64,000 nucleotides of DNA from Cellvibrio mixtus subsp. mixtus J3-8. Lineage in GTDB: Bacteria > Pseudomonadota > Gammaproteobacteria > Pseudomonadales > Cellvibrionaceae. Numbering within the stretch: position 1 is the first letter of the stretch; every line of letters starts with the position of its first letter. Positions 1 through 64,000 of this stretch are shown here, piece after piece. A model generated the notes under the pieces. It had not been told where the DNA came from. It worked only from the letters and a program-made list of their open reading frames with translations, and searched no databases. The stretch covers positions 61,922-125,921 of the forward strand of contig NZ_KN266210.1 in NCBI RefSeq assembly GCF_000766945.1. The letters run 5' to 3'. Made by a program: the position numbers and the translations under genes.

Positions 1-26
1 AATTATCTGATAAGAAAAATTTTTAA

Positions 27-560
27 CTACTCGCGCCCCGCCAATTTTTCTTTCCGTTTTTGTGCGCGCCGCAATGCAAAAAACTCACTCAGCTGATGCT
101 GGCATCGAGAAGCCAACAGGCCGTTGGAATAATCCACGCGATGATTGAAATAATCGTTATCTAATAATTGTGATTTACTCACAACCGCTCCGGCTTTTGG
201 TTCGGTTGTACCAAATACTAACCGCGCAATACGCGCATGCACCAAAGCCCCAACACACATAGTGCACGGCTCCAGGGTTACATAAATAGTGGAATCAATT
301 AAGCGATAATTCCGGATGTGATTGGCCGCCTGCCGCAAAGCAACAATTTCCGCATGCGCAGTAGGATCATTGGCGGTAATCGGTTGGTTAAAACCTTCTC
401 CCAGAATTGCGCCGTCTTTTACAATCACAGCCCCCACTGGCACCTCACCCAATGCCTCGCCTTTCGCCGCCAAACTGATCGCATATTCCATCCAGCGAAT
501 ATCTGCCGCCGGGAATTCCGGTGCCGGACTTACAACAATATTTTGTTCATCACTACTCAC
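27..560 (-). CDS. tadA: tRNA-specific adenosine deaminase TadA
   Basis: This cytoplasmic zinc enzyme deaminates the wobble adenosine-34 of tRNA-Arg(ACG) to inosine. The cytidine-deaminase fold signatures are plain: HAE at residues 69-71 (zinc ligand plus catalytic Glu) and PCTMC at 98-102 (two zinc Cys). The 177-residue length is slightly above the usual 150-170. The extra length is a poorly conserved N-terminus, and Met24 (start of the MEYAISLA helix) is a possible alternative start. The annotated start overlaps the stop of the DUF1653 gene by four bases (ATGA), which argues for translational coupling and for this start. It is the last gene of a four-gene minus-strand run. Confidence 0.95.
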   Translation of the reverse strand: MSSDEQNIVVSPAPEFPAADIRWMEYAISLAAKGEALGEVPVGAVIVKDGAILGEGFNQPITANDPTAHAEIVALRQAANHIRNYRLIDSTIYVTLEPCTMCVGALVHARIARLVFGTTEPKAGAVVSKSQLLDNDYFNHRVDYSNGLLASRCQHQLSEFFALRRAQKRKEKLAGRE

Positions 561-826
561 GAACTTTTCTCTTCTACCACAGAAGCTAAATAATTTACCT
601 GTTCTGCCGCTGTAAGCTCTCGCACCAACCGAAAACGGGGGATGGTTTCACCGGCAATTTCTACCGACTCGGTGAACATCTCCAGTGGTCGAACCCACCA
701 GGAATAATCGCCGTACAAGCAGCGATAAAATACTAACGGCTCCCGCGTTTCACTGTGCGTTGCCACTTGAAACACAAAATAATCATTACCTTTGTAATGG
801 CGATATAAACCCGGTTTCAAACCCAT
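557..826 (-). CDS. DUF1653 family protein
   Basis: This 89-residue soluble protein matches the DUF1653 pattern: an N-terminal GLYRHYKGNDYFV strand, a central LVFYRCLYGD segment and a WWVRPLEMF segment. The family has a small beta-rich fold and no established biochemical role. Its ATG directly abuts the stop codon of the upstream CoA transferase and its stop overlaps the tadA start, so it is almost certainly co-transcribed with both. A link to tRNA modification or CoA metabolism would be guilt by association only. Confidence 0.85.
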   Translation of the reverse strand: MGLKPGLYRHYKGNDYFVFQVATHSETREPLVFYRCLYGDYSWWVRPLEMFTESVEIAGETIPRFRLVRELTAAEQVNYLASVVEEKSS

Positions 827-2026
827 TTAAATAACACCTGATGTTTTTAATTCCTGAATTTTTTCCGGCGATAAATGTAATACCGACTGTAAAATTTCTT
901 GCGTATGGCTACCAACATCCACGCCGGGCCAATCAGTGCGGCCGGGAGTATCAGAAAGTTTTGGCAGGATCGCCGGGATCTTCAACGGCTTGCCATTGAT
1001 CTCCACCTGTTCGAACATACCGCGCGCATTAAAATGCGGATCGGCAAACATATCCTGCACATTATAAATGGGCCCGGCAGGCACGCGCGCCGTTTCCAGC
1101 AATTGCAAAATCTCATCAGCGTTTTTGCTCATACACCAGGCTGCAAGTGCATTATCAATTTCCAATTCATGTTGCACACGTCCGGCGTTATTGGCCATGC
1201 GCGGGTCACGCGCCATTTCCGGATGACCGGCAACTTCCATCAAGCGCTGGAAAATGGAATCGCCATTACCACCAATCACTACATACTTTCCATTTTTGCA
1301 GCGATAGGTATTGGTAGGAACAATCCCCGTCACCGTAGTTCCCGATGGCTCGCGCACCACACCCGCACCAGAAAATTCCGGTACTACCGCCTCCATTAAA
1401 TTAAACATGGATTCGTACAAAGCCACATCGACCACCTGCCCTGTACCGTCAGTATTTTTTTCGCGCTCCAGCAACGCCAATGCAATCCCGAGTGCAGCGT
1501 GAATACCGGAAATAGTATCGCCAATACTTAAATTGGGGCGCACCGGTGCTTGATCCGGGAAACCATTTACATAGCGAAATCCGCTCATACCTTCACACAC
1601 TGACGCAAAACCGGGTTTGCTCGCATAAGGGCCTGTTTGGCCATAACCGGAAATGCGCGCATAAATAATGCCGGGATTGGTTTTTTTAATTTCTTCCGGC
1701 CCTAATCCCCAAGCCTCCATAACGCCCGGGCGAAAATTTTCAATCACAACGTCAGCACTATCAATTAATTGTCGTGCGATTGTTTGGGCTTCCGGCTTTT
1801 TTAAATCCAGAGTGATGCTTTTTTTATTGCGGCCAATACTGCGCCACCAATGCGAAGTGCCATTTTCCAATACCCGCCAGCCGCGAATTGGATCGCCTTC
1901 AGGCGGTTCAATTTTAATAACTTCAGCACCGAAATAACCGAGCATACAACCGGCAAAAGGCCCGGCGAGTAATTGGCCAATTTCAATAACACGAATACCA
2001 TCCAAGGGGCGACGGGCATTACTCAT
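827..2026 (-). CDS. CaiB/BaiF family CoA transferase
   Basis: This is a class III acyl-CoA transferase, moving CoA between carboxylic acids through an aspartyl-CoA thioester. The fold signatures are visible: an N-terminal RVIEIGQLLAGPF motif, IKIEPPEGDPIRGW, and SIGDTISG, whose Asp (about residue 170) corresponds to the nucleophile of formyl-CoA transferase. Its 399 residues are normal for the family. I start at ATG 2026 (MSNARRPL) rather than an in-frame TTG at 2044, because the ATG gives the canonical N-terminus. The substrate cannot be told from sequence. It follows a quinone reductase gene with almost no gap, so both may serve one carboxylic-acid catabolic route. Confidence 0.88.
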   Translation of the reverse strand: MSNARRPLDGIRVIEIGQLLAGPFAGCMLGYFGAEVIKIEPPEGDPIRGWRVLENGTSHWWRSIGRNKKSITLDLKKPEAQTIARQLIDSADVVIENFRPGVMEAWGLGPEEIKKTNPGIIYARISGYGQTGPYASKPGFASVCEGMSGFRYVNGFPDQAPVRPNLSIGDTISGIHAALGIALALLEREKNTDGTGQVVDVALYESMFNLMEAVVPEFSGAGVVREPSGTTVTGIVPTNTYRCKNGKYVVIGGNGDSIFQRLMEVAGHPEMARDPRMANNAGRVQHELEIDNALAAWCMSKNADEILQLLETARVPAGPIYNVQDMFADPHFNARGMFEQVEINGKPLKIPAILPKLSDTPGRTDWPGVDVGSHTQEILQSVLHLSPEKIQELKTSGVI

Positions 2027-2040
2027 ACATAATTTCTCTT

Positions 2041-3027
2041 TCAAAGAGGCGAATTAACAGTCAGGATTATTTTGCCGATATGCCGATTCGATTCCATGCG
2101 TTCATGCGCGTTTACCACTTCAGCAAACGGGAACATTGAATCAATCACCGGTTTAATTTTTTTCGAATTTAATAACGGCCAAACCTGTTCTTCCAATTCT
2201 TGCGCAATGCGCGCTTTGGCTTCCGTTGATTGTGCCCGCAAGGTAGATCCAGTCAGGGTCAAACGTTTCAACATCAATGGCATTAAATCAATAGTAACTT
2301 TACTACCCGTTAAAAACGCAATATTAATGATACGCCCCTCTTTTGCCGCCGCTGAAAAATTACGCTGAATGTAATCACCACCGACCATATCCAGAATCAC
2401 ATTAGCGCCCTGACCTGCGGTTAATTCTTTTATCGCCGCCACAAAATCCTGTTCGCGATAATTAATGGCTGTCGCATCCAGATTTTCTATCGCCCGGCAT
2501 TTTTCAGTCGAGCCCGCAGTAGCAACTACATTTACACCAAAAGCGCGAGCCAACTGAATGGCGCTGGTGCCGATACCGCTGGCACCACCGTGAATTAATA
2601 AGGTTTCACCTGTTTTTAATTGCGCGCGCTGAAATAAGTTATGCCAGACAGTGAAAAAAGTTTCCGGAAGTGCTGCCGCTTCGACGTAAGAAAAACCTTC
2701 AGGTAAGGGCAAACACTGGGTTTCCGGGGCCACCACATATTCTGCGTAACCGCCGCCATTGACCAACGCGCAAATTTTATCGCCTTTTTGCCAACGTGTT
2801 ACTTTCGCACCGCAGGCAACAATTTCACCGGCAACTTCTAACCCTAATATGGGCGATGCATCAGCCGGAGGTGGATACAACCCCTGGCGCTGCAAAATGT
2901 CCGGGCGATTAATACCGGCGGCGTGAACGCGGATTAAAACGTTGTTCGCTGATGGCAATGGAACATCACCTTCGCTGATAAAAAGTTGTGATGCATCACC
3001 GGGATTTTGGGTGGCTATGTGTTTCAT
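2041..3027 (-). CDS. NAD(P)H quinone oxidoreductase, PIG3-like (zinc-free MDR family)
   Basis: This 328-residue medium-chain dehydrogenase/reductase lacks the zinc-binding cysteines of alcohol dehydrogenases. It carries the GroES-like N-terminal half (IRVHAAGINRPDILQRQG, the PIG3 signature) and a Rossmann nucleotide loop, HGGASGIGTSAIQLA, near residue 150. The family reduces quinones or other activated alkenes with NADPH. It is the first gene of the run continuing into the CoA transferase, DUF1653 and tadA. The physiological substrate is unknown. Confidence 0.88.
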   Translation of the reverse strand: MKHIATQNPGDASQLFISEGDVPLPSANNVLIRVHAAGINRPDILQRQGLYPPPADASPILGLEVAGEIVACGAKVTRWQKGDKICALVNGGGYAEYVVAPETQCLPLPEGFSYVEAAALPETFFTVWHNLFQRAQLKTGETLLIHGGASGIGTSAIQLARAFGVNVVATAGSTEKCRAIENLDATAINYREQDFVAAIKELTAGQGANVILDMVGGDYIQRNFSAAAKEGRIINIAFLTGSKVTIDLMPLMLKRLTLTGSTLRAQSTEAKARIAQELEEQVWPLLNSKKIKPVIDSMFPFAEVVNAHERMESNRHIGKIILTVNSPL

Positions 3028-3070
3028 GGTTGCGAATTAACGGTAATTTATTTAGCAAAAGTTATGCGTT

Positions 3071-3121
3071 GCTTGTTGGGTTACGTAACTCGTTGTACTC
3101 GTTCCTAACCCAACCTACGTT
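3071..3121. repeat. REP-like palindromic intergenic repeat
   Basis: A perfect 9-bp inverted repeat, GTTGGGTTA at 3075-3083 and TAACCCAAC at 3106-3114, flanks a 22-base spacer that itself holds a tandem ACTCGTT. The outer edge reads CCTACGT. This resembles the dispersed 'GTAGGTTGGGTTA...TAACCCAAC' palindromes found between genes in many proteobacteria. It sits between pdxH and the quinone reductase gene. No second copy was noticed in the window, so the dispersed-repeat label rests on resemblance. Confidence 0.5.
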
Positions 3122-3129
3122 AGTGTTAC

Positions 3130-3774
3130 TCAGGGTTCGAGGCGCTGGATTAACCAGGTGCGGTCTTGTTGCAATTTGTATTCGAAGCGGTCGTGCAAAC
3201 GTGCGGCACCACCCTGCCAGAATTCAATTTGATGGGGCTTCACGCGGAAGCCGCCCCAAAAATCGGGCAGAGGAACTTCGCCTTTGGCAAATTTATTTTT
3301 CATCGATTCGAATTGTTGCATTAATAATGCGCGCGATGAAATAGGTTTACTTTGTTGTGATGCCCATGCACCTAGCTGGCTATCGCGCGGGCGCGTCACA
3401 AAATATTTCAACACTTCCGCGGTCGATAATTGCTCTGCCACGCCACACACTTTTACCTGGCGCTCCAGGAAATACCATGGGAAATGCAAACTGATTTTCG
3501 GGTTTTGTTTTAAATCCTGCGCTTTACGGCTATTCAGGTTGGTGTAAAACACAAAACCTTTTTCATCCATATGCTTCAACAACACAATACGTTGCGAAGG
3601 CTGGCCTGTTGCATCCACCGTTGCAATGGTCATCGCATTGGGGTCAGGAATGCCGGATTTTATGGTTTGCTCCATCCAGAGGTTGAATTGTGCAAACGGG
3701 TTTGCCGCTAGATCTGCAAAGTCCAAACCACCTTGCGTATATTCGCGCCGAAAATCTTCGAGTTTTAATTCCAT
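3130..3774 (-). CDS. pdxH: Pyridoxamine/pyridoxine 5'-phosphate oxidase
   Basis: This FMN enzyme makes pyridoxal 5'-phosphate from PNP or PMP in the last salvage/biosynthesis step. The N-terminal [10 protein letters not shown], the central [21 protein letters not shown]/phosphate-binding strand, the LNSRKAQDL segment and the C-terminal RLHDRFEY...WLIQRLEP signature are all present. I choose ATG 3774 (MELKLEDF), giving 214 residues, over the upstream in-frame ATG at 3792, because homologous proteins begin just before the FRREY motif. Neither start has a strong Shine-Dalgarno. It appears to be transcribed alone. Confidence 0.95.
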
Positions 3775-3857
3775 AACGCGGCCCCGCCACATTGATCAGT
3801 GAATAGACGCAGATATAAGGCGATTCTTTTCTGCGCTGCTATCAAACAGTATGGGAT

Positions 3858-3925
3858 AAAAAATAAGAAAGCCTGAATCCGGCGTGTTTGTACTTAACTG
3901 TTAGCACTCAACAACGGACTCAGGC
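3858..3925 (-). terminator. Rho-independent terminator (long loop)
   Basis: On the minus strand, GCCTGAGTCCG (3925-3915) pairs with CGGATTCAGGC (3881-3871) through 11 positions including one G-U pair. A T-rich tail follows at 3870-3857. The loop is long (33 bases). It lies downstream of the unknown membrane protein gene ending at 4005 and upstream of pdxH, separating the two units. Confidence 0.55.
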
Positions 3926-4004
3926 TCAGGTGCATATAGTACTGTATTTCAGCGCATGGCTAAAATCGCAGCAGACTACCGTGAGGACAGGGAATCAACA
4001 GGTT

Positions 4005-4562
4005 TCAGGAAATATCCGGCTTGTAGCTCCATTTAGGCGTAATTAATAGCAGCAAAACTGATATCACCGCCGCCGCTATTGAAAGCCACAATGCAATCGA
4101 CATTTCACTAATACGCTCAGGGTATATTTTTGCAGCAGCACCCAGGCCAATCACATTACCGCCAATTACCAGGATAATTGCTGCATAGTCGTGGAAACGC
4201 CGCGCTTTATTTGCACTCTGGGACCATTTCTCATGGGTGTTATAACTCGGCAACTGCTCATGGGCATCATTCAATTGTTCGAGTGCCGATAAAAACCGGC
4301 GCAAATTGGATATCGCCCGCTCCGCCTTGTAATTTAAAAATGCGAGGCAAATAGAAGCCACCGGAAAACCGGCCAACAGCCATTCAATAGGCACCTGCGC
4401 ATTACTTTCACTGGGCTTGAGCGCGACCAATGCTGCCAACAAACTCACCACTAAGGTCACATAGAGTGCGAGCGCTTGCTGTCGCTGGTTAATACGCGCA
4501 TTCACTTCCTGATAGGCGGCAATAAAACGGTAATTGGCATCTACCACGTATTTTGTTGTCAT
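4005..4562 (-). CDS. Unknown four-helix membrane protein
   Basis: I do not recognise this 185-residue protein. It has a polar N-terminus (about 25 residues) and a hydrophobic helix near 31-50. A second helix around 61-78 is followed by a charged, helical cytoplasmic-type segment (about 80-125, with ERAISNLRRFLSALEQL). Two more helices lie near 127-145 and 155-178. This resembles the general plan of small SLATT-like or RipA-like membrane proteins, but no diagnostic motif is visible. A GGAAAAAACTG element precedes the ATG. It sits between two terminator-like hairpins, so it is probably monocistronic. Confidence 0.7.
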   Translation of the reverse strand: MTTKYVVDANYRFIAAYQEVNARINQRQQALALYVTLVVSLLAALVALKPSESNAQVPIEWLLAGFPVASICLAFLNYKAERAISNLRRFLSALEQLNDAHEQLPSYNTHEKWSQSANKARRFHDYAAIILVIGGNVIGLGAAAKIYPERISEMSIALWLSIAAAVISVLLLLITPKWSYKPDIS

Positions 4563-4591
4563 CAGTTTTTTCCAAAAAAAAAATCCAACAG

Positions 4592-4626
4592 AAAAAACAA
4601 GGGCGCATCCGGCGCCCTTGTTTTTT
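4592..4626 (-). terminator. Rho-independent terminator (symmetric)
   Basis: A perfect 15-bp inverted repeat (AAAAAACAAGGGCGC at 4592-4606, complement at 4612-4626) surrounds a 5-base loop, giving a GC stem with a U6 tail in either direction. It ends the peroxiredoxin transcript (stop at 4681). A second 8-bp hairpin (4638-4660, TTTCTATC arms) lies between it and the gene. Confidence 0.9.
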
Positions 4627-4680
4627 AACGATGTATTTTTCTATCCGTGACAGATAGAAATTTGCGCATGACCGCGACGT

Positions 4681-5319
4681 TTATCCACGCGGGTCGGGAG
4701 TGAGTCGCAGGTATGGCTTGACTGCTTTATAACCTTTGGGGAAACGGCGCGCGATTTCATCCGCATCTTGCAGCGCAGGGACAATCACCACATCTTCGCC
4801 CGGCTTCCAGTTGCCCGGAGTTGCTACTTTGTGATGCTCGGTTAATTGCAGGGAATCAATCACGCGCAGGATTTCGTCAAAGTTACGACCGGTACTTGCA
4901 GGGTAAGTAATGATCAAACGGATTTTTTTCGCGGGATCAATGATAAACAGCGAACGTACCGTCAAGGTCGCGTTGGCATTCGGATGGATCATGTCGTAAA
5001 GGCTGGAGACTTTGCGATCCGCGTCCGCAAGAATCGGGAAGTTCACCTGGGTCAATTGGGTTTCATTAATGTCATTGATCCACTTGTTATGGGAATCCAC
5101 CGGGTCAACGCTCAGCGCGATCGCTTTTACATTGCGCTTGGTAAATTCGTCTTTCAGTTTGGCAGTCAGGCCCAATTCGGTGGTGCACACCGGGGTGAAA
5201 TCCGCCGGGTGAGAAAACAACACACCCCAGCTATCGCCAAGCCATTGGTGAAAACTAATCGGGCCCTGAGTGGACTCCTGAACAAAATCCGGTGCTTCAT
5301 CACCTAAACGTAAGCTCAT
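4681..5319 (-). CDS. 1-Cys peroxiredoxin (Prx6 family)
   Basis: This thiol peroxidase reduces H2O2 and organic peroxides. The active site PADFTPVC has the peroxidatic Cys at residue 45. It is the only cysteine in all 212 residues, so the enzyme must use an external reductant. The C-terminal extension (TPGNWKPGEDVVIVP...) is typical of the Prx6 subfamily. A near-perfect Shine-Dalgarno (AAAGGAGGC) precedes the ATG, predicting strong translation. A 13-bp palindrome lies 25 bases upstream. Confidence 0.95.
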   Translation of the reverse strand: MSLRLGDEAPDFVQESTQGPISFHQWLGDSWGVLFSHPADFTPVCTTELGLTAKLKDEFTKRNVKAIALSVDPVDSHNKWINDINETQLTQVNFPILADADRKVSSLYDMIHPNANATLTVRSLFIIDPAKKIRLIITYPASTGRNFDEILRVIDSLQLTEHHKVATPGNWKPGEDVVIVPALQDADEIARRFPKGYKAVKPYLRLTPDPRG

Positions 5320-5344
5320 TCTCGCCTCCTTTGGCTTTTTATTG

Positions 5345-5357
5345 ACAGATAATCTGT
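5345..5357. promoter_or_regulatory. Palindrome upstream of peroxiredoxin gene
   Basis: ACAGAT-A-ATCTGT is a perfect 6-bp inverted repeat with a one-base centre, 26-38 bases before the peroxiredoxin start codon. The position suits an operator near the transcription start. It does not fit the OxyR consensus well, so the regulator is unassigned. Confidence 0.35.
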
Positions 5358-5576
5358 TGAAATAACAACTTGTAAGTGAGGGCTAATGGTAGGCGGCCCG
5401 CCAAAGATCGAAAAGGATTTTTTTGGACTTTGCTTAGAACCAAATGCGCTCACACCAAAAGTTATAAGTACATAAAAACTTAGTATTTCCAATGATTAAA
5501 GCGACTGGTTAGGATGCGAGCACGCTAACAAAGCGCCCAAGCAAGAGCATGAAAAACCAGACAACTGGACCTTATA

Positions 5577-6542
5577 ATGAAAATCCGCGATCTCGATTTA
5601 TCCGATAGCCCTGTAAACCAGGAGCATGAAGCCCTCGGCCTTCCTCCCGTAGAACAAATCCCGCTCCATCCTGTCATCCGCACCGCCGTATGGTTCGCTT
5701 CACTTACCCTGGTCGGGTTGGTTGTACTGGGCTTGTTCCATCTCTTTGGCGGCAGCTGGCAAGAAGGCGTGGACAGCATCAAAACTACCCTTGACGATTC
5801 CATGTTCTGGAACGCATTGCTCGTCGGTTTATTAGCGCAAATTGTCGATGGTGCACTCGGAATGGCTTACGGCCTGACCTCAACCAGTTTCCTGTTGGCC
5901 ACCGGGGCATCACCCGCATTAGCCAGCGCGTCTGTCCATATGGCAGAAGTATTTACGACCGGCGTATCCGGAATATCCCACGCCAAATTTGGCAATGTAG
6001 ATAAAAAGCTTTTCTTGCGCCTGTTGATTCCCGGGATTATCGGCGGCTTGCTCGGCGCACTGCTGGTTACCCAAATTGATGGCAAAACCCTCAAGCCGTT
6101 TATCACCGTCTATTTATTACTGATGGGCGTTTATGTATTGAGCAAAGCCTTCCGCAAGCATATCGCTACCCGCAAAGGCGAACCCAAACACGTCGCCAAG
6201 CTGGCATTGCTCGGCGGTTTTGTGGATACCTCTGGCGGCGGCGGTTGGGGCCCGGTTGTTACAACAACCCTGGTAGGAACAGGTCACGATCCGCGCACCA
6301 CCATTGGCTCGGTAAACTTTGCCGAATTTTTCCTGACGCTCACCAGTGCAGCTTCTTTATTCATCCTGGTCGATGAAACCATCTGGCATGTGGTTGCAGG
6401 TCTGATCATTGGCGGCTTGTTTGCTGCGCCTTTCGCCGCGTATGCGTGCAAAAAGTTCTCGACCAGAACCTTGCTGATTTTGGTGGGATTATTGATTAGC
6501 GGAATTTCGATTTTTAATTTGTATAAAGCATTAGCCGGTTGA
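5577..6542 (+). CDS. TauE/SafE family sulfite/organosulfonate exporter-like permease
   Basis: This is a 321-residue inner-membrane protein with about eight hydrophobic segments. It has the two internally repeated TauE signatures: GLLAQIVDGALGMAYG (about residue 84) and LLGGFVDTSGGGGWGPV (about 211). The family is assigned to export of sulfite, sulfoacetate or related anions; the substrate is not decidable here. The ATG at 5577 has only a weak Shine-Dalgarno. A hydrophilic N-terminus of about 35 residues precedes the first helix. It is monocistronic, closed by a strong terminator. Confidence 0.88.
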   Translation: MKIRDLDLSDSPVNQEHEALGLPPVEQIPLHPVIRTAVWFASLTLVGLVVLGLFHLFGGSWQEGVDSIKTTLDDSMFWNALLVGLLAQIVDGALGMAYGLTSTSFLLATGASPALASASVHMAEVFTTGVSGISHAKFGNVDKKLFLRLLIPGIIGGLLGALLVTQIDGKTLKPFITVYLLLMGVYVLSKAFRKHIATRKGEPKHVAKLALLGGFVDTSGGGGWGPVVTTTLVGTGHDPRTTIGSVNFAEFFLTLTSAASLFILVDETIWHVVAGLIIGGLFAAPFAAYACKKFSTRTLLILVGLLISGISIFNLYKALAG

Positions 6543-6565
6543 TAACCGGTTTCCCACTCGATTTC

Positions 6566-6599
6566 AAAAATCAGGCAGCACCAGGCTGCCTGATTTTTT
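6566..6599 (+). terminator. Rho-independent terminator
   Basis: The stem AATCAGGCAGC/GCTGCCTGATT with a 5-base loop (ACCAG) and a T6 tail lies 24 bases after the TauE-family stop codon. Confidence 0.92.
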
Positions 6600-6703
6600 C
6601 ATTCCCGTACACAAAACAACCCGTTAAATTCCAGCCTTTACCCTCCTCCGATTTCCCGTAGAATACGACCTCTTTTTGACCCACGATTACCCGGTTTACA
6701 CCT

Positions 6704-9364
6704 ATGTCCAATACCCTCGAAGCCAATGACAGCCATACCCCCATGATGCAGCAATACTTGCGTATCAAAGCCCAGCATAAAGATGAGCTGGTTTTTTATC
6801 GCATGGGGGACTTTTATGAGCTGTTTTTTGACGATGCCAAAAAGGCGTCGGAGCTTCTGGATGTCACCCTGACCGCGCGCGGCAAATCGAATGGCGAACC
6901 GATTCCCATGGCGGGAATTCCGTTCCATGCCGCCGATGGCTACCTGGCCAAACTGGTGAAGGCCGGCGTGTCTGTTGCTATCTGTGAGCAAGTGGGTGAC
7001 CCGGCCACCAGCAAAGGCCCCGTTGAACGCAAAGTCATGCGTATCGTTACACCGGGTACGGTGAGCGATGAAGCGTTGCTCGATTCACGTCGCGATAATT
7101 TATTGGTGGCGCTACATCAATCCGGCGAGACATTTGGTATCGCTTCGTTAGATATGGCAAGTGGCCGCTTCCTGGTATTGGAAGTGGAAGGGCTCGAATC
7201 GGCGTTAGGTGAGTTGCAGCGCTTGAGTCCGGCAGAATTATTAATTAGCGATCACATCACCACGCCATCACTCGTAGAAAATCGTAAAGGTCTACGCCGC
7301 CGCGGCCCGTGGGAATTTGATCTGGAAACAGCCGAGCGTTTATTGATCCAGCAATTTGCGACCAAAGACCTTGCGGGTTTTGGTTGCGATCATTTAAAAA
7401 CTGCCATTTGCGCCGCCGGTTGTTTATTGAGTTATGCGCGCGAAACCCAACGCACAGCCCTGCCCCATGTGCGCAGCCTCGCCCATGAAAATCGTGATGA
7501 AGCAGTAATTATGGATGCAGCTACGCGCCGCAACCTGGAATTGGATACCAATTTAAATGGCGGCGATGAGCACACGTTATTTTCGGTATTAAATCGCGCT
7601 GCAACGAGTATGGGCAGCCGCCTGTTGCGTCGCTGGTTGAATCGCCCGTTGCGCGATCTGGATTTATTGATTGGCCGCCAGGACGCAATTGCCGAATTAC
7701 AACACAATTATGCGTTTGAAGTATTTAATGGAATTTTAAAACGCGTCGGCGATATGGAACGTATTTTGGGGCGACTTGCGTTACGCTCGGCGCGCCCGCG
7801 CGATTTATCGCGTTTGTTGATGTCGATTGCAACTTATCCTGAATTACAAAATGAATTAGCCAGTAAAAAATCGTCGCAGTTAAAAAATCTTGCACAACAA
7901 ATTTCGACATTTCCGGATTTGGTTGGTTTGCTCTCGCGCGCGATTATTGAAAACCCACCGGTGGTGATCCGCGATGGTGGCGTTATTGCAGAAGGTTACG
8001 ATGCCGAGTTGGATGACTTGCGCAACATCAGCACTAACGCCGGCCAATATTTATTGGACCTGGAAACTCGCGAGCGCGAACGCACCGGTATTCCTACATT
8101 AAAAGTGGGTTACAACCGTGTGCATGGTTATTTTATTGAATTGACTTCCGCACAATCAGAAAAAGCACCCGCAGATTATATTCGCCGCCAGACGCTTAAA
8201 AATGCCGAGCGTTACATCACACCCGAATTAAAAGAATTTGAAGATAAGGCACTTTCCGCCCAGAGCCGCGCGCTTGCACGTGAGAAGGCACTTTATGAAG
8301 CATTGATTGACACATTGAATGCAGAATTAATTCCATTACAAGATTCCGCTAACGCCGTTGCAGAATTGGATGTGATTGCAACACTGTCCGAACGCGCCGA
8401 TGCGCTTGGTTTTTGTAAACCGGCATTATCGCTCACCGCAGGAATTCATATCACCGGTGGACGCCATCCGGTAGTAGAACAAGTGACCAGCGCGCCGTTT
8501 GTTCCCAATGATCTGGAATTTAATCCGCAGCGCCATATGTTGATCATCACCGGTCCGAACATGGGCGGTAAATCGACTTACATGCGGCAAGCGGCGCTAA
8601 TTACCCTGCTCGCGCACATCGGCAGTTTTGTGCCGGCACAAGCAGCAGACATTGGAATTGTTGATCGCATTTTCACACGTATAGGTTCATCAGATGATCT
8701 CGCCGGTGGTCGCTCGACGTTTATGGTGGAGATGACCGAGACTGCCAATATTTTGCATAACGCCACTGCGCGCAGTTTGGTGTTGATGGATGAAATTGGT
8801 CGCGGCACCAGTACCTTTGATGGTTTGTCTTTGGCGTGGGCTTGTGCAAAACATCTCGCGGAAAAAGTGCGGGCGTTTACATTATTTGCAACACACTATT
8901 TTGAAATTACGACGCTGCCCGAAACAGTGTCCGGCATTGTAAACGTGCATTTAAATGCGACCGAACATAAAGATAATATTGTGTTCCTGCATAAAGTGCA
9001 GGAAGGTCCTGCGAGCAAAAGTTATGGTTTGCAGGTAGCAAAATTAGCGGGCATTCCAACGGTTGTATTAGAAGAAGCGCGGCAGCAATTACATCTGTTG
9101 GAAAATGGTGAGCACCCGCATTCGATTAAATCGGTGGCTGCACCCGTCGTCGAACAAACTGCTTTCACGCAATCTGTACTAACTGCTTCGGAAAATCCGG
9201 CAATACCGGTTGCAGCCGAATCACCATTGCAATCAGGTTTATTCGATACCTTGCCGAATCCTGCAATGGATGCGTTGCGAAAAATTAATCCTGACAACCT
9301 TTCTCCACGCGAAGCACTCGAGCAGTTATATCGTTTGAAAGAACTTTATTCACGTGGAAAATAA
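6704..9364 (+). CDS. mutS: DNA mismatch repair protein MutS
   Basis: This 886-residue protein recognises mismatches and small loops and, with MutL, licenses strand-specific repair. The mismatch-binding domain begins with MMQQYLRIK and contains the [11 protein letters not shown] signature carrying the Phe-X-Glu wedge. The ATPase domain has Walker [14 protein letters not shown] (about residues 614-626), then [14 protein letters not shown], the Walker [17 protein letters not shown] and the FATHYFE switch. A C-terminal dimerisation tail ([16 protein letters not shown]) is intact. Length is normal. The following gene is fdxA, an arrangement familiar from Pseudomonas. Confidence 0.98.
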
Positions 9365-9592
9365 TACGCACGGAAAAGCGTGCACACAGATAGATACCCG
9401 GATAAATCAGCACTTAAATAGAAATATTCTCAATTACAGATTTTTCGCTGCAATTTGAAGTGCTTTTCTCGGGTTATTCACGGCAAAAAGCCTACCCAAA
9501 CCGGGCCGGGCTGTTTAGAATGCGCGCTCTTGCGCTGTGCCGTATACCAGTGCGCATTGACTATCGAATTCTGTTACTTGTGGGAGTCTCCT

Positions 9593-9916
9593 ATGACGTT
9601 TGTAGTTGGGGAAAATTGCATCAAATGTAAACACACTGACTGTGTGGAAGTGTGCCCGGTAGATTGCTTCTACGAAGGCCCCAATTTTCTGGTGATTCAC
9701 CCGGACGAATGTATTGATTGCGCCCTGTGCGAACCCGAGTGCCCGGTAGGCGCCATTTTCTCGGAAGACGAGCTTCCGGAAGATCAGGCGGTATTTCTGG
9801 AGCTGAACGCCGAACTGGCCCAGGTATGGCCTAATATCACCGAGATGAAAGAGGCCCCTGCCGACCATGCCGAGTGGGATGGTGTTACTGGCAAACTGCA
9901 ATACCTGGAGCGTTAA
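9593..9916 (+). CDS. fdxA: 7Fe ferredoxin FdxA
   Basis: This is a 107-residue electron carrier with one [3Fe-4S] and one [4Fe-4S] cluster. Cysteines occur at 9, 12, 17, 21, 25, 40, 43, 46 and 50. The first motif ([15 protein letters not shown]) and second ([13 protein letters not shown]) give the 7Fe pattern, with a C-terminal extension typical of Azotobacter FdI-like proteins. I start at ATG 9593, which begins the conserved MTFVVGENC and follows GGGAG, rather than the open frame extending back to 9455. The gene has its own terminator. Confidence 0.96.
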
Positions 9917-9931
9917 TCACCTTCGAATACC

Positions 9932-9959
9932 AAAACCGCGCAAAATGCGCGGTTTTTTT
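9932..9959 (+). terminator. Rho-independent terminator
   Basis: The stem AACCGCGCA/TGCGCGGTT with an AAA loop and a T7 tail lies 15 bases after the fdxA stop codon. Confidence 0.93.
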
Positions 9960-10123
9960 GCCTGTTTTTCGCTGCTTCGCCGCAGGCTTACCGAAATGAC
10001 CAACCGATCACTGGCTATTTTGTCCCCTGTGCTACACTCAGAAAGGTTTTAAATTGACCTTGAAATCTGCATTGCAATGCAGGGCTGATAATGAGCACAA
10101 CAATCAATAACGAGGAGTAAGCT

Positions 10124-10432
10124 ATGGGGATTAACGATAAGCCTTACAGCGAAAAGCGCGATTTTATCCGGATGAAAATCGGCGCACCCCTGAATGCCAA
10201 ATTGGCAGCGGCGTCACAGACTATTGAAGGTTTATGCCTGGATCTGAGTGGCGGCGGCTTGCAAGTTGAAACCAAACAACCCCTGGCGGTGGGCACAGAA
10301 GCCGAAGTGGAGGTATCCTCAGCCCATGGCCACAACCCTACCTTACGCGCCAAAACACGTGTTGTCCGTGTAGCGGTGAATGACGCCGGCGACCATGTAT
10401 TAGGCTTGGAAATTATCCAGATACTGGCCTGA
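10124..10432 (+). CDS. PilZ domain protein (c-di-GMP receptor)
   Basis: This 102-residue stand-alone PilZ domain carries both canonical c-di-GMP ligands: R12-x3-R16 (KRDFIR) and D40-x-S42-x2-G45 (DLSGGG). The protein is therefore expected to bind the second messenger. It has no fused output domain, so it must act on a partner in motility, adhesion or polysaccharide synthesis. The start has a clear GAGGAG Shine-Dalgarno. It is monocistronic and convergent with mlaA. Confidence 0.92.
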   Translation: MGINDKPYSEKRDFIRMKIGAPLNAKLAAASQTIEGLCLDLSGGGLQVETKQPLAVGTEAEVEVSSAHGHNPTLRAKTRVVRVAVNDAGDHVLGLEIIQILA

Positions 10433-10438
10433 TCATCG

Positions 10439-10475
10439 TTCAAAAAGCAAAACGGCTACTATTCAGTAGCCGTTG
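10439..10475 (-). terminator. Terminator for mlaA
   Basis: The inverted repeat CGGCTACT/AGTAGCCG with a 4-base loop is extended by flanking AGCAA/TTGCT. On the minus strand a T-rich tail (TTTTGCTTTTTG) follows, so it terminates mlaA. The plus strand lacks a T-run. Confidence 0.75.
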
Positions 10476-10516
10476 CTGGACGAGTCTCCCGTAAACACTG
10501 GTTCGATGCTACGAAA

Positions 10517-11254
10517 TTATTCGAAATCCCCTTCCTCAAACTCTTCCGTACCAAAATCATCGTTAACGCTGCCGTTATTAATCAGATAAGCGCGGCGCTG
10601 CAAATAGACATCGCGGATAAATACATATTTGTCACCAGTAAGGTTTTTCTCAAGTGGCAACAGTTGTGCACGGATATTCAACAAGGAAATACCTTTAACC
10701 GTGTTGTCAGTGGGTACATGGTCGATATAGTTAGTGGGATCGGTATACCAATCGATAGGCTTGCCAAAACCATCGCGTACCGTACTTGGCCCTAAAAGTG
10801 GCAACACCAGATAAGGCCCTTGCCCTACTCCCCAAACTGCCAGTGTCTGGCCAAAGTCCTCGCGCTCATCCGCAGGCAGGTTCATGTACTTGGCAACATC
10901 CAGCAAGCCACCAATTCCCAGCGTGGTATTAACGAGCAAACGGCCAGTGTCATGGCCTGCGCCTTTAAAGTCACCTTGCAGAACACCATTTATGACATTG
11001 GGTACTTCAAGGACATTGGAAAAAATATTGGCCACGCCGGTTTCCAATGGATCTGGCATTACGGCTTTATAACCTTTCGCCAGTGGCTTCAGAAACCAGC
11101 GGTCCAGCGTATCGTTAAAACTAAACATGGCTCGATTAAAACCCTGCCACGGATCCGGGTTAGCTGCAGGTTTTTCCTCTTGGGCAAAACTGGAAAGCGG
11201 AGCCAAAAGGCTGAAGCTTAACGCCAATAACATAGGTTTGGTGATAGGTTTCAT
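10517..11254 (-). CDS. mlaA: MlaA/VacJ family outer-membrane lipid-asymmetry protein
   Basis: MlaA works at the outer membrane with porins, extracting misplaced phospholipids and passing them to MlaC. Family motifs are visible: DPWQGFNRAMFSFND, ETGVANIFSNVLEVPNVINGVLQGD, LLVNTTLGIGGLLDVA and GQGPYLVLPLLGPS. I start at ATG 11254 (MKPITKPMLLALSF), which gives a proper signal peptide ending SSFAQ and 245 residues; the open frame extends back to 11377 without a sensible leader. The leader has no lipobox cysteine, so it looks like a type I signal peptide, unlike E. coli MlaA. No other mla genes are nearby. Confidence 0.93.
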   Translation of the reverse strand: MKPITKPMLLALSFSLLAPLSSFAQEEKPAANPDPWQGFNRAMFSFNDTLDRWFLKPLAKGYKAVMPDPLETGVANIFSNVLEVPNVINGVLQGDFKGAGHDTGRLLVNTTLGIGGLLDVAKYMNLPADEREDFGQTLAVWGVGQGPYLVLPLLGPSTVRDGFGKPIDWYTDPTNYIDHVPTDNTVKGISLLNIRAQLLPLEKNLTGDKYVFIRDVYLQRRAYLINNGSVNDDFGTEEFEEGDFE

Positions 11255-11631
11255 AAAATCCCTGGAATGGTTGGCGACCAGTGAAATACTGTCAGCCTGG
11301 ATATACATCGCTATCGTTAATAGGCAGCGACATTTTAAACATGCGTCACCAATAGTAACGGTCAAGTAGTCCGACACTGTAACGAATCAATATCTGCTCA
11401 ACAACCATCTTTACCCTCGCAAGCCTTCCCCGGTTACAAATTGCAACAAACTTGTGCTGACACATTACTGACATTTTTTCGCAACAAAAGCTTCATACAA
11501 CTGTCGTCCAAACTTCACATTTGTCATCAAAAATGACGCCACAAACGCAAAAGCGGATGCGATTCACAAAAGCCGCGCGTTCACATATTTCCCCTTTTTT
11601 GATCCCGTGAACTTGAGAAGAGAGTGACCTC
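11255..11631. promoter_or_regulatory. Divergent intergenic region with candidate operator
   Basis: This 377-base gap holds the promoters of mlaA (leftward) and the surface lipoprotein (rightward). Within 11501-11537 lie CTGTCGT (11501) and TTGTCAT (11521), both close to the PhoB heptamer CTGTCAT, and a GTCAT-N5-ATGAC inverted repeat (11523-11537). The heptamers are 20 rather than 11 or 22 bases apart, so a Pho box is only a suggestion. No gene was seen in the rest. Confidence 0.3.
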
Positions 11632-13299
11632 ATGAAACTGAAAAATATTTTTGCAATGAATGTGATGGCTGCTGCGCTCGTAGCCTGCGGTGGTGGCGAT
11701 GTTAACTTGAATCCAAGCACAACCGTTGGCGATAACATCGTTAACAACCCCGCGAACCCAACGCCAACCACCAATCCTTGTGCTCAGTACGAGCAAGATG
11801 GCCAGAAACTGCAAGGTACTGTCAGTGGCAAGAACTGTGTGTATAACACGACGTTTGCTTCCAGTGCCAAGCAATTAAAAGTCAGCCTCTTTATCCCTGA
11901 ACTGGCGGATGGCGGTGCGCATATTTTCCAGGGTTCGTTATTTATCGGTGAAGATGTGGACAATAACGTTGCATCTGCAGGTAAGCGCATTCCACAAGAA
12001 GGTGAAGGAGCAACGCTTACTGTTGCTGCCGGTGCAAAAATCGGCTTCGAGCGCGGTGAAGACTATTTACGTATCGCCCGCGGTTCAAAAATTATTGCGG
12101 AAGGCACCAAGGACAAACCTATCATTTTCTCTGGTGTAAAAGATTTGCGTGATAACGCTGCGACTATTTCTGACCGCGGATTGTGGGGCGGAATCCAGAT
12201 TAACGGCAACGGTAAAACCAATAAGTGTACCGATATCCAACGTCAACCAACCGCTAATAACGTACATGGTTGCCACATCACTTCTGAAGGTTTGCCAGGA
12301 ACTTACGGCGGTAACAACAACGCAGAAAGCTCAGGCGTTTTGAAGTATGTCATTGTTAAACATGCTGGTTACAAAGTTGTTGAAGGTAACGAACTAAATG
12401 CAATCACCCTGAACGCAGTTGGTTCAAAAACTATCCTTGACTACGTTCAATCTTACGCTGCCCAGGACGATGCATTCGAATGGTTCGGCGGTGCTGTAAA
12501 CGCTAAACACCTGGTTGCTGTTGGTACTTCGGATGATGCGTTCGACTTCACCGATGGCTATGTAGGTAACATTCAGTTCGCGCTGTCCGTGCACCCGACC
12601 GGTGTAGGTGGCAACAACTGTATCGAAGCAGATAACACGGGTACTGGCCGTGCTGACGATATAACGCCGTTAACCAAAGTACGTGTTTCCAACTTGACTT
12701 GCGTTACCAATAACGTGGCAAAAAACCAGGGTACTACCCCATCACCGGACGGCGACTCGTTGGGCCTGCTGATTCGTGAAGGTTTTTTCATCGAGTTGTA
12801 CAACAGCGTAATCACTTCCAACGCTACTGGCGCAGCGTCAAAAGCGTTGTTCACTTTCAACGATACTGAAGGCCCACAAACTATCAAAGGTGCAAATGAT
12901 GGTTGGTCTGTTGCCAAAAGCAACCTGTTCGCAGGAACCGGTGGTGTAGCCCAATCTAAAGTAGATCCGGCGAATGGCACTTTCACTACGGCTGCATGGT
13001 TGGCTAACACCGCCATCAACAGCAACAACACTGTAATTACTGCTGCAAACCAATTACCAGTTAACGTGTTGAAAGGCTCCGCCACCAACGATAAAGCGTA
13101 CTTGACCCTTGCTGCTATCACCGACGCATCTACAGCAGCAGTCCCAGTTGCACTGTTCGACGTAAGCAAGTTGGCAGATAGCTTCCAGGCTGGCGCTGTA
13201 CCTGCTACCGGAACCAGCACCTTCTTTGTTAACCCGACTCACCTCGGTGCTGCGTCTGAAACCAACGATTGGGTTGCTGGCTGGACCGTTGGCCTTTAA
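11632..13299 (+). CDS. Surface lipoprotein, predicted beta-helix, partner of TonB receptor
   Basis: This is a 555-residue lipoprotein. The leader ends in LVAC with the lipidated Cys at residue 19, followed by GGGD and a low-complexity Asn/Pro/Thr linker (about 20-55). The remainder is Gly/Asn/Asp-rich with short beta strands typical of right-handed parallel beta-helices. It contains IIAEGTKDKPIIFSGV, GLWGGIQING and a repeated DDAFEWFGG / DDAFDFTDG element. I know such proteins only as frequent neighbours of TonB-dependent receptors; their ligand is not established. The receptor gene follows after a terminator-like hairpin, suggesting unequal expression of lipoprotein and receptor. Confidence 0.75.
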   Translation: MKLKNIFAMNVMAAALVACGGGDVNLNPSTTVGDNIVNNPANPTPTTNPCAQYEQDGQKLQGTVSGKNCVYNTTFASSAKQLKVSLFIPELADGGAHIFQGSLFIGEDVDNNVASAGKRIPQEGEGATLTVAAGAKIGFERGEDYLRIARGSKIIAEGTKDKPIIFSGVKDLRDNAATISDRGLWGGIQINGNGKTNKCTDIQRQPTANNVHGCHITSEGLPGTYGGNNNAESSGVLKYVIVKHAGYKVVEGNELNAITLNAVGSKTILDYVQSYAAQDDAFEWFGGAVNAKHLVAVGTSDDAFDFTDGYVGNIQFALSVHPTGVGGNNCIEADNTGTGRADDITPLTKVRVSNLTCVTNNVAKNQGTTPSPDGDSLGLLIREGFFIELYNSVITSNATGAASKALFTFNDTEGPQTIKGANDGWSVAKSNLFAGTGGVAQSKVDPANGTFTTAAWLANTAINSNNTVITAANQLPVNVLKGSATNDKAYLTLAAITDASTAAVPVALFDVSKLADSFQAGAVPATGTSTFFVNPTHLGAASETNDWVAGWTVGL

Positions 13300-13335
13300 T
13301 TGAGTTCACACATTAATTCGCTGTGATCCCGACAG

Positions 13336-13355
13336 AGGCGCCTACGGGCGCCTTT
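13336..13355 (+). terminator. Leaky terminator between lipoprotein and receptor
   Basis: A 7-bp GC-rich stem, AGGCGCC/GGCGCCT, closes a UACG tetraloop of the very stable C(UNCG)G class, but only three T residues follow. This fits partial termination that lowers receptor expression relative to the lipoprotein. Confidence 0.65.
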
Positions 13356-13403
13356 GTCACAAGAAGCCCTCTCCCATTGCCTCGCAGATACAAGGTTTAC
13401 ACC

Positions 13404-16112
13404 ATGCAGACACTAACGACCAAGCGCCGCCAGCTTTTTCTGGCGATCACCGCCGCTACGCTGGGATTTTGCAATCTCGCTGCTGCACAAGAAGCGGAAA
13501 CCAATGAAGCACCTATTGATGCAAATGCAGAAGTTATCGATGCACCCGTTGTTGAAGAGATGTTAATTACCGGCCGTCAGCAAACCGCTGCACAAGCAGT
13601 AATTACCGAACGACTGGAAGATCCATTCGCTGCCGATTTAATGAGTTCAGATCAATTATCACGCACCGGTGACTCCACCGTTGCTATCGCCCTGAGCCGT
13701 ATCCCCGGTGTAACAGTTCTGGATGGAAAATATGTTTACGTACGCAGCCTCGGTGAGCGTTACTCAAGCACAACCTTAAACGGTGCAGCAGTTCCCTCCC
13801 CTGAACTTACTCGCAACGTCTTGCCGCTGGATTTAATTCCATCCAGCATTGTTGAGACGTTAAAAATCCAGAAAGCTTATTCCCCTGAACTGCCCGCCAA
13901 CTTTGGTGGTGGCAGTGTCGATATCCGCACCAAAGGTGTTCCCGATAAATTTGTGTTCAGCGTATCCATGGGTACCGGATTAAATTTTGACAGCGACGAC
14001 GGTTGGACCCATGCAAACCATGGAGAAAAAAACCATATGCCTGCGGTAATTGATAATGCGTTAGATACCTATCGCGGCAAACTGGGCATTCAAAATATTA
14101 CCGATACTTATCGGAACGCAAACCCATCGGCAACAACCACGGAAAGCAGCGCATTTGGAACAAAAACCAATCGCGACTTACTATTGTCTTTAAATCGCGA
14201 TGTAGAAATCTACAAGAAAAATTTACCCGTCGATTTTTCAGGCAGCCTGGCGTTGGGTAACAATTGGCAACTCAATGATGATTTTTCATTAGGTGCGGTC
14301 GTTAACTTTTCGCAAGACACCAAATGGCGTAACAAAGATCAGGAGCGGGAAGAAATCGGCTCACCTGATGAACGCAACTCAAAAACAGAACGCACCAGTG
14401 AAGAAACCCGCCAGGTTATGTCCACCAACGTTGGTTTGAATTACCAGGACATGCACAATCTGCAAGCCAGTTTCTATCACATTGAAAATATCCACGATGA
14501 AGCGCGCGTTAAAACAGGTTACGACAACAGTATTTACAGGCTCGCTGATGGTAGCCAATATATTATTTATGATACGCGCCTGGAAAATCGTGAATTGGAA
14601 GTAGGTCAACTCTCTGGTGAACACAAATTTGATCAATTCAACTCCGATCATTTGGACACACTGGTGATTGATTGGTTTTATTCCGACTCAACCGTCAAAA
14701 CCGATATTCCGAATCACACCACTGTTGCAGGTGATAACACAATTAATCCCCTCACAGCAGAAGTGATCAGCACTCAATTGTCGCCACGCCCGGCAATGGC
14801 TGCATTTGAATTCCTGAACCTGGAAGATAATGTTATTAGCAACGGATGGAATGCCAAAGTTCCGTTGCTATTTGATACGTTGAAATTAACCCTGTCGGGT
14901 GGTTTTAATTACAACGAAAAATCACGTGAATATTATGGCTATACAATCAACGTTAATGGTTCAGGCAATCAAAGTGCTGTACTGAGCGGTAACGTGAATG
15001 ATGTGTTGAATAGCAATCGCATTAATGACCTCAATAATAAATTTGAGGTAACGGCGGGGGGCGGCTTCGGTACTGAAAGTTATGTTGCCGGTCAAATTAC
15101 CGAAGGTGCTTACGGTATGTTTGATGCGAACTGGGATGATACCTGGCGCGTAACCGGCGGTGCGCGTTATGAAACGTTCAAGCAAGGCCTGTTGCCTATC
15201 GACTTGCTGGACTACACCGGCAATAGCCTGAATAAAATTATTGATGAAATTATCAATAATCCCGGTCAACGCTATGGTTTCACCCAGGATGATTGGTACC
15301 CATCTCTCGCTATCACCTATATGAATGAAGGCTTCATGAATACCGAGGCATTTCAGGTCCGTTTGAGTGCGAGTGAAACGGTAGTGCGTCCTGATCTACG
15401 TGAAATGTCGGATGTGGTTTATATTGATACCGAACTCGGCATGCGCGTAAAAGGTAATTCAACACTGGAGTTTTCTGAATTAACTCACTACGACCTGCGC
15501 GCAGAATGGTTCTTTGAAAGCGGCAACAATCTCACTGCAACACTGTTTTATAAAGATATTGCCAACCCTATCGAAAGTACTCGCACACCCGGCTCTGATG
15601 ATGACGTAATCCTCACCTTCGAAAATGCGTTGAGCGGTGAAATTTACGGTTTGGAATTGGAGGGCCTGTACAATATTGGAGCTGGATTCTTCACCTCATC
15701 CAACCTCACACTTAGCGATTCTGAAATTGTGTCACCGGAAGGTGTAGGCTACACCAACGCCATACGTCCAATGACCGGACAATCAGAGTATGTACTTAAC
15801 ACACAACTCGGATTCGATTCGGAAGATGGCAAGCACAGTGCCTCATTAGTTTATAACCTGTTTGGTGAACGTTTGTTCTTCGCCGCCCGAAATATTGGCA
15901 ACCATCAGGATGCATATGAGCAACCATTTAACTCACTGGACCTGACTTATTCCTGGTTCCCTACCGATACGCTCACCACCAAAGTGAAGCTGGGGAATAT
16001 CCTCAATGAGGAACGCGTGTTTGAACAAATGAACGATCAAGGTAGAAATGTCGAAATCTTAAAACAAAAAGTAGGAACCAGCTTCAGCCTGGATGTGAAG
16101 TATACCTATTAA
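13404..16112 (+). CDS. TonB-dependent outer-membrane receptor
   Basis: This is a 902-residue receptor. A signal peptide ends around NLAAAQ, followed by an acidic linker and a TonB-box-like EEMLITG. The plug domain contains IALSRIPGVTVLDGKYVYVRSLGERYSSTTLNGAAVPSPE, and the barrel ends on an aromatic residue (VKYTY). I start at ATG 13404 (MQTLTTKRR), which begins the signal peptide; the frame opens at 13323 inside the preceding hairpin. The plug is of the large-substrate type, without siderophore-specific features, and the ligand is unknown. It is flanked by the lipoprotein and the double TonB-C-like protein, so it is the central pore of a three-gene uptake set. Confidence 0.93.
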   Translation: MQTLTTKRRQLFLAITAATLGFCNLAAAQEAETNEAPIDANAEVIDAPVVEEMLITGRQQTAAQAVITERLEDPFAADLMSSDQLSRTGDSTVAIALSRIPGVTVLDGKYVYVRSLGERYSSTTLNGAAVPSPELTRNVLPLDLIPSSIVETLKIQKAYSPELPANFGGGSVDIRTKGVPDKFVFSVSMGTGLNFDSDDGWTHANHGEKNHMPAVIDNALDTYRGKLGIQNITDTYRNANPSATTTESSAFGTKTNRDLLLSLNRDVEIYKKNLPVDFSGSLALGNNWQLNDDFSLGAVVNFSQDTKWRNKDQEREEIGSPDERNSKTERTSEETRQVMSTNVGLNYQDMHNLQASFYHIENIHDEARVKTGYDNSIYRLADGSQYIIYDTRLENRELEVGQLSGEHKFDQFNSDHLDTLVIDWFYSDSTVKTDIPNHTTVAGDNTINPLTAEVISTQLSPRPAMAAFEFLNLEDNVISNGWNAKVPLLFDTLKLTLSGGFNYNEKSREYYGYTINVNGSGNQSAVLSGNVNDVLNSNRINDLNNKFEVTAGGGFGTESYVAGQITEGAYGMFDANWDDTWRVTGGARYETFKQGLLPIDLLDYTGNSLNKIIDEIINNPGQRYGFTQDDWYPSLAITYMNEGFMNTEAFQVRLSASETVVRPDLREMSDVVYIDTELGMRVKGNSTLEFSELTHYDLRAEWFFESGNNLTATLFYKDIANPIESTRTPGSDDDVILTFENALSGEIYGLELEGLYNIGAGFFTSSNLTLSDSEIVSPEGVGYTNAIRPMTGQSEYVLNTQLGFDSEDGKHSASLVYNLFGERLFFAARNIGNHQDAYEQPFNSLDLTYSWFPTDTLTTKVKLGNILNEERVFEQMNDQGRNVEILKQKVGTSFSLDVKYTY

Positions 16113-16140
16113 GGATTAGCAATAATTGTGTTACCAAATT

Positions 16141-16166
16141 AGCCGCCTTCGGGTGGCTTTTTTATT
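16141..16166 (+). terminator. Rho-independent terminator after the receptor gene
   Basis: The stem AGCCGCC/GGTGGCT (one G-U pair) closes a UUCG tetraloop and is followed by a T-run, 28 bases after the receptor stop. Confidence 0.9.
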
Positions 16167-16447
16167 TTAAAAAGGCGACTTGCTTTTGCGACCCTCCACC
16201 AAAACAGCAATATTAAATTCAGTGTTAATTTTCCGGGCAGCCTCCTGAAAATTTTTTAAATTCCTTCTCGCTTAAACCGGAGATATTGCATTAATCAGTG
16301 ATAATGAATTCCCCTGGAAATTCATCTTGCACTATGTCGACATAAAAATACTTTAGTGCGGCAAGCCCAAATTAAGGGAATTACTGTAATAGTAAAATTT
16401 TCGTAAATAACTAAAAAAAGTTAACTTTTTCGAGCTTAAATCCGGTT

Positions 16448-16469
16448 TTGTCACAAACTATTCACAATA
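16448..16469 (+). promoter_or_regulatory. Candidate Pho-box-like direct repeat
   Basis: In the 452-base gap before the double TonB-C-like gene, TTGTCACAAAC is followed directly by TATTCACAATA. This is an 11-base direct repeat with TCAC in phase. The first heptamer matches the PhoB half-site at six of seven positions, the second at four. Its position, about 95-115 bases before the start codon, is suitable for an activator. Apart from this and the terminator, no gene was seen in the gap. Confidence 0.3.
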
Positions 16470-16564
16470 GTGTGTTATGGCGAGTGCTAATCTGACAATG
16501 AAGTCGGGAATCCATGACCCATTAGGGTGCAGATTGCCATTTTTTGATTCACGAGGAGCACAAT

Positions 16565-17290
16565 ATGACTAACAACATCTTAAAAAAATACTTTCGCTCA
16601 CTGGCAATTCTAGCAGCCGTCACCCCGCTTGCGAGTTACGCTACCGCTTATACGCCCGCAAAATTTGGTAATGCAGCTGACACCCTGAGCAAGCAAATTA
16701 CCCTGCCCGCATCTTTTGGTGAAGGCGTTAAAACGGTATCGGTCTATTGTCAGGCAGATGTATTGACGAGCGGGAATATCAATGCGGTTACCTGCTATGA
16801 AAATAGTCCATTGGTTTCCATGCAAAAAACTACTGAATCCGCACTCAAATCTTCAACATTTGAACCCGCCACAATCGATGGCAAAGCGGTACCGGTAAGA
16901 ATGCAATTGCGCGTGGTTTATTCACTGGGTGGAACACAAGCACCGATTGTGTTGCTACCTAACCTCGGCACCTTGCAAGCGCAGTACGGTACTTACTACT
17001 ATGCTCCGCAAGAGCGACTGGATACCAATGACTGGTATGCCAATTACACAACAAAAGAACGTGGCGATGGAAAATTATTTTTCGCGGAAGGAAAAACCAC
17101 ACGTGTAATGGCCAATATTGAGGCCGATGGCAGAGTAGAAACTGTTAGCACTTTGGAAGCTGCCTTGCGCAAGCAAGCCGATGCAACCAGCATTGAAAAC
17201 TCGCTGAAAAAATCGAAATTCATTCCTGGTTTTGTAGAAAACAAACCAACTGCCATGCACTACATTGCTGTAGTTAATTATCAAAAATAA
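16565..17290 (+). CDS. Exported protein with two TonB-C-terminal-like repeats
   Basis: This is a 241-residue protein with a signal peptide ending near SYATA. It contains two segments shaped like the TonB C-terminal domain: about residues 46-120 (ALKSSTFEPATIDGKAVPVRM...VVYSL) and about 175-239 (EADGRVETVS...SLKKSKFIPGFVENKP...VVNY). It has no N-terminal anchor followed by a Pro-rich spacer, so it is not a normal energy transducer. A periplasmic or outer-membrane partner of the adjacent receptor is a reasonable guess. I start at ATG 16565, preceded by GAGGAG, rather than at 16544. It has its own promoter region and terminator. Confidence 0.65.
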   Translation: MTNNILKKYFRSLAILAAVTPLASYATAYTPAKFGNAADTLSKQITLPASFGEGVKTVSVYCQADVLTSGNINAVTCYENSPLVSMQKTTESALKSSTFEPATIDGKAVPVRMQLRVVYSLGGTQAPIVLLPNLGTLQAQYGTYYYAPQERLDTNDWYANYTTKERGDGKLFFAEGKTTRVMANIEADGRVETVSTLEAALRKQADATSIENSLKKSKFIPGFVENKPTAMHYIAVVNYQK

Positions 17291-17312
17291 TTACGGCATT
17301 TAATCTTAAAGT

Positions 17313-17343
17313 AAAAAGGCCGCATAAAATGCGGCCTTTTTTT
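17313..17343 (+). terminator. Bidirectional terminator
   Basis: The perfect stem AAAAAGGCCGCAT/ATGCGGCCTTTTT with an AAA loop sits between the convergent genes ending at 17290 (plus) and 17377 (minus), and gives a T-run in both directions. Confidence 0.92.
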
Positions 17344-17376
17344 ACTGGATAAAAGTAATCTCTAATACGATTAGCG

Positions 17377-17859
17377 TTATTTGTCGCAGAGAAAACTTAA
17401 CTCGAGTTCAATCCTTCCCAGTTTTAAACTGCGGTAATGCTCACCCACTATTGCAAAACCTTCACCACACCGTTCCAGCGCTTTCGGCAATAATCGCCCC
17501 CTGGCAAGCGGTAGATTTGCCCATTGATCAATCTCAACGCTTAGCGTAAACACATTCTCATTAGTTGCAGTTACCTTATTTGCTTGTAACACTGAAGGGT
17601 TTTTTACAGTAGTGCTATTTTTTTCGGCTGTATTATTTTTTTCGCTTTTGGTATTAGTTTCCAAAACTGCCCCGTCATCGCCTTTTTTAAAGGCTTTTTG
17701 TAAAAATCCATTCAAGCCTTCGTCACTGTAGTCGCAATCTTTTTGATTCACATTCATAGAGTCTGCAGCATCTACTGCTGTTACACAGTCTTTGCCAGGG
17801 TTTTCATCAGCATATGCCGAAACTGCAACCAACAGCATGATGATAGCGAAAGGTTTCAT
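17377..17859 (-). CDS. Small exported protein of unknown function
   Basis: This is a 160-residue protein with a clear signal peptide (MKPFAIIMLLVAVSAYA, cleavage before DENPG). The mature part begins with a Cys-containing acidic segment (GKDCVTAVDA...QKDCDY) and continues with a Lys/Asn/Thr-rich linker (about 75-95). It ends in a beta-rich stretch finishing in FLCDK. Four Cys suggest disulfides in the periplasm. The start at ATG 17859 fits the leader; the frame is open to 17925. I cannot assign a family. It lies upstream of a shared terminator and next to the porin gene, with no obvious co-transcription. Confidence 0.6.
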   Translation of the reverse strand: MKPFAIIMLLVAVSAYADENPGKDCVTAVDAADSMNVNQKDCDYSDEGLNGFLQKAFKKGDDGAVLETNTKSEKNNTAEKNSTTVKNPSVLQANKVTATNENVFTLSVEIDQWANLPLARGRLLPKALERCGEGFAIVGEHYRSLKLGRIELELSFLCDK

Positions 17860-17930
17860 CGATTGATTTCTCCCGAATGTCTGGAACCAAAAAGAATTTA
17901 AAAAACACTTCAAATAATTAATCACTCAAA

Positions 17931-17960
17931 TAACAAAGGGTGCATAAGCACCCTTTGTTA
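17931..17960 (-). terminator. Hairpin terminator after porin
   Basis: The perfect 13-bp inverted repeat TAACAAAGGGTGC/GCACCCTTTGTTA with an ATAA loop lies just downstream of the porin stop (17986) on the minus strand. The stem's own TTTGTTATTT end supplies the U-rich tract. Confidence 0.8.
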
Positions 17961-17985
17961 GCAAAAACCAATTCAGTTGTGTGAA

Positions 17986-18978
17986 TTAGAATTTGAAGTC
18001 TACACCAACACCAACGTAGGTATCATCACGATAATTTGGGTTAATAACCGCCGGAGTATTAATCATAGGTGACAGGCCATTTTCCACTTTGGTCGCATAG
18101 GAGAACAGGGTAGCCGCTTTGGTCATTTTATAATCCAAACCAATACTCGCAGTCTCACCTTCAGTCACGCGTACATCAGATTGACCATACTGTCCTTTCA
18201 GTGCCCACTTGTCAGTAATATTCCAGAGAACAGAAGCCAATACGCCGTCTTCATCAACACCAGTGTTGTCATTTTCGTATTGCTCACCCAATACACCCAA
18301 TTGCACCGGGCCCAGAGTTACGCGCGCAACCGCACGAACCAGGTCAACGCCTTCCGCTTCAACATCCTGATCCATTGCAACAGCAGCATAGAACATCGCG
18401 CTGGTATAGCCGAAAGATGCAGAAATACCATTGCCAGGCTCAGTACCTGCCGGGTTATTTTGTTTGAAAGTACCGTCATTTTCTTCCGTCACATAAGCAA
18501 CAGAACCCGCGAAACCGCCACCAAAAGTTGGAGTGGTGTATTGAACAACGTTACTTGCACGGATTTCGCCTTTGAAGATGGTGGTGAGATCACCTTCCAG
18601 ATCGTTGAACAAATCAACTTTTTCCTGGGCAACTTTAGTCGGGGTATCAAAATGACCGCCCATGATAGTGCCCGCTACACCTTGCAAACCCAAATAAATA
18701 TTACGTGGTGCAAAGGTTTGGTTATTTGATCCATTACCGTCGTCAACTTCGGTTTGGTATTCAAATTGGTAAATAACCTTGAGGCTGGAGTTAACTTCTT
18801 CGCCACCTTTCACGCCGATACGCGAAGCATTGCTAACCAATTCTACACGGCTATCGTCCAATGCAGCTTCATCAGCATTTTGAACAGAAACGTTTGCTTT
18901 GCCGTAAACAACTACGTCAGCAAATGCAACTACAGGGAAAAGGGATGCCAATGCCACGGCCAATAAAGTTTTTTTCAT
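17986..18978 (-). CDS. General porin (Gram-negative OmpC-like, 16-strand)
   Basis: This is a 330-residue outer-membrane porin. A signal peptide ends FPVVAFA and is followed by the typical first strand DVVVYGKANVSVQ. Features include SRIGVKGGEEVNSSLKVIYQFEY, an NIYLGLQGVAGTIMGGHFDTP loop and the terminal strand GVGVDFKF ending in Phe (the BAM signal). The mature chain is acidic. I start at ATG 18978 behind AGGAG; the frame opens at 19023 without a leader. The gene follows the bufferin operon on the same strand, but a gap of about 290 bases suggests its own promoter. Confidence 0.93.
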   Translation of the reverse strand: MKKTLLAVALASLFPVVAFADVVVYGKANVSVQNADEAALDDSRVELVSNASRIGVKGGEEVNSSLKVIYQFEYQTEVDDGNGSNNQTFAPRNIYLGLQGVAGTIMGGHFDTPTKVAQEKVDLFNDLEGDLTTIFKGEIRASNVVQYTTPTFGGGFAGSVAYVTEENDGTFKQNNPAGTEPGNGISASFGYTSAMFYAAVAMDQDVEAEGVDLVRAVARVTLGPVQLGVLGEQYENDNTGVDEDGVLASVLWNITDKWALKGQYGQSDVRVTEGETASIGLDYKMTKAATLFSYATKVENGLSPMINTPAVINPNYRDDTYVGVGVDFKF

Positions 18979-19271
18979 GGAGTTATCTCCTGGAAATGTG
19001 TGTGTGATGCACGGAATGAACATCGGTGAGTCAGGTTTTTAAAAGTGACATTTTTATGTCTACTGGGTTGCCATTGTGTGACTATAGGGTTACAGAAATA
19101 TGACAACCAGCATGTCTTATGACGGGGACGGATTATATAAAGAAAATAACCTGAGTTTTGTGATAAAACCAGTTTTTAAGTCAAAAACACTATCAATTTG
19201 CACTATTTTTGCACTTTTGGTCCTATTAAAGACATAAATATCATCCGTAAAAGTGCAGTAGAAGATATAAA

Positions 19272-20012
19272 TCACTCAAAATGACTGATAACGCTATCTC
19301 TATACAACCCTTCCAATAGTATAAATGCCTGTTTTTTAAGCATAGTAACATCGGAATATTGCAATTCCGCTGCGATGGTTTCCAAGTGGTTATTTAACGG
19401 TTGGTCATCAGACTGCAATAAAAATAATAATCGCGCAGTGAGCAAGTTAGCTGCGCTAAAACATACAACATCCCTGCGATTGCGATAAACCAACAATTGG
19501 GTAGGCTCCACCTGCCAATGCGGGAAAGCCGCAGACACTTTATGGACCGGGTATTGGTAGGTCAGGCAAACAGCAACCGGGGAAACACGCGGCCGGGAAT
19601 TTTCCACATCCGTTGGAAAAACCCCGGCATCCGGAATTACATCCGTGCTGACATCCAATGCCAGTTCAATCCATTCATAATGAATCAACTCTAAAAGATA
19701 TGCTGGATCGCCGTCGCGCAACCCTCGCACTTGCAATGTATATTGCACAAACTCATCACTGATCTGCACGAAATACGGCGTTTGGCAGTCATGGTTCTGA
19801 ATAAATTCGCGAACCAATTTATGCCATGAATTATCGCCCAATATGGAACAGGTTACAGGAAATACATTAGCAATAAAGTTTTCAATATTGTTGTAAACCA
19901 GATCGCGGTAAATATGCAGCCGACGAGTTTCAACATTCGCAGGGGCCGGGCTTTGCTCCGGCGAGCGCAGGTAAGCGGTGAGTTCTAATTGGATTTGTTG
20001 AAATGTTTTCAT
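19272..20012 (-). CDS. bufC: DUF2063 family partner of MNIO enzyme (BufC/HvfC type)
   Basis: This 246-residue soluble protein has the DUF2063 N-terminal signature (RLHIYRDLVYNNIENFIANVFPVTCSILGDNSW...FIQNH) and a C-terminal winged-helix-like region. In known bufferin-type operons the DUF2063 protein binds the precursor peptide and delivers it to the DUF692/MNIO enzyme. Its ATG overlaps the stop of the MNIO gene by four bases (ATGA), so the two are translationally coupled. No DoxX-family gene follows, unlike many related operons. Confidence 0.88.
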   Translation of the reverse strand: MKTFQQIQLELTAYLRSPEQSPAPANVETRRLHIYRDLVYNNIENFIANVFPVTCSILGDNSWHKLVREFIQNHDCQTPYFVQISDEFVQYTLQVRGLRDGDPAYLLELIHYEWIELALDVSTDVIPDAGVFPTDVENSRPRVSPVAVCLTYQYPVHKVSAAFPHWQVEPTQLLVYRNRRDVVCFSAANLLTARLLFLLQSDDQPLNNHLETIAAELQYSDVTMLKKQAFILLEGLYRDSVISHFE

Positions 20013-20851
20013 CGGCTATTTTGCTGGCGAATTTTAATTTCAGTAATTTCCGCTATTAATTCTGGCAGCGGCGGAATATTGAAATCCCGTTCCAGCAAAG
20101 TAGGTTTCACACCAAATAATTCGTAGGTTTTTTCCAGCAATTGCCACACAGGATGAATTACCGCAGTGCCATGGGTATCCACGCGCAAATCTTCCGCTTC
20201 CTCATAATGTCCGGCGATATGAGTATAGGCAATACGTTCACCGGGCATGCTGGCAAGAAATTCGTATGGGTTATAACCGTGGTTAATACTGTTGACGTAA
20301 ATATTGTTAACGTCCAGTAACAAAGCACAATCTGCTTTAGCAATCACTGCATTAATAAATTCGCTTTCACTCATTTCCTGCTGCGGAGCATAGTAGTAAG
20401 AGGAATTTTCGATCGCGATACGTTGCCCTAAAATATCCTGGGCCTGCAGGATACGCTCAGCAACATAGTCAACCGCTTCTTCGGTAAATGGAATGGGTAA
20501 TAAATCGTAAAGCTGGCCCTGGTCACTGCAATAACTTAAATGTTCGCTGTAATAACGAATTCCATGTTCACGCATGAATGTTTTTATGGAGCTTAATAAA
20601 TCAGTGTTAAGCGGGGCGGGTGAGCCTATCGATAAAGACAAGCCATGACAAACAAACGGAAAACGTTCAGTGTATGAGCGAAATTTTTTGCCCAGGCGTC
20701 CGCCAATATTAATCCAGTTTTCCGGGGCAACTTCCAGAAACTGAATATCGTCGTCCGTTAAATGTTGAAGTGTATCAAGTAAACTCCGGCGCAAGCCCAA
20801 GCCTGCACCGGAAACGTCTGCAATATAATCCATAAGAGGATTAACGAGCAT
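20009..20851 (-). CDS. bufB: DUF692/MNIO multinuclear iron enzyme (BufB type)
   Basis: This 280-residue TIM-barrel protein belongs to the multinuclear non-heme iron-dependent oxidative family. Characterised members convert Cys residues of precursor peptides to oxazolone/thioamide or 5-thiooxazole groups. Conserved likely iron ligands are visible: H69 (CHGLSLS), E103 (YSEHLSY), E148-N149 (AIENSSYY), D180 (LLLDVNN), H191, H211 and H215 (THIAGH), D225/H227 (DTHG) and E254 (LLERD). The start codon overlaps the precursor stop by one base (TAATG), which supports this start over Met7. The adjacent precursor carries exactly the Cys motifs such enzymes act on. Confidence 0.92.
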   Translation of the reverse strand: MLVNPLMDYIADVSGAGLGLRRSLLDTLQHLTDDDIQFLEVAPENWINIGGRLGKKFRSYTERFPFVCHGLSLSIGSPAPLNTDLLSSIKTFMREHGIRYYSEHLSYCSDQGQLYDLLPIPFTEEAVDYVAERILQAQDILGQRIAIENSSYYYAPQQEMSESEFINAVIAKADCALLLDVNNIYVNSINHGYNPYEFLASMPGERIAYTHIAGHYEEAEDLRVDTHGTAVIHPVWQLLEKTYELFGVKPTLLERDFNIPPLPELIAEITEIKIRQQNSR

Positions 20852-21177
20852 TATTCTGCTTTTTTCTCTTCTTTAGTATCCTTGGTTGCGTCTTTGGTTT
20901 TTTCCTTATCTGCACCGCATTTACCTTCGCCACACTTTTGCTCACCTTCAGCTTTCTTATCGCCTTTTGACTCCTTATGTTCAGCAGCACACTTACCTTC
21001 GCCACATTTGTGCTCGCCTTCCGATTTGGTTGCGTGGTTGTCTGCCAGGGTATACCCGGCATTCAATTGTGTCGCTGCAAAAGTCGCGTCTGCAGCGGAT
21101 GCAACGGGAGCCAGCGCAGCAGACGCAACAAAAGCGGCGCCGAGCAAAGCAGACATAGAGGACATTTTATTATTCAT
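20851..21177 (-). CDS. bufA: Bufferin-like RiPP precursor with two KCGEGKC motifs
   Basis: This is a 108-residue precursor. It has a Sec-type leader (SALLGAAFVASAALAPVASAA), a short linker, and a Lys/Glu-rich tail with a duplicated block EGExKCGEGKC about 24 residues apart. These give its only four Cys. The EGKCG-type motif is the modification site in HvfA/bufferin (BufA1) peptides, which bind copper in the periplasm after MNIO processing. Two ATGs are adjacent (21180 and 21177). GGAG lies three bases before the first and six before the second, so I prefer 21177. It is the first gene of a bufA-bufB-bufC operon. Copper binding is inferred from the family. Confidence 0.85.
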   Translation of the reverse strand: MNNKMSSMSALLGAAFVASAALAPVASAADATFAATQLNAGYTLADNHATKSEGEHKCGEGKCAAEHKESKGDKKAEGEQKCGEGKCGADKEKTKDATKDTKEEKKAE

Positions 21178-21247
21178 CATAAACTCCAGCGTGTTGGTTA
21201 AGTGTTGGTGGATCGTTTAAATCAGGGTGAAAACTAACATACCATAC

Positions 21248-24200
21248 TCAACCTTGAGCATCCAACATGGCTTGTTCCCACTGTTTATCCATACGTTTAT
21301 CCGATACCGGCACCTGGGTTTTGAGCGTTTGGGCAAATAATGAAATACGCAACTCCTCAATCCACCAACGGTATTCAAGTAACGCCAGGTTTTGCGTTAA
21401 ACGATAATCACCCTCTTTCGCCAAATAATCCATTAACCGCTGCCAATGGGGTGCAACTTCAGCAAGCTGCAATTTATCTTTTTGCGGATTGAGTGCGGCT
21501 TTTTCCAATCGCTGCAAGATACCGCGCATATATTTTGGATATTGCTGTAGCCATTGCGGTGGGGTTTTATACACCAACCCGGGATAAAACAATTGCGTTA
21601 ATTGCTGGTTAATATCGCTAAGGGTAAACGCCAGCATCAGTGCATTTTTTTGTTGCTTTAACTGCTTTTTCACATCAACCAATAACTTCAGGCTACTCAC
21701 CAGATGATTGGCAAGCTCCTGTGCGTGCGCAATCAGCTTGTCCTTTATCTGATTAATCTGCTCATCAAACGCCGTTTTGGTGCGCAATAATTGTTGTTGA
21801 TCCGGCACCGCTAATTGTTTTATTGCCGCCATAATTAAATCGTCGGCCACCTGTTCGCGATTACCAATGCCCGCAAGCGTTAACGCAACGTCTTGTCCTT
21901 TTAGCAATTCTTTTTGCAAATACTTAACAGTTTGTGCCAACGACAAATACACCAAACGCGTTAATCCGCGCTGGGTCAAAGCCAATGCTTGCAGGGGATT
22001 GTCCAACACCTGCAATGCAACAGAGGTGTGTTTATCAACCAGGGCGGGATAGGCACGGATACTGATTCCACCACGAGGCAACTGGATAGCGTGAGGCAAC
22101 GTATCAAAATCCCAACTGGTAATATTATCGCGCTCAATATTGGTTGCCGCCGACTGAATATTTTGTTGCACTTTTTCGCGGTATTTTTCGCGCAGCGGAT
22201 TTAAATCGCGCCCACTGGCGATGATTTTTCCCTTGTCATCCACCACATGGATGTTAAAGCGATAATAATCATCCACGCTGGTTTCCAGCCAGGCCTCTTT
22301 GGGAATATCCACACCGGTGAGGCGTTTTAATTGCAAGCCCATAGCCTCGGTCAGGGGTTTATTATCGGGTGTTAATGTCGCCAATAATTTATCCACTACA
22401 TCCGGTACCGGTACAAAATGTTTGCGCAAATTTTTAGGCAGGGATTTAATCAGGCCGATGCATTTATCGCGTAGCATTCCCGGCACCAACCATTCAAGGC
22501 GTTGCTCGGGAACCTGATGTAACACACTCATCGGTACATGAATGCTGACACCATCAAACGCATGATTGGGCTCAAAATGATAACTGAGAGGAAACACCAT
22601 GCCGCGCCATTCAAGTTCATTGGGGAATTGCGCTTCAGTGATATCCCCTGCTCCATGGCGCATCAACGTTTCGCGCGTGATATAGAGCAATTGCGGATTC
22701 GTTTGTTCCGCCTTTTTACGCCAGGATTCAAATCCAGCGAGGTTGGTTATGTGCGACGGGATACGTTCATTATAAAAATCAAAAATCACTTGTTCATCTA
22801 CAACAATATCGCGCCGACGGGATTTCGCTTCCAACTCTTCAAGTGCCAACAACAATTGTTGCTGATGCGTATAAAAATCCTTAAAGCCCGCCTGTTGCTG
22901 CAAATGTTTACGCTTGGGATGCTGCGCGTATTGCCCCTCCACCAACGCTGCGCGAATAAATACTTCGCGCGATTGCGCAGGATCAATATGACTGTAATTA
23001 ACCGATTTTTTCTCAACAATCGTTAATCCATAGAGCGTGATTTTTTCATAAGCCATCACCTGCCCTGCACGCGAATCGTAATGCGGTTCAAAATGCTGGC
23101 GCTTGATTAAATGCTCCGCCGCTGCAATCACCCACTCCGGTTCTATTTTGGCAACTGTATGCGCAAATAATTTTGAAGTTTCAATCAACTCTGCTGCCAT
23201 CAACCATTTAGGTGTTTTTTTAGCGAGCGATGAACCGGGAAAAATCGCGAACTTACGATTGCGCGCACCAAGGTATTCCCGCTCTTCGTGGTTGAAACCT
23301 AGATTACCCAGCAAGCCCGTTAACAAGGCTTTATGCACTGCTTCGAAATTGGCGGGTTCGCTATTAATGCGCAAACCCAAATCTTTAATGGCTATGCATA
23401 ATTGATGGTGCACATCGCGCCACTCCCGCAAACGCAAATAGGACAAAAACTCCTTTTTGCATAATTTTCGTAATTGGTTTTGCGATAGCTCTTGCCGTTG
23501 GGTTTCAAAATAATCCCATAAATTTACATATCCGAGAAAATCTGAATGGTCTACCCAAAAACGGCGATGCATTTGATCAGCCGCTTGTTGTTTCTCGGCC
23601 GGGCGCTCGCGCGGATCTTGTACTGAAAGCGCGCTGACGATAATTAATAATTCGCGCAAGCAGGATTGTTCCTGCGCTGCCAGCACCATACGAGCAAGGC
23701 GCGGGTCCAACGGTAATTTTGCAAGTTGCTGCCCAACCGGTGTTAACTGATTTTTGGTATTTACCGCATGGAGTTCTTCCAGCAATTTGAAACCATCACT
23801 GATCAGGCGATGATCCGGGGCATCAATAAAGGGAAATTTATGGATATCCCCCATCCGTAATTGCAGCATTTGCAAAATAACAGCGGCGAGATTGGTGCGC
23901 AAAATTTCTGCATCAGTAAACTCGGGGCGCGAGCTAAAATCCTCTTCACTGTACAAGCGAATACAAATACCTTCGGCCACACGGCCACAGCGGCCTTTAC
24001 GCTGGTTAGCACTGGCTTGGGAAACAGGTTCAATCGGCAGGCGTTGCACTTTAGTGCGATAAGAGTAACGGCTGATACGCGCAAATCCCGGATCAATCAC
24101 GTAGCGAATTCCGGGGACAGTAATAGACGTTTCTGCAACGTTGGTTGCCAATACAATTCGGCGCCCCGTATGCGGTGCAAATACCTTCTGCTGTTCAGCC

Positions 24201-25210
24201 AAACTCAGGCGTGCATAAAACGGAATCACTTCCATATGGGCAAACTGCGCTTTACGTAAAGCTTCTGCGGTTTCGCGGATTTCCCGCTCCCCACTTAAAA
24301 ACACCAGAATGTCGCCGCCGCGGACGCCGGAACCGGTTTTTTCGTGTGATTCAATTTCACGCACCGCATCCACAATTGCGGCATATTGATCCGGGTCAGC
24401 ATCCTCTCCATCATCATTTTCAAATTCGTAAAGCGGGCGATACCAGACTTCAACCGGATAAGTGCGGCCGGACACTTCGATAATCGGGGCATTATTAAAA
24501 TGTTGCGAGAAACGCTCCAGATCAATGGTTGCTGAGGTGATAATTAATTTTAAATCCGGGCGTTTCGGCAGCAGCTGTTTTAAATAACCCAGCAGGAAAT
24601 CAATATTTAAACTGCGCTCATGTGCTTCATCAATAATCAATGTGTCGTATTTATTTAAAAACGGATCGTTCTGGATTTCTGCCAGCAATATCCCGTCTGT
24701 CATCACCTTAATTAAGGTGTTTTCATTGGATTGATCGCTAAACCTGACTTGATAACCAACCTTTTCGCCCAGTGTCGTTTTCAATTCTTCCGCAATTCGA
24801 TTGGCAACTGTATTTGCAGCAATACGGCGCGGTTGTGTGTGCCCAATCAAGCCTTTCACACCACGGCCAATACTCAAACAAATTTTGGGGATTTGCGTGG
24901 TTTTACCGGAACCAGTCTCCCCCGCAAGAACTACTACCTGATTATCCGCAATAATTTGCGCGATTTCTTCGCGTTTTTCGCACACAGGCAAAGCGGGAAA
25001 CTCAATCACCGCTGGAACTAATTGCTGGCGGCGCATCACCTCAGCCTGTGACTGCAACAATTGCTGTTGCCATTTTTCCAGCGCTTGATCGTGGGGTTTA
25101 CCTGTACGCGCCAGTTTTTCTATCTCGCTCAAACGACGGGATAGCTTGTGGTAATCGCGCCCCATCACGTGGGTAATGGATTGTTTGTAACTTGACCAGG
25201 GATTTGACAT
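21248..25210 (-). CDS. hrpA: ATP-dependent RNA helicase HrpA
   Basis: This 1320-residue DEAH-box helicase contains Walker A GETGSGKTT (97-105), DEAH (194-197), SAT (motif III), and the motif VI region QRKGRCGRVAEG. The helicase-associated and OB-fold regions follow, then the long C-terminal DUF3418 extension that defines bacterial HrpA. E. coli HrpA acts on mRNA processing and resolves stalled or collided ribosomes. The length is normal. The start has a weak GAG element. The upstream 359-base region holds structured DNA described separately. Confidence 0.96.
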   Translation of the reverse strand: MSNPWSSYKQSITHVMGRDYHKLSRRLSEIEKLARTGKPHDQALEKWQQQLLQSQAEVMRRQQLVPAVIEFPALPVCEKREEIAQIIADNQVVVLAGETGSGKTTQIPKICLSIGRGVKGLIGHTQPRRIAANTVANRIAEELKTTLGEKVGYQVRFSDQSNENTLIKVMTDGILLAEIQNDPFLNKYDTLIIDEAHERSLNIDFLLGYLKQLLPKRPDLKLIITSATIDLERFSQHFNNAPIIEVSGRTYPVEVWYRPLYEFENDDGEDADPDQYAAIVDAVREIESHEKTGSGVRGGDILVFLSGEREIRETAEALRKAQFAHMEVIPFYARLSLAEQQKVFAPHTGRRIVLATNVAETSITVPGIRYVIDPGFARISRYSYRTKVQRLPIEPVSQASANQRKGRCGRVAEGICIRLYSEEDFSSRPEFTDAEILRTNLAAVILQMLQLRMGDIHKFPFIDAPDHRLISDGFKLLEELHAVNTKNQLTPVGQQLAKLPLDPRLARMVLAAQEQSCLRELLIIVSALSVQDPRERPAEKQQAADQMHRRFWVDHSDFLGYVNLWDYFETQRQELSQNQLRKLCKKEFLSYLRLREWRDVHHQLCIAIKDLGLRINSEPANFEAVHKALLTGLLGNLGFNHEEREYLGARNRKFAIFPGSSLAKKTPKWLMAAELIETSKLFAHTVAKIEPEWVIAAAEHLIKRQHFEPHYDSRAGQVMAYEKITLYGLTIVEKKSVNYSHIDPAQSREVFIRAALVEGQYAQHPKRKHLQQQAGFKDFYTHQQQLLLALEELEAKSRRRDIVVDEQVIFDFYNERIPSHITNLAGFESWRKKAEQTNPQLLYITRETLMRHGAGDITEAQFPNELEWRGMVFPLSYHFEPNHAFDGVSIHVPMSVLHQVPEQRLEWLVPGMLRDKCIGLIKSLPKNLRKHFVPVPDVVDKLLATLTPDNKPLTEAMGLQLKRLTGVDIPKEAWLETSVDDYYRFNIHVVDDKGKIIASGRDLNPLREKYREKVQQNIQSAATNIERDNITSWDFDTLPHAIQLPRGGISIRAYPALVDKHTSVALQVLDNPLQALALTQRGLTRLVYLSLAQTVKYLQKELLKGQDVALTLAGIGNREQVADDLIMAAIKQLAVPDQQQLLRTKTAFDEQINQIKDKLIAHAQELANHLVSSLKLLVDVKKQLKQQKNALMLAFTLSDINQQLTQLFYPGLVYKTPPQWLQQYPKYMRGILQRLEKAALNPQKDKLQLAEVAPHWQRLMDYLAKEGDYRLTQNLALLEYRWWIEELRISLFAQTLKTQVPVSDKRMDKQWEQAMLDAQG

Positions 25211-25280
25211 ATAAACTCAACTAGCAGCCCGTTAGTTGTAGATCAACCACGAGCCTTGGGGCTTTTACAAGCAAATAAAT

Positions 25281-25308
25281 TGGCCGTGGATGATAGGTAA
25301 CACGGCCA
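25281..25308 (-). repeat. Hairpin in the hrpA leader region
   Basis: TGGCCGTG (25281-25288) and CACGGCCA (25301-25308) form a perfect 8-bp stem with a 12-base loop, 71-98 bases upstream of hrpA. The core GCCGTG/CACGGC recurs in the terminator stem at 25463-25490. Confidence 0.5.
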
Positions 25309-25380
25309 GCACCTGCAAGTGAGTTTTTGTGAAGGCTTTTTGTTCTTAACGTTATTGCAGGATAAGGGCTAACAGTTTAA

Positions 25381-25396
25381 CCGGTTAATTAACCGG
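25381..25396. promoter_or_regulatory. Perfect 16-bp palindrome upstream of hrpA
   Basis: CCGGTTAATTAACCGG is a perfect palindrome without spacer, about 170 bases before the hrpA start codon. It is a candidate operator or protein-binding site; no regulator is suggested by the sequence. The rest of the 359-base gap (25211-25569) shows only the two hairpins listed. Confidence 0.4.
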
Positions 25397-25456
25397 GCCC
25401 GTAATTGGCGTGACTACAAACCATCCATTAACTGACAGGTTACGGACGCTAATAAC

Positions 25457-25490
25457 TAAAAAGCCGTGACCGGATAAACCAGCCACGGCT
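25457..25490 (-). terminator. Rho-independent terminator
   Basis: On the minus strand, AGCCGTG pairs with CACGGCT across a 15-base loop and is followed by TTTTTAG. It lies about 80 bases downstream of the heme-oxygenase-like gene (stop at 25570), separating it from hrpA. Confidence 0.7.
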
Positions 25491-25569
25491 GCTCTTGGTA
25501 TACACTATCAACACTCCACACACGTTCGGCAATCCAATCCTTTCCAAACACCACAATTCCATTCACTCA

Positions 25570-26304
25570 TTAATTACGACTAGCCAATGCTAAAGGCTCA
25601 GTGGTTTTCCCCATCGCTTTTTCCCAGCAGCTGAACATAGTTTCAAAACCGCTAAAGATGTCATCAACCATTTGTTCCATTACGGGATAACGGATAACAT
25701 TTTTAGCTTGTTGCGATTTTTGCTTTTTAGGTACGTCTGATTCTAACCAACTACCCATGGTGTGCTCAGACTCTTTGTCGTAATGATGCTCGCCAAAATA
25801 AACCAGTTGGTGATAAATCCCCAAACGCTTGGTTAAAATATTCAGGCTCTCAATAAACGCGGCAAATGCAGCTTCCAGGCATTCAACAATGATCAATTTT
25901 TCTTGCGCATTTTTACAATGGTTTATCAAAACGACAATGTCATATATTTGACGACGAATGGCAGCATTTTGTGGCGCCCAGATTAATTCCATCGCATCAG
26001 CAATACGGTGCCCGCCCCACGCCTGTGCAGATAACTGCAATTTTTCCAGGTCCTGTAAAAACCATAGCCAATGATCACTGTCTTCACTGCAATGCTCATT
26101 CAACATAAACTCCACTGGATTACTGGGGAACGGAACGCGCAAATATTCGAGTAAATCCCTGAATCCCAACACAAAAAAAGTCATGTGGGGAACAAAATTA
26201 AAAATGGATTTATCCGGATTTTCGGCGTTTCGCAAACGCTGGCAAAACGAATGGTTGGCTAATTGATTTTTATGATTTTCAATCAATTCAAAAATATTGT
26301 TCAT
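25570..26304 (-). CDS. Heme-oxygenase-like fold protein (possible metal-dependent oxidase)
   Basis: This 244-residue all-helical protein resembles the iron-containing redox enzyme / heme-oxygenase-like group. Clusters of potential metal ligands are NEHCSEDSDHW (about 69-79), IVECLEAAF (139-147) and FGEHHYDKESEHT (170-182). This is the Glu/His spacing expected for a heme-oxygenase-like di-metal site. Substrate and activity are unknown. I start at ATG 26304 (MNNIFELIEN, preceded by GGAATATCTCC); the frame is open much further upstream and overlaps the kinase gene, but that part has no protein-like character. It lies 130 bases downstream of the hybrid histidine kinase, probably in the same transcript. 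Confidence 0.6.
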   Translation of the reverse strand: MNNIFELIENHKNQLANHSFCQRLRNAENPDKSIFNFVPHMTFFVLGFRDLLEYLRVPFPSNPVEFMLNEHCSEDSDHWLWFLQDLEKLQLSAQAWGGHRIADAMELIWAPQNAAIRRQIYDIVVLINHCKNAQEKLIIVECLEAAFAAFIESLNILTKRLGIYHQLVYFGEHHYDKESEHTMGSWLESDVPKKQKSQQAKNVIRYPVMEQMVDDIFSGFETMFSCWEKAMGKTTEPLALASRN

Positions 26305-26434
26305 TGGAGATATTCCTTGTCTGTTATTGGGAAGTGTCATTTTTTTGAACAAAAAAGACACACTTTTCTCTAACAGCAAAACTCCTTCCAACTTCAATGT
26401 TTTTTTATAAAATTTTGTGATTGGCCAAACAATT

Positions 26435-28294
26435 TTACTTCTTAGCGGAAACGCCGAGATCACCCAGCGCATTTTTGAACTCGTCAAAATGATAAGGTTT
26501 ACGTAAATAAGCATCAGCACCCACTTCCAATGCCCGAGCTTCATCATTACCAAACGTAAAGGCACTGATCACCAATACCGGAACATGGTCGCCTTGCGCG
26601 CGAATTTGTTCAACCAAATCCAAACCATTTGCATCCGGTAATTGGACATCCATTAATATGCAAGCCAGGTTATTCTGATGCTCATGATACATAGCCATTG
26701 CCTGGGCACCGTCTTCTGCCATGCAGAAAGCAACAGCTAACTTCTTCAGCATTCCGCTGATTACCATCCGATTTACTGGATTATCTTCAACTACCAATAC
26801 CAACTGCGTCGTTTTTTCCAAGGGTGTATTTTTTAAAACAACGTCTGGCGATTGTAGTGCATCAGTTTGCTGTGAACGGGAAACCTGTTCATTTGCTTTA
26901 CTGGCAGCAGCTGAAGGGGCAACCACTTCTCCTTCAATTATCTGCACCGGTATTTCACAATGCACCCTAAAACCTTCATCAAGCCCGGATTCAAGCTGCA
27001 ATTTTCCCTCGAGCAGGGTAACCAGTTCACGCACGATACTCAGACCCAACCCCATCCCGGTATGGATGGACTGAGCCTCTTGCTTGAATGGTAATGCCAG
27101 GTTTTCCAATTGGTCCGGCGTCACGCCAATTCCATCATCCATGAGCGTGATATGTAGGCATTCGTTCTTCAATGACACATCGATAAGCGCATAAGTTCCA
27201 TTACTGTGTTTTAACGCGTTATCAATAATATTGAAAAGAATCTGGCGAATTTTTAAAACATCCGCATAGATCCAGTGCGTATGGGTTGGATCGGGCCGGT
27301 TGGTTAAACGTAAGGGCAATGGGCCGCAGGCGGCATAGTGATCAAAGATATCGTTGATCAACTGCTGGATACAGATGGCTTTGGGATAGAGCTTGACCTT
27401 TTCGGATTCAAGCAGCGAGATAGTCAATACATTGTCAACCATTCCCAATAATTCGCTGCTGGAAGCTCGGACATGTCGCACCAGGTTTTTCTGGGCAGGG
27501 TCCAGAGGCGAATCCAGCAAGAGATCATTTAATCCCATAATACCGTTAATCGGTGTACGTAAATGATGGCTTACATTTGCCAAAAATACGGCCTTCGCAC
27601 TTAATGCCTGTTCGGCTACATCCAACGCTTGTTCAAGCTCCATAGCAGTTTTTTGATGATTATTGACTTCATCGCGTAATTGTTGGGTCAGTTCATCAGC
27701 CAGAAAATTATTAATAATGCACGGCAGCAGCACCCCAAAGAGCATACTGGTAGCAATCACCAGGCTGTAACCAAATATCGCCGCCTCGGGAATGGGCCGC
27801 AAAAAAGGATAATCAATAAAATGCAGCCCATTAACAAGCAGCACTATGGCAAAAATACGGACAAGGCTGTGCAGGTGATTATTTGTCAGGGTTTTGAATG
27901 CAACATTGACTTGTGGAAGCGCTACTGCAATTGCCAGCGGTAATGCAACCCAGGCGAACCCGGCACCAAATAGATAGGCACTAACACTGACACACAGTGC
28001 AAGAAGATAAATCACCCAGTAGCGAAGAAATGAAAAAGGCTGGTGCGTAATGCAACAAAGAATGTAAACCAGAAACCACGCCGTTACGATGTAGGAGGAA
28101 AAAGCCAAAGCACCGGACAAGGGTGAATCAATCAGCGCCCCCTGGGCAGCGAAATTTAATAAAGTACTAGCCCATACGCCCACCAACAAACCAAAAATGT
28201 AGCGGCGGTAAATTGTCCACAACGCAATAGCGACAAAGCCATTCAGCAATAGCAACAGTGGATATACCCACAGCAATGTTTCTAATGGCCCCAC
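26435..28294 (-). CDS. Membrane hybrid histidine kinase with C-terminal receiver
   Basis: This is a 619-residue sensor. Six to seven hydrophobic segments fill residues 8-200, followed by a coiled linker. The HisKA domain has FLANVSHHLRTPINGI (phosphoacceptor H243). The ATPase domain has the N box (ILFNIIDNALKHSNG), G1 (DDGIG) and G2 (GMGLGLSI). A Ser/Ala-rich linker (about 455-495) leads to a receiver domain with phosphoacceptor D549 (ILMDVQLPD) and a KPY switch Lys. No extracytoplasmic sensor domain is visible, so sensing probably occurs in the membrane. The start codon is GTG, supported by GGGGGA about seven bases upstream. No output regulator is adjacent. Confidence 0.92.
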   Translation of the reverse strand: MGPLETLLWVYPLLLLLNGFVAIALWTIYRRYIFGLLVGVWASTLLNFAAQGALIDSPLSGALAFSSYIVTAWFLVYILCCITHQPFSFLRYWVIYLLALCVSVSAYLFGAGFAWVALPLAIAVALPQVNVAFKTLTNNHLHSLVRIFAIVLLVNGLHFIDYPFLRPIPEAAIFGYSLVIATSMLFGVLLPCIINNFLADELTQQLRDEVNNHQKTAMELEQALDVAEQALSAKAVFLANVSHHLRTPINGIMGLNDLLLDSPLDPAQKNLVRHVRASSSELLGMVDNVLTISLLESEKVKLYPKAICIQQLINDIFDHYAACGPLPLRLTNRPDPTHTHWIYADVLKIRQILFNIIDNALKHSNGTYALIDVSLKNECLHITLMDDGIGVTPDQLENLALPFKQEAQSIHTGMGLGLSIVRELVTLLEGKLQLESGLDEGFRVHCEIPVQIIEGEVVAPSAAASKANEQVSRSQQTDALQSPDVVLKNTPLEKTTQLVLVVEDNPVNRMVISGMLKKLAVAFCMAEDGAQAMAMYHEHQNNLACILMDVQLPDANGLDLVEQIRAQGDHVPVLVISAFTFGNDEARALEVGADAYLRKPYHFDEFKNALGDLGVSAKK

Positions 28295-28460
28295 ACCCGA
28301 TTCCCCCGTAAATTCTCAGGGAAATTCTAGCAGTAGATTCATCCATCGACGCTTTTTACCGTTAAAAAACCGCAGCAGAAATGGATATATGATCTTATTA
28401 CTTGTGGCACGTGATAGGGTTCACAGATGCTTTAGGTGCCACACGGATAGTTAACGCTCA

Positions 28461-29555
28461 TTAGAGGATTTTTCTCACACCGGGAAACCGCAGGAAAAGA
28501 CTGGTAAGAAGTAAACCCGACACGAATGTTAATAAGCTGGCAACAATAAATTTGATGTACGGGTTTATTGCAAAGGGACCCAACATTACAGAAATAGCCA
28601 CCAAAACAGGCGCATGAAAAATAAAGACGCCGTAAACCCTGCGTGCAGTCCATTGCGATAATGGCGTTGGTACTGACAGAAAATGGCGAAAGTACCATAA
28701 CAATCCCAGAATAATTCCCCAGGCTGTTAGCGGATCCCAAAATGCATAATAAACAGCATTGGTGTTCCATCCACCTTCAAATGCACCAGTGCCCAACAAG
28801 TGCGCAAGCGCAAAAGGCAAGGTGGAAATAGCGGTAAGAGAAATAATTACCCAGGGCATGACGTATTTGCCATTCACTTTGTCCAGCAATTGATGTTTGT
28901 AAGCGGCACAACCGGCAAAAAATAAAAATACATAACAAGGGAAAAAGCCTAATTGCAACCAAAGCACTTCATGACCAACCGGGATTTTCAAGCGTACGAT
29001 AAAAGAAATAATACCCAATCCAAGTGCTATTAACAGGAGCGAGATAAACCCCGGCAAACGCGCAGGACTCCAGCGTGTTACATCAACGAATTTGTTAACT
29101 AACAAATACACCACGGCGAAAATCAATAAGGCTTCGGCAAACCATAAAGGCCCGGGGCCAAATTGTTGTTCTTTGATCATTAGCCAATATTTTTCCGCAA
29201 TATTTGCTGGAGAGTCGTGCGCCAATGCAATGGTTAACGGGGATAACAGAAAGAAATAAAACAGCAACGGAATTCCCAGGCGCACACATCTATCGATTAA
29301 AAAACTCGCTGTTGTTTTACGCTCTAATGACGCGACCATAAAATAGCCGGATAGCAAAAAGAAAAATCCCATAAAAAAGGATTGGTCAATCGCATTGAGC
29401 ATAATCAGGGGAACAACGCTGGCATTGGGAAGTTCGCGCCAATACCAGCCACCGGAACCGCCGTAGGTAATTGCAGCGTGGTGCAAGACAACCAAAAAGG
29501 TTAAAAGAATTCGCAGGTGATCAAAATGGGCTTGCCGCTGCGCTGATGCTGTCAT
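28461..29555 (-). CDS. Acyltransferase family 3 (OafA/OpgC-like) membrane protein
   Basis: This is a 364-residue integral membrane O-acyltransferase with about ten helices. The N-terminus reads FDHLRILLTFLVVLHHAA, matching the family's R/H active-site segment (LRxxxxxxVVxxH). It also has FFLLSGYFM and RCVRLGIPLL. Members acylate, acetylate or succinylate surface glycans or lipids. I start at ATG 29555 (MTASAQRQ), behind GGGGATATA, rather than 29585. The acceptor is not indicated by the neighbours. Confidence 0.87.
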   Translation of the reverse strand: MTASAQRQAHFDHLRILLTFLVVLHHAAITYGGSGGWYWRELPNASVVPLIMLNAIDQSFFMGFFFLLSGYFMVASLERKTTASFLIDRCVRLGIPLLFYFFLLSPLTIALAHDSPANIAEKYWLMIKEQQFGPGPLWFAEALLIFAVVYLLVNKFVDVTRWSPARLPGFISLLLIALGLGIISFIVRLKIPVGHEVLWLQLGFFPCYVFLFFAGCAAYKHQLLDKVNGKYVMPWVIISLTAISTLPFALAHLLGTGAFEGGWNTNAVYYAFWDPLTAWGIILGLLWYFRHFLSVPTPLSQWTARRVYGVFIFHAPVLVAISVMLGPFAINPYIKFIVASLLTFVSGLLLTSLFLRFPGVRKIL

Positions 29556-29645
29556 TATTTCTATATCCCCAAAGCTAAAATGCAAATCCGCAATTAATTG
29601 CTTTGATGCAGTTTTAGCGTTGATGGATTCAGCGCGCGCGCACTT

Positions 29646-30929
29646 TTATTCTTCGTCAGTCAAGTTCGTGGCTAATACTTTATCAACACGGCGACCATCC
29701 ATATCGACAATTTCAAACTCCCAACCTTGCAATTGGATTTTATCGCCAGTAGCCGGTACACGGCCCATCACCAGCATCATTAATCCATTAAGGGTTTGAT
29801 AACTGCCCTCTTCCGGTAAACCATCAATGTGCAAACGATCTTTAAAATCGACAATTGACAGCATGCCATCCAGCAGCAAAGAACCATCATCACGGCGCAC
29901 GATGTAAGCATCCTCACCTTCTTCACCGATAAATTCGCCAGTTAATGCTTCCAGCAAATCTTGCAAGGTAACCAGGCCGCGCAATTCACCGTACTCATCT
30001 ACCACAAATACCATTTGCGTGCGCGAGCGACGGAAGAAATCCAACAGCTCCATGGCAGTCAAGGTTTCAGGAACCGCCTGGCAAGGTTTGGCCAGTTCGG
30101 CAAGGTTCACATTATCGCCACGAATAGCTGCTGCCAATAATTCTTTTGCGTTAATAACACCAATCAAATTGTCATTTTGTTTAGTGCACACCGGAAAACG
30201 CGAATGCGGCGATTGCATAACACGAAGATAGTTTTCTTCGGTAGAAAGTGCGGTATCCAGATAAATCATATCCGAACGCGGAACCATCAATGACACGATG
30301 TTGCGATCTTCGAGACGCAACACGTTTTTCACCATGGTATGTTCCTGCTCTTCGAGAATGCCAGAGCTGGAACCTTCATCGAGGATTGCGTGAATATCTT
30401 CTTCTGTAACTTGTTGGTTTTGATTGTGATGAAATCCCAATAAACGCATCAAGGTGCGCGTAGAAGTAGAAAGCAAATGTACAAATGGTTTGGTGCATAC
30501 CGCCAGCAGTTGCATCGGCTTGGCCACTGTACATGCGATGCGCTCGGCACTTAACTGCCCGATACGCTTGGGCACCAATTCCCCCACAACAATAGATAAG
30601 TAAGTCACTACCACAACCACCAGAATCGTGGCGAAGTTATCGCTAAAGTGGGTGGGCACACCAAACGTTTGCAGCCAGAGTGCAAATGGCTCGGCCAAAA
30701 TGGATTCACCAAAAATACCATTCATGATGCCAATGGAAGTGATGCCAATTTGCACAGTGGACAGGAATTGGGTGGGATCTTCAGCCAGCTTGAGCGCTAT
30801 TTGCGCCGATTTGCTGCCTTTGTCAGCAAGAATTTGGAGGCGGGACTTTTTAGCAGTAACAATGGCGATTTCCGACATGGCAAATAAGCCATTGAGCAAA
30901 ATCAGACCCAACAATATAAAAATTTCCAT
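29646..30929 (-). CDS. Hemolysin/CNNM family transporter (HlyC/CorC)
   Basis: This is a 427-residue protein with an N-terminal CNNM (DUF21) transmembrane domain (MEIFILLGLILLNGLFAMSEIAIV...). Paired CBS domains follow in the middle (about 215-335, with MVPRSDMIYLDT and VFVVDEYGELRGLVTLQDLLEALTGE). A C-terminal CorC/HlyC transporter-associated domain is recognisable from DGSLLLDGML onward. The family is linked to Mg2+/Co2+ efflux or resistance. It has an AGGA Shine-Dalgarno and probably its own transcript. Confidence 0.93.
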   Translation of the reverse strand: MEIFILLGLILLNGLFAMSEIAIVTAKKSRLQILADKGSKSAQIALKLAEDPTQFLSTVQIGITSIGIMNGIFGESILAEPFALWLQTFGVPTHFSDNFATILVVVVVTYLSIVVGELVPKRIGQLSAERIACTVAKPMQLLAVCTKPFVHLLSTSTRTLMRLLGFHHNQNQQVTEEDIHAILDEGSSSGILEEQEHTMVKNVLRLEDRNIVSLMVPRSDMIYLDTALSTEENYLRVMQSPHSRFPVCTKQNDNLIGVINAKELLAAAIRGDNVNLAELAKPCQAVPETLTAMELLDFFRRSRTQMVFVVDEYGELRGLVTLQDLLEALTGEFIGEEGEDAYIVRRDDGSLLLDGMLSIVDFKDRLHIDGLPEEGSYQTLNGLMMLVMGRVPATGDKIQLQGWEFEIVDMDGRRVDKVLATNLTDEE

Positions 30930-31169
30930 GAATTCCTGTGGACTTCATCAATAAGGGGGCCTGAGTATACCACTCCAACCGCGTACGCAAAGACCTGGCA
31001 AGGTTAAGCTTTGGTAATCTTAATAACCGCTTTTTTTCATAGAAGTATTTAATCCTGCCGATTTTTTGTCCCGGGTTCTAAAATTTACAGGTGGACTGAG
31101 CCGTCAATTGCGCCCTCAAGCCACCATAACATTACTTCGGAAACAAATTGCAAAGGACGAAAGGACTTT

Positions 31170-31973
31170 ATGAAAGCAGACCCGCTATTTATGCCTGAAC
31201 CCCGGAAAATTGCCAGCTCACCGGCAGGGCGATCCAGCCTTGCCAGCGATGAGGCCCTGGCAATAAGCAAGCACTTTGCCCAATACCTGCAACCACAAAT
31301 TGCCCTCACCAATGAGCACAAACAAGAAGTCTATGGTTTACGCCATCAGGTTTATTGCGAGGAGTTACATTTCGAGGATGAAAAACCGGATCATATTGAA
31401 TGTGATGAATTTGATGCGCGAGCAATCCATTGCTGCATTCGCCATTTGGGCTCCCAACAACTCGCGGGTACCTTGCGCCTGATAACTACCAACAATGACA
31501 ACGAGCTATTGCCGCTACAAAAGTTTTGCCGCACCGCGCTAACTCATCCGGAATTGCATCCCCGAAACTTTTTACCACGCCAAATCTGTGAGATTTCGCG
31601 CCTCGCCGTGCCTGCGGCATTTCGCAAACGCCAAACTGACCAGTTTGCGGGCGTGGCAACCGGGGCAATCAATGAATCTACCTTTTCGGTGCAGGAACTG
31701 CGCTTTTTTCCTTACATCGCGATCAGCTTATATATGGCAGCGATTGCAATGACATATAAGACACGCCGATTCCATACGTTTGTCATGATGGAACCACGCC
31801 TTGCGCGGAGCCTGAATTTTGTTGGCATCCACTTCCAACCCATTGGTCCCTGTATCGATTATCACGGTCAACGTGCCCCCTTCTATATCGATTCGCGCAC
31901 TATAAAAGCAGAACTCTCGGACGGTTATCGCAAGCTATTGGCAATTGTTCAAACGGCGTTATTTAATCCATAG
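31170..31973 (+). CDS. PEP-CTERM/exosortase-type acyltransferase, autoinducer-synthase-like GNAT
   Basis: This 267-residue protein resembles the acyltransferases annotated with exosortase systems and N-acyl amino acid synthases, distant relatives of LuxI. Characteristic parts are YGLRHQVYCEELHFE (about 51-65), CEISRLAVPAAFRKR (about 138-153) and FHTFVMMEPRLARSLNFVG (near 206). The first 30 residues are disordered. I see no exosortase, PEP-CTERM protein or LuxR-type regulator in the window. Production of an acylated amino acid or a lipid signal is therefore only a possibility. A divergent 240-base promoter region lies upstream, without a recognisable operator. Confidence 0.78.
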   Translation: MKADPLFMPEPRKIASSPAGRSSLASDEALAISKHFAQYLQPQIALTNEHKQEVYGLRHQVYCEELHFEDEKPDHIECDEFDARAIHCCIRHLGSQQLAGTLRLITTNNDNELLPLQKFCRTALTHPELHPRNFLPRQICEISRLAVPAAFRKRQTDQFAGVATGAINESTFSVQELRFFPYIAISLYMAAIAMTYKTRRFHTFVMMEPRLARSLNFVGIHFQPIGPCIDYHGQRAPFYIDSRTIKAELSDGYRKLLAIVQTALFNP

Positions 31974-32101
31974 CCACAGCGGCACGGCGATTATCGTTAA
32001 ATTATAACAATGGGGATAAACAGGCATTTTTATTGCGTTTGCTAATGAGAAGAATTATCATTGGCATCCAATTTCACGCTATTCGAATCATAACTGCCGC
32101 A

Positions 32102-32734
32102 ATGCAATCCAAACACGCCTCATTAAATGCCTTATTACTGGTGATCGGTATTCATGCCAGTTTATTGGCAGCAATGGTTCTGGCACCCGCCGCTCCCAAA
32201 CCCGACATTATCGTGCAACCAACGATTCAGGGAGTATTGATTGCGGCACCGCAAGAGGCGCCACCACCACCAGAGCCGCCACCTCCACTACCACCGGAAC
32301 CAAAACCGGAGCCCAAACCAACTCCCAAACCGCCGCCTAAAGCACCACCATCGGAACGAGCGGTAAAAGCACCGGAGCCTCCACCACCACAACCGGTAGA
32401 GCAACCAATTCAACCGGCCAAGGAAGCGGAACCGACACCGGCGCCAGTATTACCACCGAATGCGGATGCCAGCCAGTTAAATAATCCGGCGCCTGCTTAC
32501 CCTAATCTCTCCAGGCGTTTGGGCGAAAAAGGCACTGTGGTGCTGGAAATTCTGGTAAAGGCCAACGGCACTGTTGGCGAAGTGAAAATGAAGAGTTCGA
32601 GTGGTTACAAACGCCTGGATGATGCGGCCATTAATGCGATCAAAAAATGGAAATTTATTCCAGCGAGCCAGGCAGGCATAGCAATAGATTACTGGTATGA
32701 AATTCCGTTTGAGTTTGGCTTTCGTCAACGATAA
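32102..32734 (+). CDS. tonB: TonB energy transducer
   Basis: This is a 210-residue energy transducer with an N-terminal anchor (LNALLLVIGIHASLLAAMVLA, 8-28). A long Pro/Glu/Lys periplasmic spacer (about 54-118) follows, then a TonB C-terminal domain (130-207) with YPNLSRRLGEKGTVVLEI and INAIKKWKFIPA. It transmits proton-motive energy from ExbBD to TonB-dependent receptors. The start is uncertain: ATG 32102 gives the cleanest anchor but has no Shine-Dalgarno; an ATG at 32045 or TTG at 32033 would add about 20 residues. exbB and exbD follow at once, so this is a complete Ton system, able to power the receptor at 13.4 kb. Confidence 0.92.
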   Translation: MQSKHASLNALLLVIGIHASLLAAMVLAPAAPKPDIIVQPTIQGVLIAAPQEAPPPPEPPPPLPPEPKPEPKPTPKPPPKAPPSERAVKAPEPPPPQPVEQPIQPAKEAEPTPAPVLPPNADASQLNNPAPAYPNLSRRLGEKGTVVLEILVKANGTVGEVKMKSSSGYKRLDDAAINAIKKWKFIPASQAGIAIDYWYEIPFEFGFRQR

Positions 32735-32796
32735 ACAGCTAACACCGGACTACGACGTTACTCATTGAAAACTTATTGAAAAACAACGAGGTTGTT

Positions 32797-33513
32797 ATGG
32801 ATTCACCATACGGTATCGCTTCTATTTGGTCACAAGGCGATTTTCTGATTAAAAGTGTTGCGATTATTTTGTTGATCATGTCCATCGCCAGTTGGTGGGT
32901 AATTGTGATTCGCGCCTGGGGCTTATGGCGTTTGCGCAAGCCCGCGCAAGGCCTGAATGATTTCTGGCATGCGCAGAGTTACGCTGAAGGTTTGCGCACA
33001 CTGGGTGATGATCGCAATACACCATTCCGGCATCTGGCTGAAGAAGGCCAGGCGGCGCTGGATCACCATACTAACCATAAAACTGATTTGCACGGTCACC
33101 TGCCATTAGCCGAATGGATGACTGCGTGCCTGCGCGCATCGATAGATGAAAGCGCCGAACGCTTGCAACGCGGCCTCGCAATCCTGGCATCAGTTGGTTC
33201 AACCGCCCCGTTCGTAGGATTATTCGGTACTGTCTGGGGTATTTACCATGCGCTGGTAGGTATTGGTGTGAGCGGTCAGGCGAGTATTGATAAGGTGGCA
33301 GGCCCGGTCGGTGAAGCATTGATTATGACTGCGTTTGGTTTGGCAGTAGCCATTCCTGCGGTATTGGGTTACAACGCACTCAATCGTGCGAATAAAGGTG
33401 TACTTAATAAACTCAATCGCTTTGCACACCAGTTACACGCTTATTTCATTACCGGTCGCCCTATGCAAAATAAAGGCGCCATTACCAAATTGACTCCGCG
33501 CAAAGAGGTATAA
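32797..33513 (+). CDS. exbB: ExbB proton channel subunit
   Basis: This is a 238-residue MotA/TolQ/ExbB-family inner-membrane protein. The first helix lies around 20-42, and there is a large cytoplasmic loop. Two C-terminal helices contain LASVGSTAPFVGLFGTVWGI and VGEALIMTAFGLAVAIPAVLGYN, the family signature. With ExbD it forms the channel coupling proton flow to TonB. I start at ATG 32797 (MDSPYGIAS) behind ACGAGG, not at the in-frame TTG at 32776. The stop is three bases from exbD. Confidence 0.96.
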   Translation: MDSPYGIASIWSQGDFLIKSVAIILLIMSIASWWVIVIRAWGLWRLRKPAQGLNDFWHAQSYAEGLRTLGDDRNTPFRHLAEEGQAALDHHTNHKTDLHGHLPLAEWMTACLRASIDESAERLQRGLAILASVGSTAPFVGLFGTVWGIYHALVGIGVSGQASIDKVAGPVGEALIMTAFGLAVAIPAVLGYNALNRANKGVLNKLNRFAHQLHAYFITGRPMQNKGAITKLTPRKEV

Positions 33514-33516
33514 ACC

Positions 33517-33927
33517 ATGGCCTTTGGTGGTGGACTCGAAGAAGAAGCCGACATCAGTGAAATTAACATGACGCCCCTTGTGGACGTTATGTTGGTACTG
33601 CTGATTATTTTTATCATCACTGTTCCGGTGTTAACACATTCGGTAAAAATCGATTTGCCGCGCATAGATAACACCCCGAACGAAATAAAACCGGAAACCA
33701 TCAATCTTTCCGTAAATGCTGAAGGCAATATTTTCTGGAACGAAGGTCAAATCACCTTTGAAGAATTGGAAGCACGTTTGAATCTCGAATCCAGTAAACA
33801 ACCGCAACCTGAAGTACATATCCGTGGTGACAAAGCGGTACCCTATGAGCATGTGATCAAAACCATGGCTGCTGTGCAGCGGTCGGGAATTTTAAAATTA
33901 GGATTTGTAACAGAACCCGGCAGTTAA
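33517..33927 (+). CDS. exbD: ExbD proton channel subunit
   Basis: This 136-residue protein has a short cytoplasmic tail and a single helix with the essential Asp (INMTPLVDVMLVLLIIFIIT). The periplasmic domain ends in AAVQRSGILKLGFVTEP. It is the last gene of the tonB-exbB-exbD unit. Its stop codon lies in the loop of a terminator hairpin. Confidence 0.96.
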   Translation: MAFGGGLEEEADISEINMTPLVDVMLVLLIIFIITVPVLTHSVKIDLPRIDNTPNEIKPETINLSVNAEGNIFWNEGQITFEELEARLNLESSKQPQPEVHIRGDKAVPYEHVIKTMAAVQRSGILKLGFVTEPGS

Positions 33928-33939
33928 GCCGGGTTTTTT
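33914..33939 (+). terminator. Terminator overlapping the exbD stop codon
   Basis: The stem AACCCGGC/GCCGGGTT has the loop AGTTAA, which includes the exbD TAA stop, and is followed by T6. The MATE gene's ATG is only a few bases after the T-run. Ribosomes finishing exbD would cover this hairpin, so termination may be conditional. Confidence 0.85.
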
Positions 33940-33943
33940 ATTT

Positions 33944-35269
33944 ATGAACAATCATCCGCATCCAGCTATCACTCACAGCTACATAATACATTTGGCGGCT
34001 CCCATTATCCTCGCCAATATGGCAGCACCACTTCTGGGATTGGTTGATACCGCAGTGATTGGCCATACAGGTGATGCGAGTGCGCTCGGCGCTATTGCAT
34101 TGGGCTCACTGGTATTTAATTTTGTGTACTGGGCCTTCGGCTTTTTACGTATGGGCACCACCGGTTTTACCGCCCAGGCTTTCGGTGCCGGTGATTACAC
34201 TGAAGTGCGCGCTGCATTTGGTCGCGCATTTTTACTCGGCAGTGGAATTGGCCTGCTATTAATTATTGCGCAATATCCAATTATTCATGGCGCACTCTGG
34301 TTGCTGGATGGCAGTGAAACAGTAGAAACGCAGGTAAAAACCTATTGGGATATTCGCATTTGGGCCGCACCCGCCACCCTTGCCAGCTATGCAATTATGG
34401 GCACACTTATCGGCTTGGGGAAAACCCGCCAGCTGTTATGGCTGCAATTGTTTTTGAATGCGATAAATTTATTGCTCGATGTTTTATTTGTCACCGGATT
34501 TGATTGGGGTGTGCGTGGTATCGCATGGGGCACATTGATTGCTGAATGGAGTTGCGCATGCGCCGGTTTAATAGTGGTGCTAAAACATTTACATCCAAAA
34601 AATGAACATTTCTGGCAATGGAAGCGGCTGCTGAATCGCACGGCGATTTGCAATACGCTCAATACCAATATCGATATCATGTTGCGAACCTTATTTCTGT
34701 TAGCCGGGTTTGCATTTTTTGCGAATCAGGGTGCTCGCTTTGGTGATACTACACTCGCCGCTAATCATATATTGCTGCAATTTATTTCCTTCTCGGCATT
34801 TTTTCTGGATGGTTTTGCTTTCGCAGTGGAATCATTGGTGGGAAAAGCAAAAGGAGCACGCAATCGCGATTTCTTTGACAAGGTAGTTGCAATTTCTACA
34901 CAGATTGCAGCAGGTACTGCAGTGCTTTTAATGCTTATTATTTTGCTTGGTGGCGTTACTGGTGTTGCAGCGCTGACATCTGTCACAGACATACAGGCCG
35001 AAGCTAAAAACTTTTTACCCTACGCAGCAATTTATGTGCTGGCATCATTTGTAGCTTTTCAATTAGACGGCATATTTATTGGCGCGACCTATAGTCGCGC
35101 CATGCGCAATGCATCATTTTATGCATTGATAATTTTTGTTGCCAGCGCCGTGCTATTAATACCCGAAGGCAATAACCATGGACTTTGGATAGCCTTTGTA
35201 ATTTATGTCATTGCCCGGGCAATTGCGCTCGGTATTTATCTTCCGGAACTACGCCGCAATATCACCTGA
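33944..35269 (+). CDS. MATE family efflux transporter (DinF-like)
   Basis: This is a 441-residue antiporter with twelve hydrophobic segments and the DinF-branch N-terminus: HLAAPIILANMAAPLLGLVDTAVIG. It also contains LRMGTTGFTAQAFGAGD. Members expel drugs or metabolites using Na+ or H+. The first ATG follows the exbD terminator T-run with no Shine-Dalgarno. Met26 would truncate the first helix, so the long start is more plausible but probably poorly initiated. Transcription would need readthrough from tonB-exbBD or a promoter inside exbD. Confidence 0.9.
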   Translation: MNNHPHPAITHSYIIHLAAPIILANMAAPLLGLVDTAVIGHTGDASALGAIALGSLVFNFVYWAFGFLRMGTTGFTAQAFGAGDYTEVRAAFGRAFLLGSGIGLLLIIAQYPIIHGALWLLDGSETVETQVKTYWDIRIWAAPATLASYAIMGTLIGLGKTRQLLWLQLFLNAINLLLDVLFVTGFDWGVRGIAWGTLIAEWSCACAGLIVVLKHLHPKNEHFWQWKRLLNRTAICNTLNTNIDIMLRTLFLLAGFAFFANQGARFGDTTLAANHILLQFISFSAFFLDGFAFAVESLVGKAKGARNRDFFDKVVAISTQIAAGTAVLLMLIILLGGVTGVAALTSVTDIQAEAKNFLPYAAIYVLASFVAFQLDGIFIGATYSRAMRNASFYALIIFVASAVLLIPEGNNHGLWIAFVIYVIARAIALGIYLPELRRNIT

Positions 35270-35278
35270 GCATTGTCT

Positions 35279-35608
35279 TTAACTAGCAGCTTTGTGCTGT
35301 GCCAAATATTTTTTGGCCAACGACAAGTAACGCGGTGTTGGTCCGATATCCTCATAAATTGCATCGCCAAGTTCATCAGTCTCAACGACTTTGGTACCTT
35401 GAATGTAAGGAAAGCTGGCCTCTAGTTGCCCTAAAGATGCGGATATTAATTCGCTAATAATTTGTTCCCTGGAACGTTTGGGATACATTTCTGCAAGTGC
35501 ATCAAGTTTTGCTGCATCCTCTACAGTCAGCCGTACTTGGTAGGATTCTTTAGTCAGGTTTCCATTTGCGTGGTTTTCCCAATGCTCAACCAATTGTTTC
35601 AAATACAT
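35279..35608 (-). CDS. Ribbon-helix-helix-like small protein ('type 1 pili tip component' group)
   Basis: This is a 109-residue protein beginning MYLKQLVEHWENH. A central YQVRLTVEDAAKLDALAEMYPKR...QIISELISASL segment looks like a ribbon-helix-helix DNA-binding fold (a strand then two helices), and a charged C-terminal tail follows. Homologues are often labelled 'type 1 pili tip component', a name that the sequence does not support. ATG 35608 follows a strong TGAGGTG Shine-Dalgarno; the frame is open to 35644. An inverted repeat lies about 90 bases upstream and could be its own operator. Confidence 0.6.
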   Translation of the reverse strand: MYLKQLVEHWENHANGNLTKESYQVRLTVEDAAKLDALAEMYPKRSREQIISELISASLGQLEASFPYIQGTKVVETDELGDAIYEDIGPTPRYLSLAKKYLAQHKAAS

Positions 35609-35696
35609 AAAACACCTCAGTATGGTTACCAGTTTCACCCTCACTTTTGAGTGTAGCCCAATTACCTGTTACGCCAATGGGGTAACACTCATTTGG

Positions 35697-35713
35697 GTGT
35701 GAATTTTTCACAC
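35697..35713. promoter_or_regulatory. Palindromic operator candidate
   Basis: GTGTGAA-TTT-TTCACAC is a perfect 7-bp inverted repeat with a 3-base spacer, between the divergent ribbon-helix-helix-like gene and the 54-residue membrane protein gene. Ribbon-helix-helix proteins typically bind such short palindromes, so autoregulation is plausible. Confidence 0.4.
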
Positions 35714-35843
35714 AAATTCTGTGCCAACCGATACAACAAAAAAAATAATCCGGCCATACACTGAACCTGTAAAAAAACCTTAGCTCCCGTTATCTGTATC
35801 AAACCTGAATGGGTGGAGTAGTGAAATTAACAAGGAGGGAATC

Positions 35844-36008
35844 ATGAAGTTTTTATCGCGTGTTTTCTATCAATTGCATTTGCATGATCGACTTCATTTA
35901 TTAATAGATTCTGACACTGTATCCTGGCTGTTGGTGTATCTGGTTAGTGTAATATCCATATGTGTCTCATTCCTCATACTCAGTGCTCCTGACCACTTCC
36001 CGATCTAA
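35844..36008 (+). CDS. Small single-pass membrane protein (54 residues)
   Basis: This short gene has a near-ideal Shine-Dalgarno, AAGGAGG, six bases before its ATG. The product starts MKFLSRVFYQLHLHDRLHLL, a basic amphipathic N-terminus rich in His. A hydrophobic helix follows (about residues 29-47, WLLVYLVSVISICVSFLIL) and the protein ends APDHFPI. No family is recognised. The strong ribosome-binding site in an otherwise empty gap is the main support. It may be co-transcribed with the zinc-ribbon gene 47 bases downstream. Confidence 0.6.
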   Translation: MKFLSRVFYQLHLHDRLHLLIDSDTVSWLLVYLVSVISICVSFLILSAPDHFPI

Positions 36009-36055
36009 CTGGCAACCGTTATAGTCTTCCCGGTTTTTAAACAGGAACTATAACG

Positions 36056-36427
36056 ATGAATGATAATTTTTCTGGTGCGGGTAATTTTGAACTCCCCACC
36101 CTCGATATGGAAACCCGCAAGCTATTGCGTGAGACTCAAAATGAGACCGACGATAACGGTGACCGGATCCGTAAACTGGAAGATAAGCTCGCCAATTTAT
36201 CACTGGTGACTGAGGCACTGTGGTCGCTACTGAATAAACGCACAAAACTAACCAATGAAGATCTGGCAGCCAGTATTCAGGAGGTTGTGCACGCGCGCAA
36301 AACCCGCGAAGAAACCAGGCTCACCTGTATCAAATGCAAAATGCAGAACGCTGTTAACCATAAAAAATGCATGTACTGTGGTGGAGAGCTTATTGGCCAT
36401 ACTGAAAAGAGTTTATTTAATTTTTGA
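36056..36427 (+). CDS. Coiled-coil protein with C-terminal zinc ribbon
   Basis: This is a 123-residue cytoplasmic protein. Residues about 20-60 form a charged helical segment (METRKLLRETQNETDDNGDRIRKLEDKL). The C-terminus carries a zinc-ribbon pattern CIKCKMQNAVNHKKCMYCG, two CxxC knuckles separated by about ten residues. I do not recognise a named family. AGGAAC precedes the ATG. A nucleic-acid or protein-binding adaptor is a generic possibility. Confidence 0.65.
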   Translation: MNDNFSGAGNFELPTLDMETRKLLRETQNETDDNGDRIRKLEDKLANLSLVTEALWSLLNKRTKLTNEDLAASIQEVVHARKTREETRLTCIKCKMQNAVNHKKCMYCGGELIGHTEKSLFNF

Positions 36428-36513
36428 AAAGGCACTGGCCGGGATTGGCACGGTTGACTAGTATCCTGAGAACAAAAATAAACTGACAATAACCTCCACT
36501 CGAGTTAACCACT

Positions 36514-37323
36514 ATGAAGTTCAAATCCCTTTCCCTGACTATTGGCCTGGTACTAGGCATGGGCACCCAGGTGTATGCGGCCGATGCCGGCTTTAAATGG
36601 CCCAACGGCGCCAAGGCAGCCGTAAACCTGGCCTATGACGATGCCCTGGATAGCCAGCTGGATATCGCCATTCCAGCGCTGAACAAATACCACCTGAAAG
36701 GTACTTTTTATCTGAATGTGGTCAGCCCTACCCTGAATACCCGCCTGGAAGATTGGCGCAAAGTTGCCAAAGCGGGCCATGAATTGGGTAATCACAGTAT
36801 TTTCCATCAATGCGCAAAAAGTGGCCCGGGGCGGGAATGGGTTTCGGCAGATCGCGATCTGGATAAAGTCAGCGTTGCCCAAATGCAGGATCAAGTTAAA
36901 GTTGCCAATTCTTTTTTGCATGCAGTGGATGGGAAAACCGAACGTACGTATACACCTCCCTGTATTGATTTAAATGCAGGTGGCGCTAATTATGTAGATG
37001 GATTAAAAAGCGAGTTCGTGGCGATCAAAGCAATCGGCGGCGGCGTAACACCTGATATGAAAACCCTGGACCCCTACCGCGTAGGGGTGGACTTCCCGTC
37101 TAATGTCACCGGTGCGCAATTAATTGCCGTAGTCAAAGAAGCCGCCGCAAAAGGCACCATGGCTAACTTCACCTTTCACGGCATTGGTGGCGACCATCTG
37201 GTAACCTCCAAAGAAGCCCATGAAGAACTGTTGAAATATCTTGCCGATAACAAAGATATTTATTGGACGGACACTTTTATAAATATTATGAAATATGTGA
37301 AGGAACAGCAGGCGAAAAAATAA
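36514..37323 (+). CDS. Secreted polysaccharide deacetylase (CE4)
   Basis: This is a 269-residue exported NodB-homology deacetylase with a signal peptide ending QVYAA. The catalytic motif 1 is AYDDA (D42-D43, with a Tyr in the usual Thr/Phe position) and motif 2 is GNHSIFH (H94, H98, metal ligands). A C-terminal FTFHGIGG carries the later His. CE4 enzymes remove acetyl groups from chitin oligomers, peptidoglycan, or acetylated xylan. The exact substrate is not decidable. It is followed by its own terminator. Confidence 0.9.
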   Translation: MKFKSLSLTIGLVLGMGTQVYAADAGFKWPNGAKAAVNLAYDDALDSQLDIAIPALNKYHLKGTFYLNVVSPTLNTRLEDWRKVAKAGHELGNHSIFHQCAKSGPGREWVSADRDLDKVSVAQMQDQVKVANSFLHAVDGKTERTYTPPCIDLNAGGANYVDGLKSEFVAIKAIGGGVTPDMKTLDPYRVGVDFPSNVTGAQLIAVVKEAAAKGTMANFTFHGIGGDHLVTSKEAHEELLKYLADNKDIYWTDTFINIMKYVKEQQAKK

Positions 37324-37351
37324 ATTCCTGTCCGTATCCGATGGTTTGAAT

Positions 37352-37378
37352 AAACCCGGCTTTGGCCGGGTTTGTTTT
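37352..37378 (+). terminator. Rho-independent terminator
   Basis: The stem AAACCCGGC/GCCGGGTTT with a 4-base loop and a TTTGTTTT tail lies 28 bases after the deacetylase stop. Confidence 0.88.
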
Positions 37379-37419
37379 ATGAAATATATTTATTAAACAA
37401 TGATAAAAGGATGCTCCCA

Positions 37420-37743
37420 ATGTTATCCGTGGTATTGGAATTTGATGTTATTGATGGAAAAGAACAAGAATTTGTGAGTGCCTGGACTGAATGCACCAAA
37501 GCCATCTACGAAAATTTTGGCAGCCTCGGCTCCAGACTGCATAAGTCTGAACATGGTTCTTACATCGCCTATGCGCAATGGCCAAATAATGAAGTGTACG
37601 AAAAATCCGGCGCATGGCCGGCACATCTACTACAAATCAGGGACAGGATGCGCGCGACCTTAAAGGAAGGGAAACCAACACTGCTTTACAAATTAATGAC
37701 TGAGGTAGATTTACTCAGCAACACTCAATATAACAACGCTTAA
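37420..37743 (+). CDS. Antibiotic-biosynthesis-monooxygenase (ABM) fold protein
   Basis: This is a 107-residue dimeric alpha+beta barrel-type protein: MLSVVLEFDVIDGKEQEFVSAWTECTKAIYEN then GSRLHKSEHGSYIAYAQWPNNEVYEKS. The pattern is that of ABM/EthD-like small proteins, which act as cofactor-free monooxygenases, heme-degrading enzymes or binding proteins. No catalytic residues can be assigned. Of three in-frame ATGs I choose 37420, which has AAGG at proper spacing; 37411 sits directly on that element. Confidence 0.75.
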   Translation: MLSVVLEFDVIDGKEQEFVSAWTECTKAIYENFGSLGSRLHKSEHGSYIAYAQWPNNEVYEKSGAWPAHLLQIRDRMRATLKEGKPTLLYKLMTEVDLLSNTQYNNA

Positions 37744-37774
37744 AGGCCGCAATATTATCGCCATACTTTATATA

Positions 37775-39310
37775 TCAAATAAAAAAATTATCTTTGCTAT
37801 CATCAAGCAATTCGTTAACTGCTGAAAATTGTTTGTTTTTATTTAATGTAGATAATACTTCAGCGAACTGTTGCAGCTTGCGATCGGCATATTCATCAGT
37901 GTCTTTATCTACCAGCTTATAGTTACTGAATTTACTGACTTCCTTTTCACTACTTACATTTTGCTCTACTAGCAAATTATTCACCTTATCATCTTTCATC
38001 GACAGCATACGGCTGACATTTCCCTCACGATGCTCGGTAATGTAGCGATAATTGGGATTGGTGATATTCGGATTTTCCAGATCAAAAATGCCCTCAAACC
38101 GGTTATTTGTTAATTCATAACGTGATTCCTGCTTCACCAATGTCGCATCCGCATCGGATTCAATACGTGTCTCTTGTGAGAAGGTTAAGACCAGAGACGA
38201 AGCCTGCGAATAAAATTCACGATTGTGAACAACTTTCGAACGAATACTAACGGTAAAATCCGGCAAGCCGGAATCGAATGCAGCTAGGGTGGTTTCTGTC
38301 GCGCTGTCAGATGTTTTTGATGGTTGGACAGTAATAAATTGTTCAAACATGGATTCAAACGCATCCAGCATAAACCGCCGCGATCTATTATCTGTCCTGG
38401 CATCATCTGTCGCCTGGCGAATTAATTCCAGGTAAGGCTCCAGTATGCTTGCTTCAGCGGTGCTGGTTTCTACCAACGTGCCCAGGTTGGTGGTGATATC
38501 TACCGAATAACCACGCACATCACTCGCACGTAAAGTTTGTGTCTGGTTAGTGTCATCAACACTAAACTCATAGCTTTGTTCTACAAAATCGCCTTTTTCA
38601 TTGGGCCGCATCAAAGTGAAATTGAATCCACTGATTACACTGGTATCAATGCCTTTCAGATTACGCAATTCAGCTGTACCTGAACGAAAAAATTCATCGC
38701 CCATTTGCCCTAATTTTTCGGCCAACTCACCCAGTGCTTTTTGTTCCGCCTCTGAAAGTGAACCATCCACCGAAAAGGAAAACTCCAGGCTCGAACCATC
38801 CATCCCGATTTTGCGATGATTTATTTCGATGTTAATTGTGTCGCCGTCTTTGGTTTTAATTGACAGGTGCGCGGATTGATTATCAGATGTGGTATTTACA
38901 CCAAAATTTGGTGATGGACTTTTTACCGCAACCTCCCGGGAGACTTGCACCCGACGGGCTTCATTACGAAATTCTGTCGTTTCGCGACTTAGGGAGCCAA
39001 CCTGATTCAACATACCGCTGATGCTTAATGGGGATTTTCCCGAACCGTACGAGTTCAATGAACTTAATAAATTTTGTGAAATAGCCGATGCAGCCTGGCC
39101 TTTAGGCTTGCTATCACGCAAGCCGCTTAAAACTACCGGGGTATAGTCATAAGTAACTGGTGGTTCACGGAATTGCTGGATACTGACTTTATCGGTAGTA
39201 GTATCAACCACAACAGGCGGGGTGTTTGTAACGTTTAATTCCGTGATCTTATTGGTCGGTGCTACTGGTGTATTCGTTGGTAAAAACACAGAGGGCGCAG
39301 TGACTTGCAT
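37775..39310 (-). CDS. Large unknown protein, cysteine-free
   Basis: This is a 511-residue protein I do not recognise. It has no signal peptide and no cysteine. The first 130 residues are Pro/Thr/Ser-rich and probably disordered. A middle part (about 145-300) is beta-rich, with ISIEINHRKIG-like strands and FSFSVDGSLSEAEQKALGELAEKLGQMGDEFF, a helical hairpin. The C-terminal part mixes acidic helices and strands. The start at ATG 39310 has GGAG; the frame opens at 39352. It lies between the convergent ABM gene and the pilus operon, and is separated from the latter by 138 bases. Confidence 0.65.
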   Translation of the reverse strand: MQVTAPSVFLPTNTPVAPTNKITELNVTNTPPVVVDTTTDKVSIQQFREPPVTYDYTPVVLSGLRDSKPKGQAASAISQNLLSSLNSYGSGKSPLSISGMLNQVGSLSRETTEFRNEARRVQVSREVAVKSPSPNFGVNTTSDNQSAHLSIKTKDGDTINIEINHRKIGMDGSSLEFSFSVDGSLSEAEQKALGELAEKLGQMGDEFFRSGTAELRNLKGIDTSVISGFNFTLMRPNEKGDFVEQSYEFSVDDTNQTQTLRASDVRGYSVDITTNLGTLVETSTAEASILEPYLELIRQATDDARTDNRSRRFMLDAFESMFEQFITVQPSKTSDSATETTLAAFDSGLPDFTVSIRSKVVHNREFYSQASSLVLTFSQETRIESDADATLVKQESRYELTNNRFEGIFDLENPNITNPNYRYITEHREGNVSRMLSMKDDKVNNLLVEQNVSSEKEVSKFSNYKLVDKDTDEYADRKLQQFAEVLSTLNKNKQFSAVNELLDDSKDNFFI

Positions 39311-39448
39311 AACAATTCTCCATTTCACTGAATTTGTTATCGGCAACCACACCTAAAAATTTAGTCGTTTGAATGTAAAAAGATGTAATGCAAAAGCATA
39401 GAAGTGCAAAAGGACGCAAAGGAAAAAGGATTGAAATGAAAAGCAGCG

Positions 39449-40423
39449 TCAATATTCAATCACCATACGTACATTATCAGTATAAACGCCGGCCACTGGT
39501 GTCGCTTGCCCCGTCGTTATCCTGACGGGTAAATTTATTGTCTCGTTCATGCCGGTTCCCATACGGTTCAATGGATTGGTCACACTCAGAACCTGGGTGC
39601 TGGAACCAGGCTGAAAAATCCCATACGCAATGGTCTGCCCCGCCACCGATTTTAAACGGCGAGTTCCGCCCGAATAATTATTGCCTGTGTCTGCATAAAA
39701 CAAATAATCTTCCTGGTTGGTACAACGAATACTTACACTCAGTTGTGTACTGGTACTAGCATTCTCTATAAAACTGACAGTTCCAAAATCAACCAGGGTG
39801 GGAGTGCTAATAAATTCACAACTTTTACTCACTACCATCGTCATCCCTACAGTGACTGTCGAGCTAACGGGTGTGTACCCCAAACACACAACGGCGACAC
39901 TGACACCAGTGCAAATGTTGCCATCCACAGCCAGGGTCTGGGTTCCAGTGTAAGTTCCTGCGCTCGGCCAGAGGGTCGTTGCATTGGTTTTCACATGGAG
40001 CGGAATGTCGATTCGCCCACTGGTCAATATCGCCAACGCCAGCAAGTTAAATCCCGTAGGACCTCCCACACTTTGGCCTTGCGTCGTAATTCCCGGTGTA
40101 TAGGTATTGTTGCTACCCAGTGTGTAGGTAATAGTGTCAGTGCCATTGCTCATGGTTAATGGTTGTTGTGCGGTATACCGCAACCAACTGGAGAGGCTAA
40201 GCAGTTGCAATGTCAATGCAACTGAACAGGTAACAGAAAATTGCGCATCAACTGCGCTTCCATTGGGTGAAATTCCACCAGAGGGTACATCCTGGCTGGC
40301 ATTGCTGCCGTAATTAATAGTCGCGGGCGTTGTTGTCGCGCTTGCATTGCAAACGGCTAACACGGGTTTGGAAAAAAATATATTTATTACTGCCAACAAA
40401 AAAAATAGTTTCCCTTTTTTCAT
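39449..40423 (-). CDS. Two-domain SCPU (spore coat U) tip adhesin of Csu-type pilus
   Basis: This is a 324-residue exported protein. The signal peptide MKKGKLFFLLAVINIFFSKPVLA is followed by two SCPU pilin-like domains, about residues 24-180 (CNASATTTPATINYGSN...) and 205-324 (SCEFISTPTLVDFGTVSF...NVRMVIEY). In archaic chaperone-usher systems the last gene (CsuE type) encodes the two-domain tip adhesin; this gene has that position and architecture. Its ATG lies two bases after the usher stop. The frame is open upstream to 40519 but the leader fixes the start. Confidence 0.85.
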   Translation of the reverse strand: MKKGKLFFLLAVINIFFSKPVLAVCNASATTTPATINYGSNASQDVPSGGISPNGSAVDAQFSVTCSVALTLQLLSLSSWLRYTAQQPLTMSNGTDTITYTLGSNNTYTPGITTQGQSVGGPTGFNLLALAILTSGRIDIPLHVKTNATTLWPSAGTYTGTQTLAVDGNICTGVSVAVVCLGYTPVSSTVTVGMTMVVSKSCEFISTPTLVDFGTVSFIENASTSTQLSVSIRCTNQEDYLFYADTGNNYSGGTRRLKSVAGQTIAYGIFQPGSSTQVLSVTNPLNRMGTGMNETINLPVRITTGQATPVAGVYTDNVRMVIEY

Positions 40424-40425
40424 TA

Positions 40426-42720
40426 TTAATTCACCCCAGCCACCGGCTCGCAAATAATTTTTCCCAGTCGCGGTAAGGATTCTTGCGTGTTTTGGGGTGG
40501 ATTTATTGTTAACACGCAATCGCCCTCTTCCCAGTACAAACGCATTGGCTCTGATAATTGCTCGATATATACCTCACCACTCCACCCGACGATAAATTCA
40601 CGCTCGGTAATATCCGCGCCCAATACTGTCCCCACCGGCAATGGCTGCTGATTAATATCATAAGCATCAATCAATACCGACGATAAAAGCCGCACAGGAA
40701 ATTTCACGTGAACGCCGCCTTTACGTTTAGGCACAATCATTTGTTCAATTGCTTCAATGGCCGCATTCGCCGGCAAACCGCCGGGATCAATTGCAACGCG
40801 GTTTTCCAGGTGGCTGGATAAATCCGGAATTAATAATTTCCCGTGTTGATCAGTATTACCCACCAATTGATTGCCAATCATGACCGGGACCCCCTCCTGC
40901 CCAACATCAATTATCGCAAATGCATCCACCACAAAACGGCTGGCATACACTGCATCATCCATCATGATTAGAGCACCGGTAAGCCCGCCAGACGTTTGTC
41001 GATTTTCACCATTGCGCAATACACTTGCGGTCATTTCATATTTTTTGCTACGCCAATCTACGGCGGCATACGCATTTTTCTCTGGCGAATCATCCCCCCC
41101 GACACGCCAGCCCAAACCACCGGAATAGTCTGCGTTACTCATGGCCTGAAATTGATTGCGCCATGAATTATCTGCATCGCGTTGTGCACCAATACTGGCT
41201 TGCCCGGTACGCCCCAATGGAATACTCAGTGCAATACTGACAAAAGTATCTTTTTCACCCTGCAGTTGCCGGTTGATATTAGTGAAAATTGTTAACCCGG
41301 ATTCAAAATAACGATTCCATGACAAGGTCGCGAATTCGTTGCGCTCTAATTTATCGCTGACACGCACATATCCCAGATTCAAAGAGCCGAGCATTCGATC
41401 ATAAAAAGATAAGGCCGCTTGTAACTGCGAATCTCGCAACACCTTTTGATCCAGGTTACCTAAATCACGATATGTGCCATGGCGTTGCAGATAGCGACTA
41501 CTAATCCCAAAACGCTGCTGGCTGTATGTGTACGCATACGATTGTTGATATCCCTGCTCATCAAAATAATCACTGGCAGCATGTGAAATTTCAAACACCC
41601 CCAAATTACCCGCAAGCAGTGAAAAACCAGCGCCCCCCATCCGCAAATGTTCGCCTGCCTGAAACAACAATTGTGGAGTGAAGATCGATGTTGCACCATA
41701 ACGTATGCTGGTACTGACAACCGGGTTATTGGCGTACTTATCCGATGAGAAACCAAAATCTTTTCTACGTACACCCAGGGTAAAATCATAATCCAGTAAG
41801 CCGGGTGATAAAATTTCGCTAGTGATATAAAAATTTATTTTTTGTCGCGCCTGCTGGCCCTGCACATCAGTAGTAATAACTTCGGCAACACCGGCACCGG
41901 ATAGAAAAGGCAGCGTATTAATGGAAAAGGGACCAGGATTGATTTCATCACGCCAACGCAGTTGATCATTAATCAGCAAATCCACACTGCCTGGCAATGC
42001 AGATTCCCCAAAAAATTCTGGCAGCGGATAAGTAATTAAATTGGGGTCCAATTCATAATCACGCGCAATACGAATACCACCCATACGAATACTACTACCC
42101 CAGTTGGGGGTCGCATTAATGACATCGCCCAACGTGAGCCCCCACAACCCCGCATCATGATCACGCTGATAATAACTTTCAAAACGCAGATAGGATGGCG
42201 CGTTTTCAACAGCATCACCACCCCGCATAATGGCGCGATTGACGGCAAAAAAATTCGGGCTGAACCAATAAAGCTCGTGCCATAAAGAGCCCTGGCTACC
42301 AGCAGTATTGTCATCAATTATTAATAAATCGTAATTGAGAAAGGCACCCTTATCACGGCGTGCATCGCCCACTGGTTTTAACGTACCCATACCAGCCTTG
42401 GTTTGCATGGGTAATGCACTGCCGGGCAACGTCAATAACAGGCGCTGTGTGGTTTCATCATAAATACCACTCGCCCCCGGGAATTCGCTCAACAAGAAAC
42501 GTTCGCCGTGCGGAAAATCCATTTTGATCCCCAATGCCTGCAATTCAGAAGACTGTATTTCCCAATCATTATCTTTTTGCACAACGGCAAGTACACTGCT
42601 GGTATTCCTTCCATTGATAACAACTTCCAGATACAGCACATTCTCTGCAAAAACCGATGCAGCCAATAAAAAAATCACACTGGATAAATACCAAAGATAA
42701 CGTACGTCAGTGCGGGGCAA
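40426..42720 (-). CDS. Outer-membrane usher of archaic (Csu-type) chaperone-usher pilus
   Basis: This is a 764-residue usher. A hydrophobic leader (YLSSVIFLLAASVFA) is followed by an N-terminal chaperone-binding domain (NVLYLEVVINGRNTSS...). The 24-strand barrel contains PLPEFFGESALPGSVDLLINDQL. The C-terminal plug and domains follow, with PGGLPANA and VLGADITEREFIVGWSGEVYIEQL. I place the start at TTG 42720 because AGGAG lies exactly seven bases before it; no ATG is available upstream of the leader. This start overlaps the chaperone gene by 14 bases. The usher secretes and assembles the pilin subunits at the outer membrane. Confidence 0.9.
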   Translation of the reverse strand: MPRTDVRYLWYLSSVIFLLAASVFAENVLYLEVVINGRNTSSVLAVVQKDNDWEIQSSELQALGIKMDFPHGERFLLSEFPGASGIYDETTQRLLLTLPGSALPMQTKAGMGTLKPVGDARRDKGAFLNYDLLIIDDNTAGSQGSLWHELYWFSPNFFAVNRAIMRGGDAVENAPSYLRFESYYQRDHDAGLWGLTLGDVINATPNWGSSIRMGGIRIARDYELDPNLITYPLPEFFGESALPGSVDLLINDQLRWRDEINPGPFSINTLPFLSGAGVAEVITTDVQGQQARQKINFYITSEILSPGLLDYDFTLGVRRKDFGFSSDKYANNPVVSTSIRYGATSIFTPQLLFQAGEHLRMGGAGFSLLAGNLGVFEISHAASDYFDEQGYQQSYAYTYSQQRFGISSRYLQRHGTYRDLGNLDQKVLRDSQLQAALSFYDRMLGSLNLGYVRVSDKLERNEFATLSWNRYFESGLTIFTNINRQLQGEKDTFVSIALSIPLGRTGQASIGAQRDADNSWRNQFQAMSNADYSGGLGWRVGGDDSPEKNAYAAVDWRSKKYEMTASVLRNGENRQTSGGLTGALIMMDDAVYASRFVVDAFAIIDVGQEGVPVMIGNQLVGNTDQHGKLLIPDLSSHLENRVAIDPGGLPANAAIEAIEQMIVPKRKGGVHVKFPVRLLSSVLIDAYDINQQPLPVGTVLGADITEREFIVGWSGEVYIEQLSEPMRLYWEEGDCVLTINPPQNTQESLPRLGKIICEPVAGVN

Positions 42721-43459
42721 TTTCCAACTCCTGTCGCTCCGCTTCAAACACAATTCGTATATCGGGATTTTTCAGTGCATCCCATTGTTTTTGATCCAGA
42801 GGCCACTGCCGACTGGAACCCACTAAAACATAACCCAGCAACCCTTCGCTGATGAGCGTCGGCTCGGCACTATTAGTGTGCAAAATTTTGACTTTACTCA
42901 ACCGGGCATTTGCTTTACCGCTATTACTTATTTCGATAGATTTTTGTGGTGCTTCAATCAATCGATAGCGCAATTCTTCTGCCATTGCATTTTGGCGATC
43001 AATGAAATTTTTATTTTCGTAATCAATTGGAACACCTACAAATAACGGTAGGGAATAGCGCATCTGGAAATTTAATACGGAACCATCCTGTTTCGTTGCC
43101 ACTGGAATTTCATCAATAATTAATCGATAACTAAGTTCTTGTGGAAGTGCTGTTACTGCTCCTTTACGATTCACTACACGAAATACTTGTTGCATACCCG
43201 GCTTTACCGTGACCAATGGCGGACTGACAACCAGATCATTTTGTGCCTCATAGTGATCTTTATTATCTTGTTGGCGCCAGGTTAACACCCTGGCCTGCAA
43301 TACCATTTCTTCATCCACATCATTATTTTTTACCCACACCATGGTGGTAGAGGCAGGTGCATCAATACGGGGATTAATTGGCCACACAGCAAGGCTTGCA
43401 GCATCAAGATGAACAGGAATAAAAACTAACAATAACCATCCAATTTTCAAACGACGCAT
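42707..43459 (-). CDS. Periplasmic pilus chaperone (CsuC-like)
   Basis: This is a 250-residue PapD-superfamily chaperone. The signal peptide ends HLDAA; the N-terminal Ig domain (SLAVWPINPRIDAPASTTMVWVKNN...) holds the conserved Arg and the PPLVTVKPGMQQVFRVV strand, and the C-terminal domain ends in IVFEAERQELEIAP. It folds pilins by donor-strand complementation and hands them to the usher. It lies 133 bases after the second pilin gene; that gap shows no clear terminator. Confidence 0.92.
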   Translation of the reverse strand: MRRLKIGWLLLVFIPVHLDAASLAVWPINPRIDAPASTTMVWVKNNDVDEEMVLQARVLTWRQQDNKDHYEAQNDLVVSPPLVTVKPGMQQVFRVVNRKGAVTALPQELSYRLIIDEIPVATKQDGSVLNFQMRYSLPLFVGVPIDYENKNFIDRQNAMAEELRYRLIEAPQKSIEISNSGKANARLSKVKILHTNSAEPTLISEGLLGYVLVGSSRQWPLDQKQWDALKNPDIRIVFEAERQELEIAPH

Positions 43460-43592
43460 AACATCAATCCATCGGTTGCAGGTAATTTGCTTTGGTATAT
43501 TTTCCGGGGCTCTTTATACAACAGCGTTAAGAAAATCTGCCCCGGATCAGATTCGAACTAATGGACACATTTACCAGATGTTGCCAATTAAT

Positions 43593-44126
43593 CTAATAAC
43601 TGAGAGTCACTAAAACCTGATCACTGTAATTGCCATTGGCCGGTGTTGCTTGCACCGGAATGCGGCCATACACGGGAAATGTTCTTGTTGTGTCATCGCT
43701 CAACAATATGGAAACTCCGGTAACGTCATCCCACACAGTGGAGCGCGCGGCAGAGGTATATAGCTGATAATTTAATGTGCTGGTTCCTACTCCCAAACGC
43801 ATCTTGCGATCATTCACACCAGTACCATACAAACCTGCACCAATAGTAATTTTGGCAGTAGTGCCCGGCGTACAACGCAATTGAATACTGCCGCTACCCG
43901 TCGCAGTATTTGCATTAAGCGGTGCGGTAGTTGCGTAAATATTGCCAAAGTTGAGTGCCCCCAAACTCAAACCATTAGTGCTGGTGTTATTTAATAAACA
44001 ACCATTCACCACCTCGATACGAATTAAGGTGGCAGATGATGTTTTAGTTTGATCATTAGCAGCCCATACCGGCAGCACAATCATCAATAGCAAAAGGGAA
44101 ATATTTTTTGCCAAATTTGAGTTCAT
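43593..44126 (-). CDS. SCPU domain pilin subunit 2
   Basis: This is a 177-residue exported subunit. The signal peptide is NISLLLLMIVLPVWA, followed by one SCPU domain with RIEVVNGCLLNN, SIQLRCTPGTTAKITIGAG and a terminal strand YSDQVLVTLSY. A Cys pair typical of these pilins is present. It probably polymerises in the pilus shaft or base. The two pilin genes are 33 bases apart. Confidence 0.88.
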   Translation of the reverse strand: MNSNLAKNISLLLLMIVLPVWAANDQTKTSSATLIRIEVVNGCLLNNTSTNGLSLGALNFGNIYATTAPLNANTATGSGSIQLRCTPGTTAKITIGAGLYGTGVNDRKMRLGVGTSTLNYQLYTSAARSTVWDDVTGVSILLSDDTTRTFPVYGRIPVQATPANGNYSDQVLVTLSY

Positions 44127-44158
44127 GCAGTTCCATCCACTGACTGTAACGTCACCAG

Positions 44159-44689
44159 CTACCAGCTAACGACCACCTGGACAGTGTCGTTATAAGTGCC
44201 TGACGTGATGCCACTTTGGCCACCGGGAATACGTCCGTATACATTAAAAGTATCCGTCGCGCCGGTTGCGGTTGTAGATAATGGGCTGGCTGTCGTCCAC
44301 GGAATTGTACGTGCAGCATTTTGATAAAGCGTATAGGAAAGTAAAACGGCGGGATCTGTTGAATTAACCATAGCGCGCGAGCCGCCGGTAAAGTGTTGGC
44401 CGTTGTCAAAAGAAATTGTAAAAGGAGTACCCGTTGAACAATTCATCACAATGCTGCCACTACCGCCCCCTGTTGTTTGTGCATCAACATTCGAAGCATT
44501 TATCGTGGCCAGATTACCGAAATTCAGTGAACCAAAATTAACAACACCGGCTGTGACACTTGAGCTGGATACAGAGCAACCCACGCCTACAACTGCAGTG
44601 ACACCTAAAGTTCCGTTAACTGTTGCACTGTAAGTTACAGGAGATGCAACTGAAAAAATTACGCAGAAAAATAAAGAACGGTATTTCAT
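44159..44689 (-). CDS. SCPU domain pilin subunit 1 (major pilin candidate)
   Basis: This is a 176-residue exported subunit. The signal peptide ends VTYSA, followed by one SCPU domain (VGCSVSSSSVTAGVVNFGSLNFG..., SIVMNCSTGTPFTISFDNG) and the terminal strand YNDTVQVVVSW. As the first gene of a pilin-pilin-chaperone-usher-tip operon it corresponds to the CsuA/B-type major subunit. A long AT-rich region upstream holds its promoter. Confidence 0.88.
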   Translation of the reverse strand: MKYRSLFFCVIFSVASPVTYSATVNGTLGVTAVVGVGCSVSSSSVTAGVVNFGSLNFGNLATINASNVDAQTTGGGSGSIVMNCSTGTPFTISFDNGQHFTGGSRAMVNSTDPAVLLSYTLYQNAARTIPWTTASPLSTTATGATDTFNVYGRIPGGQSGITSGTYNDTVQVVVSW

Positions 44690-45387
44690 TTTTTACTCCT
44701 CACACATCCAATGAGAACGCCACTCCACCCAATAAATAATTCCTGAAATAATCATAGTCGCTATAAAAATAAACGCTATTACATGGATATTACACAACAA
44801 TTGATTTTTTGCCTGCCATGGCTTATACAAAATCCAAGATAGGATTTAAAAATGAATAACGAAATTTTATAACCTGATTTTAAAATGTGAATATTCAGTA
44901 AATTTTAAAAAAAATTATTCTATTAATAAATTTTCTTAAAATTTTTCATCAATAAAAAAACAAATCCTTTCTTCCTATGTAGCCTTTCATAAAACAAAAA
45001 ATCCAAGCGCCGCCTTAAATAAGCTTCTTAAATTTACGCGACAATTAATACGCAATGAGAGAACCAGGCGATTACCATTAGCCTGCATTCACGTTCAAAG
45101 CCCCTTGGCTATTACTGCCGGATGTGGCCGTTGTAATTGCCGGCATAACACTGTTCTACCGCGCCTGGCAAAAACCGCAGCGAAACTGGCCATTAGCAAA
45201 CCCGGGCCAGATTGCGCCCCCTGCTAATGATGCATTGGCCCTTAAGACTGGCACTGGACCTTAAGAGGGGATGGGCAATTGCTACTATGAACCCTATCGA
45301 CGCCAACACTCAAATAAGATTAATTTACATTTGAAAGTCTATTTCATGTAAGATGTCGCCAGTAACCTCGTTAAGACCAAACAGATC
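44690..45387. promoter_or_regulatory. 698-base AT-rich divergent intergenic region
   Basis: This gap carries the promoter regions of the pilus operon (leftward) and the iron-accessory operon (rightward). The part from 44700 to about 45010 is very AT-rich with many A and T runs. A less AT-rich coding-like fragment (45082-45264) interrupts it. No convincing Fur site was found before the rightward operon. Confidence 0.5.
45082..45264 (+). pseudogene. Possible gene remnant (membrane-protein-like reading frame)
   Basis: One frame stays open for 60 codons with protein-like composition: PWLLLPDVAVVIAGITLFYR (one hydrophobic helix), then a basic patch AWQKPQRN and a Pro/Ala-rich tail ending at TAA 45262-45264. 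There is no ATG and no Shine-Dalgarno; the nearest candidates are GTG 45124 or TTG codons. The base composition is richer in GC than the flanks. It may be the C-terminal relic of a decayed gene or a GTG-started small protein. I cannot assign a family. Confidence 0.25.
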
Positions 45388-45702
45388 ATGCTGCGAACAA
45401 TAAAAAACCTTTCTACGGATACCCGCTACCGCTGGGAAATCACATTCCGGGTAATTACTGCCATTTTTGGCGGTTATTTACTCACAATCACCAGCGGCAT
45501 ATTGCTGGCTTATGCATTGCCTATGGGCAAAAGCGATGCAGTCACTACCGCTATGCTATCCAGCTTTGCAATTTACGCGGGTGCAGCCATGTGGATTTTT
45601 TCCCAACGCTCGTTTCGCAAAGCGCTAGCGGGCATCTGGATTCCCGCCATTATTTTTACGGCGCTGATTACCTTGTTAAAACTGATGGGAGTGACACCAT
45701 GA
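45388..45702 (+). CDS. DUF3649 family iron-uptake-associated membrane protein
   Basis: This 104-residue protein has three hydrophobic helices (about 21-45, 56-74 and 79-100). It matches the DUF3649 group that accompanies PepSY membrane proteins in siderophore loci. Its stop overlaps the start of the next gene by four bases (ATGA). The function is unknown; an inner-membrane accessory for ferric-siderophore handling is the usual inference. Confidence 0.82.
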   Translation: MLRTIKNLSTDTRYRWEITFRVITAIFGGYLLTITSGILLAYALPMGKSDAVTTAMLSSFAIYAGAAMWIFSQRSFRKALAGIWIPAIIFTALITLLKLMGVTP

Positions 45703-47291
45703 AAAATGGTTTTCGCCAATCCATGTCATGGCTGCACACCTGGGGCGGTTTAAGCGTCGGCTGGATTTTGTATTTCGTTTTCCTCACCGGAACACTCGGT
45801 TATTTTGATACTGAAATCGATCGCTGGATGAAACCGGAAGTCCCCGCGGAAACTGCCAATATTGAGCAATCCATTTCGGTAGCCAAACAACGCCTTGATG
45901 AAAAAGCCCAAGGCGCCGAGCGCTGGTTTATCAGCCCGCCCGGTAATCGCGACACACCGAATTTACGTATTTTCTGGCAAATGCCAGAGCAGGCAGATGG
46001 CAAACCCGGCGCGCGCGGCAATGAATCACTGGATGCAAAAACCGGTGAGCTGTTAAGCGGTCGCGCTACCGGTGGAGGGCAAACCTTATATCGCATGCAT
46101 TATTCGCTGCACTACATTCCTGCCAATATTTCTTATTGGGTTGTGGGAATTTGCAGCATGTTTATGTTGATAGCGATTATTACCGGTGTGGTGATCCATA
46201 AAAAAATCTTTAAAGATATTTTTACGTTCCGCAGCCAAAAAGGTCAGCGCTCCTGGCTGGATATGCACAATCTGCTCAGTGTAAGTGCCCTGCCATTTCA
46301 CTTCATGATTACCTATAGCGGCTTGATATTTTTCCTGACTACTTATATGTCATTAATCATTGCCGGCACTTATGGTTTTGGTAGAGAGGCACAGGAAACT
46401 TTTTTCGATGAATTTTTTGCGGAAACCGACACGCTTGATGCGAGCGGCACACCTGCCAATCTGGCCGAACTGAGCGCGATGTTTACTATTGCGGAAGCGC
46501 AATGGGGAAAAGGCCAGGTGCGCTACCTGGAAATTAATCACCCCGGTGATAGCAATGCGCGAGTAATTATCGCGCGCCAAATGGATTCGCCGCTGCGCTC
46601 AAGCCCGGAATTAGTATTTAATGGAGTGACCGGCGAATTACTCAATAGCAAATCAGCATCCACCACTGTACCGCACACGGTATACGATACTTTTTTAGGT
46701 TTACATGAGGGCTTGTTTGCCAACATTGGTTTGCGCTGGTTGTATTTTTTCTCCGGTTTACTGGGCACAGCAATGATCGCAACCGGCATGATTCTCTGGT
46801 CGGTTAAACGTCGTCCCGCGCAATTGAAAAAAGTCGATGGTCCCGATTTTGGCTATCGCCTGGTAGAAAGTTTAAACCTCGGTACGATTGTCGGTTTACC
46901 CATTGCGGTTGCTGCTTATTTCTGGGCGAATCGTTTATTACCTGTCGATCTGGAAAATCGTGCGCAGTGGGAAATACATTCCATGTTTATTGTGTGGCTG
47001 ATGTGTTTGCTCAGCCCGCTACTGCGCCCCATTCAAAAAGGCTGGCATGAATTACTCTGGCTGGCTGCGGCGATTTATTGCTTATTGCCTGTTGTAAATG
47101 CGCTGACAACAGATCGCCATTTAATAAATAGCATCAAAGAAAGCGACTGGATTTTTGCAGGTATGGATTTAACATTTATTGCAGTAGGCCTGCTGTTTGC
47201 ATTTGCCGCAAGCAGATTGCAACAACGCGTAAAACAGGAAGCAACCACGCCTGTGCGCCACAAGAAAAACCAGGTTAACGAGGCTTACTGA
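45699..47291 (+). CDS. PepSY-associated TM protein (siderophore/iron uptake, PiuB-like)
   Basis: This is a 530-residue inner-membrane protein of the PepSY_TM family. The first helix reads WLHTWGGLSVGWILYFVFLTGTLGYFDTEIDRWM, and other helices lie near 145-170, 195-220, 340-360, 385-405 and onward. Large periplasmic loops include the YRMHYSLHYIP and DTFLGLHEGLF His-containing segments. Members are thought to reduce or release iron from siderophores in the periplasm. The start at ATG 45699 (MKNGFRQS) overlaps the DUF3649 stop; the frame is open earlier inside that gene. Confidence 0.9.
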   Translation: MKNGFRQSMSWLHTWGGLSVGWILYFVFLTGTLGYFDTEIDRWMKPEVPAETANIEQSISVAKQRLDEKAQGAERWFISPPGNRDTPNLRIFWQMPEQADGKPGARGNESLDAKTGELLSGRATGGGQTLYRMHYSLHYIPANISYWVVGICSMFMLIAIITGVVIHKKIFKDIFTFRSQKGQRSWLDMHNLLSVSALPFHFMITYSGLIFFLTTYMSLIIAGTYGFGREAQETFFDEFFAETDTLDASGTPANLAELSAMFTIAEAQWGKGQVRYLEINHPGDSNARVIIARQMDSPLRSSPELVFNGVTGELLNSKSASTTVPHTVYDTFLGLHEGLFANIGLRWLYFFSGLLGTAMIATGMILWSVKRRPAQLKKVDGPDFGYRLVESLNLGTIVGLPIAVAAYFWANRLLPVDLENRAQWEIHSMFIVWLMCLLSPLLRPIQKGWHELLWLAAAIYCLLPVVNALTTDRHLINSIKESDWIFAGMDLTFIAVGLLFAFAASRLQQRVKQEATTPVRHKKNQVNEAY

Positions 47292-47292
47292 C

Positions 47293-47607
47293 ATGTTAAT
47301 CAATTTTGCATTGGCATATTGCACCTGCGTATTGTTCAGCATCGCAATGAACCGCCACGGCGCACAGATTTTCCCGGAGCGAAAATTGCCCCCCACAGGT
47401 ACTAAAATACTCGCAAGCAGCGGCTGGCTATTATTAGTAATCACCGCTGCCTTGTGTATGAAACAACAAGGGGTTGGCACTGGCCTGGCCGTTTTAGCCG
47501 GTATATTCAGCGCTGCTATTTTTGTGTTGGCACTTTTACTCAACTATGCAGCGCGTTGGGTTCCTGCGACAACTGTGCTGTTCATCGCTGCGGGTTTAAC
47601 ACTTTAA
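47293..47607 (+). CDS. DUF3325 family membrane protein
   Basis: This 104-residue protein has three to four helices (LINFALAYCTCVLFSIAMNRH, GWLLLVITAALCM, GLAVLAGIFSAAIFVLALLLNY). It fits the DUF3325 family, the usual third member after DUF3649 and PepSY_TM in iron-uptake loci. It begins one base after the PepSY stop, so it is coupled. No TonB-dependent siderophore receptor gene is adjacent, which is unusual for this trio. Confidence 0.82.
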   Translation: MLINFALAYCTCVLFSIAMNRHGAQIFPERKLPPTGTKILASSGWLLLVITAALCMKQQGVGTGLAVLAGIFSAAIFVLALLLNYAARWVPATTVLFIAAGLTL

Positions 47608-47618
47608 TATCAAATGTA

Positions 47619-47635
47619 TTCGCAACACTTGCGAA
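47619..47635. terminator. Short hairpin between convergent genes
   Basis: TTCGCAA-CAC-TTGCGAA is a perfect 7-bp stem with a 3-base loop in the 47-base gap between convergent genes. It has no T-run on either side, so it is at best a weak terminator or pause. Confidence 0.4.
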
Positions 47636-47654
47636 CAGGTTACAGGCGAAAAAC

Positions 47655-48170
47655 TTATGAATTACCTGCCGGTAACTGCTGGGCAAGATAAAGTTGTTGT
47701 AATGAAACGGGTAAAGCACCTTTTGCATAATTACGGACATTGACGTCACTCGACCTCAAGCCCTGTTGCAACAACGCAACCAGTTTCTTACGTTCTTCCA
47801 ATCGACGCTTGCTATACGCCTGGTTAAATTTTTCGCCTTCCAGCCAGGGCGCAACACCGCCCGCGAGCAATTGTTTATCATCCAATACTGCACCATTAAC
47901 GGGGGTAATTTGAGTTACCCGGGCAAGATTTTTCAAACTATCCAATACCATTTGTTGTTCATTCAACATCCGTGCTGCGTAGGCTTTAACTTCGGTTGAA
48001 TTCGACTTCACCAACGCCAGCTTTGCAGTTTTAATTTCCAGAATCGTAGTACGTATTGCAATATCAATAAAAGATTGGGCATCCAGGTCTTTTTCAGTAT
48101 GAGCGTTAGCAAATGGAACAAACACGATCAAAACTAATAAAGTCCCTAACAACACCTTTAAATAACGCAT
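47655..48170 (-). CDS. DUF4142 family exported protein
   Basis: This is a 171-residue exported protein. The signal peptide (LLGTLLVLIVFVPFANA) is followed by a helical ferritin-like DUF4142 domain with AQSFIDIAIRTTILEIKTAKLALVKSNSTEVKAYAARMLNEQQ, the typical 'A.....sevk.fA..mv.dh' pattern. Family members are periplasmic or outer-membrane proteins of unclear role, often stress related. The start at ATG 48170 fits the leader. It ends close to the convergent DUF3325 gene. Confidence 0.82.
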   Translation of the reverse strand: MRYLKVLLGTLLVLIVFVPFANAHTEKDLDAQSFIDIAIRTTILEIKTAKLALVKSNSTEVKAYAARMLNEQQMVLDSLKNLARVTQITPVNGAVLDDKQLLAGGVAPWLEGEKFNQAYSKRRLEERKKLVALLQQGLRSSDVNVRNYAKGALPVSLQQLYLAQQLPAGNS

Positions 48171-48807
48171 CGAAATAAGCTCAAAAAGCAAGTGCCTCCG
48201 GCTACTTAGCAACAAACAACGATCCTTTAGTCCCTCGCGATTAATAGGTAAAAAGTATCATTCAAGACAACACATGAATGGGTTTACAAACTCATTGTAG
48301 ATTAGTTTCACGCCATATTGGCGCAATTTTAATCATATTTTATGGGCAATTTGAGGCAAAATTGTACTTAAGGAAATAAAAATGCTGTTTTAACCACGGT
48401 TAACGCTATTTGTCAGGTAGATAGGCTGATCCATCAAACAATAAATATCTAATTATCTCCCTACCCTACGGAATGGTTATAACTGGCGCGAGATACTTTT
48501 TACAACGCAATTGCTAATTTTGGGATTGATTTGGGGGTTATTACCTCCCTTATTTAAAAACTACCGGTTACTCACAACACGCCTTCCGCATCACTATCCA
48601 TAAAGATTCTGTCGCCTTTATATAAGGTGCAACACAGAAAATCCGGTATTTCCACTGTTACCAAACCTGCTTTTTATCCCAAGAAAGTCACATTTATGTT
48701 GCTAATAAATACGCAAAAATATGATTTTAAAAACATGGCATATCGATTGCTTAAGGACAGACAACAAATTAAATTTTCCATCAACACGGGAATAGAGAAG
48801 GTATCCA
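48171..48807. other. 637-base non-coding stretch
   Basis: AT-rich sequence between the leftward DUF4142 gene and the rightward small gene at 48808. A reading frame at 48627-48857 was judged a chance ORF. No RNA gene, repeat or clear operator was recognised; it holds at least the two divergent promoters. Confidence 0.4.
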
Positions 48808-49017
48808 ATGATGACACCAAAAGAATTAGGAAAGTGGGCCAAAACTGTTGGCATTAATGCACCAAGCCTGGACGCAGGATTTTCTTGCTGGATAAAAAAC
48901 GCCACCGCAGAAGAGCGCAAAAAACATCTTATTGAATGGTGGGACGGCTGGTACGAAGCACTGGATGAAAGTATTTCATTCCAACAAAACATTTATGGAA
49001 ATCGCTCTGCTGCATAA
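48808..49017 (+). CDS. Small unknown protein, distantly Rmf-like
   Basis: This is a 69-residue protein with GAAGG six bases before the first of two adjacent ATGs. The chain has a helix (PKELGKWAKTVGI), a Cys/Trp segment (AGFSCWIKN) and a C-terminal helix ERKKHLIEWWDGWYEALDE. The last element resembles the end of ribosome modulation factor (QWLGGWREAMAD), and the overall plan (AG near the middle, then W-x2-GW-x-EA) is similar but longer. The similarity is too weak for a firm call. It may encode a stationary-phase factor. A large inverted repeat begins eight bases after its stop. Confidence 0.55.
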   Translation: MMTPKELGKWAKTVGINAPSLDAGFSCWIKNATAEERKKHLIEWWDGWYEALDESISFQQNIYGNRSAA

Positions 49018-49024
49018 GCGATAA

Positions 49025-49147
49025 ATTGAGTGCACCAACACATTGGGTGTGATTGACAGCAGTACTTATAAGACGCTTTTTCGTAGACTGCGAATCTGCC
49101 TCGACGCAAACTCCTGCTTTTACACTCAATGTGCTGGTGCATTCAAT
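49025..49147. repeat. 123-bp element with 26-bp terminal inverted repeats
   Basis: The left arm (49025-49050) and the right arm (49122-49147) are inverted copies matching at 23 of 26 positions; each starts ATTGARTGCACCARCACATT. Two of the three mismatches become G-U pairs in a plus-strand transcript, and the third does so in a minus-strand one. The 71-base interior has no clear ORF. Size and structure suit a miniature inverted-repeat element or a long stem of a structured RNA. No target-site duplication was seen. Confidence 0.65.
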
Positions 49148-49399
49148 CCTGATGTTTTGTTGTGAATTTTTCTTTCTTATTTATTCTTGTTCTTTCCATT
49201 CCAGATATCTTCCCTTCGCGCCAATAAATTTTCATATTCAATCAATTTAGCTGCAAAATAATCCAGCCGATTTACTTTTTACAGAAAATAAGACTGACAT
49301 ATATCGAAAATACTATTCAATATAATGCCTACAAAAGATGGGGAATTGAAAAAGTACTGAAATTATCCGCTCCCGGGTTATAGGGCTTAACATTTTTAA

Positions 49400-50020
49400 T
49401 TATTCTTTAAAACCTTTGGCAACAACATAAACCTCGCGTGAGCGCGGACGCGATGCGTTGGGTTTGCGGATCATGACTTTTTCAAACGAGGATTTTACAT
49501 CTTTGATGTAATCGTCACTGCCTTCTCCCTGGAACACTTTTGCGACGAAATCACCGTTGGGTTTTAACACGCGGCGCGCCATATCTAACGCGAGTTCAAC
49601 AAGATAAATCGATGAAGATTGATCAACCGCATCGATACCGCTGATATTCGGAGCCATATCGGAAATAACTACGTCGGCTTTGCGTTCGCCAAGTTTTTCC
49701 ATAATTTGGTTGAATACGGATTCTTCGGTGAAATCGCCCTGGATAAAATCTACATGCTCCAGTGAATCCATCGGCAAAATATCCGAAGCAACAACCCGCC
49801 CCTTCACACCAACTAAACGCCCGGCAATTTGCGACCAACTTCCCGGCGCAGAACCCAGATCAACTACCAGCGCACCGGGGCGAATCAGTTTGTCCTTGTC
49901 ATTCAGCTCGATCAACTTATAAGCCGCGCGCGCGCGATAGCCATCAACCTGGGCTTTTTTAACATAAGGATCGTTGACGTGTTCGTCTAACCAACGGTTG
50001 CTGCTTTTGGATCTGGCCAT
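49400..50020 (-). CDS. rlmE: 23S rRNA (U2552) 2'-O-methyltransferase RlmE/FtsJ
   Basis: This 206-residue SAM-dependent enzyme methylates U2552 of 23S rRNA late in 50S assembly and is heat-shock linked in E. coli. The SAM motif [11 protein letters not shown] lies at 54-64, and the catalytic tetrad is readable as K35-D121-K161-E196. Length is normal. It is transcribed alone here; ftsH is not in the adjacent sequence. The 382-base gap before it (49018-49399) holds the inverted-repeat element and otherwise nothing recognised. Confidence 0.97.
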
Positions 50021-50095
50021 GGGTAACTCAATGTGAATGCGGAAAACCCAAATATTGTAAAGGTTTAATCGCTATAAGACAAAAACGGCACCAAT

Positions 50096-50118
50096 AAAAA
50101 AAGGGAGCCGAAGCTCCC
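50096..50118 (-). terminator. Rho-independent terminator
   Basis: On the minus strand GGGAGC-TTCG-GCTCCC is followed by T7: a UUCG-capped stem 44 bases after the esterase lipoprotein stop. Confidence 0.93.
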
Positions 50119-50161
50119 CCGTCGTATTCCGCACACAAAAATGCGCGCACACAATTATTAA

Positions 50162-52663
50162 TTAGAACAATTTACCCAGATTGATCAGTTGAGTTTCACC
50201 ACTGTGATCATTGACACCGTCATTATCAGTCACGATGTAAACATCGCCATTTGACATGAGCGCAGTGCCCTCAACTTTTTCCAGCAAGGTACCTGTGGTA
50301 GAACCCAATACTGGTTTGATGTCTTTGATCAGGGTTTTGGTAATAGTTTCGCCGCCTGCAACAGTCTGTAAATTAATTTTGTAGAGACGTTTGATCGCTG
50401 CATCCGGACCACCGCGGTTATCGCGCTCCAGCACCATAAATTCGCCATTGCCAATTGATGTAATTTCAGACAAACCTACCCAGCCCCCGGCGTATTGCGA
50501 GCTGTATGCATCCAATGGATAGAACACAAACTTCCAGGTTTTGCTCGCCAGATCGTAAATACCAATACGCGGATTGGCTTCAGTACCCCAGGCGCGCTGG
50601 AAAGCGAGATACAAACTATTATTGTATTCCGCGATGCCTTCAAAACCATTGTTGGTTTGCAATGCATTGACACTTGCAGGCAAACCAATCACAGATTGAA
50701 TAACACCATACGCGTCAGTTTTGAAAATCAGGTTGCTGGATTTTGCATCTGCCGCTGCCCCCGAACCTTCAGATGCAATCCAGAAGCCGCCGTCAGATGC
50801 TTGCGCCAAACCTTCAGGATCAAGGTTCACGGATTTATCCGCATTAATCATCGCCGCCAATTCCGCATTGGAGAAACTTGGCAAGCCTGCATTAATTCCG
50901 GACGTTGCAAAAACATTTTTGCTATCCCAAATTTTGGTTTCGCTAACAACCAATGCCGGTTTAGTACTTACATCCAGAGTAAAAATACGATTCTGGCCGA
51001 AGAAACTATCTTCAATCGAATACAAGGTTTTAGGGTTGTTTACATCCGCCGATAACGCTGACAATGCGCTCCATGGAATTGGATTTCCATCCGGTCGATT
51101 GACGGATTGAACCGTTGGATATTGTTGCGCTTGCGTGTTGTAGGAATACAAATTTATACCCGCGCGAATAGCGACATTACGTAAATCACTTTCAGACGCA
51201 ACAGCTAACAAATTACGCGATGGAATTGCCAAACCACCTTCCGGTGCCGCACTCGCTGGCAGCACTTGTTTGAATACCGGTTTTTTCGGATCAGCCAGGT
51301 CATACACAAATACCAGGCTGGAGCGTTCGGAATTTACAAACAGGAAGCGCTCTTTGCCGAAAATTCCCAATTCAATATTTTCTGGTTCATTACCTTTCGC
51401 ATCGGAACGACGATCCTGGTAGTGGCCAAAACGAATAGCCAAATCATCCAATTCGCAACCGGAATCCCATACCACTTCGCCTTGGGAATTGAAAATGCTG
51501 AAGCCACGAGTACCACCGTTTAAATCACCTTCGTTGGCGGTAGCGAAATATTCGTTGTTAATCCAGGACACACCATCAGGCTCACGCAAACGCGCCTTTT
51601 GAACTTCAACAGGTTTTATTACCGCAGGGCGATCATCAGTCAAATCGACGTTGACCAGATCTACACTGCCAGCACTGAAGTGACGAACGATAGTGCCAGT
51701 CACAAGGTTAACCAATGCAATGTGATTATTTTCTTGCAGTGTTACTACGGCGATGTTATCAGAATTAATATCAACAAATTCCGGTTCCGGATCTGATGGA
51801 TAAAGTGCTGCAATACCGGTTAAGTCCACATCGCGAGTAGTCCAGCCAGCAGGTGCAGCGGCAGTCAGGTCGACAATCACCAGTTTGCCTGCTGGCAATT
51901 GTGGTGGCACACCGCCATTCAAGGTTTCATCGCGCTCATTTTCAATAACAACGAGCGCGTATTTTCCATCGGGACTAACGGCAACAGAATCCGGTTGGCC
52001 GCCGAGGTTAATCGTGTGAACAACTGTTTTAGTCGCGATATCAACAATCGTCAATTTGCCCGATACGTTGACATAGTCTGCAGAAGTATTTACCGCAACC
52101 AATGCGTTGGGACCTTTAACAGCTATCGATGTTGGCTCGCCGCCCATCGCCAATACACCGGTTGGTTTTGGTTGAGATGGATTCACAATATCCACAAAAC
52201 CAATCTGTTTTTTCAATGCATCGGTATAAACCAGAGTCATACCATCAGTGCTGGCAGCAACAATTTCTGCGGCCGTTTCATCGTTGGTATTACAGGTAGC
52301 ATTAACCTGCATGCAACTTTGCAGGGTAGCCACGCGATTAAAATTCAGTTGCGTGTTGATAACACTTTTATCGCATTGATAAGTCGTTTGCGAAACTTCA
52401 GTTGCTTGTAAGGTGTTGTCATTATTGGCATCAACACCGCTTTCAATTTTTAAGCCGCCTTTAAAACATTGTGCATTGCCCGCTGCCAGCACAGTTTGGC
52501 TAATCAAACTTTTTGCACCGTTACTTCCGTTTGTGCCGTTGCTGCCGTTAGTACCATTCGTACCGTTAGTGCCATTTTTGCCATCGTCACCACCACAGGC
52601 GGTCATTAATAATGGCAATGAAGCCACAAACATCAGCGACAATATTTTTTTTGTAAATTGCAT
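50162..52663 (-). CDS. Phytase-like esterase lipoprotein with collagen-like linker
   Basis: This is a large 833-residue lipoprotein. The lipobox LMTAC places the lipidated Cys at residue 23. A Gly-Asn/Thr tandem (NGTNGTNGTNGSNG..., about 30-50) forms a collagen-like surface spacer. A small DUF7151-like segment follows (CFKGGLKIESGVDANNDNTLQATEV, with a Ca-loop-like DxNxD). A beta-propeller, 'choice-of-anchor I' part spans about 110-430, and a phytase-like esterase domain (about 450-830) contains DPEGLAQASDGGFWIASEGSG and GFEGIAEYNNSLYLAFQRA. It probably cleaves phosphate esters at the cell surface. The start at ATG 52663 has AAGGA at good spacing. Confidence 0.82.
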   Translation of the reverse strand: MQFTKKILSLMFVASLPLLMTACGGDDGKNGTNGTNGTNGSNGTNGSNGAKSLISQTVLAAGNAQCFKGGLKIESGVDANNDNTLQATEVSQTTYQCDKSVINTQLNFNRVATLQSCMQVNATCNTNDETAAEIVAASTDGMTLVYTDALKKQIGFVDIVNPSQPKPTGVLAMGGEPTSIAVKGPNALVAVNTSADYVNVSGKLTIVDIATKTVVHTINLGGQPDSVAVSPDGKYALVVIENERDETLNGGVPPQLPAGKLVIVDLTAAAPAGWTTRDVDLTGIAALYPSDPEPEFVDINSDNIAVVTLQENNHIALVNLVTGTIVRHFSAGSVDLVNVDLTDDRPAVIKPVEVQKARLREPDGVSWINNEYFATANEGDLNGGTRGFSIFNSQGEVVWDSGCELDDLAIRFGHYQDRRSDAKGNEPENIELGIFGKERFLFVNSERSSLVFVYDLADPKKPVFKQVLPASAAPEGGLAIPSRNLLAVASESDLRNVAIRAGINLYSYNTQAQQYPTVQSVNRPDGNPIPWSALSALSADVNNPKTLYSIEDSFFGQNRIFTLDVSTKPALVVSETKIWDSKNVFATSGINAGLPSFSNAELAAMINADKSVNLDPEGLAQASDGGFWIASEGSGAAADAKSSNLIFKTDAYGVIQSVIGLPASVNALQTNNGFEGIAEYNNSLYLAFQRAWGTEANPRIGIYDLASKTWKFVFYPLDAYSSQYAGGWVGLSEITSIGNGEFMVLERDNRGGPDAAIKRLYKINLQTVAGGETITKTLIKDIKPVLGSTTGTLLEKVEGTALMSNGDVYIVTDNDGVNDHSGETQLINLGKLF

Positions 52664-52872
52664 AGGCTTATCCTTCAAAAAGGTTGATTAAGAAGACATT
52701 GGCCCGCAAGCATGGTGGCGATTTATGACGGGATCATGGCTGATTTATGAAGCTTTAATGACAATAGGATGACGAAATTTCGTTGAGTCCGTTTTCAGGA
52801 GCTACTATTCTTCGCTTCACAAGGCACACACCCGATAAAAATTACTTCATCGCGCCATCGCAGGAGAAAACA

Positions 52873-53802
52873 ATGAAAGCTGTCGTTATCAATGAATATG
52901 GCAACAACGATGTAATACATTTAGTGGATGCAATAATTCCACAACCGGGCGCACGCGAGGTTTTAGTAAAAGTAAAAACGGCGGGAGTTAATCCCGTCGA
53001 TTGGAGAATTCGCAGTGGGGCCGGCACACGTTTTGGATTAACACTGCCTATTGCACTCGGCAGTGAAATCGCAGGGACAATTGAAAAGCTGGGCGATGAG
53101 GTAACCCGCTTTACTATTGGTGATGCCGTTTATGGAAAAATTCGCACTGGCGGTTTTGCGGAATATGCAATCGCCCGTGAGGATGAGGTAGCACACAAAC
53201 CACAACGATTGGATTTCATTCACGCTGCCGCAATACCACTCGCCGCATTAACTGCGTGGCAAGCCATGTTTGATTTGGCAAAGCTCACTAGCGGACAGCG
53301 AATTTTAATTACTGGCGCATCCGGTGGGGTAGGTTCACTGGCCGTCCAACTTGCCAAAGCCAAAGGAGCCTATGTGATTGGTACAGCGTCTGGTCATAAT
53401 GGAAACTTTGTTAAGCAGCTCGGTGTTGATGAATTCGTCGATTACACTCGCCAGGATTTCGCAACAGTTGTGCATAACGTTGATGTGGTGTTTGATACGG
53501 TGGGCGGTGAAACTTATCAACATGCGTTTAAAACATTAAAAACCGGCGGCTATTTTGTCACCGCCGTCGAATTTCCCACGGAGGAGCAGCGCAATACGTA
53601 TGGCGATCGCCTTGCACGCGTATTCTGCAAATCCGATCCGGAAGATTTGGCAGCAATCAGTGCGTTAGTGGATAACAATCAATTAATTCCGCATATCGCC
53701 ACCGTGTTACCCCTAAGTGAGATTAAACAGGCCCTGGATCTATCGGAAACCCGGCGCACGCGTGGGAAGATCGTGTTGCAAATAGCAGTGGATAACCGGT
53801 AA
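52873..53802 (+). CDS. NADP-dependent quinone/alkene oxidoreductase (zinc-free MDR)
   Basis: This 309-residue member of the medium-chain reductase superfamily has the GroES-like N-terminal half (MKAVVINEYGNNDVIHLVDA, VKTAGVNPVDWRIRSGAG). The Rossmann loop is ITGASGGVGSLAVQLAKAKGA. It reduces quinones or unsaturated carbonyls. ATG 52873 follows AGGAG perfectly; the frame opens at 52783 without a protein-like start. Its relation to the neighbouring FAD enzyme is unclear, and they are about 100 bases apart. Confidence 0.87.
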   Translation: MKAVVINEYGNNDVIHLVDAIIPQPGAREVLVKVKTAGVNPVDWRIRSGAGTRFGLTLPIALGSEIAGTIEKLGDEVTRFTIGDAVYGKIRTGGFAEYAIAREDEVAHKPQRLDFIHAAAIPLAALTAWQAMFDLAKLTSGQRILITGASGGVGSLAVQLAKAKGAYVIGTASGHNGNFVKQLGVDEFVDYTRQDFATVVHNVDVVFDTVGGETYQHAFKTLKTGGYFVTAVEFPTEEQRNTYGDRLARVFCKSDPEDLAAISALVDNNQLIPHIATVLPLSEIKQALDLSETRRTRGKIVLQIAVDNR

Positions 53803-53907
53803 TCAATTATTGCACTAACTTTTTGATCTTGGCTGGATGGCATAAACCCGCGTAAAATGTGCAGGTTATTCATCCCTTTGCCGGAAAGTCACTGGCCAGG
53901 AGCTTTT

Positions 53908-55536
53908 ATGATCCGTATTAACGAACTCCAGCTGCCGCTGGATCATCCCGCTGACGACTTGCGTAATGCCATCGTCAAACGCCTTAAAATCAAAGATACC
54001 GACCTGCTCAATTTCACTGTTTTTAAACGCAGTTACGATGCGCGTAAAAAAAATAGCGAAATCACGTTTGTTTATATCATCGATTTGCAAGCAAATAATG
54101 AAGAAAAAATCCTCAGTCGTTTTGCTGATGATAAAAATATTCGCCCCGCACCCGACACTAATTACTACCCTGTTGCACAGGCACCGGAAAATTTAACCGA
54201 GCGACCATTAGTCATTGGCTTTGGTCCTTGCGGTTTATTTGCAGCACTCTCACTCGCGCAAATGGGTTTCAAACCCATTGTGCTGGAGCGCGGTAAAGAT
54301 GTTCGTCGCCGCACCAAAGATACCTGGGCGCTGTGGCGCAATAAAGTATTAACACCGGAATCCAACGTGCAATTTGGCGAAGGCGGCGCAGGTTTATTTT
54401 CCGACGGGAAATTGTATAGCCAGATTAAAGATCCAAAATTCTATGGCCGCAAAGTCATGCACGAATTTGTGCGTGCCGGTGCGCCGGAAGAAATTATGTA
54501 TGTGAGTAAACCGCACATAGGGACGTTCCGGTTAACCGGTGTTGTCGCAGCTATGCGTGAAGAAATTAAAACCCTCGGTGGTGAAGTACGTTTTGAAAAT
54601 AAAGTGGCTGATTTTATTATCGAAAATGATCGCATCCAGGGCGTTACCCTGGCGGATGGACAGGAATTACGCAGCCGCTATGTGGTGCTTGCCCTCGGTC
54701 ATAGCTCGCGCGATACCTTTCGTAAATTGCATGAACGCGGTGTCTATATCGAAGCAAAACCATTTGCGGTTGGCTTTCGTATTGAACATCCGCAATCCCT
54801 TATTGATCACGCACGGCTCGGGAAGTACGCAGGCCACCCTGAACTCGGCGCGGCAGATTATAAACTGGTTTATCACGCAAAAAATGGCCGCGCAGTTTAC
54901 AGTTTTTGCATGTGTCCCGGTGGTACGGTGGTTGCGGCCACGTCAGAACCTGAACGTGTTGTAACAAATGGTATGAGCCAATATTCGCGCAATGAACGCA
55001 ATGCAAACGCGGGCATAGTAGTAGGAATTAACCCGGAAGAGGATTTCCCCGGCGGCCCTCTCGCGGGTGTGGAATTACAAGAAAAACTGGAATCGCAAGC
55101 CTACATATTAGGTGGCAAAGATTACTGCGCACCCGGTCAGTTAGTCGGTGATTTTATTCGCGGCAAGCCTTCAACTGAATTTGGTGAAGTTGAACCTTCT
55201 TACAAACCCGGCGTACTGCTCGGAGATTTGGCCCCATCATTACCAGATTATGTAATCGAGGCGATTCGCGAAGCGCTGCCGGAATTTGGTAAACAAATTC
55301 GTGGGTTTGATCGCAACGATGCCATTCTCACCGGTATTGAAACCCGCACGTCGTCACCAGTGCGAATCACACGAGATCATGAATCATTACAAAGCCTGAA
55401 TACGCGTGGGCTCTACCCGGCGGGTGAAGGCGCGGGCTATGCGGGCGGCATCCTCTCTGCCGGAGTTGATGGCATTAAAGTTGCCGAGGCGGTCGCTAAA
55501 GCGATGCTGGCAGACCTAATCGCCACAAATACATGA
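53908..55536 (+). CDS. FAD-dependent oxidoreductase (COG2509 type)
   Basis: This is a 542-residue flavoprotein. An N-terminal domain (MIRINELQLPLDHPADDLRNAIVKRL) is characteristic of this family. The FAD Rossmann motif is VIGFGPCGLFAALSLAQMG (about 102-120). NVQFGEGGAGLFSDGKL and the terminal YPAGEGAGYAGGILSAGVDG are signature segments. The family is conserved but functionally uncharacterised. ATG 53908 follows CAGGAG; the frame is open to 53857. The RNA methyltransferase gene follows within 20 bases. Confidence 0.9.
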   Translation: MIRINELQLPLDHPADDLRNAIVKRLKIKDTDLLNFTVFKRSYDARKKNSEITFVYIIDLQANNEEKILSRFADDKNIRPAPDTNYYPVAQAPENLTERPLVIGFGPCGLFAALSLAQMGFKPIVLERGKDVRRRTKDTWALWRNKVLTPESNVQFGEGGAGLFSDGKLYSQIKDPKFYGRKVMHEFVRAGAPEEIMYVSKPHIGTFRLTGVVAAMREEIKTLGGEVRFENKVADFIIENDRIQGVTLADGQELRSRYVVLALGHSSRDTFRKLHERGVYIEAKPFAVGFRIEHPQSLIDHARLGKYAGHPELGAADYKLVYHAKNGRAVYSFCMCPGGTVVAATSEPERVVTNGMSQYSRNERNANAGIVVGINPEEDFPGGPLAGVELQEKLESQAYILGGKDYCAPGQLVGDFIRGKPSTEFGEVEPSYKPGVLLGDLAPSLPDYVIEAIREALPEFGKQIRGFDRNDAILTGIETRTSSPVRITRDHESLQSLNTRGLYPAGEGAGYAGGILSAGVDGIKVAEAVAKAMLADLIATNT

Positions 55537-55555
55537 TCAATACAAGCGACTAGCG

Positions 55556-56281
55556 ATGAAATCTGACGATATAAAAAAACTCCACCAAAAAAAATACCGC
55601 ACTGAATTTGGCCATTTTTTAGTGGAGGGCGAACATCTGGTTTTGGAACTGGAAAAAGCGGCGGTGATTAATCCGGCATTAAAAAATTGCGAACTCTATG
55701 TCACCGAATCATATAAAGATTTTTCCAGCTCCTTTAAAAAACACCTGGTCAGTGAAAAACACATGGCACAGCTGTCAGACACCAAATCACCGCAAGGAAT
55801 TATCGCGGTAGCACCCTTGGTATCTGCAAGCAGTGTTGCATCCCCCAATGAAAAAAATATCTATCTTTATGAGGTGCAAGACCCGGGCAATTTGGGAACC
55901 ATTTTGCGCAGCCTCGCCTGGTTCGGTAATTTTCGTTGTTTACTCAGCCCCGGATCAGTAGATCCCTACAATCCCAAAGTGGTTCGCTCAAGTATGGGTG
56001 CAATTTTTCACGTTCCCATGGAATTGGATGTACCACTGGAATCCATAAATACCCGCTTCAATTCAATTGCGACACTGGATATGCAAGGCAAGCCGCTTAG
56101 CGATGCCAGTTTTAAAAAAGCTGATTGCTATTTATTTGGTAATGAAGCGCGCGGTGTACCGCGGGAAAATTTACACGCGATGAACGTTCAACCATTTACT
56201 ATTCACGGTTGCGGTGCTATTGAATCACTGAACCTGGCTTCCGCGGTAAATATGTGTGTTTACGAATTGGAACGTTCATGA
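55556..56281 (+). CDS. SpoU/TrmH family RNA 2'-O-methyltransferase
   Basis: This is a 241-residue SPOUT methyltransferase with an N-terminal substrate-binding domain. Its C-terminal knot contains the motifs YEVQDPGNLGTILRSLAWFG (motif 1), LFGNEARGVP (motif 2) and IESLNLASAVNMCVYE (motif 3). It uses SAM to methylate a ribose in rRNA or tRNA; the target cannot be told. It lies 20 bases after the FAD enzyme, so it is co-transcribed with it. Confidence 0.9.
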   Translation: MKSDDIKKLHQKKYRTEFGHFLVEGEHLVLELEKAAVINPALKNCELYVTESYKDFSSSFKKHLVSEKHMAQLSDTKSPQGIIAVAPLVSASSVASPNEKNIYLYEVQDPGNLGTILRSLAWFGNFRCLLSPGSVDPYNPKVVRSSMGAIFHVPMELDVPLESINTRFNSIATLDMQGKPLSDASFKKADCYLFGNEARGVPRENLHAMNVQPFTIHGCGAIESLNLASAVNMCVYELERS

Positions 56282-56342
56282 AATGTAATTGGCTCATCTG
56301 AAGCCCACCGCTAACCGATACCTACAGGCCGTAAATTTTGCC

Positions 56343-57221
56343 CTATTTGTTTTTCAAAGGAATAGAGGCCATTAACCCTCGCGCGACCAAACCGGGAAAA
56401 ACGCTAAAGTGGTTTTCGTCCGCAATAACAACCACCTCCAGTTTTAGTCCCGAATAGTTGCGTGACCGCAGGATTTTCTCAAACAGCAGTACATTATCAG
56501 CCATCTTCCGGTCTTTCGCGCTGCCATTATTATCATCTACATAAATCATGACATGAGCCTTCAATGATTTATTATTTTTCGCGTATGTTTCTTCCATCTT
56601 GAAGATAACTTTCTCGTCATACCACAGTGATGGACTACCAATAATATAGTGATCAAACAAGCCTGGCCTGTTTACCAAAATATAACTACCCAATAATCCA
56701 CCAAATGAGTGACCAACAAATATTTTATGATTGGGATCTACACGGTACTTTTTTATCAGTAAGGGAATTACCTGGTCTGCCAAAAAAGCGACGTACTCTT
56801 TCGCATGCCCTGATGCTTTCCGGGCCGCTAATGAATGCCCATTTGATTCAGCAGGAGAAAAAGTCGGTGTGTAATCGCGGGTACGGCTAATCGTGCGATC
56901 TTCACCCTTCGCATAGGAAATTCCTACCACAATCGCTTCTTTAATTACATTATTCCCCATCAATGCCATAGCGCCATTTGTAATTGGAAAAGCAAAGCGC
57001 GAATCATTCACGATGATTACCGGGTAGTTAATTTTCGTATCTTTGTAGGACGGAGGCAACTGAATATAAAGCTCATAATCCTTATTGTTGCTGTTAGCAT
57101 GAATATTAACTGTATCAAATTGCGGATACCCAAACGGGGGAAACCCTTCTGCATAAACGTAATGCGTGAAACAGGCAATAAAAAATAACACATATAATAA
57201 AAACCCTTTCTTAATACACAT
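56343..57221 (-). CDS. Exported alpha/beta-hydrolase esterase (IroE/enterochelin-esterase-like)
   Basis: This is a 292-residue exported serine hydrolase. The signal peptide ends YVYA. The nucleophile elbow GHSFGG has Ser172 and the catalytic His271 lies in ENHFSVFPG. The fold resembles putative esterases of the IroE/enterochelin esterase and Est-type group, which cleave siderophores or acyl groups on glycans. It lies 16 bases after the deacetylase gene in one operon, so a role in deacylating surface or plant polysaccharides is as likely as siderophore hydrolysis. Confidence 0.85.
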   Translation of the reverse strand: MCIKKGFLLYVLFFIACFTHYVYAEGFPPFGYPQFDTVNIHANSNNKDYELYIQLPPSYKDTKINYPVIIVNDSRFAFPITNGAMALMGNNVIKEAIVVGISYAKGEDRTISRTRDYTPTFSPAESNGHSLAARKASGHAKEYVAFLADQVIPLLIKKYRVDPNHKIFVGHSFGGLLGSYILVNRPGLFDHYIIGSPSLWYDEKVIFKMEETYAKNNKSLKAHVMIYVDDNNGSAKDRKMADNVLLFEKILRSRNYSGLKLEVVVIADENHFSVFPGLVARGLMASIPLKNK

Positions 57222-57237
57222 CTAAATTCCTTACCTG

Positions 57238-58158
57238 TTATTTAATTTCAACAATACGTGCAGCAACAAATGCCTGATTTAAATAATCTTCGTTTTCCGA
57301 TGGATGGCGCAACTCAGCTTCAGGAATACCCTTACTATTAGCAATTGCCGCGACCCTGCCCTGCTTATGAAAACTTACCTGGGGAAAATTCCTGGCGATG
57401 GGATCTTTATAGGCTTGCTGAGGCGAAATTATTTTCCAACCCTTGTTACGTAAGTGCTGGATAAGATCACCCACAAACAATGCGGCGGCATCATTTTCAT
57501 GCAATAACAGCACATGTCGCGGTGAGCGTTTCAACGATTTCCTAGCAATTCCATCATAAAATTCAATCGATGTATAAAGGCTGTTAACATAAAAATCGCG
57601 GGCCTTTTCATAATTGATTGGTTTTTTTTCTTCTGCAGCTTTGGTAATTAATGCACTGATATACCAATCAAAGTTATCAATAGTGACATAACCATCCTTG
57701 TAGCCCAATTCGATCAATAATTTTTGTAACTGATTAATATCGGATAAATCCTTGCCGTAATGCAAATAGGGAAAGCGATGATAGTTAAGCACATTGTTAA
57801 AGGGCTTTAATGCGAGATGTGCTTTATAGACATCCACTGCATAAGCATTTATATCTAACTGATTAGCAGATTGGTGCGTAAAACTATGGTTCGCCAAATG
57901 AAAGCCTGCATCTGTATATTGTTTCAAGCGTGCGCTTGTTTGCGAATTTATGTAATCTGCCTTCACGAAGAACATTGCATCAGGGATTTGCGCCTGTTTC
58001 AATGCAGAAATTAATTTTTGCGTACGTTCATTGCCAGTCATTAACGCCGAGTCAGGAGTGGGCGCATCATCGAACGTTAGCGCAATTTCACGGGCATGGA
58101 TATTGAACGGCAGGAATGTAATAAAGAGTATAAAAAAACGAAAAATTGAATTGCACAT
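57238..58158 (-). CDS. Exported polysaccharide deacetylase family protein
   Basis: This is a 306-residue exported NodB-homology protein. The signal peptide ends NIHA, the first motif is LTFDDAPTP (D30, D31) and the metal-binding motif is NHSFTHQ (H90, H94). HVLLLHENDAAALF carries the late His motif. It is likely to deacetylate chitin- or peptidoglycan-type polymers or acetyl-xylan. It is the first gene of a pair with the esterase and has AGGATA before the ATG. Confidence 0.88.
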   Translation of the reverse strand: MCNSIFRFFILFITFLPFNIHAREIALTFDDAPTPDSALMTGNERTQKLISALKQAQIPDAMFFVKADYINSQTSARLKQYTDAGFHLANHSFTHQSANQLDINAYAVDVYKAHLALKPFNNVLNYHRFPYLHYGKDLSDINQLQKLLIELGYKDGYVTIDNFDWYISALITKAAEEKKPINYEKARDFYVNSLYTSIEFYDGIARKSLKRSPRHVLLLHENDAAALFVGDLIQHLRNKGWKIISPQQAYKDPIARNFPQVSFHKQGRVAAIANSKGIPEAELRHPSENEDYLNQAFVAARIVEIK

Positions 58159-58291
58159 AAATATATCCTGGTTATTATTTATTCATCCCTCGGGAATTCA
58201 CCCAATAAGACACAGAAAGCATGTGTACAGCATAGGCTGACCACACCGCCACTCATTGGTTTATATCATTAACTATTTGTGCACTCAAGTA

Positions 58292-59788
58292 TCAGGAAGG
58301 GTGTTGCTGACAATGGAAACTTTGTTTTATGTCGTTGCCATCCACAGAATGTAAATGCACATCAAACCCCCACAGACGGTGCAAATGTTTCAGCACCTCC
58401 GGCGTTGAGTCGCCAAGGGGCCGGCGATTGTGCATGTAGTGATGCAATGTTAGAGAGCGGTCACCACGCACTTCCACGTTATACACCTGGATGTTGGGCT
58501 CGCGGTTGCCGAGGTTATATTGCCCCGCCAGGTTTTCACGCAATTTGCGAAATCCGCGTTCATTATGAATAGCATCGACACGAATTTTCTCTTCCTCATC
58601 GTTATCAACAATGCTGAAAAGTTTTAAATCGCGCATTACTTTGGGCGATAAAAATTGCAGGATAAAACTTTCGTCCTTGAAGTTTTTCATTGCGAACTGC
58701 AATGTTTCCTTCCAATTGGAACCGGCAATCTCGGGAAACCAGACACGGTCTTCTTCTGTCGGGTTTTCACAGATCCTGCGTATATCGCTCATCATTGCGA
58801 AACCCAACGTATAAGGATTAATGCCGCTGAAATAGGGACTGTCGTAAGCAGGCTGCGCTACCACACTGGTGTGTGATTGTAAAAACTCCATGATAAAACC
58901 ATCGGTCACATAACCGCGCTCATGTAATTCATTCAGTAGGGTGTAATGCCAAAAAGTTGCCCACCCTTCGTTCATTACTTGCGTTTGTCGCTGCGGATAA
59001 AAATACTGGGCGATTTTGCGCACAATACGAATCACTTCGCGCTGCCAGGATTCCAATAACGGAGAATTTTTTTCCAGGAAATACAGAATATTTTCCTGGG
59101 GTTCTGTTGGAAAACGTGGGGCATTTTTTTGCGTATCTGTTGCCGCAGATTTGGGAATAGTACGCCATAGGTCATTAACATGCTTTTGCAGATACTCTGC
59201 ACGTTCGTTTTGCCGGCGCTCTTCCTCTTGCGCTGAGATGGGATAAGGGCGCTTATATCGATCAACACCGTAATTCATTAACGCGTGGCAAGAGTCCAGG
59301 ATATCTTCAACCGCACTTATGCCATAACGCTCTTCACATTTACTGATGTAATTTTTTGCAAATACCAGATAATCAATAATTGAACTGGCATCTGTCCAGG
59401 TGCGAAATAAATAATTGCCTTTGAAAAAAGAATTATGCCCATAACATGCATGGGCAATGACCAGCGTTTGCATGGTCATGGTGTTTTCTTCCATCAAATA
59501 CGCAATACATGGATTGGAATTAATCACAATTTCATAGGCAAGCCCCATTTGCCCGCGTTTGTAGGAGTGCTCGGTACTGAGCAATTGTTTACCATAGGAC
59601 CAATGGCTGTAACCAATAGGCATCCCTACCGACGAATAGGCATCCATCATTTGCTCGGAACTGATGACTTCGATTTGATTTGGATAAGTATCCAAACCAA
59701 ATTCTGCAGCCAGATCGCCGAGAACTTTGTCCACGTCCTGAATCAAATCAAAATTCCACTCAGAGGTGGTAAACAACGGTTTTTTCAT
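58292..59788 (-). CDS. spoVR: SpoVR family protein (YcgB-like)
   Basis: This is a 498-residue SpoVR-like protein with the N-terminal [13 protein letters not shown] and a conserved [16 protein letters not shown] motif near 134-149. [15 protein letters not shown] and [13 protein letters not shown] follow. Despite the Bacillus name it is not a sporulation gene here; in enteric bacteria ycgB belongs to the RpoS/nitrogen-stress set with yeaGH. Its start overlaps the YeaH stop (ATGA). Function is unknown. Confidence 0.95.
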
Positions 59789-61059
59789 GCGACCTTCTTA
59801 TGGAAAAGCTCACGGAATACCGGATAAATATCGCCCACACCACGAATGTGTTGCAATGCAAAGACATCCGGATATTGCTGTTGGATGGATTCGTACACAC
59901 TCCACAGCGCCTGGTGCTCATTGTTGGTAATTTCAATGTAGGAAAAATATTGGCAGCCGGGCAAAAGATCATCGACCAGAATATCGCGGCACACATCGGA
60001 ATCCTCCCCCCAGTTGTCACCATCGGAAGCCTGGGCACCATAAATGTTCCATTGCTCGGGAGAGTAGCGATCTTTAATAATTTCCTGCATCAATTGCAAA
60101 GCACTGGAAACAACTGTGCCGCCAGTCTCGCGCGAGTGAAAGAATTCGTCTTCATCCACTTCTTTCGCGCTGGTATGATGGCGAATAAATACAATTTCAG
60201 TTTTTTCGTAATTGCGTTGCAAGAATAAATAAAGAAGGATAAAAAAACGTTTGGCGATATCTTTGGTGGCCTGATCCATTGAACCGGACACGTCCATAAT
60301 ACAAAACATTACCGCTTTGGAGCGCGGAACCGGTTGTTTGATCATCAGGTTATATTTGAGATCAAAAGTATCCAACCAGGGTATTTTACTAATAGAACGT
60401 TCGAGTTTGGCAATGAGTTCCAATACTTCGCGATAACGAATTAAATCACGCGCAGATTCAGGGATTTTTTCAAGCTCCGCCAATTCAGCATTTAATTCTT
60501 GCAACTGGCGACGCTTTCCACCACTTAATGCCAAACGACGCATATTGGCGGAGCGTAATGAGCGCACGATATTCATACGCCCCGGCTGACCTTCATTGGC
60601 AATACCACCGCGCACCGTTTTAAATTCTTCCAAGCCAGATAGTTGGCGCTTAATGAGATTCGGTAGCTCAAGCCCATCAAACATAAAATCCAGAAATTCC
60701 TCTTGGGAAAGCGTGAATGAAAAATCATCCATTCCTTCACCGGAATCACTGGCTTTTCCACCACCGCCCTGGCCACTGCCGCCTTGCGGGCGCGCGATTT
60801 TGTCACCTTCAGAGAATTGTTTATTACCCGGCAATACACGTTCGTTATATCCACCCTGTCCGTGGTGAATAATTGGCTCATTGATATCACGGCCAGGAAT
60901 ACTCACTTTGCCGCCCTTATCAATATCAGTGATAGAACGTTCGTTTACTGCGTCAGAAACTGCTTTTTGTATTTGCTCGCGATAGCGTCTTAAAAAGCGC
61001 TGCCGATTCACAGCGCTTTTATTTTTGGCATTCAGACGTCGATCAATAATGTAACTCAT
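59785..61059 (-). CDS. yeaH: YeaH/YhbH family VWA-like protein (DUF444)
   Basis: This is a 424-residue protein with a Gly-rich linker (about 68-110) and a von Willebrand A-like domain with MIDAS DVSGS (256-260). It is the constant partner of the PrkA kinase and is thought to be its substrate or partner under nutrient stress. AAGG precedes the ATG. The middle gene of a prkA-yeaH-spoVR unit; the prkA stop is 53 bases upstream. Confidence 0.95.
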
Positions 61060-61112
61060 AGTCCGACCTTAACCTTGATGAACGCAAAAGACTTTCAGGT
61101 TGCTTTCCTCTG

Positions 61113-63035
61113 TTATTGGGACTTTCTTACCCTTAGATACCATTCTGATAACAAGCGTACTTGTTTTTCGGTGTACCCACGTTCAACCATACGTTGCACG
61201 AAATCCTGATGTTTTTTCTTGTCCTGGACTGAAGCCTTGGCATTAAACGAAATAACCGGCAGTAAATCCTCGGTGTTGGAGAACATTTTCTTCTCAATCA
61301 CAATGCGCAATTTTTCGTAACCGCGCCAATCCGGATTTTTACCGGCATTGTGTGCTTTTGCACGCAACACAAAGTTAACAATTTCATTGCGGAAATCTTT
61401 GGGATTGCTAATGCCTGCAGGTTTTTCAATTTTCTCAAGCTCGTCGTTGAGTGAAGAGCGATTGAGTATTTCACCGGTTTCCGGATCGCGATATTCCTGA
61501 TCCTGAATCCAGAAATCCGCATAGGTTACATAGCGATCAAAAATATTTTGGCCGTATTCCGCATAGGATTCCAAATAAGCGGTTTGAATCTCTTTACCGA
61601 TAAAGTCTACATACTTGGGTGAGATGTATTCTTTTAAGGCATTCAGGTATTTATCTTGCACTTCTTTAGGGAATTGTTCCTGCTCGATTTGTTGCTCGAG
61701 CACATACATTAAATGCACCGGGTTTGCTGCAATTTCAGTAGGATCGAAATTGAATACTTTAGATAAAATTTTAAATGAGAAACGGGTCGACAAGCCGTTC
61801 ATCCCTTCATCTACACCGGCAGCATCCTTATATTCCTGCAGGGATTTTGCGCGTGGGTCAGTGTCTTTGAGATTCTCACCATCATAGATCCGCATCTTGG
61901 AGTAGATATTGGAATTTTCAGGTTCTTTAATGCGCGACAACACTGAAAATTGCGCAAGCATCCGCAATGTATCGGGTGCGCATGGCGCCCTGGACAGGGA
62001 AGAATTTTGCAATAACTTCTCATAAATTTTCATTTCTTCCGTAACACGCAAACAATAAGGAACTTTGACGATGTAAACACGGTCGATAAAAGCTTCATTG
62101 TTTTTGTTGTTGCGGAAATTTTGCCACTCGGATTCATTCGAGTGCGCGAGGATAATGCCATCAAAAGGAATCGCACCCAAACCTTCTGTGCTGTTGAAAT
62201 TACCTTCCTGTGTTGCTGTTAATAAGGGGTGCAGCACTTTAATCGGTGCCTTGAACATTTCCACAAATTCCATCAAACCTTGATTCGCGCGACACAAACC
62301 ACCGCTGAAACTGTAAGCATCCGGATCGTTTTGCGGAAAATCTTCCAGTTTGCGGATATCTACTTTACCCACCAGGGAAGAAATATCCTGATTGTTTTCA
62401 TCGCCCGGTTCGGTTTTGGTTATCGCAATTTGATTGAGGATTGAGGGATAAACTTTTACGACTTTAAATTGGGTTATATCACCATGAAATTCTTGTAAAC
62501 GTTTTGCAGCCCAAGGAGACATAATTGATTTGATGTAGCGGCGCGGAATCCCGTAATCTTCTTCCAGGATTTTTCCGTCTTCATCCGGATTGAATAACCC
62601 GAGTGGAGACTCAAATACCGGAGAACCTTTAATGCAATAAATTGGCATTTTCTCCATTAAGGACTTCAGCATTTCAGCAAGTGATGACTTACCACCACCG
62701 ACCGGCCCGAGTAAATAAAGAATTTGTTTCTTTTCCTCCAGTCCTTGCGCAGCATGCTTGAAAAACGACACTATTTGCTGGATAGATTCTTCCATGCCAT
62801 AAAATTCACCAAAGGCTTTATAACGTTTGATAATTTTATTGGAAAAAATTCTGCTTAGGCGTGGATCTTGAGATGTATCAACAACTTCGGGTTCACCAAT
62901 AGCCATCAGCATACGTTCAGCGGCTGACGCGTAGACGCCAGGGTCTTTTTTGCAAAGATCGAGATACTCCTTAATCGTTAACTCTTCCTGCTGGGTAGTT
63001 TCAAAACGTTCGCGATAATGACTGAATATACTCAT
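61113..63035 (-). CDS. yeaG: PrkA family Ser protein kinase (YeaG)
   Basis: This is a 640-residue AAA+/PrkA protein kinase. The P-loop GPVGGGKSS lies at 110-118 in a RecA-like AAA domain; the C-terminal PrkA domain follows from about residue 390 to the end. E. coli YeaG is induced under nitrogen starvation and supports sustained survival. It is the first gene of the prkA-yeaH-spoVR operon and is divergent from aat. The ATG is preceded by GAGG; the 289-base divergent gap shows no recognisable sigma-54 (GG/GC) promoter. Confidence 0.96.
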   Translation of the reverse strand: MSIFSHYRERFETTQQEELTIKEYLDLCKKDPGVYASAAERMLMAIGEPEVVDTSQDPRLSRIFSNKIIKRYKAFGEFYGMEESIQQIVSFFKHAAQGLEEKKQILYLLGPVGGGKSSLAEMLKSLMEKMPIYCIKGSPVFESPLGLFNPDEDGKILEEDYGIPRRYIKSIMSPWAAKRLQEFHGDITQFKVVKVYPSILNQIAITKTEPGDENNQDISSLVGKVDIRKLEDFPQNDPDAYSFSGGLCRANQGLMEFVEMFKAPIKVLHPLLTATQEGNFNSTEGLGAIPFDGIILAHSNESEWQNFRNNKNNEAFIDRVYIVKVPYCLRVTEEMKIYEKLLQNSSLSRAPCAPDTLRMLAQFSVLSRIKEPENSNIYSKMRIYDGENLKDTDPRAKSLQEYKDAAGVDEGMNGLSTRFSFKILSKVFNFDPTEIAANPVHLMYVLEQQIEQEQFPKEVQDKYLNALKEYISPKYVDFIGKEIQTAYLESYAEYGQNIFDRYVTYADFWIQDQEYRDPETGEILNRSSLNDELEKIEKPAGISNPKDFRNEIVNFVLRAKAHNAGKNPDWRGYEKLRIVIEKKMFSNTEDLLPVISFNAKASVQDKKKHQDFVQRMVERGYTEKQVRLLSEWYLRVRKSQ

Positions 63036-63324
63036 AATCTACCTCGGTTAGCGATTAAAGCGGTAAATGCAGATCAATAAAACAGTAACAGGTTTAAAAT
63101 GCCCTTCGCGTTGAAAAAATACCATAATTCTTTATCCCTAAGCATAGCCTTAAATTTCTCAAGTATTAAAAGTAATAACAATTAATTGACTGATTTCCCG
63201 TTAAACTTTTACACTCAAAAAACGCGCCAAGTAAACACTATAACAATGTAAATTTTTTACCAATGACTTACCTATCACTGAATCATAATCACACCCGATC
63301 ATTTTCCGGATATTGTAGATATTC

Positions 63325-64000
63325 ATGATTTCTATTCCCTGGCTTGATCCTTACGATTATCAATTTCCAGCGCTCGAATGTGCGTTGGATGAACCTAATG
63401 GCTTGTTGGCAGTTGGTGGTGACCTGTCACCTGAGCGCATCCTCGCGGCTTATCATCGGGGCATTTTTCCCTGGTTCAATCCTGATGATCCGATTTTATG
63501 GTGGAGCCCCAGCCCGCGTACCGTGATTTATCCACATCAACTCCATCTTTCCAGAAGCTTGCGTAAATTGCTGCGCAAAGAAATTTATCGCGTGACCTTT
63601 GACAATTGTTTTGAAGATGTGATGCGTGCCTGCGCACAACCGCGAAGCTATGCCGATGGAACCTGGATTAGTGAAGATATTATTGCGGGCTATACTGAAT
63701 TACATCGCCGTGGCTTTGCTCACTCGGTGGAAGTCTGGCAGGAAAATCAATTAGTTGGCGGCCTTTATGGTATCGCATTGGGTAAAGTTTTTTTTGGAGA
63801 ATCCATGTTTAGTCGGGCCGATAATGCTTCCAAATTCGGATTTGCGCATCTGGTTCGGCAATTATGCGAATGGAATTTTGAACTCATTGATTGCCAGGTT
63901 GCCAACGATCATTTATTCAGCCTGGGGGCAATAGAAATTCCCCGTGAAGAATTTCAAAAAATACTGGTAAACTTTGTTCGTGAGCCGAGTGTGTATTCCC
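63325..64000 (+). CDS. aat: Leucyl/phenylalanyl-tRNA-protein transferase, partial
   Basis: Translating from ATG 63325 gives [20 protein letters not shown], then [26 protein letters not shown] and [10 protein letters not shown]. Further on come [30 protein letters not shown] and NFELIDCQV. This is the full Aat pattern of the N-end-rule pathway, which transfers Leu or Phe to N-terminal Lys/Arg of substrates for ClpAP. About 225 codons are present and the frame is still open at the window edge, so the C-terminus is missing. The ribosome-binding site is weak. Confidence 0.96.

Follow-up and report, generated by a model that had tools for sequence, protein, structure and literature searches.

The locus raises the question of how a complete set of genes for a modified cysteine-containing peptide is controlled in a strain in which neither a regulatory gene nor a DoxX gene lies beside it. 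The window (the whole stretch of DNA analysed, 64,000 nucleotides from Cellvibrio mixtus subsp. mixtus J3-8) contains three overlapping minus-strand genes, hvfABC, at positions 19272-21180, in the order precursor, MNIO enzyme, and DUF2063 partner. The features are as follows.

21248..25210, minus strand: hrpA, the upstream neighbour, same direction (TIGR01967, 1829 bits)
21231..21241, minus strand: TATGTTAGTTT, a proximal promoter-like element (sequence pattern only)
21181..21247, minus strand: the hrpA-hvfA gap, 67 bases, without the TGTAAC-N18-TCTA motif (by comparison with ECF-bearing relatives)
20851..21180, minus strand: hvfA-like precursor gene, 109 aa, Sec-type leader, 4 Cys
21094..21180, minus strand: probable Sec signal peptide, residues 1-29 (APVASA/ADATF), read by eye from the sequence
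20989..21021, minus strand: core block 1, EGEHKCGEGKC, residues 54-64 (Cys59, Cys64), from the sequence
20917..20949, minus strand: core block 2, EGEQKCGEGKC, residues 78-88 (Cys83, Cys88), from the sequence
20009..20851, minus strand: hvfB, MNIO (DUF692) maturase, 280 aa
19272..20012, minus strand: hvfC, DUF2063 and RRE-type partner protein, 246 aa (PF09836 and PF22106)

An earlier sequence-only reading of this DNA had described a Sec-leader peptide with a duplicated EGExKCGEGKC block and only four Cys, genes overlapping by TAATG and ATGA, and the lack of an adjoining DoxX gene or ECF/anti-sigma pair, and each of these points held: Cys 59, 64, 83, and 88 are the sole cysteines of the precursor, the junctions are TAATG (hvfA/hvfB) and ATGA (hvfB/hvfC) with all genes on the minus strand, and the operon has hrpA as its upstream neighbour and a porin gene on the downstream side. 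The grouping of the genes is confirmed to be beyond chance, in that all three proteins match curated profiles of one pathway and the grouping is conserved in Cellvibrio. Of the 16 Cellvibrio genomes that have an HvfB over the cut-off, 15 carry an EGKCG-type hvfA and an hvfB beside hrpA (the exception is G033), and hrpA adjoins hvfA at every one of the 15 EGKCG-type hvfA loci of the genus, the frame being broken in one (L039).

The hvfB product scored 437.8 bits against the HvfB profile NF003818 (cut-off 360; PF05114 E-value 8.9e-103), which places this DUF692 gene within the RiPP-modifying clade, as had been proposed, and it aligned with 3bww, a DUF692 protein of H. somni whose structure is solved (E-value 5.7e-76). 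The motifs that we take to be the MNIO ligands (HG, SEHLS, ENSSYY, DVNNIY, HIAGH, DTHG, and LLERD) were located in stretches alignable with 3bww, in agreement with the earlier statement that all expected metal ligands are present. The hvfC product scored 253.1 bits against the HvfC profile NF050145 (cut-off 142) and matched 3dee with an E-value of 1.1e-13. A suggested comparison of the precursor with the HvfA and BufA families assigned it to the HvfA/EGKCG type through the wider HvfA-family domain model, NCBIfam NF050137 KCGExKCG_twice (36.9 bits, cut-off 19.5), whereas the score against the narrow HvfA equivalog NF050188 was under the cut-off (37.4 bits, cut-off 95) and no DUF2282 or BufA2 match was obtained in Pfam or NCBIfam at E-values up to 1.

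These scores also bear on the earlier description of the locus as a bufferin-type RiPP operon, of which the precursor/MNIO/DUF2063 RiPP part stands and the bufferin part does not. Judged by its profiles, hvfABC is a member of the HvfA/HvfB/HvfC (EGKCG, "oxazolin"/captophorin) family and not of the DUF2282 bufferins. That it is a true bufferin operon (BufA1/BufA2 with BufB) is very unlikely, even though the gene order is identical, the BufB profile gives an E-value of 3e-77, and the name Buf_EGKCG is in use (PMC12452194): membership was rejected because the BufB score (259.5 bits) was under the cut-off of 310 and the precursor lacked a DUF2282 or BufA2 match, and a real BufA2 precursor is present in a sister genome (L049; NF050166 82.9 bits, cut-off 60). 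"Bufferin-like" is a fair loose name because PMC12452194 calls the EGKCG group "Buf_EGKCG/oxazolin". It is extremely unlikely that the product is a methanobactin-like chalkophore secreted for copper scavenging. The operon does encode an MNIO enzyme with an MbnB profile match (E-value 5.4e-12), and at a distance of about 3 kb the opposite strand carries a gene for a TonB-dependent receptor (13323-16112, plus strand; PF00593, 66.4 bits), but the porin gene and two other genes stand between receptor and operon. Methanobactin membership was rejected, as the MbnB score of 45.8 bits is far under the cut-off of 325 and the partner is a DUF2063/HvfC protein instead of MbnC.

The operon is therefore the Cellvibrio version of a known kind, the Microbulbifer mmrABC (bulbicupramide) operon having the same layout. 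According to PMC12538549, which makes no mention of DoxX, the latter likewise consists of three genes encoding a precursor with an N-terminal leader and EGKCG units, an MNIO, and a DUF2063 partner; the Microbulbifer precursors contain five to eight Cys compared to the four found here, and EHKCG or EQKCG replaces the first EGKCG of each block in the window's precursor. The Haemophilus influenzae hvf operon (oxazolin) belongs to the same HvfA/B/C family and is controlled by RpoE2 and the ZAS-type anti-sigma HrsE, whose genes lie at a distance from the cluster (PMC13419390, PMC13097082, and PMC7907618). In the proposed mechanism, HvfC, with its recognition domain, would present the precursor to HvfB, which would oxidise each of the four Cys in the EGExKCGEGKC blocks to a 5-thiooxazole (in the Microbulbifer homologue every Cys loses four H), and the modified peptide would be exported by Sec and then bind copper in the periplasm. 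We infer the Cys modification and the copper binding from sequence, and the operon is probably copper-related, with the peptide probably a copper binder. The position of the motifs in a Lys/Glu-rich tail, previously regarded as unusual, was seen in most relatives among those listed.

With an HvfB profile match in 138 of 144 genomes of the taxonomic family (over the cut-off in 106), the operon is one more member of a widespread family, and the interest lies in its surroundings. How MNIO peptide operons, DoxX, and stress sigma factors are connected is not settled in the field; PMC13097082 leaves open a role for DoxX, and PMC12452194 reports various gene combinations, so HvfX in the operon is optional. 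The lack of a linked DoxX had been called unusual, but it is ordinary: among the 106 hvf loci in the taxonomic family, only 9 have one within up to 4 kb on each side and 97 do not, as counted with a profile that was built from HvfX-type seeds and could miss other DoxX types. Seven of the loci are truncated by the start or end of a contig, and therefore a DoxX beyond would be missed. A wider genome scan, with 2 kb fetched, gave a linked DoxX in 20 of 80 loci. There was no HvfX-type DoxX over the cut-off beside the operon or in the whole genome of the window's strain. The genome's only PF07681 DoxX, on contig 11, was considered as a hidden HvfX and rejected at 72.7 bits, close to but under the cut-off of 80 (aligned with the HvfX of G022, it is 38% identical over 99 residues); the control DoxX of L178 was recognised as HvfX at 238.2 bits (NF050144, cut-off 80).

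The remark that no ECF pair adjoins the operon proved to be a good lead, in that 18 of 21 Cellvibrio genomes have an ECF sigma gene at a separate locus and the window's genome does not, no ECF match being found at 1e-20 (best 4.5e-12, 28% identity). Genomes were termed ECF-bearing when the E-value was about 1e-40 or lower, and hits around 1e-21 to 1e-24 were counted as other ECF factors. HvfX, which lies inside the operon in Haemophilus, is encoded beside the ECF gene in 12 of the 18 ECF-bearing Cellvibrio, whereas the window's genome has none over the cut-off. An anti-sigma gene was present in 5 of 10 ECF loci by the ORF list and a zinc-finger pattern in 15 of 17 (the L178 anti-sigma scored 60 bits against NF052368, cut-off 50). 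Where G022 carries zas-ecf-doxX, the window's genome has an empty site at which no relic of these genes was found; as the site is inside one contig, an assembly gap was rejected as the cause of the missing DoxX. The three genomes without an ECF orthologue (G000, G015, and G016, the window's genome among them) all keep hvfABC, and on the HrpA tree ECF presence/absence needs three changes (3-3 between the 5% and 95% bootstrap limits); the absences are probably three separate losses.

The upstream regions of the ECF locus, hvfA, and the BufA2 operons share the motif TGTAAC-N18-TCTA, with a variant at msrP. A pattern search of the genus gave a match in 18 of 21 genomes, the non-matching ones being exactly the three without an ECF orthologue, and 30 of 31 hits precede hvfA (10), doxX/ecf (13), buf (6), or msrP (1); these counts are not an independent test because the pattern was read off the same genomes, and the reversed pattern likewise yielded 13 hits. 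The exact 10/10 motif stands upstream of the ecf locus in 17 of 17 genomes read (17 of 18 were placed by script; G021, which was not among them, has TCTG for TCTA). Upstream of hvfA, it was found in 20 of 25 ECF-bearing and 0 of 79 ECF-less loci (104 of 106 hvf loci, leaving out L048 of G033, with no EGKCG precursor found, and L118 of G081, at a contig end). Five ECF-less loci reached 9/10, and the reversed pattern scored at least 9 in 0 of 25 and 4 of 79, respectively. The best score upstream of hvfA in the window was 7/10, the commonest among ECF-less loci (44/79), and the hrpA-hvfA gap is 67-82 bases in the three ECF-less Cellvibrio genomes compared to 142-283 in the ECF-bearing ones (11 of 12 readable). 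Corrected for the tree, the exact motif offered four supported independent pairs, of which two or three agree and the rest show no difference (not significant); at a score of at least 9, an opposing pair appeared in one of 200 random pairings (not significant). A Fisher test was also computed, but it ignores kinship and no conclusion rests on it.

The comparison with relatives suggests that the window's strain lost both the distant stress-control genes and the promoter, which seem to activate the operon elsewhere in the genus. Neisseria and Caulobacter provide parallels. The Neisseria sigmaE operon NMB2140-2145 (gonophorin) has an ECF factor and a ZAS anti-sigma, like ECF-bearing Cellvibrio, and an Msr gene is part of its regulon, as proposed for Cellvibrio (PMC2893595, PMC3240639, PMC13097082); the Neisseria regulon is one polycistronic operon plus msrA/msrB, whereas the proposed one of Cellvibrio is scattered over several loci and the window's genome is without the sigma gene. 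The Caulobacter DUF2282-DUF692-DUF2063-DoxX operon, under sigmaF/NrsF, is also an ECF-controlled precursor-MNIO-partner operon, with the promoter GTAACC-N16-CGAA, but differs by its DUF2282 precursor, NrsF (DUF1109) regulator, DoxX in the operon, and adjoining sigF (PMC3511200). In the g22 genomes, set beside Microbulbifer, ECF matches were at best about 1e-24, and the exact motif was missing at hvfA.

It is rather unlikely that the motif is not read by the ECF factor and reflects shared ancestry only or recognition by another sigma factor. This explanation draws on the window's genome itself, which keeps the msrP upstream motif AGTAACAAA-N13-GAGTCTA (9/10) despite the absence of the sigma gene (15 of 16 msrP upstream regions were read; G019 gave no MsrP start by the pattern used); therefore, the sigma gene was lost recently or the motif is recognised by a different sigma factor. 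Furthermore, G139 has an ECF relative (57% identity) and no motif at hvfA, as does G112 (38% identity), G041 has an 8/10 motif there, and the independent contrasts are few. However, the motif precedes the ecf locus itself (17/17 read), the three genomes without the gene stand apart on the tree and also lack the motif at hvfA, and the motif resembles the meningococcal sigmaE consensus GTMAGBWTT-N12/13-CGTCTAAH (PMC2893595), with a similar -35 core, spacing, and -10 TCTA.

We infer that in most Cellvibrio the operon is run by the ECF sigma and ZAS-type anti-sigma encoded elsewhere, acting at TGTAACAAA-N13-CRTCTA or a closely similar promoter, and that the window's strain lost both the control locus and the hvfA promoter, with transcription of the operon now probably starting at the proximal element or reading through from hrpA. 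What the sequences themselves establish is the identity of the genes, the association of sigma gene and motif across genomes, and the empty site. Of 15 Cellvibrio hvfA upstream regions, 10 contain a block similar to the proximal element; all three ECF-less regions are among these 10, and the three nearest relatives (G022, G027, and G029) are not. A sigma-70 scan found no site at 21231..21241 and no excess in the region (2 sites, shuffle mean 5.2), and a terminator scan likewise gave no excess (2, compared to 2.5 in shuffles).

A decaying relic, with regulator and promoter lost and the Cys reduced to four, is quite unlikely. The ECF locus and motif are indeed absent, and the four KC motifs of the precursor are at the low end of the genus (13 of 14 others listed have 5-9, and G016 has 4). 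In contrast, the frames and ligand motifs are intact, hvfABC is kept in all three ECF-less genomes of the genus, and dN/dS was 0.04-0.07 for hvfB (four relatives with finite dS) and 0.07-0.12 for hvfC (relatives with finite estimates), with dS near saturation. We hold with considerable confidence that this is a working captophorin operon that would be detached from the stress regulon, perhaps using the proximal promoter-like element. There is about an even chance of a broader picture in which one ECF factor switches the HvfA and BufA2 operons and msrPQ as a scattered regulon, and in which the switch and the hvfA promoter were lost together three times in the genus sample, the peptide then being made without a stress signal or HvfX.

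If this broader picture holds, HvfX would be dispensable for the pathway, and such strains would be a natural experiment on its role: in genomes with hvfABC and without the ECF locus and a clear HvfX, the need for HvfX and a stress-only role of the peptide are testable among close relatives. The motif also offers a route to regulon members overlooked by gene-neighbourhood mining. Among the matches listed, no publication describes a regulon of this kind in Cellvibrio, in a literature that covered few of the subscription journals. The same link between the sigma gene and the motif at hvfA was found in Gilvimarinus.

The operon of precursor, MNIO enzyme and DUF2063 partner proposed by the sequence-only reading was confirmed by the gene coordinates, the overlaps, and the HvfB and HvfC profiles. 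These genes, and two TonB-related genes of the window, are as follows.

20851-21180, minus strand, precursor gene (hvfA-like), four Cys in total, all within two blocks
20009-20851, minus strand, enzyme gene (hvfB), one-base overlap with the precursor gene
19272-20012, minus strand, partner gene (hvfC), four-base overlap with the enzyme gene
13323-16112, plus strand (opposite hvfABC), TonB-dependent receptor gene (PF00593, PF07715)
16544-17290, strand opposite hvfABC, gene for a TonB_C-domain protein, after the receptor gene

The hrpA gene is located 67 bases upstream of hvfABC in the same direction, and a porin gene downstream. The precursor sequence contains the features that had been described, namely a Sec-like leader (residues 1-29, judged by eye) and only four Cys in two EGExKCGEGKC blocks, EGEHKCGEGKC and EGEQKCGEGKC. 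The bufferin-type label held for the RiPP gene set but not for the family, as the enzyme scored 437.8 with the NCBIfam HvfB profile (cut-off 360) and 259.5 with BufB (cut-off 310). The partner matched HvfC (NCBIfam, 253.1, cut-off 142), and both families were also supported by Pfam, in which the precursor had no match. The profile comparison with HvfA and BufA that had been suggested placed the precursor in the NCBIfam 'HvfA family' KCGExKCG_twice (36.9 bits, cut-off 19.5), although it was below the strict HvfA equivalog (37.4, cut-off 95). Structure 3bww aligned with the enzyme and 3dee with the partner; in the available text of PMC13097082, the former is named as an MNIO and the latter as a PME1 protein.

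The hvfABC operon is of an already known kind, because such systems are described in PMC12452194, PMC12538549, PMC13097082 and PMC13419390. In the portions of these sources available, about 2,000 Buf_EGKCG/oxazolin precursors are reported with MNIO, DUF2063 and DoxX genes 'in various combinations' (PMC12452194), and Microbulbifer mmrABC precursors have EGKCG units with five to eight Cys, each of which loses four H, thiooxazoles being a tentative assignment and copper binding being named in the title (PMC12538549). For fontiphorin, oxazolin and gonophorin, under the class name captophorins, 5-thiooxazoles were assigned and a possible DoxX part was left open (PMC13097082), and the DoxX-like HvfX is said to accompany hvfABC (PMC13419390).

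The lack of an adjoining DoxX gene had been regarded as unusual, which was not borne out. The HvfB profile matched in 138 of 144 genomes of the window's family, above cut-off in 106, and the census covered those 106 loci (the window and 105 fetched with flanks of at most about 4 kb). An HvfX-type DoxX was linked in 9 of the 106, window counted, and in none of 16 Cellvibrio hvf loci; in a wider genome scan (the best 80 of 156 relatives), DoxX was inside the fetched 2 kb at 20 of 80 loci. Therefore, a DoxX-free hvf neighbourhood is the rule in this family. The five BufB-type Cellvibrio loci fetched (L049-L053) all had an HvfX-type DoxX. In four of these genomes (L049, L050, L051, L053), the BufB-type operon and its DoxX lie beside an oppositely oriented hrpA, and the two copper-RiPP operon types seem to have a common neighbourhood in Cellvibrio; no hrpA was seen in the stretch fetched for L052.

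Among the matches listed, HvfX-type DoxX was frequent in relatives, mostly away from hvf loci. Twenty such distant loci were fetched, and an ECF sigma gene followed DoxX in 10 of 10 from Cellvibrio and adjoined it in 3 of 10 others (G044, G046, G127). An ECF orthologue was found in 18 of 21 Cellvibrio genomes, with HvfX-type DoxX alongside in 12, and a zinc-finger anti-sigma pattern at 15 of 17 Cellvibrio ECF loci read. At L178, in the near relative G022, profiles confirmed HvfX (NF050144, 238.2, cut-off 80), sigma-70 regions 2 and 4, and the anti-sigma protein (NF052368, 60, cut-off 50).

Upstream of the ECF locus, we found exact TGTAAC-N18-TCTA in 17 of 17 Cellvibrio genomes read, and TGTAAC-N18-TCTG in the eighteenth, G021. 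Of the 15 Cellvibrio loci with an EGKCG precursor, 12 also have the motif before hvfA, and it precedes a BufA2-like precursor at 5 of 5 fetched loci (BufA2 by profile scan at L049). A tighter pattern gave 31 matches across 18 of the 21 genomes searched: 10 lie before hvfA, 13 before doxX/ecf, 6 before buf and 1 before msrP, and the remaining one falls within a pilin-like gene. Because the reversed pattern also matched 13 times, the evidence is in the placing of the matches and not their number, and these counts are descriptive, since the motif was derived from the same genomes in which it was counted. The available texts show a meningococcal sigmaE motif, GTMAGBWTT-N12/13-CGTCTAAH (PMC2893595), that resembles it, and a Caulobacter sigmaF motif, GTAACC-N16-CGAA (PMC3511200), that is less close.

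Upstream of msrP (MsrP confirmed by NF003767, 473, cut-off 207), the motif scored 9 or 10 of 10 in 14 of 15 genomes read, G021 being the exception, with the first T replaced by A or C in 11; the reversed pattern scored 6-8 in the same 15. An MsrP match at 1e-30 was absent from 5 of 21 genomes, including G015 and G016. The membership of msrP fits, because H. influenzae RpoE2, with the ZAS anti-sigma HrsE, controls msrAB as well as the hvf cluster according to the accessible part of PMC7907618. From these sequence comparisons, we propose an ECF regulon in Cellvibrio.

Over 104 hvf loci, the exact motif preceded hvfA in 20 of 25 genomes with an ECF orthologue (a match of about 1e-40 or better), whereas it did so in 0 of 79 without; at a score of at least 9, the values were 22 of 25 versus 5 of 79, and for the reversed pattern 0 of 25 versus 4 of 79. 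Exceptions were G139 and G112, with an ECF relative but no hvfA motif, and G041, with an 8/10 motif; G048, taken as Gilvimarinus, had no ECF match and a degenerate site scoring 8/10. After correction for kinship with an HvfB tree, four supported contrasts were left, with 2 or 3 agreeing, too few to reach significance. Outside the family, 9 of 64 genome-scan loci with a precursor had the exact motif (eight Cellvibrio- or Gilvimarinus-like, and L315 of Methylohalomonas lacus), and none of the 64 had the reversed pattern. In the Microbulbifer group (L094, L113, L115), we observed TGTAACAAC-N13-CGACTA, or a near variant, about 375 bases before the first hvfA KC motif; these genomes have no close ECF orthologue, and a different sigma factor possibly reads the element.

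The window's genome, G015 and G016 lack both pattern and sigma gene, and the other 18 Cellvibrio genomes have both. In the window's genome, the genus search did not find the pattern, an ECF orthologue was absent at E 1e-20, and no DoxX exceeded the HvfX cut-off. At 2753-4532 of L178, G022 carries the motif and zas (ZAS-type anti-sigma gene)-ecf-doxX; at this site, 290 non-aligning bases are present in the window's genome. The flanks on both sides align well within a single contig, and no relic was seen (best tblastn E 0.87). Between hrpA and hvfA, the ECF-less genomes have 67, 76 and 82 bases, and 11 of the 12 loci with an ECF gene in the genome have 142-283 bases; at the remaining locus, L039, a broken hrpA frame made the gap unreadable. 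The three genomes were apart in the HrpA tree, giving 3 changes (3-3 between the 5% and 95% bootstrap limits), with the placement of G016 depending on a long branch. At L361, near position 523789 of contig 1 in the window's genome, msrP retains an ECF-type motif, AGTAACAAA-N13-GAGTCTA, one base off that of G029, without an ECF gene. This counts against the reading of hvfABC as detached from an ECF regulon; it would mean that the loss of the sigma gene is recent or that a different sigma factor reads the site.

The dN/dS values were 0.04-0.07 for hvfB and 0.07-0.12 for hvfC where estimable, with high dS. Both proteins look constrained at these values, so hvfABC is probably still in use. Ten of 15 Cellvibrio loci, those of all three ECF-less genomes among them, have a block T(A/G)TGnTA(A/G)(G/T)TT at 40-61 bases upstream of hvfA, which is absent in G022, G027 and G029, the closest relatives of the window's genome. 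This block could serve as a second promoter of the housekeeping type, although a sigma-70 scan reported no site there; alternatively, hvfABC might be transcribed by read-through from hrpA.

A second MNIO gene is present in the window's genome (L002, contig 13, 24093-27842; PF05114, 193.6 bits), with BufB as best NCBIfam match (158.8), under every cut-off shown. It is followed by a gene for an unclassified 233-aa protein, and the upstream protein (151 aa) starts with a twin-arginine-like leader and contains the motif CLNCGF; L002 is perhaps a further RiPP system whose partner belongs to PME-type 2. At L134 (G099), an HvfA-like precursor adjoining an open hvfB has EGMQHGEGMQHG repeats and is Met/His-rich with only two Cys, and metal binding has possibly shifted from Cys to Met/His.
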